43,557 nt of DNA, from assembly GCA_016195245.1 (NCBI GenBank), contig JACQAC010000177.1, positions 1-43,557 on the forward strand, read 5' to 3'. Under the pieces are notes generated by a model. The model did not search any database and was not told the origin of the DNA. It was given only the letters and a program-made list of their open reading frames with translations. This document shows, in pieces, positions 1 to 43,557 of the stretch (the stretch's first letter is position 1; the number at the start of each line of letters is the position of its first letter). The DNA comes from Pseudomonadota bacterium. GTDB lineage: Bacteria; Pseudomonadota; Alphaproteobacteria; Caulobacterales; Aquidulcibacteraceae. A program made the translations under genes and the position numbers.

Positions 1-483
1 CAGAATTTCGGCGCGGGACTGGCCGATCGCGTGCGCTACACTTTCCGGGACGCGGCGCTGATTTGCGCGGCATTGATGCTGGTGATGACGCTGTTCACGC
101 AGTGGCGCCCGGAACTGCTGCTTTCGCCGTTCACGAGCGACCCGCAAGCGCTTGCCGTTGCTGCCGACTACTTGCGCATCGCGTCTTGGAATTTCATGGC
201 GAGCGGCGTCATTTTCACCTGCTCGAGCATGTTCCAGGGGTTGGGTGACACGCGCCCCTCCCTGATCGCCAGCGCCTCGCGGTTACTGACCTTCGCTGCC
301 CCAGCGATCTGGTTGGCCAACCGACCGGGCGTGACGCTGCACACGTTCTGGATCCTGTCTGTTGCCTCAGTGTATTTGCAAATGCTGCTGAACTTGGTGC
401 TGCTGCGCCATCAGCTGAGGACCAAGCTCAAGGACCTGAAACCCCGGGTGGCGCCCGCAACGGCGGCGCTCGCCGCTGAGTGA
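1..483 (+). CDS. MATE family efflux transporter, C-terminal fragment
   Basis: The reading frame is open from the first base and ends at a TGA, so only about the last 160 residues of a normally 440-480 residue transporter are present. The visible part begins QNFGAG, a motif typical of the later half of MATE (multidrug and toxin extrusion) carriers. At least three hydrophobic membrane segments follow, with a polar tail. MATE proteins export cationic drugs or metabolites across the inner membrane using Na+ or H+ gradients; the substrate cannot be told from this fragment. The stop codon directly abuts that of the convergent membrane gene. Family assignment is reasonably firm, specific function unknown. 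Confidence 0.75.
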   Translation, partial: QNFGAGLADRVRYTFRDAALICAALMLVMTLFTQWRPELLLSPFTSDPQALAVAADYLRIASWNFMASGVIFTCSSMFQGLGDTRPSLIASASRLLTFAAPAIWLANRPGVTLHTFWILSVASVYLQMLLNLVLLRHQLRTKLKDLKPRVAPATAALAAE

Positions 484-900
484 TCAGCGGAAGGGCTGCA
501 CGTCGCTGTGTACGAGGCCGGCGTTGAGCAGATCGTGCGGTTCGCTCGGCGATTGGCGTTTGAGCGCAATCCAGGTGAATGCGATCCCGGAAACCAGTGC
601 GACGGGCAAGCCGATCACGATCGCCAATGGCAACATGGTCATCGCCATTGGCAGCGTGAAGTTGGCGGCCGCGGCGCCGAGCAATGGTGTTACAACGAGC
701 GGCGCGATGCATGAGGCGATCGCACCGGCGATGACCACATGCATCACCACGGTGCGGCGTGTTTTTGGCGGCCGCCGCAACATCCAAGCCGCGCCCAAGG
801 TGGCGAGCGCCAGAGCGAAGACCACGGCGCCAGCAACAACCACCAGCTGCCGCAGACCAGAGTCATTGTAGAAGAGCGCGGCAAGGCGGGCTGACGCCAT
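484..900 (-). CDS. Small hypothetical membrane protein
   Basis: I do not recognise the family. From the ATG at 900 the product is 138 residues with three clear hydrophobic stretches, near residues 19-41, 52-78 and 81-104, and a short polar C-terminal tail, so an inner-membrane location is likely. An in-frame GTG at 948 would add 16 residues, but neither start has a convincing Shine-Dalgarno sequence; the ATG was preferred because the extra residues are polar and low in complexity. The stop abuts the stop of the convergent MATE gene (TGATCA at 481-486). No catalytic motif is visible. Confidence 0.55.
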   Translation of the reverse strand: MASARLAALFYNDSGLRQLVVVAGAVVFALALATLGAAWMLRRPPKTRRTVVMHVVIAGAIASCIAPLVVTPLLGAAAANFTLPMAMTMLPLAIVIGLPVALVSGIAFTWIALKRQSPSEPHDLLNAGLVHSDVQPFR

Positions 901-1036
901 GTGAGCGGCGGTATGCGCTGTGGGATCGGTGGGGGCGCCATCCGGCACACTCTAACGATGAAGATCGCGGCGTCATCGGGGCGCACCTATCGAGCAACAC
1001 TTTCCCGCAGGCGAAGAGCGTGTTTGGTTAGCGCTG

Positions 1037-1657
1037 ATGCCAGAGCGCCTCAGATCGCCCGCCACGGCGCGCAATCGCGAGCCAATTCTTACCGTCCTGC
1101 AACGCGTGTTGCCGCACAGAGCACGCGTGCTGGAACTGGCGTCAGGCGCGGGTGAGCATGCCGTGTTCCTTGCTGCTGCTATGCCGGAGATTACGTGGCA
1201 GCCCAGCGATCCAGACGCTGACGCGCGCGAAAGCATTGCTGCGTGGATCGAAGACGAAGGCGCAGGCAACGTGCGCGTAGCAGTCGAGATTGATGTGCGT
1301 GCGGAGGCATGGGGCGTGGAAGATCAAGCCCCGTTCGACGCGCTTGTCGCGATCAACATGATCCACATCTCACCCTGGGAGGCGACGCTCGGTTTGATGC
1401 GCGGCGCGGGACGTCTGTTGCGCGATGGCGGCGTGCTCTTCACCTATGGCCCCTATATGCGCGATGGCCTCCACACGGCGCCATCCAACGAGACCTTCGA
1501 TGCGTCGCTCAAAGCACGCGACTCGCGCTGGGGCGTTCGCGACGTGGGCGATGTCACACGCGTGGCGCGTCAGAACGCTTTGCAGCTGCGCGAAATTGTG
1601 GAGATGCCGGCGAATAATTTGTCGCTGGTGTTCGAAAAGCGACAGTTGATCGAATAA
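1037..1657 (+). CDS. DUF938 class I SAM-dependent methyltransferase-like protein
   Basis: The 206-residue product matches the DUF938 family in length and order: an N-terminal NREPIL segment, a Rossmann motif I (ELASGAGEHA, about residues 35-44), an acidic motif after it (SDPDADAR), a central INMIHISPW segment and a conserved GPYMRDG stretch near residue 140. These features indicate a methyltransferase fold that binds S-adenosylmethionine; the methyl acceptor is unknown in the family. It appears to be a single-gene transcription unit, with the divergent 154-aa membrane gene upstream. Confidence is high for the family and low for any substrate. Confidence 0.85.
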   Translation: MPERLRSPATARNREPILTVLQRVLPHRARVLELASGAGEHAVFLAAAMPEITWQPSDPDADARESIAAWIEDEGAGNVRVAVEIDVRAEAWGVEDQAPFDALVAINMIHISPWEATLGLMRGAGRLLRDGGVLFTYGPYMRDGLHTAPSNETFDASLKARDSRWGVRDVGDVTRVARQNALQLREIVEMPANNLSLVFEKRQLIE

Positions 1658-1725
1658 GGCGCGGTCTCACAAAGCTTTAACGCACGCGCCACATTGGCGT
1701 TGTGCAGCGCGCCTATATGCGCCCC

Positions 1726-1745
1726 GCGAACGCAACTTTGTTCGC
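1726..1745 (+). promoter_or_regulatory. Leader hairpin ahead of the 36-aa miniprotein
   Basis: GCGAAC (1726-1731) pairs perfectly with GTTCGC (1740-1745) across an 8-base loop. A possible promoter, TTGGCG (1694-1699) and TATATG (1714-1719) with 14 bases between, lies just upstream. Both are weak by themselves and are given as candidate expression signals for the small ORF at 1765. Confidence 0.25.
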
Positions 1746-1764
1746 GTTGAGTGGGGATGCGCAC

Positions 1765-1875
1765 ATGCGCACGACAATCCAGTTTCTTGAGATCGCGATC
1801 GGCGGCATGCTGCTGCTGGGCCTGGGCGCTTACATCGTCCAAGGTATCGCCATGATGGCTGACGCAGTCTTGTAG
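1765..1875 (+). CDS. Candidate 36-residue single-pass membrane miniprotein
   Basis: A short ATG frame encodes 36 residues beginning MRTTIQFLEIAIGG. It has a short charged/polar start and one continuous hydrophobic segment (about residues 7-29) rich in Gly, Leu and Ile, ending MADAVL. A purine-rich GTGGGGA lies 7-8 bases before the ATG, a possible promoter and leader hairpin lie upstream, and a strong hairpin follows the stop at 1889-1916. This is the layout of a free-standing small-protein gene between the methyltransferase and hbd genes. I do not recognise the family. It could be chance, but the arrangement of signals favours a real gene. Confidence 0.45.
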   Translation: MRTTIQFLEIAIGGMLLLGLGAYIVQGIAMMADAVL

Positions 1876-1888
1876 GTGGATGTGGTGT

Positions 1889-1916
1889 GGGAGGCGTGCA
1901 GAACGCTGCGCCTCCC
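1889..1916 (+). terminator. Hairpin after the miniprotein gene
   Basis: GGGAGGCG (1889-1896) pairs perfectly with CGCCTCCC (1909-1916), and CAG/CTG extend the stem inside. No T-tract follows on either strand, so intrinsic termination is uncertain. It may act as a 3' stabilising structure or as a barrier between convergent units. Confidence 0.4.
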
Positions 1917-1928
1917 GTCTCACCCAAT

Positions 1929-1955
1929 GAAAACCCACGGCCTTAGCGCGTGGGT
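1929..1955 (-). terminator. Probable intrinsic terminator overlapping the hbd stop codon
   Basis: Read on the minus strand, ACCCACG (1955-1949) pairs with CGTGGGT (1939-1933) and is followed by further T residues (1932-1930). The TAA stop of hbd (1945-1943) lies in the loop. A seven-base-pair stem plus a short U-run is a modest but reasonable Rho-independent terminator for the minus-strand gene. Confidence 0.45.
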
Positions 1956-2821
1956 GTGGGTGGTTCGGTCCGGTAATCGTAGAAGCCGCGCTTCGTCTTG
2001 CGGCCAAGCCAGCCGGCTTCAACATATTTTACCAGCAACGGACACGGGCGGTACTTGGAATCAGCGAGGCCTTCGTAAAGCACCTGCATGATCGAGAGGC
2101 AGGTATCGAGGCCGATGAAATCCGCCAATTCGAGCGGGCCCATCGGATGGTTGGCGCCGAGGCGCATGGCCTTGTCGATGGCTTCGACAGAGCCGACGCC
2201 CTCATACAAAGTGTAGATCGCCTCGTTGATCATCGGCACCAGCACGCGGTTGACGATGAAGGCCGGAAAATCTTCAGCGTTGGCGAGCGACTTGCCGAGA
2301 CTCTCAACGAACTTGATTGAAGTGTCGTACGTCTCTTGGCTTGTGGCCAAACCACGGATCAATTCCACCAGCTTCATCACCGGCGCCGGGTTCATAAAAT
2401 GAACCCCGATAAACTTATCGGGGCGGTCAGTCGTAGCGGCGAGGCGGGTGATGGAGATGGACGAGGTATTGGAGGCGAGGATCGCTTCGGGCTTCAGCAC
2501 CGGGCGAAGATCGGCGAACACCTTCTTCTTGGCGTCGGCTTGCTCGACCACGGACTCGATCACCATATCGCACGCGTCAAAACTGTCGAGCTTCGCCGAC
2601 GTTTTGATCCGCTTCAGCGCGGCGTCCATATCGGCTTGTTTGATGGTGGCCTTATGAACTTGGCGCGCGAGATTGGTGCGGATGGTCTCGAGCGCTGCGT
2701 CGATACGGTCGGCCTCGGCATCGTTGAGGAGCACGTCATAACCGGCCAACGCGCACACATGCGCGATGCCGTTGCCCATTTGGCCAGCGCCCACGACACC
2801 AACCGTGCGAATGTCATTCAT
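1943..2821 (-). CDS. hbd: 3-hydroxybutyryl-CoA dehydrogenase
   Basis: The enzyme interconverts (S)-3-hydroxyacyl-CoA and 3-oxoacyl-CoA with NAD(P) in short-chain fatty-acid or butanoate metabolism in the cytoplasm. The 292-residue product begins with an NAD-binding GAGQMG glycine motif. It has the conserved SNTSS segment, the catalytic His in GVHFMNP, the partner Glu in KLVELI, and the C-terminal FIVNRVL/NHPMGPLELADFIG dimerisation region. The ATG at 2821 was chosen because GGA lies six bases upstream and the length matches homologues; in-frame ATGs at 2824 and 2836 would add one to five residues. It lies downstream of etfB-etfA on the same strand, 140 bases away, fitting a shared role in beta-oxidation. 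Confidence 0.93.
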   Translation of the reverse strand: MNDIRTVGVVGAGQMGNGIAHVCALAGYDVLLNDAEADRIDAALETIRTNLARQVHKATIKQADMDAALKRIKTSAKLDSFDACDMVIESVVEQADAKKKVFADLRPVLKPEAILASNTSSISITRLAATTDRPDKFIGVHFMNPAPVMKLVELIRGLATSQETYDTSIKFVESLGKSLANAEDFPAFIVNRVLVPMINEAIYTLYEGVGSVEAIDKAMRLGANHPMGPLELADFIGLDTCLSIMQVLYEGLADSKYRPCPLLVKYVEAGWLGRKTKRGFYDYRTEPPTPTR

Positions 2822-2978
2822 CATGTTTCCGGCCATCGCCCGTCGGTCCCAAACGCCCGGGCCGACTTAGCACAGAGTCATGTTGCAGTGCAGCAACATT
2901 TTCCAGGCGTCAGCCGGGTTTCGCGCGAGCCTAGCCGTGGGCCGATACCCTTACCAGACGCCTCAGCCCGGACGCGCG

Positions 2979-3923
2979 TCAGACGCCCGCTTTGGTCAGC
3001 GCGTCCATCAATTCTGGCACCGCGGTCTTGTAGTCGGCGACAAGACCGTAATCGGCGATCTGGAAAATCGGCGCTTCTTCGTCCTTGTTGATGGCGACGA
3101 TGACCTTCGAGTCCTTCATTCCGGCCAAGTGCTGGATGGCGCCCGAAATACCGATGGCGACGTAGAGTTCCGGCGCCACCATTTTGCCGGTCTGGCCGAC
3201 TTGGTAGTCGTTCGGCGCGTAGCCGGCATCAACCGCCGCGCGCGAAGCGCCCACCGCTGCGCCAAGCTTATCCGCCAGCGGATCGAGCACGCGATGAAAC
3301 TCTTCCGACGAACCCAGCGCCCGACCGCCCGAAACAACGCGTTTCGCGGCGGTCAATTCCGGGCGATCCGATTTCGCCATCTCTTCCGAGACGAACGCCG
3401 ACTTGAATGGCCCAGCCGGCGCCGCGACTTGCTCGATTGAAGCGCTGCCGTTGTTGCCGCCGGCTTTGAACGCGGTCGGCTGCACGGTGAGCACGTGCTT
3501 GGCTTGGCCGTCCTTCACGGTGACAACCGCGTTGCCTGCATAGATCGTCCGCACAAACGTATCAGCGCCTTCAACGCCGATCACGCCAGAGACTTGGCTC
3601 ACATCAAGTTTTGCCGCGACGCGCGGCGCCGCATTCTTGCCCGTCGTAGAAGCCGGGAAGAGCACGGCGTCGTAGTTCGCCGCCAGCGGCACGATCAGCG
3701 CTTCCAGTGGCTCGGCCATTTGTTTGGCCAGCGTCGCGCCGTCGGCCTGCAGCACCTTGCGTACGCCGTCGATCTTCGCAGCGGTGGCCGCCGCCGCGCT
3801 GGCGTTCGAACCTGCAACCAGCACATCGACATCGCTCCCCATCGCTCTCGCGGCGGTGACGACCTTGTTCGTGGCGTCCTTCAGCGACGCATTGTCATGT
3901 TCGGCAACAACCAGGACGGCCAT
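2979..3923 (-). CDS. etfA: Electron transfer flavoprotein subunit alpha
   Basis: EtfA pairs with EtfB to carry electrons from acyl-CoA and related dehydrogenases to ETF-ubiquinone oxidoreductase. The 314-residue length is normal. The C-terminal FAD-binding domain is clear: RVVSGGR near 195-201, SRAAVDAG near 227-234, VGQTGK near 242-247, GISGAIQH near 258-265 and [10 protein letters not shown] near 278-287. Its ATG overlaps the TAA of etfB (TAATG on the minus strand), so the two subunits are translationally coupled. Its electron acceptor, ETF-QO, is encoded separately in this window at 17160-18833. Confidence 0.97.
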
Positions 3924-4687
3924 TAGATCACACCCGCTTCTTTGAGCTTGCCGACCAGTTCGTCAGCCGTCTTCACCTTGATGCCGCCCGAACGCTTCGG
4001 CGGCTCCGTCGTCTTCGTCGCCTTCAGGCGGGGCGTGGTGTCGACGCCGAAATCTGTCGCCGTCTTCACGTCGATCGGCTTCTTCTTCGCCTTCATGATG
4101 TTCGGTAGCGACGCGTAGCGCGGTTCGTTCAAGCGCAAATCCGTCGTCACGATCGCTGGCAGATCGACATTGAGTGTCTGCAAGCCGCCGTCGACTTCGC
4201 GTGTCACCGTCGCCTTGTTGTCGTGCAGCACGATCTTCGAAGCGAATGTCGCTTGCGGCCAGTCGAGCAGGGCGGCGAGCATTTGGCCCGTTGCGTTCGA
4301 GTCATCGTCGATGGCTTGCTTTCCGAGGATCACGAGATCCGGCTTCTCCGCATCGATCACCGCTTTCAGAATTTTCGCGACCGCCAGTGGCTCCACTTCG
4401 CCGTCCGCCTTCACCAGGATGCCGCGGTCGGCGCCAATGGCGAGCGCGTTGCGGATGGTTTCCTGCGCCTGATCCGGCCCGATCGAAACGGCCACAACTT
4501 CCGTCGCTGCGCCAGCTTTATGCCCACCGCCGCCTTCTTTCATGCGCACGGCTTCCTCGATGGCGATTTCATCGAACGGATTGATCGACATCTTCAAATT
4601 GGAGAGGTCGACACCCGAGCCGTCCGGTCTCACGCGCACCTTCAAATTATAATCGAGCACCCGCTTGACCGGGACGAGGACTTTCAT
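3923..4687 (-). CDS. etfB: Electron transfer flavoprotein subunit beta
   Basis: EtfB is the AMP-binding partner of EtfA in the soluble FAD-containing ETF heterodimer. The 254-residue protein shows the N-terminal [10 protein letters not shown] start, the [12 protein letters not shown] segment, the AMP-contacting [14 protein letters not shown] region (about 122-135) and the ETF-beta signature around residues 160-205 ([17 protein letters not shown]). It is first in the etfB-etfA unit and is preceded by a good housekeeping-type promoter at 4742-4771. Nothing is odd about it; homologues have the same length and order. Confidence 0.97.
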
Positions 4688-4741
4688 CGTTGAAATCCTT
4701 GAATCAATTGACGGTACGGCAAGCCGTTCGAACGCGGGCGG

Positions 4742-4771
4742 ACACTAGCGGCGTGGTGTTTGTTGCGTCAA
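4742..4771 (-). promoter_or_regulatory. Predicted housekeeping promoter of etfB-etfA
   Basis: On the minus strand TTGACGC (4771-4765) is followed after 15 bases by GCTAGTGT (4749-4742). This resembles the published Caulobacter housekeeping consensus TTGACGS then GCTANAWC with a spacer one base longer. It lies about 55-85 bases before the etfB ATG, with no competing gene on that strand. Confidence 0.5.
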
Positions 4772-4786
4772 TGCGGCGAGGGGTGC

Positions 4787-5422
4787 CTACCAGCGTAGTA
4801 GTTTCGAACCAACAATCGCGCCGATAGCAGCGCAGATGGCGATGCCGACGACGTACCAGGTCGTCACGAACGCCACCGAATCCACCGGGCAATACATGGC
4901 GTAGGCCATCGCGCCCAGACCGCCGGAGAGCGCGCCGATGGCTGCGCCCGAGAGAGTGAGGCGCGTCGGCGCAAGCGAGCGTGCTAGCCACACCATCAAT
5001 GCAGCGGCGGGCGCCGCAAAGATTGGGATCAGCACGATGCACCACGGGAAGCCGCCGCCCATCCAGGAGCGCAGCCGCAGTCCGCTGGGCATTCCCATCA
5101 GCGCAATCGCGGTGGCCAGAATGCTGACTCCGACGAAAAGCAGCACGGCAGCCACACGCCAGCCGAGCGGCGAGCCCGGCCGCATCAAGCGCATCGCCAG
5201 CGGCAGAACGCTGGCTGCCGCCGTGGCTGAGAAGGCAGCCTTCAGAAGCACCGCCCACGTCGCGGTTCCGATATCGGGCCTCATCCCCATGAAGGTGAGC
5301 ACGAGCGCCACCGCGATCGCCAAGCCAGCGAGCAGCGTCAGCATCGTGCGCATGCGCCAGCGTGGACGCTCCGCGGGCTCGATATTCTTGGCGAGCATGT
5401 CGATGAGGTCGTCGGTCTTCAT
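4787..5422 (-). CDS. nrsF: NrsF-like (DUF1109) membrane anti-sigma factor
   Basis: The 211-residue product has a polar N-terminal 25 residues followed by six predicted membrane helices (about 27-45, 54-76, 88-108, 128-146, 158-176 and 186-205), the pattern of DUF1109. In Caulobacter crescentus NrsF holds the ECF sigma factor SigF at the membrane and responds to metal stress through conserved cysteines. Here Cys128 (in PWC) and Cys178 (in MYC) sit at matching-looking membrane edges, and a third, Cys197, is in the last helix. Its ATG overlaps the sigma gene stop by four bases (ATGA), as expected for a sigma/anti-sigma pair. Function is inferred from family and context. Confidence 0.88.
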   Translation of the reverse strand: MKTDDLIDMLAKNIEPAERPRWRMRTMLTLLAGLAIAVALVLTFMGMRPDIGTATWAVLLKAAFSATAAASVLPLAMRLMRPGSPLGWRVAAVLLFVGVSILATAIALMGMPSGLRLRSWMGGGFPWCIVLIPIFAAPAAALMVWLARSLAPTRLTLSGAAIGALSGGLGAMAYAMYCPVDSVAFVTTWYVVGIAICAAIGAIVGSKLLRW

Positions 5423-5964
5423 GCCGCGCTCTCCTCTGCCATCAGTTTCATGAGCGTCTTCATGCCGCGATGGATGGAAACCTTGATGTCGGAAACACCA
5501 TAGCCGGTGAGCCTGGAGGCTTCCTCGACGCTGTGCTCCTGCAGCTTCACCAGTTCGATGGCGCGCCGTTGCTTCTCGGGAAGCTTCGCCAGCAGGCGCG
5601 CGACATCGCGTTTGGCATCGCCAGCTTCGAACGCGGGATCGGCATCGCCGATTTCGAGGTCGTCTATGGCGGAGTGATCGCCGCGCCGTTTCTTCCGGCG
5701 GAGCAGGTCAATCAGGCGGTAGCGCGCGATGGCATACATCCAAGCTGTCAGAGGTAGGTTTGGGTCGTACGTGTCGCGGCGAGTGTGCAACGCCACCAAT
5801 GTCTCCTGGACCAAATCCTCCGCATCCTCCCGTGCGCCCCGCAAACGATTGCGAAAATAGGGGCGCAGAAGGGCGGCCGCTTCCGTCAGGAACTTGCGGT
5901 GCGCAGCCTCTTCGCCGGCAAGGCCTTTGAGCAGCAAAGCGCGAAGTGCGGCTTCGTCGGCCAT
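5419..5964 (-). CDS. sigF: ECF RNA polymerase sigma factor, SigF-like
   Basis: The 181-residue protein has a sigma-70 region 2 (AEDLVQETLVALH near 48-60 and LTAWMYAIARYRLIDLLRR near 72-90) and a region 4 helix-turn-helix (LPEKQRRAIELVKLQ through SDIKVSIHRGMKTL, about 128-171), with no region 1 or 3, which is the ECF layout. Pairing with an overlapping nrsF gene points to the Caulobacter SigF group. A GTAACC-N16-CGTA element directly upstream (5982-6007) matches the known SigF-type promoter, implying autoregulation. The leader would be only about ten bases, with GAG (5970-5968) serving as a short Shine-Dalgarno sequence. Confidence 0.9.
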   Translation of the reverse strand: MADEAALRALLLKGLAGEEAAHRKFLTEAAALLRPYFRNRLRGAREDAEDLVQETLVALHTRRDTYDPNLPLTAWMYAIARYRLIDLLRRKKRRGDHSAIDDLEIGDADPAFEAGDAKRDVARLLAKLPEKQRRAIELVKLQEHSVEEASRLTGYGVSDIKVSIHRGMKTLMKLMAEESAA

Positions 5965-5981
5965 GATCTCGTTGAAGTTCC

Positions 5982-6007
5982 TACGGCGGCGAAGCCGGGC
6001 GGGTTAC
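5982..6007 (-). promoter_or_regulatory. Predicted SigF-type autoregulatory promoter
   Basis: On the minus strand GTAACC (6007-6002) is separated by exactly 16 bases from CGTA (5985-5982), close to the GTAACC-N16-CGAA motif reported for Caulobacter SigF. The TAA inside the -35 element is the stop codon of the upstream pheA gene. Transcription would start about ten bases before the sigF ATG. No other GTAACC in the window was found with a matching -10. Confidence 0.65.
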
Positions 6008-6852
6008 ATCCGTCGCGCAGCGCGTCGGAACGCATCTGCGGGATAGACCCCGAGGATGGTGAGCGAGCTTGAGAAGAAGCGCAACTCATCCAGCGCGAGC
6101 TGTACGCGTTGTTCTTCGGTGTGCCCCTCGATCTCGGCGAAGAACATGGCCGCCTCGAAGGAGCCACCCTCGATATAGGATTCCAGCTTCGTGATATTGA
6201 CGCCATTGGTCGCGAAGCCGCCGAGCGACTTGTAAAGCGCCGCCGGTACGTTGCGGACACGGAAGACGAAGCTGATGACGCACGGTCCGTTATCCGGCGC
6301 AGCGTTCTCTGGTTCGCGCGCGAACACCAGAAAACGTGTGGTGTTGTGATCGGCGTCGGCGATGTCGGCTCTAAGTGTTGTCAGGCCGTAGATTTCGCCC
6401 GCCAACGAAGAGGCCAACGCGCCGACGGCGGGATCGCCTAGCTCCGCTATCTCGCGCGCCGCGCCTGCGGTATCGCCCGATTGCACCGCGGCGACTCCGA
6501 GTTCGCGTAGCAGTCTGCGGCATTGGCCCAGCGCATGCGGATGCGAGCGCACCTCGCGTAGACCCTCAAGCGTCGCGCCTTTCACGCCAAGCAATTGATG
6601 ACGGATTGGCTCGAAGCGCTCGCCGACGATGAAGAGACCAGACTCAGGAATGAGGTGATGCACGTCAGCTACACGGCCGGCGAGCGAATTCTCGACCGGA
6701 ATCATCGCATAGCGAGCCTGGCCTTCGCGCACGGCGGCGAAAGCGTCCTCGAAGCTCGCACACGGCCGTGGCTGAAGCGCTGGGAAGGCCGCGCGCGCGG
6801 CGATGTCCGAATTGGCGCCGGGCTCACCCTGGAAGGCGATGCAATCGTTCAT
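6004..6852 (-). CDS. pheA: Prephenate dehydratase
   Basis: The enzyme converts prephenate to phenylpyruvate in phenylalanine synthesis. The 282-residue product is monofunctional, without a chorismate mutase domain. Visible motifs are FQGEPGANSD at the start, PVENSLAGRV near 52-61, the catalytic TTRF near 171-174, and a C-terminal ACT domain from about 192 (GGFATNGVNITKLES) that would bind phenylalanine for feedback inhibition; the usual ESRP is ESYI here. The stop codon is embedded in the sigF -35 box, so the sigma gene is closely packed behind it. It is divergent from the esterase gene, 48 bases away. Confidence 0.95.
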   Translation of the reverse strand: MNDCIAFQGEPGANSDIAARAAFPALQPRPCASFEDAFAAVREGQARYAMIPVENSLAGRVADVHHLIPESGLFIVGERFEPIRHQLLGVKGATLEGLREVRSHPHALGQCRRLLRELGVAAVQSGDTAGAAREIAELGDPAVGALASSLAGEIYGLTTLRADIADADHNTTRFLVFAREPENAAPDNGPCVISFVFRVRNVPAALYKSLGGFATNGVNITKLESYIEGGSFEAAMFFAEIEGHTEEQRVQLALDELRFFSSSLTILGVYPADAFRRAARRM

Positions 6853-6900
6853 GGGCGCTGGTTAGCGGAACGGGCGCAGATGCGGTAGAGGCGAAGGACC

Positions 6901-7773
6901 ATGAGCGTCTCGCAGACCGTTGAAAGCGCGATTTTGCGGCAGACGCGCCGCGCACTGCGAACACTAATGGCGGTGGCCAGCGCGCGTGCGCCGGGGTTGG
7001 CGAAGGTGGAGGATCTGCAGATCCCAGGAGCTGCGACGCCGCTGCCAGCGCGGTATTATGAAGCGACAGAAGCAAGGTCGGCGCCGCTTATTGTTTATTT
7101 CCATGGTGGCGGCTTTGTGTGTTGTGACATTGATACGCACGATTCCGTTTGCTCGTGGCTTGCGCAGGCGTCGCGCGGGCGGGTGTTGTCGGTGGGGTAT
7201 CGATTGGCGCCGGAAACGCGATTTCCAGGGCAGATCGAGGATGGCCGCGCCGCGTGCGCCTGGGCATTTCAGAACGCGCGGCGGTTCGGGGCCGTGCCAA
7301 CTGCCCTCGCGGTCGCAGGCGACTCCGCCGGCGCCTATATCGCAGCGACGATGGCGCTGGAAATCAATGCACGTTCGCCTGGCGCGATCGCGCTGCAGAT
7401 TTTGCTCTATCCGCTGATCCATGTGCAGGATTCGCTTTGGGCGGATGAAGAGCTGCGTAACTTCCGTTTCTTGGGACGATTGGCGGCGTATTACATCGCG
7501 CGCAGCTTGGGCGGTGAAAACCTTCCGTCGCTGCTCGATCTCGATCTATCGCAGGCGCCGCCGACCATTGTCGCTGGCGGCGGCGCAATGGATCCGGTGC
7601 GCGCCGATGTGAAGAATTTCATCGACAAATTGCGCAAGGCAGGCGTGCAGGTGATCGAGCGAAAATACCCCATGCTGGCGCATGGCGGGCTCAATTTCAC
7701 CGCCTACTCGAAAATGGCCACGTCAGCGCTCCAGGAGGTTGGCGAACTGGCGCGGGCCGAGCTGGCGCGCTAG
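6901..7773 (+). CDS. Alpha/beta hydrolase, hormone-sensitive-lipase (family IV) esterase type
   Basis: The 290-residue protein carries the HSL-family oxyanion motif HGGGF (68-72) and the nucleophile elbow GDSAG (Ser142). Asp231 (in GGAMDPVRAD) and His251 (in AHGGLNF) complete a catalytic triad. It probably hydrolyses short-chain carboxylic esters; the natural substrate is unknown. No signal peptide is evident, so it is likely cytoplasmic. An AAGGA lies just before the ATG. The lipoprotein gene starts 30 bases downstream and could be cotranscribed. Confidence 0.88.
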   Translation: MSVSQTVESAILRQTRRALRTLMAVASARAPGLAKVEDLQIPGAATPLPARYYEATEARSAPLIVYFHGGGFVCCDIDTHDSVCSWLAQASRGRVLSVGYRLAPETRFPGQIEDGRAACAWAFQNARRFGAVPTALAVAGDSAGAYIAATMALEINARSPGAIALQILLYPLIHVQDSLWADEELRNFRFLGRLAAYYIARSLGGENLPSLLDLDLSQAPPTIVAGGGAMDPVRADVKNFIDKLRKAGVQVIERKYPMLAHGGLNFTAYSKMATSALQEVGELARAELAR

Positions 7774-7803
7774 CTTAGTGCGGGGGTGATCGGGAGTTGG
7801 GCG

Positions 7804-8373
7804 ATGCGATTCGGTTTGATTGTGTGTGCGGTGGTGTTGGCTTTGGGCGCCTGCACGCGCATTGGCTCGACGCGGCCCAGTTCTGTCGCCGAGGTCGCCG
7901 GCTGCGAAGCGACAGCGACCGGCGAATGGCGCGCCAGCCCGCAGGCGATCTATCAGGTGCAAGCCTCCAGCGCCGGTCCCGATTGCACGCACGCCGTGGC
8001 GACCATCGCGGTGCGCGACTCCAGCGGCAAGGTGTTGTGGGCCGATGCGGCCGCCAGCGAACATCTGATGACATTGGCGCCGGCGCGCGATCTGCCGGCA
8101 ATGCAACGCGCGCTTGCGGAATGGATTGATTCCAACAACCACACGATCGCAACCAGTTCGGCGCTTCCGGATTGGCCGCAAGGCGCGGATGGGCCGCAAA
8201 ACGGCGAGTTTCCGTTCTATCCTGAACAGGAGCTCGACCACGACGCTTACATGGCGCTACGCACCGCGAACGTGCCGGTGTTCTGCTACGTGCAAGGCAT
8301 GGAGAGCGAAGCGTGCGTTGCGCTGCACGACGGCCAAATGACGAAAATTGGCGTGCAGACTTTCCCGGGCTAG
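7804..8373 (+). CDS. Hypothetical lipoprotein
   Basis: From the ATG at 7804, preceded by GGGAG, the 189-residue product has a lipoprotein signal sequence: a hydrophobic stretch ending in the lipobox LGAC, with Cys17 as the predicted lipidation site. The mature part is polar and contains four further cysteines (within AGCEA, GPDCTH, VFCYV and SEACV), which could form disulfides in the periplasm. An in-frame GTG at 7786 would add six residues that spoil the signal peptide. I do not recognise a domain. Placement 30 bases after the esterase suggests cotranscription. Confidence 0.7.
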   Translation: MRFGLIVCAVVLALGACTRIGSTRPSSVAEVAGCEATATGEWRASPQAIYQVQASSAGPDCTHAVATIAVRDSSGKVLWADAAASEHLMTLAPARDLPAMQRALAEWIDSNNHTIATSSALPDWPQGADGPQNGEFPFYPEQELDHDAYMALRTANVPVFCYVQGMESEACVALHDGQMTKIGVQTFPG

Positions 8374-8413
8374 CTGGTGTGAAAAGGCCGTGGGCATCCT
8401 CGCCCGGAGCAGT

Positions 8414-8454
8414 GCGGATAGAGCATCCGCGCTCGTCACCCGCTACCGGGTGAC
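8414..8454. terminator. Two tandem hairpins between convergent genes
   Basis: GCGGAT (8414-8419) pairs with ATCCGC (8425-8430), and GTCACCCG (8435-8442) pairs perfectly with CGGGTGAC (8447-8454). The loop of the second hairpin contains the TAG stop of the minus-strand TPR gene. No T-tract follows on either strand, so this may be a bidirectional barrier or RNA 3'-end structure rather than a classical intrinsic terminator. Confidence 0.4.
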
Positions 8455-9879
8455 GCCATAACCTTGATAAGTGGCGGCAACATTTGCATCGCGCGCGATG
8501 GCCGCAGCCAGGTCCGCTTGACCGTCCACGGTGCGGCCAAGTCTGAGCGCTGCGACGCCGCGACCATAAAGATAGGTCGCGTTGGTTTCCGCCCGCCGGA
8601 CGGCTGAATCGTAATCGTTCCACGCATCGAGATCACGGTGCTGCTTGAGGCTCAGCAGCCCGCGGCTCATGAAATAGGCGGCATTATCGCTGGCGTTGAT
8701 GGCCGCATCGCAATGGACACGCGCGCTATCGAGTTGATGCCCCGAGACCACGCGCGCCCAGCAGGCGTTGTTGTTGAATTCCGCATTGGTTGGCGCAAGA
8801 TCCGCAGCCTGATCAAAATCGGCGATGGCATGGTCGGGGTCGTTGCGACCGTTCTGAAGAGCGAGGCCGCGACCGTTGAAGGCGATGGCGTCTGGTCCGA
8901 TAGCGATGGCCGCGCTGAAATCGGAAACCGCGGACTCATAGCGATGCAAGTCATAATTGGCTTTGCCGCGCGAGATCAGCGCCTCGGCGTATTGCGGATT
9001 GACGCGCAACGCTTCGTCCCACTGACTGATGGCGTCCTGCTTGTGGCCCTGCGCTTCGTAGGCCTTACCCAGATTGTAGAAGGCCAGTGCGTAGTCGGGG
9101 TGCGCTGACAGCGCCGCCTGATAATCGGTGACAGCGGCGTCGAAATTGCTTTCGGAAAAATACACGTTGCCGCGCTCAAGGTGGGCGTCGGCGAGCGCAG
9201 GGTTGAGTTCGATGGCGCGGTTGTAGTCGACCAACGCGCTTGCCGGATCGTGAGCGCCGTATTGATAGGCATGGCCGCGATTGTAGCGGAAGAGGGCGTC
9301 ATCGCGGAGCGCGATGGCGGCGCTGTAGTCGGCGATGGCGTGTGCGTAATCGTGTAGGCCGAATTCATAGACGCTGCCGCGATTGTTGATCGCATCCGCA
9401 TGATTGGGGTTGGCGGCGATGGCGGTGTTGTAGTCTGTGAGCGCGTCGTTGAATTGGCCAAGCGCGTTTCGCGCCGTGCCGCGCCCATAATAGACATCTG
9501 CCTGCTGGAAGTTGTGTGCGATCGCTTGCGTGTAATCGTCGGCTGCCTGCTGGCCGTTGTGAAGGCTCATGTTGGCGTTGCCGCGATTGAAATAGGCGAT
9601 GCCAATATTGACATCGGATTCGCGGTTGCCCTGGATAATTTGTGAACAGGTGTCGAGGGCCTGTTGCGCTGCGCTAACATTGATGCACGCCGCCCAAAGC
9701 TGGGCGCGCGTGAGTGATACCGGCGCGGCCGCGGTTGCTGGCGCAGCAGGGGCTGTCGCGGATGCCGTTTGGGCTGGCGTGGTGGCCGCGGCTGACGCTG
9801 TCGACGCCGGATTTTGCGCCCACGCTGCGGGCGCGGTGAGAGCTAACGCCGATGCCGCCAACGCGAACGCACTGCGCAT
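8443..9879 (-). CDS. Secreted protein with many TPR repeats
   Basis: The 478-residue product starts with a cleavable-looking signal peptide (MRSAFALAASALALTAPAAWA), then an Ala/Thr-rich linker. It then carries about eleven consecutive 34-residue tetratricopeptide repeats recognisable by recurring NRG/GRG and A..DY..AI cores (for example YFNRGNANMS and ADYTQAI-like units). TPR arrays mediate protein binding, so this is probably a periplasmic scaffold; the partner is unknown. The ATG at 9879 was chosen because GGAG lies a few bases upstream and it gives the signal peptide directly; an upstream start at 9933 would bury it. It follows kdsB on the same strand with a 64-base gap. Confidence 0.82.
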   Translation of the reverse strand: MRSAFALAASALALTAPAAWAQNPASTASAAATTPAQTASATAPAAPATAAAPVSLTRAQLWAACINVSAAQQALDTCSQIIQGNRESDVNIGIAYFNRGNANMSLHNGQQAADDYTQAIAHNFQQADVYYGRGTARNALGQFNDALTDYNTAIAANPNHADAINNRGSVYEFGLHDYAHAIADYSAAIALRDDALFRYNRGHAYQYGAHDPASALVDYNRAIELNPALADAHLERGNVYFSESNFDAAVTDYQAALSAHPDYALAFYNLGKAYEAQGHKQDAISQWDEALRVNPQYAEALISRGKANYDLHRYESAVSDFSAAIAIGPDAIAFNGRGLALQNGRNDPDHAIADFDQAADLAPTNAEFNNNACWARVVSGHQLDSARVHCDAAINASDNAAYFMSRGLLSLKQHRDLDAWNDYDSAVRRAETNATYLYGRGVAALRLGRTVDGQADLAAAIARDANVAATYQGYGVTR

Positions 9880-9943
9880 GATCCGTCTCCAAGACGCGAA
9901 ATTCCGGCGCCGAACGCAAATCGGCAAGCGCAATTCGCTTTAA

Positions 9944-10660
9944 TTACCGCTTCGCCAGAATTGTTCGCGCCGACTCTAGGTCAGCGGGACTGTCGACGCC
10001 CTTCGGAAAATCAGCGATCGCGTCGGCATAGATGCTCATGCCCATTTCGAGCGCGCGCAATTGTTCCAATTTCTCGCGCAGCTCGAGCGGCGAAGGCGGC
10101 GCGGCGACAAAGCGAGCCAGTGCTTCGCGACGATAAACGTAAATTCCGACGTGACGCTCGATTGGCCCCTCGCCCCATGGAGCGGGCGCACGCGTGAAGG
10201 CCAGGCAGCGGCCATCGGCGGCGCGAACTGCTTTCACGACGTTTGGATTGTTCCTGTCGGCATCGTCCGAAGACGGCGAAACCAAAGTGGCGATGTCGGC
10301 GGCTGGTTTCAGCGCCACAAGCGCGCGCGCCACGTCGTCGGCGCGCATAGTCGGCATATCCCCCTGCAAATTCACCGCGACATCGAAAACATGGTTCGGA
10401 TCAAATGCGGCCAGCGCCGCGTGGACGCGATCGGAACCGGAGGGGAGAGCTGGATCGGTGATCACCGCTTCCGCGCCGGCTTTGCGCGCCGCTTCGGCGA
10501 CCTCCGACTCCGCCGCCGCCACCAGCACCGGACCGGCTTGCGCGGCGCGCGCGAGGTCCACCATCCAGGCAATCATGGGCTTGCCGGCGATCTCAGCCAG
10601 AGGCTTGCCGGGTAGCCGCGTCGAGGCCATCCGAGCGGGGATCACGACCACTGGGTTCAT
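9944..10660 (-). CDS. kdsB: 3-deoxy-manno-octulosonate cytidylyltransferase (CMP-Kdo synthetase)
   Basis: KdsB activates Kdo with CTP before its transfer to lipid A, an essential step of lipopolysaccharide inner-core synthesis in the cytoplasm. The 238-residue product begins MNPVVVIPARMASTRLPGKP, the nucleotide-binding signature of the family. It contains the LPSGSDRV substrate region, VNLQGDMP (metal site) and RHVGIYVYRREAL. The frame is open far upstream, but the ATG at 10660 gives the normal family length and N-terminus, while longer starts would run into the divergent cytochrome gene. Confidence 0.94.
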   Translation of the reverse strand: MNPVVVIPARMASTRLPGKPLAEIAGKPMIAWMVDLARAAQAGPVLVAAAESEVAEAARKAGAEAVITDPALPSGSDRVHAALAAFDPNHVFDVAVNLQGDMPTMRADDVARALVALKPAADIATLVSPSSDDADRNNPNVVKAVRAADGRCLAFTRAPAPWGEGPIERHVGIYVYRREALARFVAAPPSPLELREKLEQLRALEMGMSIYADAIADFPKGVDSPADLESARTILAKR

Positions 10661-10801
10661 TGGCTGCGAGCCATGCCGTGCGGCGGTTCGCCGCGCAAGG
10701 CCGTACATGCCGCGACGTTTTCGCGGCCCCGGCTTGGCGCGGCGCGCAACGCAGGCCATAAGCGGCGCGTCTTTGACTTCGGGCCGGTGGCAGGACAGCG
10801 A

Positions 10802-11440
10802 ATGAGCGATCTCAGGACCAATTCCATTCTTGGCGCGACCTTGGGTGCGGTGCTGGGTGTGATGGCGATCGGCGTTTTCGCAAATAGCCTTGTGCATCCG
10901 AACTATCCGGAGAAAGCGGGCTATTTGCCTGAAGTCGCGGGCGCCGATGCTGGTGGGGGCGGCCCCGCCGCGCCTGCGGGTCCCCCCGACTTCGGCCGCA
11001 TCTTCGCGGATCAAACACAGCTTGCTTCACTCGTGACGCACGGACAGCAGGTCACCGCGGTCTGCGCCGCGTGCCACGATTTCACGGCGGGCGGGCCGAA
11101 CCGCACTGGTCCAAATCTGCACGACTTGTTTGGGCGCCGTTCTGCTTCACATCCCGGCTTCGATTATTCCGACGCCATGAAGAGCCACAATGTAACTTGG
11201 GACTATCTCGCGTTGAACGCGTTTTTGACGGCGCCAAGTTCGGCGGTGCCAGGCACTCGAATGGCGTTTGCCGGCATCCACAACGAGAATGATCGTGTCG
11301 CGGCAATTGCCTATTTGCGCTCGATCTCGCCGACCAATGTGCCGCTGCCGGTGCCGTTGCCGGAGGCGGCGTCTGCGGACGGTGCAACGACTGCAGCCAC
11401 AACCGTTGCGCCGGCCAGTAGTCCAGCGGCGCCGCACTAA
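10802..11440 (+). CDS. Membrane-anchored class I cytochrome c
   Basis: The 212-residue protein has one N-terminal uncleaved membrane helix (about 8-28), a Gly/Pro/Ala-rich linker, and a haem-binding CAACH motif (88-92). A probable axial Met154 lies in GTRMAFAG. A low-complexity Ala/Pro/Thr tail ends the protein. This is the layout of CycM/c552-type anchored cytochromes that pass electrons from the bc1 complex to terminal oxidases on the periplasmic side. The ATG follows AGGACAG. A plausible promoter (TTGGCG, 17 bases, CATAAG) lies around 10733-10761. The exact redox partner is inferred, not seen. Confidence 0.85.
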   Translation: MSDLRTNSILGATLGAVLGVMAIGVFANSLVHPNYPEKAGYLPEVAGADAGGGGPAAPAGPPDFGRIFADQTQLASLVTHGQQVTAVCAACHDFTAGGPNRTGPNLHDLFGRRSASHPGFDYSDAMKSHNVTWDYLALNAFLTAPSSAVPGTRMAFAGIHNENDRVAAIAYLRSISPTNVPLPVPLPEAASADGATTAATTVAPASSPAAPH

Positions 11441-11461
11441 GACAGATTTCCAATGCAATGA

Positions 11462-11495
11462 CCGCGCCCTTGCGAGCGCGGCCACCTGACTTTTT
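11462..11495 (+). terminator. Candidate terminator after the cytochrome c gene
   Basis: CCGCGC (11462-11467) pairs with GCGCGG (11476-11481), and a run of five T residues lies at 11491-11495. The nine-base gap between stem and T-run makes it a weak intrinsic terminator. Confidence 0.35.
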
Positions 11496-11509
11496 GATCG
11501 CGTCTTGTC

Positions 11510-11887
11510 TTAGGAGGCGAGACCGAATGCCGGACGTTGCACCGGCTGCACCGTCTCTCCCGAAACGATCGTTTGTCCGAGCAGTTCGAGGAAGGCGTCG
11601 CCCTTATCGGTGCGCTCCACGAACACGTTGCGGCCGTCCTTCGGATCGCGGCGGCGTTGCACGAAGCCGAGCCTCGACAGCGTGTCGAGCGCCCGGGTGA
11701 TCGCCGGCTTGCCGACGTTGAGTGCGCTGGCGAGGCCGCGCACCGTGTGCGGCGCTGGCTGCAGGCGGACGGTCATCAACACGGCCATTTGCCGGGCGGT
11801 GAGGTCCGGAGCGTCGGAACGCACGGTCGAAACCGTGACCCGCCGCCACAAATCCAAGGCTTCTGTCGAATTGCGCGCGAGCTCCAT
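11510..11887 (-). CDS. MarR-family winged-helix transcriptional regulator
   Basis: The 125-residue product holds a winged helix-turn-helix: LTARQMAVLMTV begins the fold, VRGLASALNVGKPAITRALDTLSRLGFVQRRRD is the recognition region (about 50-82), and DGRNVFVERTDKG is the wing. Such proteins are dimeric repressors, often of ligand-controlled or autoregulated genes. The ATG at 11887 is fixed by a strong AAGGGGAG six to seven bases upstream; the longer frame to 12136 overlaps the aminopeptidase gene and lacks support. Two inverted repeats in its upstream region (11902-11915 and 11953-11966) are candidate operators. The regulated genes and ligand are unknown. Confidence 0.85.
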   Translation of the reverse strand: MELARNSTEALDLWRRVTVSTVRSDAPDLTARQMAVLMTVRLQPAPHTVRGLASALNVGKPAITRALDTLSRLGFVQRRRDPKDGRNVFVERTDKGDAFLELLGQTIVSGETVQPVQRPAFGLAS

Positions 11888-11901
11888 GTCGCTCCCCTTC
11901 A

Positions 11902-11966
11902 TTGCCAATAGGCAAAAAGTGCCGAGCTCTTTGAGTCGGTTCAAGCCCGAAACACAAGATATTGTG
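11902..11966 (-). promoter_or_regulatory. Two candidate operator palindromes upstream of the MarR gene
   Basis: TTGCC-N4-GGCAA (11902-11915) is a perfect dyad just before the Shine-Dalgarno sequence. CACAAGATATTGTG (11953-11966) is a dyad with one mismatched pair. Both sit in an AT-richer stretch than the surroundings and have the size and symmetry of MarR-type sites, so autoregulation is likely. Confidence 0.4.
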
Positions 11967-12012
11967 CTTCCGGAGCAGATTTCCACACAAAGTATAGATT
12001 TCGAACCTGAAA

Positions 12013-13398
12013 CTAGCCTTGACCGAAACGGCCTTTGAGCACGCGCCAGCAGGCGCGCAGCGCCTGCGCTTCGCCGCCAGCGGGGCGGGAGGCGCGCTCC
12101 TTGGGGGCCCAAGCGAAAATGTCGAAGTGCGCCCAAGCCGGCGCATCGACGAAGCGGCGCAAGAACAGCGCTGCGTAGATCGATCCAGCGAACGCGCCGT
12201 CGCCGGTGTTTTTGAGATCGGCGACCGGTGAATCCATATCGCCATCGTACGCATCCCAGAGCGGCATACGCCAGATCGGATCCGATGTTTCGACCGATGC
12301 AGAAGCAAGCTCCGCGGCGAGCGTCTCATCGTTTGCGTAGAACGGCGGGAGGTCGGGACCGAGCGCGGTGCGCGCAGCACCAGTGAGCGTCGCGAAATCA
12401 AGCAGCAGCGCGGGATGATCTTCACTCGCGCGCGCGAGTGCATCGGCAAGGATCAAGCGGCCTTCAGCATCGGTGTTGTCGATTTCGACAGTCAGACCCT
12501 TGCGACTCTTGATGATGTCGCCTGGACGGAAAGCGTCGCCGGAAATGGCATTTTCAACGACTGGCAAGTAAAGATCGAGATGCACCGATAGTTTCGCATC
12601 CATGACAATTTGCGCCAGCGCGAGCGCATGCGCAGCGCCACCCATGTCCTTTTTCATCAAGCGCATGCCGCTGGATGGTTTGATGTCGAGGCCGCCAGTG
12701 TCGAATGTGACGCCCTTGCCGACGATTGCGAGGCGCGGCGCATTTCCATCGCCCCAAGAGAGATGCAACAAGCGCGGCGCTTGCTGAGCAGCACGGCCGA
12801 CAGCGTGGATGAGCGGATAGCCTGCATCGAGCAGCGCATCGCCAACTGTGGCATTGAATGAGGCGTCGTATTTGTGCGCCACGGCTTCGGCGGCCTCGTG
12901 CAGTGCTTCGGGTCCCATGTCGTTGGTAGGCGTGTTGACGAGATCGCGCGCCAGCCAAGAAGCGAGCACCAAGCGCGAGGCGTCCGCCATGTCGGCGCCA
13001 TCGGGGGCGGCGAGGCGCGGAGCGGGCCGTTTGCGCTTCTTGTAGCGATCGAAGGCGTACGCGCCTAAGCCCCATGCCGTGGCCACGGCCGTCGCCGCGA
13101 ATTCGCGTGGCGCGGCGGCGATGCGATAGTCGCCGGCCGGCAGGTGTTGCGCCAAGGCGCCCATCGCCATCGCGTTGGCGGCGTCGCCGAGGCCGAAGAG
13201 GACCCGCTCGATCGATCCATCCGTTGCCGGAACGAGCAGGATGCGGCCGTTCTGCGCAGTGAAGTCGTGCGCGGCGGCCAGGCGCTTCACCGCGTCGGGA
13301 CGGCTCTCGATCCATTGGCTCCATTCGCCGGTGCGAATGGCGTGAATTGGAGTTGTGCTGGCGTCACCGCCGCTCAGGAAGGGGAGCATTTCAGTCAT
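12013..13398 (-). CDS. M17 family leucyl aminopeptidase
   Basis: This dimetal peptidase removes N-terminal residues from peptides in the cytoplasm. The 461-residue length is normal. Metal and active-site motifs are all present: VGKGVTFDTGG (216-226, Lys218 and Asp223), MKKDMGGA (238-245) and the family signature NTDAEGRL (298-305). The N-terminal domain is variable, as usual. It precedes the MarR gene on the same strand by 125 bases and is divergent from the TadD-like lipoprotein gene. It is closer to the PepB-like alphaproteobacterial subgroup than to E. coli PepA, but substrate range cannot be read from the sequence. Confidence 0.93.
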   Translation of the reverse strand: MTEMLPFLSGGDASTTPIHAIRTGEWSQWIESRPDAVKRLAAAHDFTAQNGRILLVPATDGSIERVLFGLGDAANAMAMGALAQHLPAGDYRIAAAPREFAATAVATAWGLGAYAFDRYKKRKRPAPRLAAPDGADMADASRLVLASWLARDLVNTPTNDMGPEALHEAAEAVAHKYDASFNATVGDALLDAGYPLIHAVGRAAQQAPRLLHLSWGDGNAPRLAIVGKGVTFDTGGLDIKPSSGMRLMKKDMGGAAHALALAQIVMDAKLSVHLDLYLPVVENAISGDAFRPGDIIKSRKGLTVEIDNTDAEGRLILADALARASEDHPALLLDFATLTGAARTALGPDLPPFYANDETLAAELASASVETSDPIWRMPLWDAYDGDMDSPVADLKNTGDGAFAGSIYAALFLRRFVDAPAWAHFDIFAWAPKERASRPAGGEAQALRACWRVLKGRFGQG

Positions 13399-13478
13399 CT
13401 GTGTCGCCTATAGGCCCGTTAGCGCTTTGTTGAGCATGTCAGGAGCAGCGTCCACGCGAATGTGAGGATTCTGTCCAC

Positions 13479-14324
13479 ATGTCTCGTCTTGCCTTGAGTT
13501 TGCTGGCCGCCACGTCGCTTGCCGCCTGCGCAACAACCGGACAGCACGCCAACGCCGCTGGCGGCAACACGCTGGCGCAGAACGGTCCGGACGGCGCAGC
13601 GCAGTCGCAACAACGCGCTACACGCGCAGCGCCGCCACGCACGCCGGATCGGCACGCGCGCGAGCAGATCACGCGTCAGGACATGCTGACACAAATGGCC
13701 TTCTGGGCTGGCGAGTACGACACGTTTCCGAACGACCTCGAAGCCGCTCAGCGCTTTGCTGAGACACTGCGCAAAGGCGGGCGCGCCGATCGCGCCGCTG
13801 CTGTCGCGCAGGAGGCGCTCCAGCGCTTTCCGCAGGATCGTGCTCTGACGTTGACGTACGGCTTGGCGCAAATCGCCGCGCGCAACCCGCAGGAGGCTTT
13901 GCGGCCGCTGGCGATGGTCGCGAGTCTCGATGCACATGACTGGCGTGTGCGCTCGGCGTTGGGCGCCGCGCTGGATCAGCTCGGACGCTTTGCGGAAGCG
14001 CGGCAGGCCTACACCGAAGCGCTTGCGATTCAGCCCAATGACCCCGGCGTGCTGACCAATATGGGCGTATCGCACTTGATGGAGGGGGACCCTGCCGCGG
14101 CGGAGCCGATCCTGCGCCAAGCGGTGGCGCAGCCGAATGCGCCGGCGGAAGCGCGTCAGAACTTGGCGGTGGCGATCGCGCTGCAAGGGCGCTTTGACGA
14201 GGCGCAACAGCTTGAGCGTATCGATCTGCCACCCGCCGTCGTGGCGGCAAACATGCAATATCTGCGAGCGCTGTTGAGCGATCCGCATCGCTGGGGCGAT
14301 GTCGGCCAACACACCGGGCGCTGA
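13479..14324 (+). CDS. TadD-like TPR lipoprotein
   Basis: The 281-residue product has a lipoprotein signal ending LAAC (Cys17), a Gln/Ala-rich linker to about residue 70, and at least four TPR units (for example RVRSALGAALDQLGRFAEARQ-type repeats between about 105 and 245). This resembles TadD, a pilotin-like outer-membrane lipoprotein of Flp/Tad pilus systems, but no other tad genes are in the window, so the role is only suggested. GAGGA lies about ten bases before the ATG. It is a single gene, divergent from the aminopeptidase. Confidence 0.75.
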   Translation: MSRLALSLLAATSLAACATTGQHANAAGGNTLAQNGPDGAAQSQQRATRAAPPRTPDRHAREQITRQDMLTQMAFWAGEYDTFPNDLEAAQRFAETLRKGGRADRAAAVAQEALQRFPQDRALTLTYGLAQIAARNPQEALRPLAMVASLDAHDWRVRSALGAALDQLGRFAEARQAYTEALAIQPNDPGVLTNMGVSHLMEGDPAAAEPILRQAVAQPNAPAEARQNLAVAIALQGRFDEAQQLERIDLPPAVVAANMQYLRALLSDPHRWGDVGQHTGR

Positions 14325-14411
14325 CACGACCCGTCAACGCCGGCTCGTAAGGGCGTATGTTTCACGCGAGATGAGGCGTGCCGGGCGACCCCAGATGACA
14401 ATGGGAACTGA

Positions 14412-14458
14412 AACGTCAAGCGGATCGCCAGAGCCGCCAGCGGCTTAGGCCTGACGTT
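14412..14458. other. Nested inverted-repeat structure
   Basis: AACGTCA (14412-14418) pairs with TGACGTT (14452-14458), and the interior contains a second perfect dyad AGCCGC-CA-GCGGCT (14432-14445). The element lies in the 254-base gap between the TadD-like gene and the lytic transglycosylase gene. It could be part of an RNA or a repeat; no T-tract follows, so a simple terminator is unlikely. Confidence 0.4.
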
Positions 14459-14580
14459 GCTCAACCGGCAGGTCGGAGGCGTCGGCAAGCACCGCATCCA
14501 CATCGGCAAGCTTCTTCCGCAAGTGGCTAGATCGTTCCCTCTAGCTGGTAGTGCTGCGGACGCTGAACGCCCAGCCACTC
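14445..14580 (-). pseudogene. Possible frameshifted gene remnant
   Basis: Two stretches read like protein. From 14580 the frame gives EWLGVQRPQHYQLEGTI and stops at 14529-14527. In a frame shifted by one base, from 14528, it continues SHLRKKLADVDAVLADASDL and further to a TAA at 14447-14445. Joined, they would be one short C-terminal domain broken by a single-base change. I do not recognise it, no clear start is seen (an ATG at 14604 would overlap the transglycosylase gene), and coincidence is possible. Confidence 0.25.
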
Positions 14581-16195
14581 ACCGCGCCGTGCTGGTCGGT
14601 GCATTCGACGCAGCGTGATCCTGCGGCTGATAGATCGCCGGGCGTCCAGCGGCCATGGCGTCGAGTTCTGCTGGTTCTTGGCCGTAGCGTTTGCGGCAGA
14701 GCGCCATGTGCGAGAGCACGCGCTCGGCATAGTCGCGGCTTTGTTCGCGCGGCATGGTCTCGAGCATCAGCAGCGGATCGATGTCGGCAGGTTGGGTTGC
14801 GAGCCAGCGTGAGAGCCAGCCAGGGCCGCCATTGTAAGACGCGAACACGCGCGCGAGATCACGGTCGCTGTGAAATTCGTCCATCAGCCATTGGACGTAA
14901 TCCTGACCGATGCTGAGATTGCGGTTGGGATCGGAGAGCGCGGTGGGCACGCGGCGATAGTTCACCGAATTGTCCATGTCGCGCGCGGTGGAGGGCAGGA
15001 GTTGCATCAACCCGCGCGCGTTCGAATAGGAGCGGGCGGTGGGATTGAAATAGCTCTCTTGCCGCACGATCGCGTAGACGAGCGCGCGGTCGAGCGCGAA
15101 GCCGCCGGTGGGTTCGAAGGTTGTGTCGGGGCAGAAGCCGGCGGCTTCGGCGGGGCCGCCATATTCGGCGGCGCGCAATTGCGCGGCCGGCGCTTGCAGG
15201 GCGACGGCGAGCGCGAGGAAGGAATGATCGTCGTGTTGTTGCAGTGAGCCGTGCAGGCGCCGGAGTTCGCCTTCAACCTCCGAGAGCCGCCCGAGTTGCG
15301 CGAGCATGGCGGCGCGGCGCGCTTCGGGGTGTGCGTCGATGAAGAGGCGCAGCGCGGTGGCGTCCATTTGCGGCGGCGTGAAATCGAGCGCGCTGCCGCG
15401 ACCGAGCTGCGCTTCCGCGAGTTGGCCGTAGAATGTCCACGGCCGCCGCGCCGCGGCTTCGAGATGGTCGGCAACGCCGTGGCTGTCGCCTGTCGCCAGC
15501 CGCGCGCGTGCGGCCCAATAGTGCGCGCCGGCTGAAGCCCAGCCGCCGAAATACGGCCACTGCGCCGCAGCTTCGAATTGGCGCACGGCTTCGGCGTAAT
15601 CGTGCGACCGGTAAGCCAAGAGGCCGAGCCACCAGGCCGCTTGTCCGGCGCGCGGTCCACTCAGTTGCTCCGCGCCAATAGCGCGCGCGCCAGTGTCATC
15701 GCCATTACCGACGCGTTCTGCGAGATCGCTGATTTGCGAGCGCGCATAGGATGTGTCGCCGACGATGTCCGGCGGCGTACCGGGGAGTGTGCGGCGCATG
15801 AAGGGATCTGGTTCCGGCGGTGGCGCGCCGATGGCATGACGGCGGCGGCCGCGTCCGCGATGCGGCCGTGTGTCTTGCGCGCGCTCGTACACAGCTTGCG
15901 CGACGGCGAGTTCGCCGTGCTGCGCGAGCCATTGCGCCAGCGTGCCGTAACTGGCGCGATAGGCGGGTGAAGCGAGCATGCGCCCGCGCACGGTTTCCGC
16001 GAGCGAATTGTCATCGACATGAGCGAGCGCACTGGTGACGCCATGCCAGTTGTGGGCATCGATCGCATCGAAGGCTTGACGGTAGAGTGCGTCGTCGTGC
16101 GCGGAAAGCGCCAGGATGCGCGGTTGCGCCGTCGCGTTTGCGGGCGCCACCAAAGCGGCGACGGAGAGGGCGGCGAAGGCGGTTCGAAACGTCAT
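14579..16195 (-). CDS. slt: Soluble lytic murein transglycosylase
   Basis: The enzyme cleaves peptidoglycan glycan strands, forming 1,6-anhydromuramyl ends, in the periplasm. The 538-residue product has a signal peptide (about 1-22), a long alpha-superhelical region, and a C-terminal SLT domain. Catalytic Glu400 lies in VRQES, with GLMQLLPSTA (415-424) and ASYNGG (462-467) following, all family hallmarks. The ATG at 16195 gives the signal peptide; the frame upstream to 16255 overlaps the glycosylase gene and is unlikely. It lies 31 bases behind the uracil-DNA glycosylase gene on the same strand and is probably cotranscribed. Confidence 0.93.
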   Translation of the reverse strand: MTFRTAFAALSVAALVAPANATAQPRILALSAHDDALYRQAFDAIDAHNWHGVTSALAHVDDNSLAETVRGRMLASPAYRASYGTLAQWLAQHGELAVAQAVYERAQDTRPHRGRGRRRHAIGAPPPEPDPFMRRTLPGTPPDIVGDTSYARSQISDLAERVGNGDDTGARAIGAEQLSGPRAGQAAWWLGLLAYRSHDYAEAVRQFEAAAQWPYFGGWASAGAHYWAARARLATGDSHGVADHLEAAARRPWTFYGQLAEAQLGRGSALDFTPPQMDATALRLFIDAHPEARRAAMLAQLGRLSEVEGELRRLHGSLQQHDDHSFLALAVALQAPAAQLRAAEYGGPAEAAGFCPDTTFEPTGGFALDRALVYAIVRQESYFNPTARSYSNARGLMQLLPSTARDMDNSVNYRRVPTALSDPNRNLSIGQDYVQWLMDEFHSDRDLARVFASYNGGPGWLSRWLATQPADIDPLLMLETMPREQSRDYAERVLSHMALCRKRYGQEPAELDAMAAGRPAIYQPQDHAASNAPTSTAR

Positions 16196-16226
16196 CGGCC
16201 TATTCTCACAACTTTGGCCTTTTTCT

Positions 16227-17096
16227 TCAGGAATGAGCGGAAAGGTCGACCCCAAGCTCCTTGAGCCAGGTCTCGGCGGCGAGCAGGTCCATCCAGGCTA
16301 GCCGTTTTTGCTGCGGCTGGCGCAGGAGGTATGCCGGGTGAAGCATAACCATAGCGTTGACGGGCGCCGGTAACCCCTCCGGGTTGTAAAGCAGCCGCCG
16401 GCCCCGCAGCTTCATCACCCCGTCCTCGCGTTTCAGCACGGTGTGCGCCGCGGCCTTGCCGGTGAGCAGCAGGAGTTTGGGTTGGGAGAGCTCGATCAGC
16501 CGCTCCACGAAGGGGAAGCAGGCGACGATCTCGCCCTGGGTGGGATCGCGGTTGCCTGGGGGACGCCAGTAAATCGTGTTCGAAATCAAAAGATTGGACT
16601 GGCGGCTGAGGCCGATCTGGGCCAGCATCCGGTCCAGCAATTGTCCCGATCGGCCTACAAAGGGCTTGCCTTGTTCGTCCTCGTCCTTGCCCGGGGCCTC
16701 GCCCAGCAGCAGCACTGGCGCGCCGACAATTCCATCGGAGAAGGCGGTGTTGCGGGCGGTCGCCTTGAGGGCGCAGCCGTCGAACTTTTCCACAGCGGCC
16801 TGGAGTTCGGGGATGGTCTTGGCCGCCGCCGCCAGGGCGCGGGCGGTCTCGACCGGTGCGTCGGGGCTAGGCGTGGGCCGCTTGAGCCGGGGCGCAGCCG
16901 GAGGTCGCAGCGCTTCCCTGACAGGCGCGCTTGGCGCGCGGGCCGGGGCGCTTCCGGTAAAGATCGCCTCGGCTTCGTCCATGTCGACGCCGGCTGCACG
17001 CCAGAAGGCGAGCAACGCACGGGCGGCGTCCGTGGGGGCAATGCCTGCGTCCATCGCTCGCATCTTGGCGGGACTCGTTCGATTTAACAAAGCCAT
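16227..17096 (-). CDS. Type-4 (family 4) uracil-DNA glycosylase
   Basis: The enzyme removes uracil from DNA to start base-excision repair. The 289-residue product has a variable, Pro/Ala-rich N-terminus to about residue 90. The catalytic domain follows with GEAPGKDEDEQGKPFVG (motif A), SNTIYWRPPGNRDP, LLLTGKAAAHTVL and the C-terminal HPAYLLRQP motif. Family-4 enzymes usually hold a 4Fe-4S cluster; Cys residues are visible in DGCALK and IVACFPF, in the positions used by alphaproteobacterial members. No KRRIH loop is present, arguing against UdgX. It is divergent from the ETF-QO gene. Confidence 0.9.
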   Translation of the reverse strand: MALLNRTSPAKMRAMDAGIAPTDAARALLAFWRAAGVDMDEAEAIFTGSAPARAPSAPVREALRPPAAPRLKRPTPSPDAPVETARALAAAAKTIPELQAAVEKFDGCALKATARNTAFSDGIVGAPVLLLGEAPGKDEDEQGKPFVGRSGQLLDRMLAQIGLSRQSNLLISNTIYWRPPGNRDPTQGEIVACFPFVERLIELSQPKLLLLTGKAAAHTVLKREDGVMKLRGRRLLYNPEGLPAPVNAMVMLHPAYLLRQPQQKRLAWMDLLAAETWLKELGVDLSAHS

Positions 17097-17159
17097 CGCA
17101 CAGCCTTGCGCCGCATAAGCGCAGCTTCGATAAGGCGAAAAAGGGCTGATGAGTTTGAA

Positions 17160-18833
17160 ATGACCGACGAACCCGCGCGCGAAGCTATGGAATACGATGT
17201 GGTGATCATCGGCGCGGGGCCGGCGGGCCTCTCAGCTGCGATCCGGCTCAAACAATTGGCCGCCGAACAGGGCGGCGAGATTTCGGTCGCGGTGTTGGAA
17301 AAGGGCGCCGAGGTCGGTGCGCACATTCTTTCAGGCGCCGTGATTGATCCGATCAGCCTCAACGAACTCATTCCGGACTGGAAGGAAAAAGGCGCGCCGC
17401 TCGACACGCCGGTGACCGTCGATCAGTTCAAGATTTTGGGACCAGCGGGCGCGGCGGCTTTGCCGATGTTCCTAATGCCGCCGCTGTTCAGCAATCACGG
17501 CAATTACATCGTCTCGTTGTCGAACGTCACCAAGTGGTTGGCGACCCAAGCCGAAGAATTGGGTGTTGAGATTTATCCTGGCATGGCCGCTTCGGCGCCG
17601 GTGTACGGCGAGGCGGGAGCGCTGAAAGGTGTCGTCGCCGGCGTGTTTGGGATTGCGCGCGACGGACATCATAAGCCGGACTTCCAGCCGGGCATGGAAT
17701 TGCACGGCAAGTACGTGCTGATCGCCGAGGGCGCGCGTGGTTCGCTCACGAAAATCCTGCAAAACCGCTATGATCTAAGCGCCAATCGCGATCCGCAGAA
17801 GTACGGCATCGGCATCAAGGAATTGTGGGAAGTCCCGGCCGATCAGCATAAGCCGGGCTTGGTGCTGCACACCGTCGGGTGGCCGCTCGACGACAAAACC
17901 GGCGGCGGCTCGTTCATGTATCATTGGGGCGATCGGTTGGTGAGCGTCGGCTATGTCGTTCACCTCAATTACAGAAATCCGTACATCTCGCCGTTCGATG
18001 AATTCCAGCGTCACAAGCTGCATCACGAAATCGCGCAACACATTCGCGGCGGCAAGCGCATCGCCTACGGCGCACGCGCGATCACCGAAGGCGGGCTGCA
18101 GTCGGTGCCGAAGCTCGCGTTTCCTGGCGGCGCGCTGATCGGCTGCGCGGCGGGCTTCGTGAACGTGCCGCGCATCAAGGGCAGCCACAACGCCATGAAG
18201 ACAGGCATGATGGCCGCCGAGGCCGCCTTCGCCGCCATTCGCGCAGGCCGCATGCACGATGTGCTGGATGAGTACGAAGAGGCGTATCGCGAAAGCCGCG
18301 TCTATAAGGATCTGCATCGCGTCCGCAACGCCAAGCCGTTCCTCTCCAAGTTCGGGACGTTCTGGGGCGGTGTCGCCGGCATGTTCGACATGTGGACGGC
18401 CACATTGTTCGGCGGTCTGTCGGTGTTCGGCACGCTGAAGCACGGCAAGTCCGATGCGGCCTCGACGGAGCGCGCCTCAAGGCACAAGCCGATCGCCTAT
18501 CCTAAGCCGGACGGGGTTCTGACTTTCGACAAGCCCTCTTCGGTCTATCTCTCCAACACCAATCACGAAGAAGATCAGCCGGTTCACCTGGTGTTGAAGG
18601 ACCCTTCGATCCCGATCCGTGTAAACTTGCCGGAATATGCCGAGCCAGCGACACGATATTGCCCAGCTGGCGTGTATGAGGTGCTGACCGATGAGGGAGG
18701 GTCCAATCCCCGGTTCCAGATCAACGCTCAAAACTGCGTTCATTGCAAAACTTGCGACATCAAGGACCCGAGCCAGAATATAGATTGGACAACGCCCGAA
18801 GGCGGTGGCGGGCCGAACTACGCCAATATGTGA
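17160..18833 (+). CDS. Electron transfer flavoprotein-ubiquinone oxidoreductase
   Basis: ETF-QO accepts electrons from reduced ETF and passes them to ubiquinone at the inner membrane, linking fatty-acid and amino-acid oxidation to respiration. The 557-residue product has an N-terminal FAD-binding motif GAGPAG (18-23), a middle ubiquinone-binding region, and a C-terminal 4Fe-4S domain with Cys near 501, 526, 529 and 532 (CVHCKTCDIKDPSQNIDW). The ATG at 17160 gives the usual family start; an in-frame ATG at 17106 would add 18 basic residues. Its substrate ETF is encoded at 2979-4687. Confidence 0.96.
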   Translation: MTDEPAREAMEYDVVIIGAGPAGLSAAIRLKQLAAEQGGEISVAVLEKGAEVGAHILSGAVIDPISLNELIPDWKEKGAPLDTPVTVDQFKILGPAGAAALPMFLMPPLFSNHGNYIVSLSNVTKWLATQAEELGVEIYPGMAASAPVYGEAGALKGVVAGVFGIARDGHHKPDFQPGMELHGKYVLIAEGARGSLTKILQNRYDLSANRDPQKYGIGIKELWEVPADQHKPGLVLHTVGWPLDDKTGGGSFMYHWGDRLVSVGYVVHLNYRNPYISPFDEFQRHKLHHEIAQHIRGGKRIAYGARAITEGGLQSVPKLAFPGGALIGCAAGFVNVPRIKGSHNAMKTGMMAAEAAFAAIRAGRMHDVLDEYEEAYRESRVYKDLHRVRNAKPFLSKFGTFWGGVAGMFDMWTATLFGGLSVFGTLKHGKSDAASTERASRHKPIAYPKPDGVLTFDKPSSVYLSNTNHEEDQPVHLVLKDPSIPIRVNLPEYAEPATRYCPAGVYEVLTDEGGSNPRFQINAQNCVHCKTCDIKDPSQNIDWTTPEGGGGPNYANM

Positions 18834-18838
18834 GCCGC

Positions 18839-18855
18839 TTCCCGCGAAGCGGGAG
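18839..18855 (+). promoter_or_regulatory. Hairpin in the ETF-QO/TPR gap, next to the ribosome binding site
   Basis: TCCCGC (18840-18845) pairs with GCGGGA (18849-18854) around a GAA loop. It follows the ETF-QO stop by six bases and directly precedes AAAGGA, the likely Shine-Dalgarno sequence of the next gene. No T-tract follows, so it may modulate processing or translation instead of ending transcription. Confidence 0.35.
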
Positions 18856-18869
18856 AAAGGACGAAACGA

Positions 18870-20795
18870 ATGCGTTGGGCGATTTTGTCAGCAAGTGTGG
18901 CGGTGCTTGGATTGGCTGCCGGCAGCGCAGCGCTTCCAGCGTTGGCCGCAAGCGCACCGGCCTCGGCGAGCCCTGCGTCGCCTACGACGGCTGAACGCGA
19001 TCCTGCTGCGTTGCTGCGCACGACGTCGCCGCCAAACGCCGCCGCCAACCGCACTTACGCTGATCCGTCCGCCGCGCTCATGGCGGCGGATGTCGACTAT
19101 CTTGTCCGCGAGGCGCGCCGCGAACTGGCGCAGGGTGATCGCGCGCCTCTCTGGACGACGCTCGCGTTCGCGGACGACTTCGCATCGGATCGCCTCGCCG
19201 AAGCGCGCACCGATCTCGGCAATGGGCCAGGCGGTCTGCAGGGCGGCATCGGCGATATGTTCGAGCCGTTCTTGCTCGCAGCCGAAGGTCACGTCGATCA
19301 AGCCGCGCAACGCGTGGATTCTGGCGGAGACAATCTGCCCTCGCCATTGCCGGCGGTGCAGAAGGGCTTGGTGCTGGAAGGCGCGGGCCGGCTCCAGGAT
19401 GCGGCCGCGACGTACGCGACGATGATCTCACATCTCGATCTGACGCCGCCGCCGAATTCCGAACCAGCGAACATGGAAGAGTTGCAGCGGGCATTGAACG
19501 CCACGCGCATCACCCACGCTGTTTATCGCGCCGCGCTGGTGAACCACCGCTTGGGTCGCGTTGCGGAAGCTCGCCGCCTCTACGGCATCGTCTCGCAATT
19601 CGCGCCACGCTCCGCCGATGTTGAGGAAAACCTGCGTCGTCTGGGTGCGGGCCAACAGCCGCTTGAGCCGGCGCTCGACCTGAAGGGCGCCGCCGGCCGC
19701 TGGATGATCTTTCTTTCGGAGTACCTCATACAAGCCGAGAACCTGCAGCAAACGCTGTCGCAACAAGATCCGACTACGGGTCTCACCTCGTCGTCCGGCG
19801 CGGCGCTGCTCCAGCTTGGCGTGCTTCTCTCGCCGGACGCCAACGATTGGCGTTTGTTTGCGGCCCAGCAGCTGCAGGACGCCGGTGGTCTCGACGGCGC
19901 CGAGCGCATCATCAATCTCATGCCGGCCTCGAGCGTGTTCGCGCCGGACGCCGACATCATGCGCGCCTCGATCCAAGTGCGCCGCCACAACAACACCGCG
20001 GCCAATGCGTCGGCGGATCGCGCCGCCGCCGCTGCCGGGAGCCGCTGGTCGATCATTGCCGCCGCCGCCGACATCTACCGCCGCACCGGCCATTCTGAAC
20101 AATCGATCGCGGCCTATACGCGCGCACTATCGATGGCGCAGGACGCCGATGATCGCGCCGATGTGCTCGGCTTCCGTGCTTATGCCTATCGTTTCGCTGG
20201 AAACTACGCTGCCGCGACGGCGGACATGCGCGCCGCCTTCGCCCTCGATCAAAGTGTCGACACCCGCTTGCTCTACGTCTCGATCCTAATGGACGACCCA
20301 GCGGCGTGGTCCGACGGCGTGCAGGTCGCGCGTCGCCTGTTCGCCGAACAGCCCGACTCGGTCATTCGCCTCAACACGCTGGGGTACGCGCTCATCCAAA
20401 GGCCAGAGGGGCTGGAAGAGGGTTATCGCTTGTTGTGGCGCGGCTTCAACAACGGTCAAACCGATTACGCCGTGGTCGATAGTTTGGCGTGGGCCTATTA
20501 CCTCTATGGCCACTTCGATGACGCGAAATTCCTGGCTGAGCGCGCCAACGCATTGGCTGTGCGGGATCCGAACGCTGAATTGCTCGATCACCTAGGCGAC
20601 ATTTACTGGCGCCTGCGCCGGCAGAACGATGCGCGCGATGCCTGGCGCCGAGCGCTGGACGCGCAACCGGATATGCCGCGCACGCAATCGCTGCAGCAAA
20701 AGATTGCGCACGGGCTTACAACGCCCGTGCCGCAAACACGGCCGCTACCGCAAGTGACATTGCCGACCGGACCGACGCAGCGGCAGGATTTGTGA
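18870..20795 (+). CDS. Large periplasmic TPR protein
   Basis: The 641-residue product begins with a signal peptide (to about residue 27, ALPALAASA), followed by a helical region with scattered TPR units. Its C-terminal 150 residues contain an NTLGYAL...EEGYRLL, DSLAWAYYLYG and DHLGDIYWRL series that is clearly related to the end of the next gene's product. AAAGGA precedes the ATG. The stop overlaps the GTG start of the next TPR gene (GTGA), and that gene in turn overlaps ispE. It probably works as a protein-binding scaffold in the periplasm; the partner is not known. Confidence 0.85.
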   Translation: MRWAILSASVAVLGLAAGSAALPALAASAPASASPASPTTAERDPAALLRTTSPPNAAANRTYADPSAALMAADVDYLVREARRELAQGDRAPLWTTLAFADDFASDRLAEARTDLGNGPGGLQGGIGDMFEPFLLAAEGHVDQAAQRVDSGGDNLPSPLPAVQKGLVLEGAGRLQDAAATYATMISHLDLTPPPNSEPANMEELQRALNATRITHAVYRAALVNHRLGRVAEARRLYGIVSQFAPRSADVEENLRRLGAGQQPLEPALDLKGAAGRWMIFLSEYLIQAENLQQTLSQQDPTTGLTSSSGAALLQLGVLLSPDANDWRLFAAQQLQDAGGLDGAERIINLMPASSVFAPDADIMRASIQVRRHNNTAANASADRAAAAAGSRWSIIAAAADIYRRTGHSEQSIAAYTRALSMAQDADDRADVLGFRAYAYRFAGNYAAATADMRAAFALDQSVDTRLLYVSILMDDPAAWSDGVQVARRLFAEQPDSVIRLNTLGYALIQRPEGLEEGYRLLWRGFNNGQTDYAVVDSLAWAYYLYGHFDDAKFLAERANALAVRDPNAELLDHLGDIYWRLRRQNDARDAWRRALDAQPDMPRTQSLQQKIAHGLTTPVPQTRPLPQVTLPTGPTQRQDL

Positions 20796-22453
20796 TCCTG
20801 CTGCGGGGGGCGACGATGTTGGCGGCGGGCGCAAGCCTCGCCGCCTGTGCGTCGATGCAGCCGCCTACACCACCGACCACTCATGCGTACGCGGATTTCC
20901 TGGTGGGCCGCGTAGCCAATCTGACGGATGATTACGGTGCGGCGTCTGATCGTTACACTGCCGCGCTCGCGCGCACGCCTGGTAACCAAGACCTCGTTGA
21001 TGGCGCAGTCACCGCAGCGCTTGCTGAGGGCGACGTTGATCGCGCGCGCGCCGCAGTGCGTCTCGCCCATGGTCCCGATACGCCAGCGCTCGCCCACATC
21101 GTGCGCGCCGCAGATGCGCTCGTGGCGCAACGTTGGTCACAAGCAGATACCGAACTCGGTGTCGCCAATGGCGGCGCGGCGCAAGCGCTGATGGCGCGCG
21201 TCATGCGAGTTTGGGCGCGCGCCGGCGCTCGGCAGATGCCGGAGATCGACTCGGATTTACGACCGCTCCTGAACATACGGCCTTACGGCGGACTGCTAGA
21301 ATATCAGCAGGCGATGGCGCTGGATTATCTCGGTCGCAACGATGAAGCGCTTGCGGCGTACACGAGAGCTGCCGGCGCGGGCATGTGGTTGCCTCACGCT
21401 ATCGAGCGCAACGCCGACTTGCTCGCGCGGCAAGGCGCCCGTGAACAAGCCATGGAACTCCTCGAACTTCCGGCCAACCTGACCAATCCCGCCCTGTCCG
21501 CCGCCGTCCAACGTTTGCAGGCTGGGCAGAGCGCTTCGCGTTTGCCGCTGACGCCGGCGCGTGGTGCGGCGGCAGGGCTCTACGGGTTGGCGGCAACCTA
21601 TCTGCAGCAATCCGACAACGCCAACGGCCTCGCCGCTCTTACTCTCTCGCTCATTCTCGATCCCAACGCCGACGCCGCACGCCTGGCGTTCGCGCAAGCG
21701 CAATCGGACTTGCATCACGGCGAGGCGGCGCGCTCCATGCTGCATCAGGTGAACGCGCAATCGCCGTACGCCCTGAGCGCCCGCGCCATGGAAGCGTGGA
21801 CCTTGATTGCTGATGGCCGCAACGACGAAGCGATCGCGATGGCGCGCTTGACTGCGGCAGGCGGCGACGCACGCGCGAAGCGCGTCCTGGCCGACATTTA
21901 TCGCGCAACGCATAACGACCCTGAAGCCGAAGCGACTTATACCGAACTGATTGGCGACGTGCCGGGTGATTGGCGCCTGTGGTTTGCGCGCGGCGCCGCA
22001 CGCATACGATTGCACCGCCTGGCGGAGGGCGAGGCGGACTTGCAGCACGCGCTCCAACTGGCGCCGGACCAGCCCGACATCATGAATTATCTCGGTTATT
22101 CGTGGGTCGATCGCGGCGAACACGTGCAGGAGGGGCTGTCGATGATCCAGCGCGCCGCTGAGTTGCAACCGCAATCCGCGGCGATCACCGATAGTCTCGG
22201 TTGGGCGTATTTCCGTGTCCACGATTACGCCCGCGCGTTGGACAATCTCGAACACGCGGTTGAACTTGAAGCTGACGACCCAACGTTGAACGATCATCTT
22301 GGTGACGCGTATTGGCGCGCTGGGCGCCACACCGAGGCGCGCTATCAGTGGCAGCGTGCTCTCTCGTTCAATCCAGACGATCCCGCGCCGATCCAACAGA
22401 AGCTCGAGCATGGCTTGCCCGCCGAGCCAGCCGATCGGAATGCCGACCAATGA
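20792..22453 (+). CDS. TPR lipoprotein, paralogue of the preceding gene
   Basis: From the GTG at 20792 the 553-residue product has a proper lipoprotein signal ending LAAC (Cys19). The ATG at 20816, though preceded by a G-rich run, would give a signal too short to work. TPR units fill most of the protein, and the C-terminus (MNYLGYSWVDRG, DSLGWAYFRV, NDHLGDAYWRAGR) parallels that of its upstream neighbour, pointing to tandem duplication and divergence. It overlaps ispE by four bases (ATGA). It is likely anchored in the outer or inner membrane as a binding scaffold; function unknown. Confidence 0.85.
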   Translation: MILLRGATMLAAGASLAACASMQPPTPPTTHAYADFLVGRVANLTDDYGAASDRYTAALARTPGNQDLVDGAVTAALAEGDVDRARAAVRLAHGPDTPALAHIVRAADALVAQRWSQADTELGVANGGAAQALMARVMRVWARAGARQMPEIDSDLRPLLNIRPYGGLLEYQQAMALDYLGRNDEALAAYTRAAGAGMWLPHAIERNADLLARQGAREQAMELLELPANLTNPALSAAVQRLQAGQSASRLPLTPARGAAAGLYGLAATYLQQSDNANGLAALTLSLILDPNADAARLAFAQAQSDLHHGEAARSMLHQVNAQSPYALSARAMEAWTLIADGRNDEAIAMARLTAAGGDARAKRVLADIYRATHNDPEAEATYTELIGDVPGDWRLWFARGAARIRLHRLAEGEADLQHALQLAPDQPDIMNYLGYSWVDRGEHVQEGLSMIQRAAELQPQSAAITDSLGWAYFRVHDYARALDNLEHAVELEADDPTLNDHLGDAYWRAGRHTEARYQWQRALSFNPDDPAPIQQKLEHGLPAEPADRNADQ

Positions 22454-23319
22454 GCGTTCAGGTCTTCGCGCCGGCGAAGATCAATCTCACGCTCGAGGTT
22501 GGCCGCCCGCGCGCCGACGGCATGCACCCGCTGCAAAGCGTGGTGGTATTCGCCGACATTGGCGACATCGTCACTGCGGAGGCAGGCGATGGGTTGTCTC
22601 TGCGCATCACTGGCGGCTTCGCGGATCAGCTTTCCGATGGTGACGCGGACAATTTGGTATTATGCGCGGCACACGCGTTGGCGCGCTCGGTGGGCGTTCA
22701 GGCCAATGCCAAAATCACGCTCGAGAAAAATCTTCCCGTCGCCTCCGGCATCGGCGGCGGATCGTCGGACGCCGCCGCTGCGTTGCGCGCGCTTAACGAC
22801 CTCTGGGGGCTCGGTTGCGGCGCGGCGCAATTGCAGGCCATTGCGCGCGAGCTTGGATCGGATGTTCCAGTTTGTCTTGCGGGTATGCCTGCCTGGATGA
22901 CCGGGCTGGGCGAGGTCTGGACGCCCATGCGCGCGCCTGCTTTCGCGGCGGTGTTGGTCAACCCGATGCGGGAGCTCTCCACGCCGTTGGTTTACCGCGA
23001 ATTCGACCGTCAGGGGCTGGGCGGCGATCTTTCGCGCTTTGAGACGCCACAGTGGCGCGACCGCACCCACGCGCTGAGCGACATCGTCGCCACCGATAAT
23101 GCGCTTACCGCGGCAGCATCAGCGCTCGTGCCGGACATCGCAGTCATTATCGAAATCCTCCGCAACGATGCACGCGTCGAACATGCGGCGATGTCCGGCA
23201 GCGGCGCCACCTGTTTCGCTCTTGTGGATGATCTCCCCGCCGCCGAAGCTCTCGCAACCGATCTCCGCGCCGCGCACCCCGATTGGTGGATTATTGAAAC
23301 GGAACTTGGCGGCGCTTGA
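22450..23319 (+). CDS. ispE: 4-diphosphocytidyl-2-C-methyl-D-erythritol kinase
   Basis: IspE phosphorylates CDP-methylerythritol with ATP in the non-mevalonate (MEP) pathway of isoprenoid synthesis. The 289-residue protein is a GHMP kinase: FAPAKINLTL (6-15) at the N-terminus, the ATP-binding PVASGIGGGSSDAAA (96-110), GSDVPVCL, and the C-terminal MSGSGATCFAL. The ATG at 22450 overlaps the stop of the TPR gene and matches the family start; the longer in-frame extension runs inside that gene. Coupling to two TPR genes appears structural, not functional, but is reproducible enough to note. Confidence 0.95.
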   Translation: MSVQVFAPAKINLTLEVGRPRADGMHPLQSVVVFADIGDIVTAEAGDGLSLRITGGFADQLSDGDADNLVLCAAHALARSVGVQANAKITLEKNLPVASGIGGGSSDAAAALRALNDLWGLGCGAAQLQAIARELGSDVPVCLAGMPAWMTGLGEVWTPMRAPAFAAVLVNPMRELSTPLVYREFDRQGLGGDLSRFETPQWRDRTHALSDIVATDNALTAAASALVPDIAVIIEILRNDARVEHAAMSGSGATCFALVDDLPAAEALATDLRAAHPDWWIIETELGGA

Positions 23320-23364
23320 CCTTCTCCAAGTGCGCCGATAGCCCGGCGCGACGAGGGAGCGCGT

Positions 23365-24423
23365 GTGTGGATTGAGCTTGGCATCGCGATGTCGATTGCG
23401 GCGCTGGTCAGCGTGCTCGCTTGCATGGTCCTGGTGCGGCGTGGACCGCTCGATCATCCTGACGTTGCGCGGAAGGCGCACAAGCTGCCGACACCGACAA
23501 GCGGAGGCTTAGGGATAGCAGCCGGTTTTCTTGCCGGCTTCCTCGCTTTGCTCGCGATCTTTCCAGCCTGGGGAGACACCCTGTTTGAGGAAAACGTCAC
23601 GCTCAAGGCGGCGATTGTTCTGTTTGCCTTTATATTCTTGTTTCTAGGCTTCATCGACGACGCGACGCCAATCAGTCCGCGTCTCAAGTTTCTGATTTTC
23701 ACTGCAGCGGCCTTCGCCGCGGCATGGCGGGTGGGCGTGGTCAATCAGCTGCCGCTAGGTGACGGGAATGCGCTCTATCTGCCGCTCTTCGTCGGCGCTG
23801 TGGGAACCGCTCTTTGGGTTTTCACCCTGATCAACAGCGTAAACTTCATGGACGGCTCCAACGGCCTAGCGATGGGGTCGACCGCTATTGGTTTGTCGGC
23901 GCTTGGGGCAATTGCGCTGCAGCTCGGGTCGCCCAGCAGCGGCGCGATATGTTTCTCCGCCGTCGGAGCAATCATCGGATTTCTGTTTTGGAATTTTCCC
24001 AAGGGGCGATTGTTTGCCGGGGACGCCGGCGCCCTGTTTGTCGGCGCCATAGCCGCGCTAACGTCGCTCTACATCATTCGCCGCACGCAGCTCTCGCCGC
24101 TTATTCCGCCCATCCTCTTCTTTCCACTGTTAGCGGACGCCCTGCTGACATTGCTGTGGCGGGCGCGCCGCCGCCGTAGCCTGCTCGACGCCCATGCCGA
24201 ACACCTTTACCAGATCGCCCACCGCGCCGGCTGGAGTCATCTCCGGGTAGCGTTCTCTTACTGGATCGCTATGGCACTCTGCGGGGCAGTGGGTTTCGCG
24301 GCCGCTTTGTCGCCTCAAAGCGCCTTCGCGCCGATTGGTTTGGCAGTCTTGGCGGCAGCCGCCATCGTGGTCGCGCAGATTGTACGCCGCTACGCCGTCA
24401 AACGAGGTATCGCGGAAATTTAG
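23365..24423 (+). CDS. WecA/MraY-family polyprenyl-phosphate phosphoglycosyltransferase
   Basis: These integral membrane enzymes move a sugar-1-phosphate from a UDP-sugar to a polyprenyl-phosphate carrier. The 352-residue protein has about ten hydrophobic segments and the expected cytoplasmic motifs: FIDDAT (96-101, Mg-binding aspartates), NFMDGSNGLA (160-169), FAGDAG (217-222) and a His-containing HAEHLYQIAHR (about 267-277). It is nearer WecA and other O-antigen/exopolysaccharide initiators than MraY. The GTG start follows GAGGGAG. It sits between ispE and a polyprenyl synthase gene; the sugar is unknown. Confidence 0.88.
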   Translation: MWIELGIAMSIAALVSVLACMVLVRRGPLDHPDVARKAHKLPTPTSGGLGIAAGFLAGFLALLAIFPAWGDTLFEENVTLKAAIVLFAFIFLFLGFIDDATPISPRLKFLIFTAAAFAAAWRVGVVNQLPLGDGNALYLPLFVGAVGTALWVFTLINSVNFMDGSNGLAMGSTAIGLSALGAIALQLGSPSSGAICFSAVGAIIGFLFWNFPKGRLFAGDAGALFVGAIAALTSLYIIRRTQLSPLIPPILFFPLLADALLTLLWRARRRRSLLDAHAEHLYQIAHRAGWSHLRVAFSYWIAMALCGAVGFAAALSPQSAFAPIGLAVLAAAAIVVAQIVRRYAVKRGIAEI

Positions 24424-24429
24424 GCGGTC

Positions 24430-25488
24430 CTAATAGCCGCGCTCGACGACGAAGTCGGCGATCTCGGTCAGCGCCTCGTTGTAGGCGTTCGTCGGGAGCG
24501 TTCTGAGCGCCGTCTTGGCCGCACTCGCATGTTCGCGCGCCGCCTCCAATGTCCGCTCGATGGCGTTGTGGCGCTTCAACAGCGCCAGCGCGCGGTGGAA
24601 ATCGTCGTCAGTCCGCTCCTCTCCGACGACCCGCCGCCAAAAGGCGCGTTCACTCTCATCGCCGTCGTCACGCGCGAACACGACCGGCAACGTGACTTTC
24701 CCCTCTTTGAAATCGTCACCGGTGTTCTTGCCCATAGTGGCGCTCGCGCCCCCATAATCGAGAGCGTCGTCGACGAGTTGAAACGCCAGTCCCAGTTCGC
24801 GGCCGTAGCTCTCCAAAGCGGTGGCTTCCGCGCCCGGCCGCCCCGCCGCCACCGCGCCGGCTTTCGCCGCCGCCGCGAACAACGCCGCGGTCTTGGCGCC
24901 GACGATTGCCATGTAGCGCTCGCGCGTGGTCTCGGCGTCGTTCGCCGCCGCGAGTTGCATGACCTCGCCCTCGGCGATCACGCTTGCGGCCCGCGCCAGG
25001 ATGTCGAGCACCATGATGTCGCCGGTCTCGACCATCAAATTGAAGGAGCGGGCAAACAGAAAGTCGCCCACCAGCACGCTCGAGGAATTGCCCCAGATCG
25101 TGTTGGCGCTCTTCTTGCCGCGGCGCATCGAGGATACATCCACGACATCGTCATGAAGCAGGGTCGCCGAGTGGATGAATTCAACCGCTGCCGCCAGCTT
25201 GCGCGCCCCATCGCCACCGCCCCCCAACAGCCGCGCTGACGCCAATGTGATCATCGGGCGGATGCGCTTGCCGCCGGCGTCGATCAGATGTGCGGCCAAG
25301 TTCGGGATAACCCCGACCGGACTGGTCATGTGCTGATGAATAATGGCGTCGACCGCCGCCATATCCTCGGCGAGCAGGCCATTCAGCCGCTCGACCGCGT
25401 TGGGCGCGGATCGCTTCGCCTTTTCGACCGCAGGTCCCAAAGGGCCTCCGCTTGCCTTCACGTGACGGTAAAACGATGCTGATGCCAA
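24430..25488 (-). CDS. ispB: Long-chain polyprenyl diphosphate synthase (octa/decaprenyl type)
   Basis: The enzyme extends farnesyl diphosphate with isopentenyl diphosphate, usually to make the ubiquinone side chain. The 352-residue product has GGKRIRPM near 72-79, the first Asp-rich motif DDVVD (113-117) with RRGKKSANT following, and the second DDALD (240-244), both complete. Chain length cannot be fixed by eye; octaprenyl or decaprenyl is normal for this bacterial group. The gene converges on the WecA-like gene with six bases between, and its stop lies in a small palindrome with the other stop (24420-24433). It is divergent from the TrmN6-like gene. Confidence 0.92.
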   Translation of the reverse strand: MASASFYRHVKASGGPLGPAVEKAKRSAPNAVERLNGLLAEDMAAVDAIIHQHMTSPVGVIPNLAAHLIDAGGKRIRPMITLASARLLGGGGDGARKLAAAVEFIHSATLLHDDVVDVSSMRRGKKSANTIWGNSSSVLVGDFLFARSFNLMVETGDIMVLDILARAASVIAEGEVMQLAAANDAETTRERYMAIVGAKTAALFAAAAKAGAVAAGRPGAEATALESYGRELGLAFQLVDDALDYGGASATMGKNTGDDFKEGKVTLPVVFARDDGDESERAFWRRVVGEERTDDDFHRALALLKRHNAIERTLEAAREHASAAKTALRTLPTNAYNEALTEIADFVVERGY

Positions 25489-25543
25489 GCGCGAGGGTCA
25501 AGCTTAGTTCCTTGGATCGCGCGAATGGGTCGCATCGGCGCTT

Positions 25544-26284
25544 ATGACGGATCTCGAGCTGACGGAAGACGCTTTGCTCGGTGGGCGTGTGCGCATCCGC
25601 CAGCCTGCCCGCGGCTATCGGGTCAATGTCGATACGCTGCTTCTCGCGGCTGCGGTCGAGGCGCGCGACGGTATGCGCTTAATGGAGGCTGGCTGCGGCG
25701 TTGGCGCTGCGCTGCTTGCGGTGGCGATACGCAATGAGAACATTTCGCTGCTCGGAGTCGAACGCGAGACGAACATCGCCGAGGTCGCGAGGGAAAATGT
25801 CGCGTTGAACGCGATGACGCATCGCATCGAAATCGTCTCAGGCGACGCGCTCGATAAAGAAGCGAACTACGGTGTTTTCGATGGAGTCTTCTTGAATCCG
25901 CCCTTCGACGCAGAGGGCAAAGGGCGCGCGCCGGCGCAAGAGCGCCTTCACGCACACGTAACCGACGTTTCCCTCGAGCGGTGGATCGTCGGTCTTGCGG
26001 ATCGCCTCACCGGCGGTGGCGCGCTGACCCTTATTCATCGCGCGGCGAAACTTCCCGAAATGCTGACTGCCCTCGATGGCCGTCTTGGGGGAGTTGAAGT
26101 TATCCCCATCCGGCCACGCGCCGCGGAAGCGGCAAAGCGCGTGATAGTCCGTGCGCGCAAGGGGTCCAGGGCGCCGCTACGGCTGCTACGCGGCCTCGAC
26201 CTGCACGACGCTTCCGGCGCCAAATACACACCCGAAGCGGACGCCATTCTAATGGGTGATGCGCTCATCACGGGGACTGATTGA
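25544..26284 (+). CDS. TrmN6-like N6-adenine tRNA methyltransferase
   Basis: The 246-residue protein contains a SAM-binding motif I, EAGCGVGAA (48-56), and the adenine-N6 methylase motif NPPF (118-121), in the spacing of the YfiC/TrmN6 family that methylates A37 of tRNA-Val. The N-terminal GYRVNVDTLLLAA segment and a C-terminal basic RVIVRARKGSRAPLRLLRG region fit tRNA-binding homologues in alphaproteobacteria. The exact tRNA target is inferred from family. It is followed by the glycine riboswitch region with no other gene between. Confidence 0.85.
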   Translation: MTDLELTEDALLGGRVRIRQPARGYRVNVDTLLLAAAVEARDGMRLMEAGCGVGAALLAVAIRNENISLLGVERETNIAEVARENVALNAMTHRIEIVSGDALDKEANYGVFDGVFLNPPFDAEGKGRAPAQERLHAHVTDVSLERWIVGLADRLTGGGALTLIHRAAKLPEMLTALDGRLGGVEVIPIRPRAAEAAKRVIVRARKGSRAPLRLLRGLDLHDASGAKYTPEADAILMGDALITGTD

Positions 26285-26350
26285 CTCTCCGCCTCGTCCA
26301 CACCAGTTTCCGCGCCAACGGGCCGGGCCGACGTTTCGAGTCGCCCCGGA

Positions 26351-26545
26351 CTGGCCAAACAAAAGAACCCCGCGGGAGAGTGACGGCAAATAAGGCCGCC
26401 CCCGAAGGAGCAACCGCCCCGGAAACTCTCAGGGAACCGGACCGCGAGGGGGATGAACACGCTGGATAGAGCCGCACCGCCAAAGCACTTTGGGGATGCG
26501 GCCGCCGAAGGAGTAAATCTCTCAGGCGCCAGGACAGCGGGGGCT
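26351..26545 (+). promoter_or_regulatory. Tandem glycine riboswitch upstream of gcvT
   Basis: Two glycine aptamers lie in series in the 306-base gap before gcvT. Aptamer 1 spans about 26368-26450, closed by CGCGG (26371-26375) with CCGCG (26442-26446), and contains GGGAGAG, CCCGAAGGAGCAA and CTCTCAGGGAACCGGA. Aptamer 2 spans about 26460-26540, closed by CGCTG (26460-26464) with CAGCG (26535-26539), and contains CGCCGAAGGAGTAA and CTCTCAGGCGCCAGGACAG. These are the known glycine-riboswitch cores. The element normally turns on glycine cleavage when glycine is abundant. A GC-rich segment at 26541-26575 may form the expression platform. Confidence 0.95.
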
Positions 26546-26590
26546 GCGCATAGACACTCGTGCGCGCCGCGCAAACCTGGGACTTGATCA

Positions 26591-27760
26591 ATGGCCGACG
26601 CCGAACCTCAAAAGCTGCCGCTCGACGCGGTTTGGCGCGCGCGCACCTCGAAGTTCGCCGACTTCGCCGGCTACGACATGCCGATCCAGTTCGAAGGCTT
26701 GATTGCCGAGCACAATTGGACGCGCGAACACGCTGGGCTCTTCGACGTTAGCCACATGGGCCCATGCTTCTTTGCGCTGCCGAAGGGGCATGGCCTCGAA
26801 GGCGACGTCGCCCACAAAAAGGTCGCCTCTCTGATTGAGCGCCTGGTGCCCGCCGACATCCAGGGCCTGAAGCCGGGCCAAGTCCGCTACACCATGTTGC
26901 TCAACGCCGACGGCGGCATTCTCGATGACCTGATGATCGCGCGTCCGGCTGAACCCGCCGCGGCCGGCGATCTCTACATCGTCGTCAATGCCGGCTGTAA
27001 AATCGAAGACTGGAAGCTGATCGAAGCAACGACAAAGGGCGAAGCCAATCTGGTCCGCGCCGATGATCGCTGCCTGTTGGCGTTGCAAGGGCCAACTGCC
27101 GCGCAAGCCGCGAGCGCCGTGATCGCGCCCGAGCTCAACGACATGAACTTCATGACCGTGCGCCGCATCGAAACGCAGCGCTTCGGCCGCCTCACTATCA
27201 CGCGATCCGGCTACACCGGCGAAGACGGCTACGAGATCCTAGTGCGCGCCGAGCACGCGAAGGATCTAGCGGAAGCTTTGCTGGCGCATGCCGAAGTGAA
27301 GCCCGTTGGTCTCGGCGCGCGTGACTCACTGCGGCTTGAGGCTGGGCTTTGCCTTTACGGCCACGACCTCGATCCTTCCACGTCGCCCATCGAAGCTGAT
27401 CTGGCCTGGACCATTCAAAAGCGCCGCCGCGAAGCCGGCGATTTTCCGGGCGCTAAGCGCATTCTGCGCGAATATGAACTGGGCGTGTCACGCAAACGCG
27501 TCGGCATCCGCCCCAACGACCGCGCGCCGGCGCGGGAGGGGGTCGAGATTCAAAAAGACGGCAAGAATATTGGCGTCGTCACCTCCGGCGGTTTTTCGCC
27601 GATCCTGAATGGGCCGATCTCAATGGGCTATGTCGACGCCGCGCATTCTGAACCGGGTCACGTCGTCGAGTTGATGGTCCGCGGCCAGGCGCGTTCCGCG
27701 ACCATCGTGCCGCTGCCTTTCGTGCCACACCGTTATGTCCGCCCAAAGAAAGCCAATTGA
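26591..27760 (+). CDS. gcvT: Glycine cleavage system T protein (aminomethyltransferase)
   Basis: GcvT transfers the methylene group from the aminomethyl-lipoyl H protein to tetrahydrofolate and releases ammonia. The 389-residue product shows the N-terminal FAGYDMPIQFEGLIAEH, the DVSHMG folate-pocket motif, the SGYTGEDGYEIL segment near 210-221, GLGARDSLRLEAGLCLYGHD near 238-257, and a C-terminal beta-barrel. It is the first gene after the riboswitch, followed nine bases later by gcvH. The start is the only in-frame ATG matching the family N-terminus. Confidence 0.97.
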   Translation: MADAEPQKLPLDAVWRARTSKFADFAGYDMPIQFEGLIAEHNWTREHAGLFDVSHMGPCFFALPKGHGLEGDVAHKKVASLIERLVPADIQGLKPGQVRYTMLLNADGGILDDLMIARPAEPAAAGDLYIVVNAGCKIEDWKLIEATTKGEANLVRADDRCLLALQGPTAAQAASAVIAPELNDMNFMTVRRIETQRFGRLTITRSGYTGEDGYEILVRAEHAKDLAEALLAHAEVKPVGLGARDSLRLEAGLCLYGHDLDPSTSPIEADLAWTIQKRRREAGDFPGAKRILREYELGVSRKRVGIRPNDRAPAREGVEIQKDGKNIGVVTSGGFSPILNGPISMGYVDAAHSEPGHVVELMVRGQARSATIVPLPFVPHRYVRPKKAN

Positions 27761-27769
27761 GGAAAAGCC

Positions 27770-28141
27770 ATGAGCAAGCGCTACACCAAGGATCACGAGT
27801 GGGTTGAGCTCAACGGCGATGTCGCCATCATCGGCATTTCCGCTTACGCGACCGAGCAGCTCGGTGACGTTGTCTATGTTGAGCTGCCCGCGAAGGACAA
27901 AGAGTTCGCAGCGCACGCGGACATGGCCGTCGTCGAAAGCGCCAAGGCGGCGTCCGACGTGTACGCGCCGATCTCGGGCAAAGTTGTCGAAGTCAACGAC
28001 ACGCTTTCCGGCCAACCCGATCTCGTCAACGGCTCGCCCGAAGGCGACGGCTGGTTCGTGAAGATCAAAGTCGTGAACAAAGCCGAAGTCGACGCGCTCA
28101 TGGATGAAGCCGCCTATGCCGATTACGTGAAGGGGCTTTGA
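27770..28141 (+). CDS. gcvH: Glycine cleavage system H protein (lipoyl carrier)
   Basis: GcvH carries the aminomethyl intermediate on a lipoylated lysine between the P, T and L proteins. The 123-residue length is typical. The lipoylation site is Lys59 in VVESAKAASDVYAP, with KDHEWVEL near the start and GDGWFVKIKV near the end. GAGGAAAAG-type bases precede the ATG. The lipoamide dehydrogenase (L protein) is not encoded here and must be elsewhere. A palindromic repeat follows its stop. Confidence 0.97.
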   Translation: MSKRYTKDHEWVELNGDVAIIGISAYATEQLGDVVYVELPAKDKEFAAHADMAVVESAKAASDVYAPISGKVVEVNDTLSGQPDLVNGSPEGDGWFVKIKVVNKAEVDALMDEAAYADYVKGL

Positions 28142-28158
28142 TGGCGGCGCGGCATCAG

Positions 28159-28302
28159 CTCCCCCTCCCCTTGAGGGGAGGGGGCAGGGGGCGGGGTGAA
28201 CCTCCGCACTCTCAGATTCATACTGCAACATGGCGCGCCGCAAACCGGCAGGCGTCGCGCTTCACCACCCCCCCAACCCCCTCTCCTCGAGGAGAGGGGG
28301 CG
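28159..28302. repeat. Inverted pair of palindromic extragenic repeats
   Basis: Copy A has a perfect stem CCCCCTCCCC-TTGA-GGGGAGGGGG (28161-28184) followed by CAGGGGGCGGGGTGAA. Copy B, in the opposite orientation, has a 24-base perfect palindrome (28277-28300) preceded by GCTTCACCACC and a C-run, the reverse complement of the same pattern. The two copies flank about 60 unrelated bases. This is the organisation of a REP/BIME-like element of the G-rich type found in many alphaproteobacterial genomes; it lies inside the gcv operon and may form strong RNA hairpins. Confidence 0.8.
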
Positions 28303-28316
28303 ATGGAGCGCTTCCT

Positions 28317-29657
28317 TTGAGATATCTTCCGCTTACCGACGTTGACCGCAAAGACATGCTCAGCGTCATCGGCGCCAAGTCCGTCGATGCACTTTACGCC
28401 GATGTGCCGAAAGTCGCGCTGCTGAAAGATCTTGTCGATCTGCCCAAGGCGCAGGGCGAGATCGAGGTGCATCGCCACATGCAGGCGCTCGCGGAAAAGA
28501 ATACGCCCGCCGGCCGCACCGCGTTCTTCCTCGGCGCCGGCGCCTATCGCCATCATGTGCCGTCGACCGTCGATCACATCATTCAGCGCAGCGAATTCCT
28601 GACCGCCTACACGCCGTATCAGCCGGAGATCGCGCAGGGCACGTTGCAGGCGCTCTACGAATTCCAAAGCCAAGTAGCACTTCTGCTCGACATGGAAGTC
28701 GCCAACGCCTCCATGTACGACGGCTCGACCGCGACCAGCGAAGCGGCGCTGATGGCCGCGCGCGTCACCAAGCGGCGTAAGATCATCTTCTCCGGCGGAG
28801 TGCATCCGCACTATGTCGACACTGCGCGCACCGCTTGCGAAGCGCAAGGCCTCGAAGTTGTGGCGCTGCCTGCCGCGATCGATGACGAGGCGGCGGTGAC
28901 GAAGCACCTCGGCGCCGATGTCGCGGCTGTCATCGTGCAATCGCCGAACGCGTTCGGCACGATCACTGATCTCAAAGCTATCGGCGACGCCGCGCATGCC
29001 GCCGGCGCGCTGATGGTCGCCACCTTCACCGAAGCGGTGGCGTTCGGCGCCATCGAGCCGGGCGGCTCCTACGGCGCCGACATCGTCTGCGGCGAAGGCC
29101 AGTCGATCGGCAATGCGCTGAACTATGGCGGCCCATACGTCGGGCTCTTCGCGGTGAAGGAAAAATATGTTCGCCAGATGCCTGGCCGCGTCGCGGGCGA
29201 AACCGTGGATGTCGATGGCCAGCGCGGTTTCGTGCTGACGCTCTCCACGCGCGAGCAGCACATCCGCCGCGAAAAGGCGACCTCGAATATCTGCACCAAT
29301 TCCGGCCTCTGCCAGCTGGCCTGGACCATCCACATGACGCTGTTGGGCGGGAAGGGCCTTCGCCAACTCGCGCAGCTCAATCATGAGAAGGCTGTCGCGC
29401 TCGCCGATGCGCTCGGCAAAATCCCTGGCGTCGAAGTGCTGACCAAGCGCTTCTTCAACGAGATCGCCATTCGCGTGAAGGGCGACGCCAACACCATCGT
29501 CGACAAGCTCGCCAGCCAAGGAATCATCGCTGGCGTCGCCATGAGCCGCCTCAATCCGAAGGCCGCAATGGACGACGTGATCATCACCGCCGCCACGGAA
29601 ATGAACACCGACGAAGACATCGGCGCCTATGCCAAAGCGCTAAAGGGGGCGTGGTGA
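28317..29657 (+). CDS. gcvPA: Glycine dehydrogenase (decarboxylating) subunit 1
   Basis: GcvPA and GcvPB together form the P protein, which decarboxylates glycine using PLP and loads H protein. The 446-residue product starts [15 protein letters not shown], the family N-terminus, from a TTG codon with GGAG eight bases upstream. The same frame is open back to an ATG at 28230, but that 29-residue extension is encoded by the palindromic repeat and is probably not natural protein. Conserved [16 protein letters not shown] and [20 protein letters not shown] are present. The TGA overlaps the ATG of the next small gene. Confidence 0.94.
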
Positions 29658-29986
29658 TGGACGCGGTCGTCGCCGAGCGGACGTTAGAGTTCTACGGAGA
29701 CGACGGCGTCGGCGTCGGCGCTATCCGTGTTTACGCTCCTGTGAAGGATGAGCGGGTTGTGGCTTGGCTTTGCCAATTTGAGTTCGTGTGGCCGGGTTTC
29801 CAACTGCGGCGAAGTTTGTTCGCTCCCGACAGCTGGGCGGTTCTATTCGCGGTGAACGCTAGAGTGCCGCGCGCGATCGCAGAGACCGAAGACTTTAAAG
29901 CCGGTCGCATTGGAATGTTCGGGAAGAAGCTAACTACCGCGAGACAAGTAGAAAAGATGTTGGGCCTCAGGAAGCGATGGCTATGA
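29657..29986 (+). CDS. Hypothetical 109-residue protein inside the gcv operon
   Basis: The ATG at 29657 overlaps the gcvPA stop (ATGA), and the stop lies ten bases inside gcvPB, so the gene is tightly built into the operon. The product has a beta-strand-like first half (ERTLEFYGDDGVGVGAIRVY, then VAWLCQFEFVW) and a more helical basic end (KLTTARQVEKMLGLRKRW). The pattern resembles small DUF6968-like proteins, but this is a tentative memory, not a proven match. No signal peptide or membrane segment is seen. Glycine cleavage operons do not normally have a gene here. Confidence 0.7.
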   Translation: MDAVVAERTLEFYGDDGVGVGAIRVYAPVKDERVVAWLCQFEFVWPGFQLRRSLFAPDSWAVLFAVNARVPRAIAETEDFKAGRIGMFGKKLTTARQVEKMLGLRKRWL

Positions 29987-31500
29987 AAACCGAAACCACT
30001 TCCGGCAATCGCGGCCTGCTGCAAGCGGAGGGCCTCATCTTCGAAACCGGTCACGCCACCGGCACCGGCGTCGATCTGCCTGAACCCAAAGGTGGCGCAG
30101 ATGAACTCGGTGGCCTCGGCCGCAAAGCGGCGCTCGATCTCCCCGGACTCTCCGAACCCGAAACCATGCGCCACTACGTGCGCTTGAGCCAAAAGAACTA
30201 CGCTATCGATCTCGGCCTCTTCCCGCTCGGCTCGTGCACGATGAAGCACAATCCGCGCTTGAACGAGCGCGTCGCGCGCTTTGAAGGGTTCGCCGAGCTG
30301 CATCCGCTGCAGCCGCTCTCGACCACGCAGGGCGCGATGGAAGTGATGGATCAGCTCGCGCATTGGCTCTGCACCATGACCGGCATGCCGGCGGTGGCGC
30401 TCTCGCCGAAAGCCGGCGCGCACGGCGAGATGTGCGGCATGCTGGCAATCAAGGCGGCGCTCGCCGCGCGCGGCGAAGGTGAGACGCGCAAGCGCGTGCT
30501 GGTGCCGACCTCCGCACATGGCACCAATCCCGCCACTGCGCACGAGGCGGGTTTCATCGTCGACGAAATTCCCGCGCGCGACGACGGCCGCGTTCACCTC
30601 GACGATGTGAAGGTCAAGCTCGGCCCCGATGTCGCTGCCATCATGATCACCAACCCGAACACCTGCGGTCTGTTCGAGCGTGAGGTGAAAGCGATCGCCG
30701 ACGCCATCCACGAAGCGGGCGCGTACTTTTATTGCGACGGCGCCAATTACAACGCCATCGTCGGGCGCGTGCGCCCCGGCGATCTCGGCGTCGACGCCAT
30801 GCACATCAACCTGCACAAAACCTTCTCAACGCCGCACGGCGGCGGCGGTCCGGGTGCTGGCCCCACTGTGCTCTCCGCCGCGCTGGCGCCGTTCGTGCCG
30901 GTGCCGCACATCATCAAACGCGACAAGGGCTACAGCCTCCGCGAACACACTGAAGGCACCCAAGCCTTCGGCCGCATGTGCGCCTTCCACGGCCAGATGG
31001 GCATGTTCACACGCGCGCTCACCTACATGCTGAGCCACGGCAGCGACGGCCTCCGTCAAGTGGCCGAAGACGCGGTGCTGAACGCAAATTACATGCTCAC
31101 GCGCCTAAAGCCGCACTACAACGCGCCCTTTGGCAACGGGCCATGTATGCACGAAGCTTTGCTGGATCATACGCGCACCAAGGAACAGGGCATCGAGACG
31201 AAGGATTTCGCCAAGGCCCTCCTGGACGAAGGCTATCACCCGTTCACGACATACTTTCCGCTGGTGGTCGATGGCGCCATGCTGATTGAGCCGACCGAAA
31301 CCGAGCCGAAGCGCGAACTCGACCGCTTCTGCGACGTGATGATCGCGCTCTCCAAGCGCGCGGCGGCTGGCGACAAGGATTTCTTCAAGAACGCGCCCGT
31401 GCTCGCACCCACGCGTCGCCTCGACGAAACCCGCGCCGCCCGCTCGCCAAAGCTCCGCTGGAAGCGCGGCGACAACAGCGCCGCCATCGCGGCGGAGTGA
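29977..31500 (+). CDS. gcvPB: Glycine dehydrogenase (decarboxylating) subunit 2
   Basis: This is the PLP-carrying half of the split P protein. The 507-residue product has LGSCTMKHNPR near 84-94, SPKAGAHGEMCG near 133-144, AHGTNPATAHEAGF and the PLP-binding Lys281 in HINLHKTFSTPHGGGGPG. All are standard. AGGAAG sits just before the first ATG; a second in-frame ATG two codons later is also possible. It follows the 109-residue gene with a ten-base overlap and is overlapped at its end by the next gene (GTGA). Confidence 0.96.
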   Translation: MAMKTETTSGNRGLLQAEGLIFETGHATGTGVDLPEPKGGADELGGLGRKAALDLPGLSEPETMRHYVRLSQKNYAIDLGLFPLGSCTMKHNPRLNERVARFEGFAELHPLQPLSTTQGAMEVMDQLAHWLCTMTGMPAVALSPKAGAHGEMCGMLAIKAALAARGEGETRKRVLVPTSAHGTNPATAHEAGFIVDEIPARDDGRVHLDDVKVKLGPDVAAIMITNPNTCGLFEREVKAIADAIHEAGAYFYCDGANYNAIVGRVRPGDLGVDAMHINLHKTFSTPHGGGGPGAGPTVLSAALAPFVPVPHIIKRDKGYSLREHTEGTQAFGRMCAFHGQMGMFTRALTYMLSHGSDGLRQVAEDAVLNANYMLTRLKPHYNAPFGNGPCMHEALLDHTRTKEQGIETKDFAKALLDEGYHPFTTYFPLVVDGAMLIEPTETEPKRELDRFCDVMIALSKRAAAGDKDFFKNAPVLAPTRRLDETRAARSPKLRWKRGDNSAAIAAE

Positions 31501-32099
31501 AGATCGCTGACTTCACCGCGCGGCTTAGCGCTACGCCGCTTGCGGCGTACGCGGGGGCCGCGCCTTGGGCGGTGACGTCGAAGCTGGAAGAGATCATCGC
31601 CGAAGCGATCGCGCGGTTGCCGTCTGCCTATCGCGCCAGCGGCGATCAAGCCGTCCATGAGCGCGCGACTATTGAAGAGGGCGCAACGCTCAAGGGCCCA
31701 CTCATCATTGGTCCCAACGCTTACGTTGCCAAAACCGCCTACCTCCGCGGCGGCGTCTTCGTGGACGAAAATTGCATCGTCGGTCCTGGTGCCGAACTCA
31801 AGACCACGATCATGCTGCGCGGTTCAAAGCTCGCGCATCTGAATTTCGTCGGCGACAGCGTTCTGGGCGAGGGCGTCAACATCGAAGCGGGCGCCATCAT
31901 CGCCAATTATCGCAACGAACGTGCGGACAAGCGCGTTCACTTTACCTACGACGGCGCCGCTATTGACACGGGCGTCGAAAAATTTGGTGCCATCGTTGGT
32001 GATTGGGCCCGCATCGGCGCCAATGCCGTCATCGCGCCGGGCGCTGCGCTCGCGTCAGGCACGATCGTGCCCCGCTTGGCATTGGTTGACCTTGGATGA
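31497..32099 (+). CDS. Left-handed beta-helix (hexapeptide-repeat) protein, LpxA/GlmU-C-terminal-like
   Basis: From a GTG overlapping the gcvPB stop, the 200-residue product has a helical N-terminal 45 residues and then a run of hexapeptide repeats (IEEGATLKGPLIIGPNAYV, FVDENCIVGPGAEL, LGEGVNIEAGAIIANYRNE, IGANAVIAPGAALASGTIV). These form a triangular beta-helix. Such domains are usually trimeric acyltransferases or the acetyltransferase part of sugar nucleotidyltransferases; the NYRNER segment and His-poor coil leave activity open. It overlaps the ureohydrolase gene by four bases (ATGA), so it is coupled on both sides. Confidence 0.8.
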   Translation: MKIADFTARLSATPLAAYAGAAPWAVTSKLEEIIAEAIARLPSAYRASGDQAVHERATIEEGATLKGPLIIGPNAYVAKTAYLRGGVFVDENCIVGPGAELKTTIMLRGSKLAHLNFVGDSVLGEGVNIEAGAIIANYRNERADKRVHFTYDGAAIDTGVEKFGAIVGDWARIGANAVIAPGAALASGTIVPRLALVDLG

Positions 32100-32890
32100 T
32101 CCGCCGCATTGATCTCATCGGCATGCCGACGGACGTACATTCCTCCTTCCTGCGTGGGCCCGCGAAAGCGCCGCCGCTCATCCGTGCCGCGCTCTTCAGC
32201 CCGCACGGCAACGCCGCCAGTGAGCGCGGCCTCGAACTCGGCGCGGAGATCAATCTCCACGATTGCGGCGATCTCCCACTCACGGAAACATCGGAGGATG
32301 ACGCACGCATCCGCGACGCGGTCGATGCTTCGCTGCTCGTCGGCGCCATCCCCATCTGCCTCGGTGGCGATCACTCCATCACTTACCCAATCATCCAAGC
32401 CGTCGCCGGCCATCACGGGCCCGTCGATATTCTGCATTTCGACGCGCACCCCGATCTCTACGACGAACTCGACGGCGATCGCCGCAGCCACGCCTCGCCA
32501 TTCGCGCGGATCATGGAAGACGGGTTGTGCTCGCGCATCGTGCAGATCGGCATCCGCACTCTCAACAAGCATCAGCGCGAGCAGGCCGAACGCTTCGGCG
32601 TCGAGCAACTCGAGATGCGAGACGTCGGTCGCGTCAGCTTCGGCTTCGAGCGACCGCTCTACATCAGCATCGACCTCGACGGCTTCGATCCTGCCTTCGC
32701 GCCGGGCGTTTCGCATCACGAACCCGGCGGGCTTAGCGTCCGCGACGTGATGGACCAGTTGCTCGATCTGAATGTTCCGCTGTTGGGCGCAGACGTCGTC
32801 GAACTCAACCCGGACCGCGACATCAACGGCGTCACCGCCGTCTTAGCCGCCAAGCTCGTCAAAGAGCTTGCCGCGCTCGCCAGCGCATGA
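32096..32890 (+). CDS. Arginase/agmatinase-family ureohydrolase
   Basis: Members hydrolyse guanidino groups to urea (or formamide) with a di-manganese centre. The 264-residue product keeps every metal ligand motif: GGDHS (His93), DAHPD (Asp116, His118, Asp120) and SIDLDGFDPAFAPG (Asp193, Asp195). The loop after it reads GVSHHEPGG, which does not by itself decide between agmatinase, arginase and formimidoylglutamase. It is the last coupled gene of the gcv transcription unit; a degenerate palindrome at 32898-32920 follows it. Confidence 0.85.
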   Translation: MIRRIDLIGMPTDVHSSFLRGPAKAPPLIRAALFSPHGNAASERGLELGAEINLHDCGDLPLTETSEDDARIRDAVDASLLVGAIPICLGGDHSITYPIIQAVAGHHGPVDILHFDAHPDLYDELDGDRRSHASPFARIMEDGLCSRIVQIGIRTLNKHQREQAERFGVEQLEMRDVGRVSFGFERPLYISIDLDGFDPAFAPGVSHHEPGGLSVRDVMDQLLDLNVPLLGADVVELNPDRDINGVTAVLAAKLVKELAALASA

Positions 32891-32897
32891 TGGCGCG

Positions 32898-32920
32898 CTG
32901 CCTGGGCTTGACCCACGCAG
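32898..32920. repeat. Degenerate palindrome between the ureohydrolase and TerC genes
   Basis: CTGCCTGGG (32898-32906) pairs with CCCACGCAG (32912-32920) with one mismatch around CTTGA. The pattern resembles GGGCTTGACCC-type extragenic repeats seen in related genomes (from memory). It may also end the gcv unit, although no T-tract follows. Confidence 0.35.
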
Positions 32921-32963
32921 TCCACTTCGGGACAAGGGCGGTCCGGGAGGGGAAGGCTAGCGC

Positions 32964-33608
32964 TTGGACGCCATAGCAACTGACGTTGGCGCGCTTGTGG
33001 CCGTCATCCTGATCGATCTAGCGCTGTCGGCCGACAATGCGGTGGCGGTCGGCGTGGCGGCTGGCGTGCTGCCGCCGGAGAAACGTGGGCGCGCCATCTT
33101 CTGGGGCGTGATCGTCGCGCTGCTGCTGCGCATCGCCCTTGGGCTGATCACCATTGATCTGTTGCGCATCCGCGGCGTGATGATCGCGGGAGGCGTGGTG
33201 TTGCTGTGGATTTCGTTCCACATGCTGCAGGATTTACGCGCGCATCATGCCGCGATCGACGCGGAGGCGCAGCCGGGTGCGCCGCCGCGCAGGGCTAGCT
33301 TCGTGCGTGCGCTGTTCGCCATCGTTATCGCCAACATTGCATTGTCGCTCGACAATGTGCTCGCGGTCGCCGGCGTTGCACGAAACTCGCCAGCGATCAT
33401 GGTGTTTGGATTGATCCTGTCCGTTCTCCTGATGGGCGTCGCCGCGCATGGGATCGCCACAATCGTGCATAAGAACCGCTGGATTGGCTATCTGGGCGTG
33501 CTCGTTATTGTATTTTCAGCGGTGGTGATGATCTGGGACGATGTTAGCGCGATTGCGCCTGGCGTTCCGCAGCCGCCGCCATGGCTTGGGGGACGAACTG
33601 ACAGATGA
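32964..33608 (+). CDS. TerC-family integral membrane protein, copy 1
   Basis: The 214-residue product has about seven hydrophobic segments, with the duplicated acidic motifs of the family: LIDLALSADNAVAVG near the start and IALSLDNVLAVAGVA in the middle. TerC/YceF/YkoY-type proteins are linked to metal export (notably manganese) and tellurite resistance. It starts with TTG after a GGGGAAGG run, and overlaps the next paralogue by four bases (ATGA). The substrate is inferred from family only. Confidence 0.88.
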   Translation: MDAIATDVGALVAVILIDLALSADNAVAVGVAAGVLPPEKRGRAIFWGVIVALLLRIALGLITIDLLRIRGVMIAGGVVLLWISFHMLQDLRAHHAAIDAEAQPGAPPRRASFVRALFAIVIANIALSLDNVLAVAGVARNSPAIMVFGLILSVLLMGVAAHGIATIVHKNRWIGYLGVLVIVFSAVVMIWDDVSAIAPGVPQPPPWLGGRTDR

Positions 33609-34300
33609 TTTCTGAATTCTTGGCGCTCTTCCAGGTCATCTTGATCGACCTCGCGCTGGCGGGCGACAACGCCATCGCGGTGGGGCTGGCCGCGTCCGCG
33701 CTTCCCCGTGACCAGCAGCGCAGCGCCATCTTCTGGGGCGTTGCGCTCGCGCTTGTCTTACGGATCGCGTTTTCCTTGCTTGCAGTCTTCGGGTTTCAGC
33801 ACATTCCAGGATTGATGCTGGCGGGCGGCTTGCTGCTGTTTTGGGTGGCGTGGCGGATGTGGGCCGATCTGCGGGCGCACCGGCCCGTGGCGGTGCTTGA
33901 TCCGGTTGAAGGCGAGCATGTCGCGGAAGCTGTCGTTTCCGGCGGCAAGAAGCCGAGGACGTTCACTGCGGCGCTTCTCACGATCGTGGTTGCCGACGTC
34001 TCAATGTCGCTTGACAACGTTCTCGCGGTCGCAGGGGTGGCGATCCAGCATCCGATCATTATGGCGTTCGGACTCGTTCTCTCGGTGCTGCTCATGGGCG
34101 TGGCGGCCTCGGTGATCGCGCGCGTGATCGAGCGCTACCAATGGATCGCCATCGTTGGCATTGCCATCATCATCTTCGCCGGTTTGCGCATGGTTTGGCA
34201 CGATGCCTATTGCCTGACAGGTGGCGCAATAATGGAGCTTCCGGGCTTATTCGGCGGAGGTGAGTGCCTAGCTTCACCGCTCTCTACAGCACATCTCTGA
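33605..34300 (+). CDS. TerC-family integral membrane protein, copy 2
   Basis: The 231-residue product parallels its neighbour: LIDLALAGDNAIAVG at the start, AIFWGVALALVLRIAF next, and VSMSLDNVLAVAGVA in the middle. The two proteins clearly arose by duplication and may form a heteromer. An extended C-terminal tail of about 25 residues overlaps, in the opposite strand, the last 17 bases of rluB. Metal export is the likely role. The ATGA overlap with copy 1 shows they are coordinately translated. Confidence 0.88.
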   Translation: MISEFLALFQVILIDLALAGDNAIAVGLAASALPRDQQRSAIFWGVALALVLRIAFSLLAVFGFQHIPGLMLAGGLLLFWVAWRMWADLRAHRPVAVLDPVEGEHVAEAVVSGGKKPRTFTAALLTIVVADVSMSLDNVLAVAGVAIQHPIIMAFGLVLSVLLMGVAASVIARVIERYQWIAIVGIAIIIFAGLRMVWHDAYCLTGGAIMELPGLFGGGECLASPLSTAHL

Positions 34301-35033
34301 GCAGCTTGCGTGGCACTTCCTCGACTTCGCCAGGCTCAAGCGTGCCGAGCTGGAACGGGCCGTAGGACACGCGGATCAGCCGGTTTACCTTGAGTCCCAG
34401 TGCTTCAAGCACGCGCCGCACTTCGCGGTTCTTGCCCTCGCTTAGCGTCAGAGTGATCCAAGTGTTGGCGCCTTGGCCGCGTTCAAGCGTCGCCTCGATG
34501 CCGCGGTAATTCACACCATCGACGCTGATGCCGTCCTTCAAACCATCCAGTTCGGTTTGTGTGATGCGGCCGAAGGCACGGGCGCGATAGCGCCGCAGCC
34601 AGCTGTGCGACGGAAGCTCCAGCCGTCGCGCCAGTTCGCCATCATTGGTCAGCAGCAGCAAGCCTTCAGATGTGAGATCGAGACGGCCGACCGATATGAC
34701 GCGCGGAAGGTTCGGCGGCAGATGCTCGAACACCGTGGGCCGGCCGGCCGGATCGCGATGGGTCGTCACGAGGCCCGTCGGCTTATGGTAGCGCCAAACC
34801 CGCGTCTGCGGCGCAGCGCCCACCGGGCGTCCATCCACTGTTAGTTTGTCGCCTTCCCCGACCTTCACCGCAGGCGTATCGAGCATCTTGCCGTTAAGTT
34901 TGACGCGGCCTTCGGCGATCAGTTTCTCGGCATCGCGCCGCGAGCAAACGCCCGCGCGCGCGAGCACCTTGGCAACGCGTTCGCCATCTGGGTTAGAAGG
35001 CGGGCTAGAAGGGGGCGGAGAGGACTTGTCCAT
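34284..35033 (-). CDS. rluB: 23S rRNA pseudouridine synthase RluB-like
   Basis: These enzymes isomerise uridine 2605 (E. coli numbering) in 23S rRNA. The 249-residue product has an S4 RNA-binding domain (ERVAKVLARAGVCSRRDAE, about 18-36) and a catalytic domain with SVGRLDLTSEGLLLLTNDG, where Asp119 is the expected nucleophile, plus the C-terminal LSEGKNREVRR and GLKVNRLIRVSYGPF. The N-terminal 16 residues are Ser/Pro-rich. Its ATG (35033-35031) overlaps the ATG of the divergent ABM gene in a CATG; no good Shine-Dalgarno sequence is seen on this strand. Confidence 0.92.
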   Translation of the reverse strand: MDKSSPPPSSPPSNPDGERVAKVLARAGVCSRRDAEKLIAEGRVKLNGKMLDTPAVKVGEGDKLTVDGRPVGAAPQTRVWRYHKPTGLVTTHRDPAGRPTVFEHLPPNLPRVISVGRLDLTSEGLLLLTNDGELARRLELPSHSWLRRYRARAFGRITQTELDGLKDGISVDGVNYRGIEATLERGQGANTWITLTLSEGKNREVRRVLEALGLKVNRLIRVSYGPFQLGTLEPGEVEEVPRKLLRDVL

Positions 35034-35352
35034 GTTCGCGGTGATCTATCGCTGGCGCGTCATACCAGGGCTGGAAGCGCAATTCGAGGAGGGTTGGCGC
35101 GCCGGCACCGAGCGCATCGCCGCGGAGTTCGGCGGTTGGGGCTCGCGTCTGCACCGGGCCGAAGACGGCACCTTCATCGCTTACGCCCAGTGGCCGGACA
35201 AGGCGACCTGGGAAAAGGCCATGGAAACGCGCATGCATCATTCTGACGATGAGGCGCGCGAAAAGTATCGCGACGCCATCGAATCTGGTTCGTTCGAAAC
35301 TCTGTTCGCCATGCCTGTCGTCTCCGACCTTCTGCAGCATCGTACCGCATGA
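35032..35352 (+). CDS. Antibiotic-biosynthesis-monooxygenase (ABM) domain protein
   Basis: The 106-residue product begins MFAVIYRWRVIPGLEAQFEE and continues through YAQWPDKATWEKAM, the ferredoxin-like alpha/beta pattern of small dimeric ABM/EthD-type proteins. Many such proteins are oxygenases or haem degraders, others are regulators, so no activity is assigned. AGAGGA lies about nine bases upstream, within the rluB 5' coding end. Its TGA overlaps the tadA ATG (ATGA), placing it in one unit with tadA. Confidence 0.78.
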   Translation: MFAVIYRWRVIPGLEAQFEEGWRAGTERIAAEFGGWGSRLHRAEDGTFIAYAQWPDKATWEKAMETRMHHSDDEAREKYRDAIESGSFETLFAMPVVSDLLQHRTA

Positions 35353-35801
35353 GCGACGACGCTCACATGGCCCGCGCCTTGGCGCTTGCATCCGCGGCGG
35401 CGGAGGCAGGCGAAGCGCCAATTGGTTGTGTGATCGTCGACGAGATGGGCGCGGTCATCGCCGAGGGCGCCAACGCGCCCGTCGCGTCGCATGATCCAAC
35501 GGCTCACGCCGAAATCGTCGCGCTGCGCACGGCCGCGTCCAAGCTCAGCAATTATCGCCTCAAACCCAATCTCACGCTCTATGTCACGCTCGAACCCTGC
35601 GCCATGTGTGCCGGGGCCATCAGCCATGCCCGCATCGCGCGCCTCGTCTACGGCGCCAGCGATCCAAAGGGCGGCGCCATCGAGCACGGCCCGCGCGTGT
35701 TTGACCAGCCAACGACCCATTGGAAGCCTGCTATAAGCAACGGCATCCGGTCAGCGGAAAGCGCCACCCTGCTGCGTGAATTCTTCAAGGCGCGGCGCTA
35801 A
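35349..35801 (+). CDS. tadA: tRNA-specific adenosine deaminase
   Basis: TadA converts A34 to inosine in tRNA-Arg(ACG), which is needed to read CGN codons. The 150-residue product has the zinc-binding HAE (His53, catalytic Glu55) and PCAMC (Cys84, Cys87) motifs, with GEAPIGCVIV and YVTLEPCAMCAGAISHARI around them. A C-terminal helical tail ends KARR. It is coupled to the ABM gene. Closeness to rluB is common in related genomes. The generic cytidine/adenosine deaminase fold leaves a small chance of another substrate. Confidence 0.92.
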   Translation: MSDDAHMARALALASAAAEAGEAPIGCVIVDEMGAVIAEGANAPVASHDPTAHAEIVALRTAASKLSNYRLKPNLTLYVTLEPCAMCAGAISHARIARLVYGASDPKGGAIEHGPRVFDQPTTHWKPAISNGIRSAESATLLREFFKARR

Positions 35802-35850
35802 CCACATTCTCGGCTGACGGCTCGCGGGCAAACAGGTAAAGTTGGCGCCG

Positions 35851-37713
35851 ATGCAGCGTAAACTCACCGTCATCCTCTCGGCCGACATCGTCGGCTATAG
35901 CGCGTTAATGGAGCGAGACGAGAGCGGCACGCTGGCGCGGTTGAAGGAAAATCGAAAATCGCTGTTCGATCCACGCGTCGCCTCTCAAGGGGGACGTACG
36001 TTCAAGGTGATGGGCGACGGCGTGCTGGTGGAGCTCCCTAGCGCGAGCTCCGCCGTGACGTGCGCGCTTGATATCCAGGATGCGATGGAAGTGGCGGAAG
36101 CGCATCGCCCTGAGACCGACAGGCTTCGTTATCGGATCGGCATCAATCTCGGCGACGTAATCGTTGAGGGCGACGACATGTACGGCGAGGGCGTCAATGT
36201 TGCGGCCCGCCTGCAGGCGTTGGCGGAGGCCGGCGGCATTGCTGTATCTCGCAATGTTCGGGATCAGGTGGCGGGCAAGGTGGCGGCGGAGTTCGACGAT
36301 CTGGGTCCGCAGACAGTGAAGAACATCGAGACTCCGGTGCATGTCTTCGCGGTGCGGCCAAAGACTCTTGGCGTAACAACGGCGGCGGCGGACAAGCAGC
36401 AAAAAATGTCAATCTGTGTTCTGCCTTTCGTCAACATGAGCGGCGACAGCGAACAGGAATACTTCTCCGACGGCATCAGCGAGGACATCATCACCGACCT
36501 TTCGAAGGTGTCGGCGCTTTGGGTGGCGGCTCGCAATACGAGTTTCACGTTCAAGGGCAAACCGGTCGACGTGCAGCAAGTGACGCGCAATCTGAAGGTC
36601 AGCCATGTCCTGGAAGGCAGCGTGCGCAAAGCGCGTGGGCGCGTGCGCATCACGGCGCAATTGATCGACTCCACGGGCGGCCATGTCTGGGCTGAACGGT
36701 GGGACCGTGATCTGAACGATATTTTCGCGCTGCAGGATGAAATTTCCGAAGCGATCGTGAAGGCTCTGAAGCTAAAGCTCCTGCCTGAAGAAAAGCGGGC
36801 GATCGAGCGGCGCGGCACAAGCAACGCCGAAGCTTATGAGCTCTTCCTGCTGGCTCGCCAGTTCGAGCGCACCGGCAGCGAACGAATGAAGCCATTGATT
36901 GTGCGCATCTGCGAGCGGGCGCTGGAATTGGATCCGTCCTTCGCACGCAGCTGGGCGCTGATGTCGATGGCGAAAGCAGAGTTGTCGCAGCGCGGCATAA
37001 GCGGCTTCACCATGAATGATGCGCAAGAGGCGGCGGAGCGCGCGGTGAGCCTGGCGCCCGATCTGGCGGAAGGGTACGCGGCCTTGGCGGAAGCGCTTGG
37101 GCGCGGTCCGGAGATGAATCTTGCGGAGGGCGAAGCGGCGATCGAGACGGCCTTGAAGCTCGACCCACAATGTTACGATGCGCACGTTTTCGCTGGTTAC
37201 ATCGCGCTGGGCCAGCGACGCTATCACGACAGTCTGCGCCACCTTGAAACCGCTATTGCACTTGATGCGGACGCCTATCGGCCTGCCGGCATGGTGGTGC
37301 AAGTGTACGAGGCGTTGGGCGATAGGGCGGGCGCGCTTGCGGCGGCGCGCCGCTTGCGCGAGCGCTGCGAGCGACTGTTGCGCCTTGAACCCGATCACAG
37401 CGGCGCCTTGGGCTTTTTCGTCAATGCTCTGGCTGACCTTGGCGAAGTGGATCGCGCCCGGGAATGGACCAAACGCGCAGTGCTGTTCGACCCCGACAAC
37501 ATGCGCCTGCATTACAATCTCGCTTGTGGGATGGTGAAGGTGGATGCTGACTTCGCGTGCGAACTTCTGGAAAGAATCCTGCCGCGGATGACGCTCGGTT
37601 GGCTCAGATGGATGGATATAGATAACAGCCTCGATCCGATCCGGACCTATCCTCGCTTCAAAGCGATCTACGCGGACGTCCAGACGCGTTTGGCTGCTGA
37701 AACGGAGCGCTAG
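35851..37713 (+). CDS. Class III nucleotide cyclase fused to a TolB-like domain and TPRs
   Basis: The 620-residue protein has three parts. Residues 1-170 are a class III adenylate/guanylate cyclase domain keeping the metal Asp12 (SADIVGYS) and Asp56 (MGDG), a Lys52 for base recognition, and Asn116/Arg120 in GEGVNVAAR, so it appears active. Residues 185-300 are a TolB/FlgO-like domain (VLPFVNMSGDSEQEYFSDG, then SHVLEGSVRK). About 310-620 are TPR repeats. No membrane segment is seen. An in-frame TTG at 35842 could be used instead. It would make cyclic AMP or GMP in response to protein binding; the signal is unknown. Confidence 0.9.
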   Translation: MQRKLTVILSADIVGYSALMERDESGTLARLKENRKSLFDPRVASQGGRTFKVMGDGVLVELPSASSAVTCALDIQDAMEVAEAHRPETDRLRYRIGINLGDVIVEGDDMYGEGVNVAARLQALAEAGGIAVSRNVRDQVAGKVAAEFDDLGPQTVKNIETPVHVFAVRPKTLGVTTAAADKQQKMSICVLPFVNMSGDSEQEYFSDGISEDIITDLSKVSALWVAARNTSFTFKGKPVDVQQVTRNLKVSHVLEGSVRKARGRVRITAQLIDSTGGHVWAERWDRDLNDIFALQDEISEAIVKALKLKLLPEEKRAIERRGTSNAEAYELFLLARQFERTGSERMKPLIVRICERALELDPSFARSWALMSMAKAELSQRGISGFTMNDAQEAAERAVSLAPDLAEGYAALAEALGRGPEMNLAEGEAAIETALKLDPQCYDAHVFAGYIALGQRRYHDSLRHLETAIALDADAYRPAGMVVQVYEALGDRAGALAAARRLRERCERLLRLEPDHSGALGFFVNALADLGEVDRAREWTKRAVLFDPDNMRLHYNLACGMVKVDADFACELLERILPRMTLGWLRWMDIDNSLDPIRTYPRFKAIYADVQTRLAAETER

Positions 37714-37755
37714 GCGAGGATAGAGTTTTGTTGTCGATGAGCGCTGAGAAGGCCC

Positions 37756-38196
37756 ATGACCCTGACTGAAATTCAAACGCTCTATTTCGATGATCTCCAT
37801 GTCGGCATGCGTGAAACCTACTCGCGCCATGTTACCGCAGAGGACGTGGCCGCTTTCGCCGAGGTCAGCGGCGATCGCAATCCGATCCACCTCTCCGATG
37901 AGTTCGCCGCCCAGACTCCGTTTAAGACCCGCATCGCACACGGCATTTACACCGCGAGCCTGATTTCCGCCGTCATCGGTACGCGCCTGCCTGGCCCTGG
38001 AGCGATCTACATGACACAATCGCTCAAGTTTCTCGCACCGGTTCGAATCGGCGACACGGTGGACGCGATAGTCGAGATTAGGGAACTCAGCGAGAAAGGC
38101 CGGCGCGCCATGCTGTCATGTGTCTGCAAAGTCGGTGACACCGTGGTGATGGAGGGCGAAGCGATGGTGAAAGTTCCCGCGCGGCCCCCTTCATAA
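37756..38196 (+). CDS. MaoC-family (R)-specific enoyl-CoA hydratase-like protein
   Basis: The 146-residue protein is a single hot-dog-fold MaoC domain. The hydratase motif GDRNPIHL supplies Asp40 and His45, followed by HGIYTASLISAVIGTRLPGPG and FLAPVRIGDTV. Related PhaJ enzymes hydrate trans-2-enoyl-CoA to (R)-3-hydroxyacyl-CoA, feeding polyhydroxyalkanoate or fatty-acid metabolism. The stop codon abuts that of the convergent ribF gene (TCATAA at 38191-38196). Whether the physiological role is polymer synthesis cannot be told here. Confidence 0.88.
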   Translation: MTLTEIQTLYFDDLHVGMRETYSRHVTAEDVAAFAEVSGDRNPIHLSDEFAAQTPFKTRIAHGIYTASLISAVIGTRLPGPGAIYMTQSLKFLAPVRIGDTVDAIVEIRELSEKGRRAMLSCVCKVGDTVVMEGEAMVKVPARPPS

Positions 38197-39117
38197 GCCA
38201 CGGAGCAGCGCGCGCGCGGCAGAAGCGTCTTCAGCGATCTGACGCGTCAGAATTTCCGCCGTTTCGAATTTCGCTTCGTCGCGCAAGAAGGCGATCAACT
38301 CGACCTCGATAATCTTGCCGTAGAGGTCTGCGTCAAAGTCGAAGACGTGCGCTTCGAGCATCGGTTCGGGCAGCGTTCCGACCGTCGGGTTGACGCCAAC
38401 GTTGGCCACACCGTCGAAAAGGAGGCCGTCGATCGCCACTTGCACGGCATAGACACCGAGCCGTGGCCGCAAATAGTCGCCAAGCGCTACGTTGGCGGTT
38501 GCAAAACCAAAGCCGCGCCCACGCTGGAAACCTCGCTGCACCACGCCTTCGATTGCCCATGGTCGCCCCAATAGTGCGTTTGCGCGATCGAGCGCGCCTG
38601 TCGCAATCGCTTCTCGGATGGCCGACGAGGAAATCTTCGCGCCATCGCCCACCGGCGACACCACCTCCACACTGAACCCCAGTGATGTCCCGAGGCGCGC
38701 CAGGCTCTTCGCATCCCCCATGCGTCCGCGTCCGAAGCGAAAATCTGCGCCGACGCTGACATGCGCCACGCTCAGGCGCTTGACCAAGACCGTTCGCGCA
38801 AATTCTTCATCGCTGAGCTGCGACAGCGCGCGGTCGAACTTGATTTCATAAAGGTGTTGCGCACTCAACACGGCCAACGCCCGCGCCCGTTGTTCGTTTG
38901 TCTGCAAACGGAAAGGCGGCGCGTCAGGCTGAAACAGCCGTCGCGGATGCGGCTCGAATACGGCGATCCCGAGCGGCGCGTTCTTGGCTCCCGCGGCAGC
39001 ACGCGCAGAGGCGATCACTGCTTGATGCCCCAGGTGAACCCCGTCGAAATTTCCGAGCGCGATCGCCGCCCCGCGGGCGTCAGCGTCTATTAACTCTCCG
39101 GCCGCGTGACGCTGCAT
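38191..39117 (-). CDS. ribF: Bifunctional riboflavin kinase/FAD synthetase
   Basis: RibF makes FMN and then FAD from riboflavin. The 308-residue length is normal. The N-terminal FAD synthetase half has LGNFDGVHLGHQAV near 22-35, GADFRFGRGRMGD in the middle and SSSAIREAI. The C-terminal kinase half has GRGFGFATANVAL and a VNPTVGTLPEPMLEAHVFDF segment. No FMN riboswitch is visible in its upstream region (39118-39376). It is divergent from the CheY-like gene across 259 bases. Confidence 0.95.
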   Translation of the reverse strand: MQRHAAGELIDADARGAAIALGNFDGVHLGHQAVIASARAAAGAKNAPLGIAVFEPHPRRLFQPDAPPFRLQTNEQRARALAVLSAQHLYEIKFDRALSQLSDEEFARTVLVKRLSVAHVSVGADFRFGRGRMGDAKSLARLGTSLGFSVEVVSPVGDGAKISSSAIREAIATGALDRANALLGRPWAIEGVVQRGFQRGRGFGFATANVALGDYLRPRLGVYAVQVAIDGLLFDGVANVGVNPTVGTLPEPMLEAHVFDFDADLYGKIIEVELIAFLRDEAKFETAEILTRQIAEDASAARALLRGL

Positions 39118-39214
39118 TCGTTCACAACACCTTACTGCTTCATGGCGAAATGCGCGCCATGTGTTGCCAAAGCGTGAGCGCCGACAACTTCTCCGAGCGG
39201 GCGTTCACTCATGC

Positions 39215-39331
39215 TTAAAAGCTGTTTTACCGAAAATTCTCAGCTCTTTGCTATCCGTATCTGTCACAACACGGCGCAATAACCGCCGGTAACGTCTTGC
39301 TGCCGGGTCGTCGCATCCCGATCCGGCAGCA
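39215..39331 (+). promoter_or_regulatory. Upstream region of the CheY-like gene: CtrA-like box and long hairpin
   Basis: TTAA (39215-39218), seven bases, then TTTA (39226-39229) is one base off the CtrA recognition pattern TTAA-N7-TTAA and also lies in a small dyad TAAAA-GCTG-TTTTA. Downstream, TGCTGCCGG (39298-39306) pairs with CCGGCAGCA (39323-39331), extendable by GTCG/CGAT to 13 pairs with one G-T pair. The hairpin lies 45 bases before the ATG. Confidence 0.4.
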
Positions 39332-39376
39332 GGCCGTCACCCCGAAAGCGCTGGAAGGTTTGGGGAGAGAACGCCT

Positions 39377-39739
39377 ATGGCTGTATCGAAGTCAGCGCCA
39401 ATTCTGATCGTGGATGACTACAACACCATGATCCGCATCATGCGCAATCTGCTTCGCCAGCTCGGCTTCTCCAACATCGACGAAGCTTCCGATGGCCGCA
39501 CCGCCCTCGCCAAGATGAAGTCCAAGGATTATGCGCTGGTCATTTCCGACTGGGGTATGGAGCCGATGACCGGTGTCGAGCTGCTCGAACAAGTGCGTGC
39601 CGACGATCGCATGCGCGCTACGCCGTTCTTGATGGTCGCCAACGATAATGATGACGCGCTCGACGCCGATTGCATCGTCAAGCCATTCAACGCCCAGGCC
39701 TTGAAGACTAAGCTGGTGTCGGTTCTCGGCGCGTTCTGA
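39377..39739 (+). CDS. CheY-like single-domain response regulator with shortened alpha-4 region
   Basis: The 120-residue protein is only a receiver domain: acidic pair Asp13/Asp14 (IVDDYN), phosphorylation site Asp58 in ISDWGMEPMTG, and conserved Lys102 in VKPF. The usual Thr/Ser switch residue is Ala88 (FLMVAND), and only 14 residues separate it from Lys102, about eight fewer than in CheY, so helix alpha-4 is very short. It has no output domain, so it would act by binding a partner. GGGGAGAG precedes the ATG. The stop abuts the SDR stop (TGATCA at 39737-39742). Confidence 0.88.
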   Translation: MAVSKSAPILIVDDYNTMIRIMRNLLRQLGFSNIDEASDGRTALAKMKSKDYALVISDWGMEPMTGVELLEQVRADDRMRATPFLMVANDNDDALDADCIVKPFNAQALKTKLVSVLGAF

Positions 39740-40510
39740 TCAAACGACGGTCTGTCCACCATCGATCACGAATGTCTGTCCCGTCGTGAACGCGCCGGCG
39801 GGCGCGGCCAAGAACACCGCCATGCCCGCGATCTCGTCCGGATCGCCAATGCGGCGCAGCGGCGCTCGGTCGGTCGAGCGTTTCAGGATTTCAGGATTGT
39901 CCCATAGCGCCTTGGCAAAATCGGTTTTGATGAGGCCCGGCGCGATGGTGTTGACGCGTACGTTGTCGGGGCCAAACTCAGCGGCGAGGTTGCGGGTAAG
40001 CTGCATGTCGGCGGCCTTGGAAATGGCATAGGCGCCGAGCACTTCGGTGCCACGCAAGCCGCCGATCGATGAAATGATGATGATCGAGCCAGATCTGCGC
40101 GCACGCATTTCGGGCGCGACCATTTGAATGAGCCAATGATTGGAGACGATATTGTTCTGCAGAATCTTGTTGAACTGCTCGTCGCTCATATCGCCCATCG
40201 GCCCGAAATAGGGGTTCGAGGCCGCGTTACAGACGAGACAGTCGACCTGTCCGAAGCGCTCGCGCGTTCGATCCACCAGATTCTGAAGGGCCTCTTTCGC
40301 GGCGATATTGGCGGTGATCGTAACGGCGGCTTTGCGCCCGACCGCCGCGTTGATTTCCGCGACCGCCGCATCGCACGCGTCCGCCTTACGTGACGAAACC
40401 ACAACATTTGCGCCATGCTCGGCCATTCGATGCGCGATGGCCTTACCGATGCCCCGCGATGACCCCGTTATGATTGCTGTCTTTCCGGTCAAGTCGAACA
40501 GATTGGCCAT
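39740..40510 (-). CDS. SDR-family oxidoreductase
   Basis: The 256-residue product is a classical short-chain dehydrogenase: GKTAIITGSSRGIGKA at the NAD(P)-binding N-terminus, CNAASNP, an IIIISSIGG strand with the catalytic Ser, and YAISKAA with the Tyr-Lys pair. RVNTIAPGLIKTDF and GQTFVIDGGQTVV close the family pattern. The segment PYFGPMGD and LIKTDFAKALW resemble enzymes annotated as glucose/3-ketoacyl-type dehydrogenases, but the substrate is not clear. It is divergent from the TPR lipoprotein gene. Confidence 0.9.
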   Translation of the reverse strand: MANLFDLTGKTAIITGSSRGIGKAIAHRMAEHGANVVVSSRKADACDAAVAEINAAVGRKAAVTITANIAAKEALQNLVDRTRERFGQVDCLVCNAASNPYFGPMGDMSDEQFNKILQNNIVSNHWLIQMVAPEMRARRSGSIIIISSIGGLRGTEVLGAYAISKAADMQLTRNLAAEFGPDNVRVNTIAPGLIKTDFAKALWDNPEILKRSTDRAPLRRIGDPDEIAGMAVFLAAPAGAFTTGQTFVIDGGQTVV

Positions 40511-40586
40511 CGCGTGCGCTCCTGCTAGTCAGGCACACTAAGCGCGGCTGTACGTTTCGGTCCAGGCTGACGTTGGAGGAGGCAGA

Positions 40587-41522
40587 ATGGTGCGATCGTG
40601 CTTGGCCGTGGCAGTGCTCGTCCTGGTCCTGACCGGGTGCCAACGCGCCGATCCGCTGCTGCGCGCACGCTCCGACTGCGCCAACGACGCGTTGCCCGCG
40701 AGCGCGCAGGCGAACGCCTGCGGCGCCTTAATTGAGGGTGGTAATCTTACCGGTCCCGATCGCGCCAACGCCCTCGCCAATAGCGGCGCGGCCCACGCGC
40801 GCGCTGGCGATACGCGCAGTGCCCTTCAAGATTTCGCATCGTCGCTCGCGCTTGACGATTCCAACCGCCGCGCACTCGAAGGCCGCGCCAACATCCTCAT
40901 CCGCAGCGGTCAGTTCGATGCCGCGGAGCCACTGGTTGAGCGGCTTGTCTCCGGCGGCGCCGGCGCGCGCGCGCACCTGGTGCAAGGCCAGATCGCGGCA
41001 GGGCGTGGCGATTATCAAGCCGCGGTCGAGGCCTTCGACGCCGCGCTTTCGGAAGACGCACATAACGCGGTGGCGCTCGCCGGCCGCGCGCGGATGAAGG
41101 AGGCGCTGGGCGACAATGATGGCGCCATGGCCGATTTTGACTCAGCGATAGGCTTCGATTCTGATCTCGCCGACGCTCGTGCCGGGCGGTGCTGGCTCGC
41201 CATTCAACAGACCCGCGATCCCTCCAATGACGGCCGCGCCCGCCAAGATGCGGAAGCCGCGGTCGCGACTGCGCCGCGTGACTTCAACGCGCAAACGTGC
41301 CTCGGCATTCTGACGCTACGCGCGCATGAATGGGCGGCGGCAAAGCAGGCGTTCGACGTCGCGCTGGAGGTGCGGCCGGGCGATCCCTTGGCGCTTTTCG
41401 GGCGGGGCGTGGCGCGCCGGCGTGCAGGCGATGGCCCTGGGCTCACCGATATGAACCAAGCACGCGACTTCGATCACCATATCGGCGAACGCTTCGATCA
41501 ATTGGGTGTGGTGACGTACTAG
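40587..41522 (+). CDS. TPR lipoprotein
   Basis: The 311-residue product has a lipoprotein signal ending LTGC (Cys18), then a Cys-containing stretch and about six TPR units (for example ALANSGAAHARAGDTRSALQD and YQAAVEAFDAALSEDA). GGAGGAGG lies just before the ATG. It is likely an envelope-anchored scaffold; the partner is unknown. Its TAG stop overlaps the TAG stop of the convergent HAD gene in CTAG (41519-41522). It is the fifth TPR envelope protein of this window and is not clearly paired with any of the other four. Confidence 0.83.
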   Translation: MVRSCLAVAVLVLVLTGCQRADPLLRARSDCANDALPASAQANACGALIEGGNLTGPDRANALANSGAAHARAGDTRSALQDFASSLALDDSNRRALEGRANILIRSGQFDAAEPLVERLVSGGAGARAHLVQGQIAAGRGDYQAAVEAFDAALSEDAHNAVALAGRARMKEALGDNDGAMADFDSAIGFDSDLADARAGRCWLAIQQTRDPSNDGRARQDAEAAVATAPRDFNAQTCLGILTLRAHEWAAAKQAFDVALEVRPGDPLALFGRGVARRRAGDGPGLTDMNQARDFDHHIGERFDQLGVVTY

Positions 41523-42367
41523 CGGAGCGCCGACATCACGAACTTGGCGCGGACCTTCTCCGCCGCGAGCGTCTGCTCCGCCTTTGCGGGATCGAGGCGC
41601 CCATCGCTCCACAAAGACTCGCCATGAATGCCGGCGGCGATGAACAGGCAATCCAAACCTTGCGCATTGGCGCCGGCGACATCGGTGCCTGGGCCGTCGC
41701 CGATGCAGAGGATGCGCGCTTTGTCGACGGCGCGTCCGGCGACCGACTCAAGTTCGCGATAGGCGAGCGCGTAAATCGGGGCATGCGGCTTCCCCGCCAT
41801 CACCACGCGTCCGCCCAGTGCCTCGTAGTCACGCGCGATAGCGCCGGCGCACCAGACCAACTTGTCGCCGTGGCGGACGACAATGTCGGGATTGGCCGAA
41901 AGCAGCTCTAAGTCCCGAGCGTGAGCTTGCTGCAGCACTTCAGCATAGTCTTGGGGTGTTTCGTCGTCACTGTTGAGGCCAGAGATGGCGACGAATGTCG
42001 CATCGGTAAGCGGCGCTTGCGCAAGGCCCAAGCCTTCCCACAGCGTATGATCGTGCGCAGGCCCAATCTTGTACATCGGCCCCGGCGCACGGGCGGCGAG
42101 TTCGGCGCGGATGGCGTCGCCTGAGGTGACGATGACGTCCCAGGCCGAGCGCGGCACGCCGAGGCGGTCGAACTGACCGGGAATGGGTCCGCGCGGTTTT
42201 GGGATGTTGGTGAGCATCACCACGTGCTTGCCGGCCTCGCGGAAGCGCGTCAGGGCGGTGCAGGCGTCGGCAAAGGCGCTGCGGCCGTTATGGACCACGC
42301 CCCACACGTCGCAGAACACTGCGTCATAGCGATTGGTGAGTGCGTCCATCGAAACGATGACATCCAT
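41519..42367 (-). CDS. TIGR01459-type HAD hydrolase-like protein
   Basis: The 282-residue product is a HAD-superfamily IIA protein. The first motif reads FCDVWGVVHNG (Asp20), in which Trp replaces the usual second Asp; this change is typical of the TIGR01459 group and makes ordinary phosphatase activity uncertain. The motif III/IV region is GDGPGTDVAGANAQGLD near 213-229. An in-frame ATG six codons later is also possible. It lies three bases downstream of the uridine-kinase-like gene on the same strand, so the two are probably cotranscribed. Confidence 0.88.
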   Translation of the reverse strand: MDVIVSMDALTNRYDAVFCDVWGVVHNGRSAFADACTALTRFREAGKHVVMLTNIPKPRGPIPGQFDRLGVPRSAWDVIVTSGDAIRAELAARAPGPMYKIGPAHDHTLWEGLGLAQAPLTDATFVAISGLNSDDETPQDYAEVLQQAHARDLELLSANPDIVVRHGDKLVWCAGAIARDYEALGGRVVMAGKPHAPIYALAYRELESVAGRAVDKARILCIGDGPGTDVAGANAQGLDCLFIAAGIHGESLWSDGRLDPAKAEQTLAAEKVRAKFVMSALR

Positions 42368-42369
42368 GC

Positions 42370-42987
42370 CTAGTGCGCCTCCAAGAGCGCGGCGACACGC
42401 GCAACGTTGGCGTCGGCTTCAGCCGGGCCGGCGCCGAACACGCATTCGAGCACGATGTCGGCGTGGGCTCGCTGCGGTTCCACGTACGTCTCGTGCATCG
42501 GTCGCACGTTGGTAAAGAATTGCATCACGATCTCGCGCGGCGCACGGTTGCGCTCGTCGATGTCGCGCAGCATGCGGCGCGAAAGGCGTAGTGATTCGTC
42601 GGCGTGTACAAAGACCTTCGTGTCGAAGAGCGCGCGCAGATCGGCTGCGACGAAGAGGTGAATGCCTTCCACAATCAGGGTTTCGGCGTGAGCGATGCGT
42701 TCCGTTTCGACACGGCGGCGATGTGTGGTCAGGTCATAGAGGGGCTTGTTGAACGCCCCACCGCTCCTGGCGGCTTGCAAGTGTTCAACGAGCAAGTTGT
42801 GCTCTTTGGCGGCAGGTGCGTCGAAATTGTAGGTCGCAGGATCGAAGTCAGGGATGGCAGAGGCGCAGCGATAATAGTCGTCCTCCGCGATCACCACCGC
42901 CCCGGGGCCTAGGCGCCGCGCCAACGCTTGCGCGATAGTGGTCTTTCCCGCGCCCGAGCCGCCCGTGATTGCAATGATGCGGGTCAT
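42370..42987 (-). CDS. Uridine-kinase-like P-loop kinase
   Basis: The 205-residue product has a Walker A motif GGSGAGKTT (9-17) and the uridine-kinase/phosphoribulokinase EDDYYR motif near 35-40. YDLTTHRRR and the IVEGIHLF segment are also conserved, as is a C-terminal RDIDERNRAPREIV. It probably phosphorylates uridine or a related nucleoside with ATP or GTP. Compared with Udk it has the same size but diverged sequence, so the exact substrate is not certain. It is followed by the HAD gene in one unit. Confidence 0.87.
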   Translation of the reverse strand: MTRIIAITGGSGAGKTTIAQALARRLGPGAVVIAEDDYYRCASAIPDFDPATYNFDAPAAKEHNLLVEHLQAARSGGAFNKPLYDLTTHRRRVETERIAHAETLIVEGIHLFVAADLRALFDTKVFVHADESLRLSRRMLRDIDERNRAPREIVMQFFTNVRPMHETYVEPQRAHADIVLECVFGAGPAEADANVARVAALLEAH

Positions 42988-43016
42988 ACCGCGACGTTCT
43001 AGCGCGCGAGCGGTCT

Positions 43017-43557
43017 CTAAGCCACGCGCCCTTGCCGCATCATGAACTCGCGGGGCGGCGTGGTTTCTTCCATGAGGCTTTCCTTGATGGCGCGCGGCGC
43101 GCCAAAAAGGTGGCCTTGGCCATATGGTACGTCGAGGTCGAGAACTTCCAACACCGAGTCCTCACTCTCGATGCGCTCCGCAATGAGGTCGACGCCATAG
43201 CGCTGGAAAACCGCGGCGATGTCCACTGCCGCGATTTCGCGGGTAATCGCTGAGCGCGGACGCATTCCGCCTCGCACGATCTGGTCTACCAGAATACGCG
43301 CGGGGATTTTCACATAGCGCACGCCCGAGCGTTCCAAATCCGGCAGATCGATTTCGGTGGTCGTGACCTTGTCGATCGAAAAACGGAAGCCGAGGTCGAC
43401 CAGCTTCGCCATGGCGCGCGCTTCGGTTGAATTGCGATTTTCGTAGGCCGCCTGCGGAATTTCGAAAATGACGCTGCCGGCGAGATCGCGGTTCTCGCGC
43501 ATGAAATCCACGAATTGTGGGAAGAAGTGCTCATCCGCCAGCGCCGTTGGCGAGAGG
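43017..43557 (-). CDS. Degenerate EAL-domain protein, 3' part (TipF-like)
   Basis: The frame is open to the window edge, so the N-terminus is missing; about 179 residues of the EAL domain remain. The catalytic pattern is eroded: the region that normally reads DDFGTG is IDKVTTTE, and the strand IFEIPQ lacks the second acidic residue. Phosphodiesterase activity is therefore unlikely, though c-di-GMP binding may remain. The FFPQF...RENRDLAG segment and DKV substitution remind me of Caulobacter TipF, a c-di-GMP effector in flagellum assembly. That identity is tentative because the membrane and coiled-coil part is outside the window. Confidence 0.75.
   Translation of the reverse strand, partial: LSPTALADEHFFPQFVDFMRENRDLAGSVIFEIPQAAYENRNSTEARAMAKLVDLGFRFSIDKVTTTEIDLPDLERSGVRYVKIPARILVDQIVRGGMRPRSAITREIAAVDIAAVFQRYGVDLIAERIESEDSVLEVLDLDVPYGQGHLFGAPRAIKESLMEETTPPREFMMRQGRVA

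What the first reader, a model, noticed from the sequence alone, without database searches (positions are those of the whole stretch)
5982..6007. SigF autoregulatory promoter built over the pheA stop codon
GTAACC-N16-CGTA lies directly before the ECF sigma gene, matching the known SigF promoter of Caulobacter except for one -10 base. The -35 element contains the TAA of pheA, so the stop codon and the -35 box cannot change independently. The gap is only 39 bases, and the predicted leader is about ten bases.
Basis: partly seen in the sequence, partly recalled or inferred. Interest (0 to 1): 0.6.

Follow-up and report, generated by a model that had tools for sequence, protein, structure and literature searches.

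The report
SigF promoter sharing a stop codon
A stress-response sigma factor gene is preceded by what looks like the promoter that this type of sigma factor recognises, and three letters of that promoter also serve as the stop codon of the gene in front; the promoter is of a known kind, but in some related bacteria unrelated genes end on the same three letters.

Summary
On the minus strand GTAACC (6007-6002), 16 bases and CGTA (5985-5982) precede an ECF sigma gene, with the TAA of pheA (6006-6004) inside the -35. nrsF follows, as in ECF16 (SigF/EcfF) systems. All 26 genomes of the genus with a readable sigF upstream (own included) have GTAAC[C/T]-N16-CGTA, so the 'one wrong -10 base' is the clade's rule. 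The element also precedes msrA in 20 of 27 scored loci with at most one mismatch (shuffles expect 0.63). I file it as an ECF16 promoter, most likely autoregulatory: ordinary.

The claim that stop codon and -35 cannot change independently is half right. Where pheA stops elsewhere the -35 stays, and pheA ends on TAA in 3 of 17 loci (16 of 16 when overlapped). One relative stops pheA inside the -10. Less ordinary: other genes lying before sigF in relatives (three ParE toxins, a GNAT, a secreted-type protein, a thiolase in another family) also end on that TAA. Chance compaction or a real 'shared stop' tendency; I cannot separate these. No expression data for this organism were available.

The parts
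6002..6007 (-). -35 element GTAACC of the sigF-nrsF promoter; contains the pheA stop
   Evidence: GTAAC[C/T] in 26 of 26 readable sigF upstreams of the genus
6004..6006 (-). TAA stop codon of pheA, inside the -35
5982..5985 (-). -10 element CGTA
5986..6001 (-). 16-nt spacer; length conserved in the genus, sequence not
5965..5981 (-). 17 nt between -10 and start codon; would hold the start site and a leader of about 10 nt (inferred)
   Evidence: no transcription start data
5419..5964 (-). sigF-like ECF sigma factor, 181 aa (ECF16 type by its NrsF partner and promoter)
   Evidence: PF04542, PF08281; NF009191 above its cut-off
4787..5422 (-). nrsF anti-sigma factor, 211 aa, with Cys128 and Cys178
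   Evidence: PF06532, 154 bits; for the cysteines; NCBIfam NF042994 matched below its cut-off (100.5 against 300 bits)
6004..6852 (-). pheA, prephenate dehydratase, 282 aa
   Evidence: PF00800; NF008866 above its cut-off

Best explanation
An ECF16 (SigF/EcfF-type) promoter that drives its own sigF-nrsF operon. NrsF holds the sigma factor at the membrane; stress acting on its cysteines releases it; the sigma then transcribes sigF-nrsF and, in this genus, probably msrA. The pheA stop lies in the -35 because pheA is packed directly against the promoter; promoter function keeps GTAAC, and so pheA's stop is TAA. Shown here: the element, its conservation, the NrsF partner with two cysteines, the msrA sites, the one-way dependence. 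Inferred from studied relatives: release mechanism, autoregulation, start site, msrA control.
For: GTAAC[C/T]-N16-CGTA precedes sigF in 26 of 26 genomes of the genus with readable upstream, own included (25; G021); in the wider set 102 of 119 distinct sigma loci carry GTAACC-N15-17-CG[A/T]A within one mismatch. NrsF follows, with Cys128 and Cys178, spaced by 50 like C131/C181 of C. crescentus and C129/C179 of OsrA (passages of PMC3511200, and PMC3420878); no alignment of these was made. msrA: exact element in 13 of 27 scored loci, at most one mismatch in 20 of 27, shuffle expectation 0.02 and 0.63; both msrA genes of the window's genome carry it, one with N16, one with N17. Two of the three congeners without sigF (G014, G022) lack it at the msrA scored (L250, L247). 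B. japonicum ecfF is autoregulated from such a promoter and its regulon includes methionine sulfoxide reductases (PMC3420878); Brucella BcrS/AbcS controls Msr-type genes (PMC8315932, passages). pheA stop TAA in 16 of 16 overlapped against 3 of 17 other loci: Fisher p about 1e-6, genomes treated as independent, counts entered by hand.
Against: No transcript data. C. crescentus sigF is not strongly autoregulated under metal stress, and its msrA homologues showed no change in the sigF microarrays (PMC3511200), although PMC8315932 lists SigF of C. crescentus among ECF16 regulons with Msr genes. Seven of 27 scored msrA loci lack a site within one mismatch, five of them in genomes that have sigF (L242, L251, L258, L259, L260); three more loci (L261-L263) could not be scored. 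The element is not enriched genome-wide. Seventeen of 119 sigma loci lack it within one mismatch, among them G028's divergent copy of the same genus (L111). The NCBIfam NrsF cut-off is not met.
Confidence: 0.92

Rival explanations
1. sigF-nrsF is expressed mainly by read-through from pheA; the GTAACC-N16-CGTA element is minor or is used by another sigma factor.
For: Same strand, 39-nt gap, and no terminator-like site listed in the gap. C. crescentus sigF has a second, unknown regulator acting within -37 to +37 (PMC3511200).
Against: The element stays in the 10 of 26 genomes of the genus where I found no gene ending in it, several of them with a divergent gene in front. The same element precedes msrA.
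Confidence: 0.06
2. The recurrent ending of different upstream genes on the -35 TAA is not chance but selected or mechanistically favoured (a shared stop-promoter seam). This is compatible with the best explanation.
For: In the genus 16 of 26 sigF loci have a codirectional gene ending exactly there: pheA 11, ParE 3, GNAT 1, a 208-aa secreted-type protein 1; a thiolase does so in another family with a CGAA promoter (L177). On the sigma-NrsF tree the non-pheA carriers are scattered. By gene kinds, binomial with 17 allowed positions: 5 of 10, 1.4e-4; with the ParE counted as one kind, 4 of 9, 1.2e-3; leaving out pheA too, 3 of 8, 9e-3.
Against: Counts are post hoc, classes hand-made, numbers small; three of the kinds counted as ending elsewhere (L054, L055, L047) have no Pfam confirmation (for the last two; L054 not run). 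The 208-aa gene ends there in one genome and not in another, and was left out of the binomial. pheA itself ends elsewhere in five loci with nothing recognised between (L032, L125, L128, L129, L132). Of 19 msrA sites none has a convincing upstream gene ending on the TAA (open frames of 232 aa in L235 and 60 aa in L241 untested; six of the sites read GCAAC and have no TAA). Deletion up to an inviolable promoter predicts much the same.
Confidence: 0.3
3. The match is a chance similarity in a GC-rich junction.
For: Genome-wide the element is no commoner than its reversed control.
Against: 26 of 26 conservation with variable spacer sequence.
Confidence: 0.01

Closest known systems
Caulobacter crescentus sigF-nrsF (CC3253-CC3252) and its SigF promoter
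   Same: ECF16 sigma plus NrsF with two cysteines 50 residues apart; GTAACC-N16 promoter before sigF (PMC3511200, passages).
   Different: -10 is CGAA there, CGTA here; C. crescentus msrA homologues did not change in the sigF microarrays, while msrA carries the element here. DUF2282, which I recall as a marker of its SigF-controlled operons, was not found in this genome (81% complete) and is in 4 of 30 genomes of the genus.
Bradyrhizobium japonicum ecfF-osrA
   Same: Autoregulated ECF16 operon; GTAAC(g,a)-N14-15-(c,t)CG(t,a) promoter; methionine sulfoxide reductases in the regulon (PMC3420878, passages).
   Different: Motif written with other edges and spacing; a stop-codon overlap is not mentioned in the passages I saw.
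Brucella melitensis bcrS-abcS
   Same: ECF16 pair with Msr-type targets; TGTAAC -35 (PMC8315932, passages).
   Different: Target is an adjacent MsrQP-type operon; -10 GCGAAA.

Membership tests
ECF16 / SigF-NrsF system | ECF sigma with sigma-70 regions 2 and 4 | tested here: met
ECF16 / SigF-NrsF system | adjacent DUF1109/NrsF anti-sigma gene | tested here: met
   PF06532 154 bits; but NCBIfam equivalog NF042994 below its cut-off
ECF16 / SigF-NrsF system | two conserved NrsF cysteines | tested here: met
   Cys128 and Cys178 (a third at 197); judged by position and spacing, not by alignment
ECF16 / SigF-NrsF system | tGTAACc-N16-CGAA-like promoter before the operon | tested here: met
   -10 is CGTA, within the CG(t,a) given for EcfF
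ECF16 / SigF-NrsF system | placement in the ECF16 group on a tree with other ECF groups | not tested
   no reference ECF tree was built
Autoregulatory promoter | transcription of sigF depends on SigF | not testable with these tools
   needs expression data

The most novel reading that the evidence does not exclude
The -35 box of this promoter acts as a reusable stop codon: whichever gene comes to lie in front of sigF tends to lose its own stop and spacer and to end on the TAA of GTAACC, so the promoter fixes the 3' end of its neighbours. G021 (a 208-aa-type protein gene with its own TAG 18 nt before the -35) and G017 (a homologue, 48% identical, ending on the -35) show both states.
Probability: 0.3. 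Interest if true: 0.5.

Novelty: new member of a known kind. Interest (0 to 1): 0.3.

Why it matters
The promoter extends a known system to a genus known here mostly from metagenome assemblies and predicts its targets (sigF-nrsF and msrA). The junction is a natural series of one promoter behind many different genes; it separates promoter constraint from stop-codon constraint and gives a testable case of a promoter element shaping the end of neighbouring genes.

Tried and rejected
Bufferin-type targets: DUF2282 not found in the window's genome, so msrA was examined instead. Whole-genome motif enrichment: none; among the ten genomes the sigF site is the only exact N16 copy in G009 and G011. Long open frames ending on the TAA in L002, L047, L054, L120, L153, L160-L165, L173, L174, L176, L180, L182, L187, L189 were set aside as probably non-coding by inspection (codon-position GC, antisense genes, length) and not counted; this is a judgement, not a test. 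Upstream ORFs of msrA sites: no clear overlap. A sigma residue that follows CGTA/CGAA: residue 83, R in 43 of 52 CGTA and K in 44 of 44 CGAA loci, not corrected for relatedness. T against C at the second -35 base: 23 family loci with no gene ending in the -35 all T, msrA sites 14 T and 6 C, p 0.006 (counts by hand); five further family loci of another genus (L136, L178, L179, L185, L186) were not entered and are T as well. Literature: searches (all six terms required, none found; 2 papers; 5 papers) asked about a stop codon/-35 overlap or pheA beside a sigma gene; no listed paper was opened, so I make no claim that the overlap is unpublished. Three papers were seen as passages only (PMC3511200, PMC3420878, PMC8315932). 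The second window hit (37174-37200) was dismissed on reading.

Rows dropped: one search kept 119 of 199 loci (sigma hit of at least 90 bits, at least 60 nt upstream, duplicates by junction removed); 17 of the 119 lack the element within one mismatch, among them G028's divergent copy L111 and second distant copies in G008, G009, G018 (L156, L147, L152). One search scored 27 of 30 msrA loci.

Full report
What is there. Read on the minus strand, pheA ends ATG-TAA at 6006-6004, and that TAA is the centre of GTAACC (6007-6002); 16 nt on stands CGTA (5985-5982), and 17 nt after it the ATG of a 181-aa ECF sigma factor (5964-5419), whose stop overlaps the start of a 211-aa NrsF (5422-4787).

What it is. 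NrsF is found by Pfam (PF06532, 154 bits), with Cys128 and Cys178; their spacing is that of C131/C181 in C. crescentus and C129/C179 in OsrA, but I made no alignment. The stricter NCBIfam NrsF model is matched below its cut-off. Of 30 genomes of the genus, own included, 27 have a sigma hit at E 1e-35 or better. In 26 of these the upstream could be read: 25 and G021. The 27th, G028, has a divergent copy (50% identity) with 118 nt of upstream and no such element. All 26 have GTAACC (24) or GTAACT (2), a spacer of 16 and CGTA, while the spacer letters vary. Over all 119 distinct sigma loci kept, 102 carry the element within one mismatch and 17 do not. Of 96 loci with the element, CGTA or CGAA and a full-length sigma, 52 have CGTA and 44 CGAA. 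So CGTA is the rule in this clade, not an error.

Targets. In ten congeners the exact N16 element occurs one to four times per genome, fewer than its reversed control in nine of ten. Some of these sites, and one in the window's own genome, lie before msrA. Of 30 msrA loci fetched 27 could be scored: 13 have GTAAC[C/T]-N16-CGTA exactly and 20 at most one mismatch within 400 nt, against 0.02 and 0.63 expected from shuffled upstreams. Both msrA genes of the window's genome carry it (N16; N17). Two of the three congeners without sigF were scored and lack it; five scored loci from genomes with sigF also lack it. Most genomes have two msrA genes and mostly only the better-scoring one was fetched. 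Msr genes are in the ECF16 regulons of B. japonicum and Brucella (PMC3420878, PMC8315932, passages). For C. crescentus the two papers differ: no msrA change in the sigF microarrays (PMC3511200), but PMC8315932 lists its SigF among the Msr-controlling ones.

The shared stop codon. Of 33 family loci with pheA in front of sigF, pheA stops on the -35 TAA in 16: 11 in the genus and 5 of 8 outside it. In the other 17 it stops elsewhere, with TGA 9, TAG 5, TAA 3. Overlapped, it is TAA by necessity (16 of 16; Fisher about 1e-6, taking genomes as independent). The -35 reads GTAACC in all 23 family loci entered in which I found no gene ending in it, whereas msrA sites read GCAAC in 6 of 20 (p 0.006, counts by hand). 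So sigF's own promoter is held by promoter function and not by the stop codon. In L128 pheA runs through the -35 and ends on TAG formed by the -10 and the next base. The two features are therefore separable.

A recurrent pattern. In five further genomes of the genus a different gene stands between pheA and sigF and ends on the same TAA: ParE toxins in G011, G023 and G012, a GNAT acetyltransferase in G026 (Pfam) and a 208-aa protein without Pfam match in G017. Their ends lie at or near those of homologues: of four GNAT homologues elsewhere three end at the aligned residue and one 12 residues later; of 23 ParE rows, these three included, 18 end within 3 residues of the aligned part and 5 run 7 to 14 residues on. 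In another family a thiolase ends there too, full length against PDB thiolases. On the sigma-NrsF tree (no support values; G001 only by its partial sigma) the carriers are scattered, for example G011 beside G001 and G023 beside G018, both with pheA. The ParE copies of G011 and G023 share the last residues NDET and may descend from one insertion, so I count them once. The 208-aa gene recurs in front of sigF in G021 (48% identity), where it ends on its own TAG 18 nt before the -35; where G021 falls on the tree was not determined. By gene kinds (pheA, ParE of G011/G023, ParE of G012, GNAT, thiolase against L054, SDR, 2OG oxygenase, L055, L047) five of ten end exactly there: binomial 1.4e-4 with 17 allowed positions; 1.2e-3 with ParE as one kind; 9e-3 without pheA as well. 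The classes were made after seeing the data, and three of the five others lack Pfam confirmation (L054 not run), so this is a lead.

Verdict. A conserved ECF16 promoter, most likely autoregulatory: known kind, new member. The overlap with pheA is a real but one-way dependence. Whether the repeated use of the -35 as a stop codon is more than compaction is open.

Noticed in passing
L121 (G017:C179), about 1.35 kb before the intact sigF: A truncated sigF copy (first 49 residues or so) fused to a PheA-tail-like end, preceded by GCAACC-N16-CGTA: trace of a duplication at this junction.
   Followed up: partly
SigF residue 83 (ARY[R/K]LID), window protein 5419-5964: R in 43 of 52 CGTA-type loci, K in 44 of 44 CGAA-type loci; could bear on -10 recognition or be relatedness only.
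   Followed up: no
L002, L041, L042, L044, L046, L120, upstream of sigF: A divergent gene (about 290-350 aa, reading LL[I/V]DFDNV near its start) begins close before the sigF promoter.
   Followed up: no
G000:C211:1100-1125 and G013:C228:379-404 (L204, L221): An identical 26-base GTAACC-N16-CGTA string in the window's genome and its nearest relative, apparently inside a gene on the other strand.
   Followed up: partly
L147, L152, L156 (G009, G018, G008): Second, distant SigF-like copies without this promoter element.
   Followed up: no
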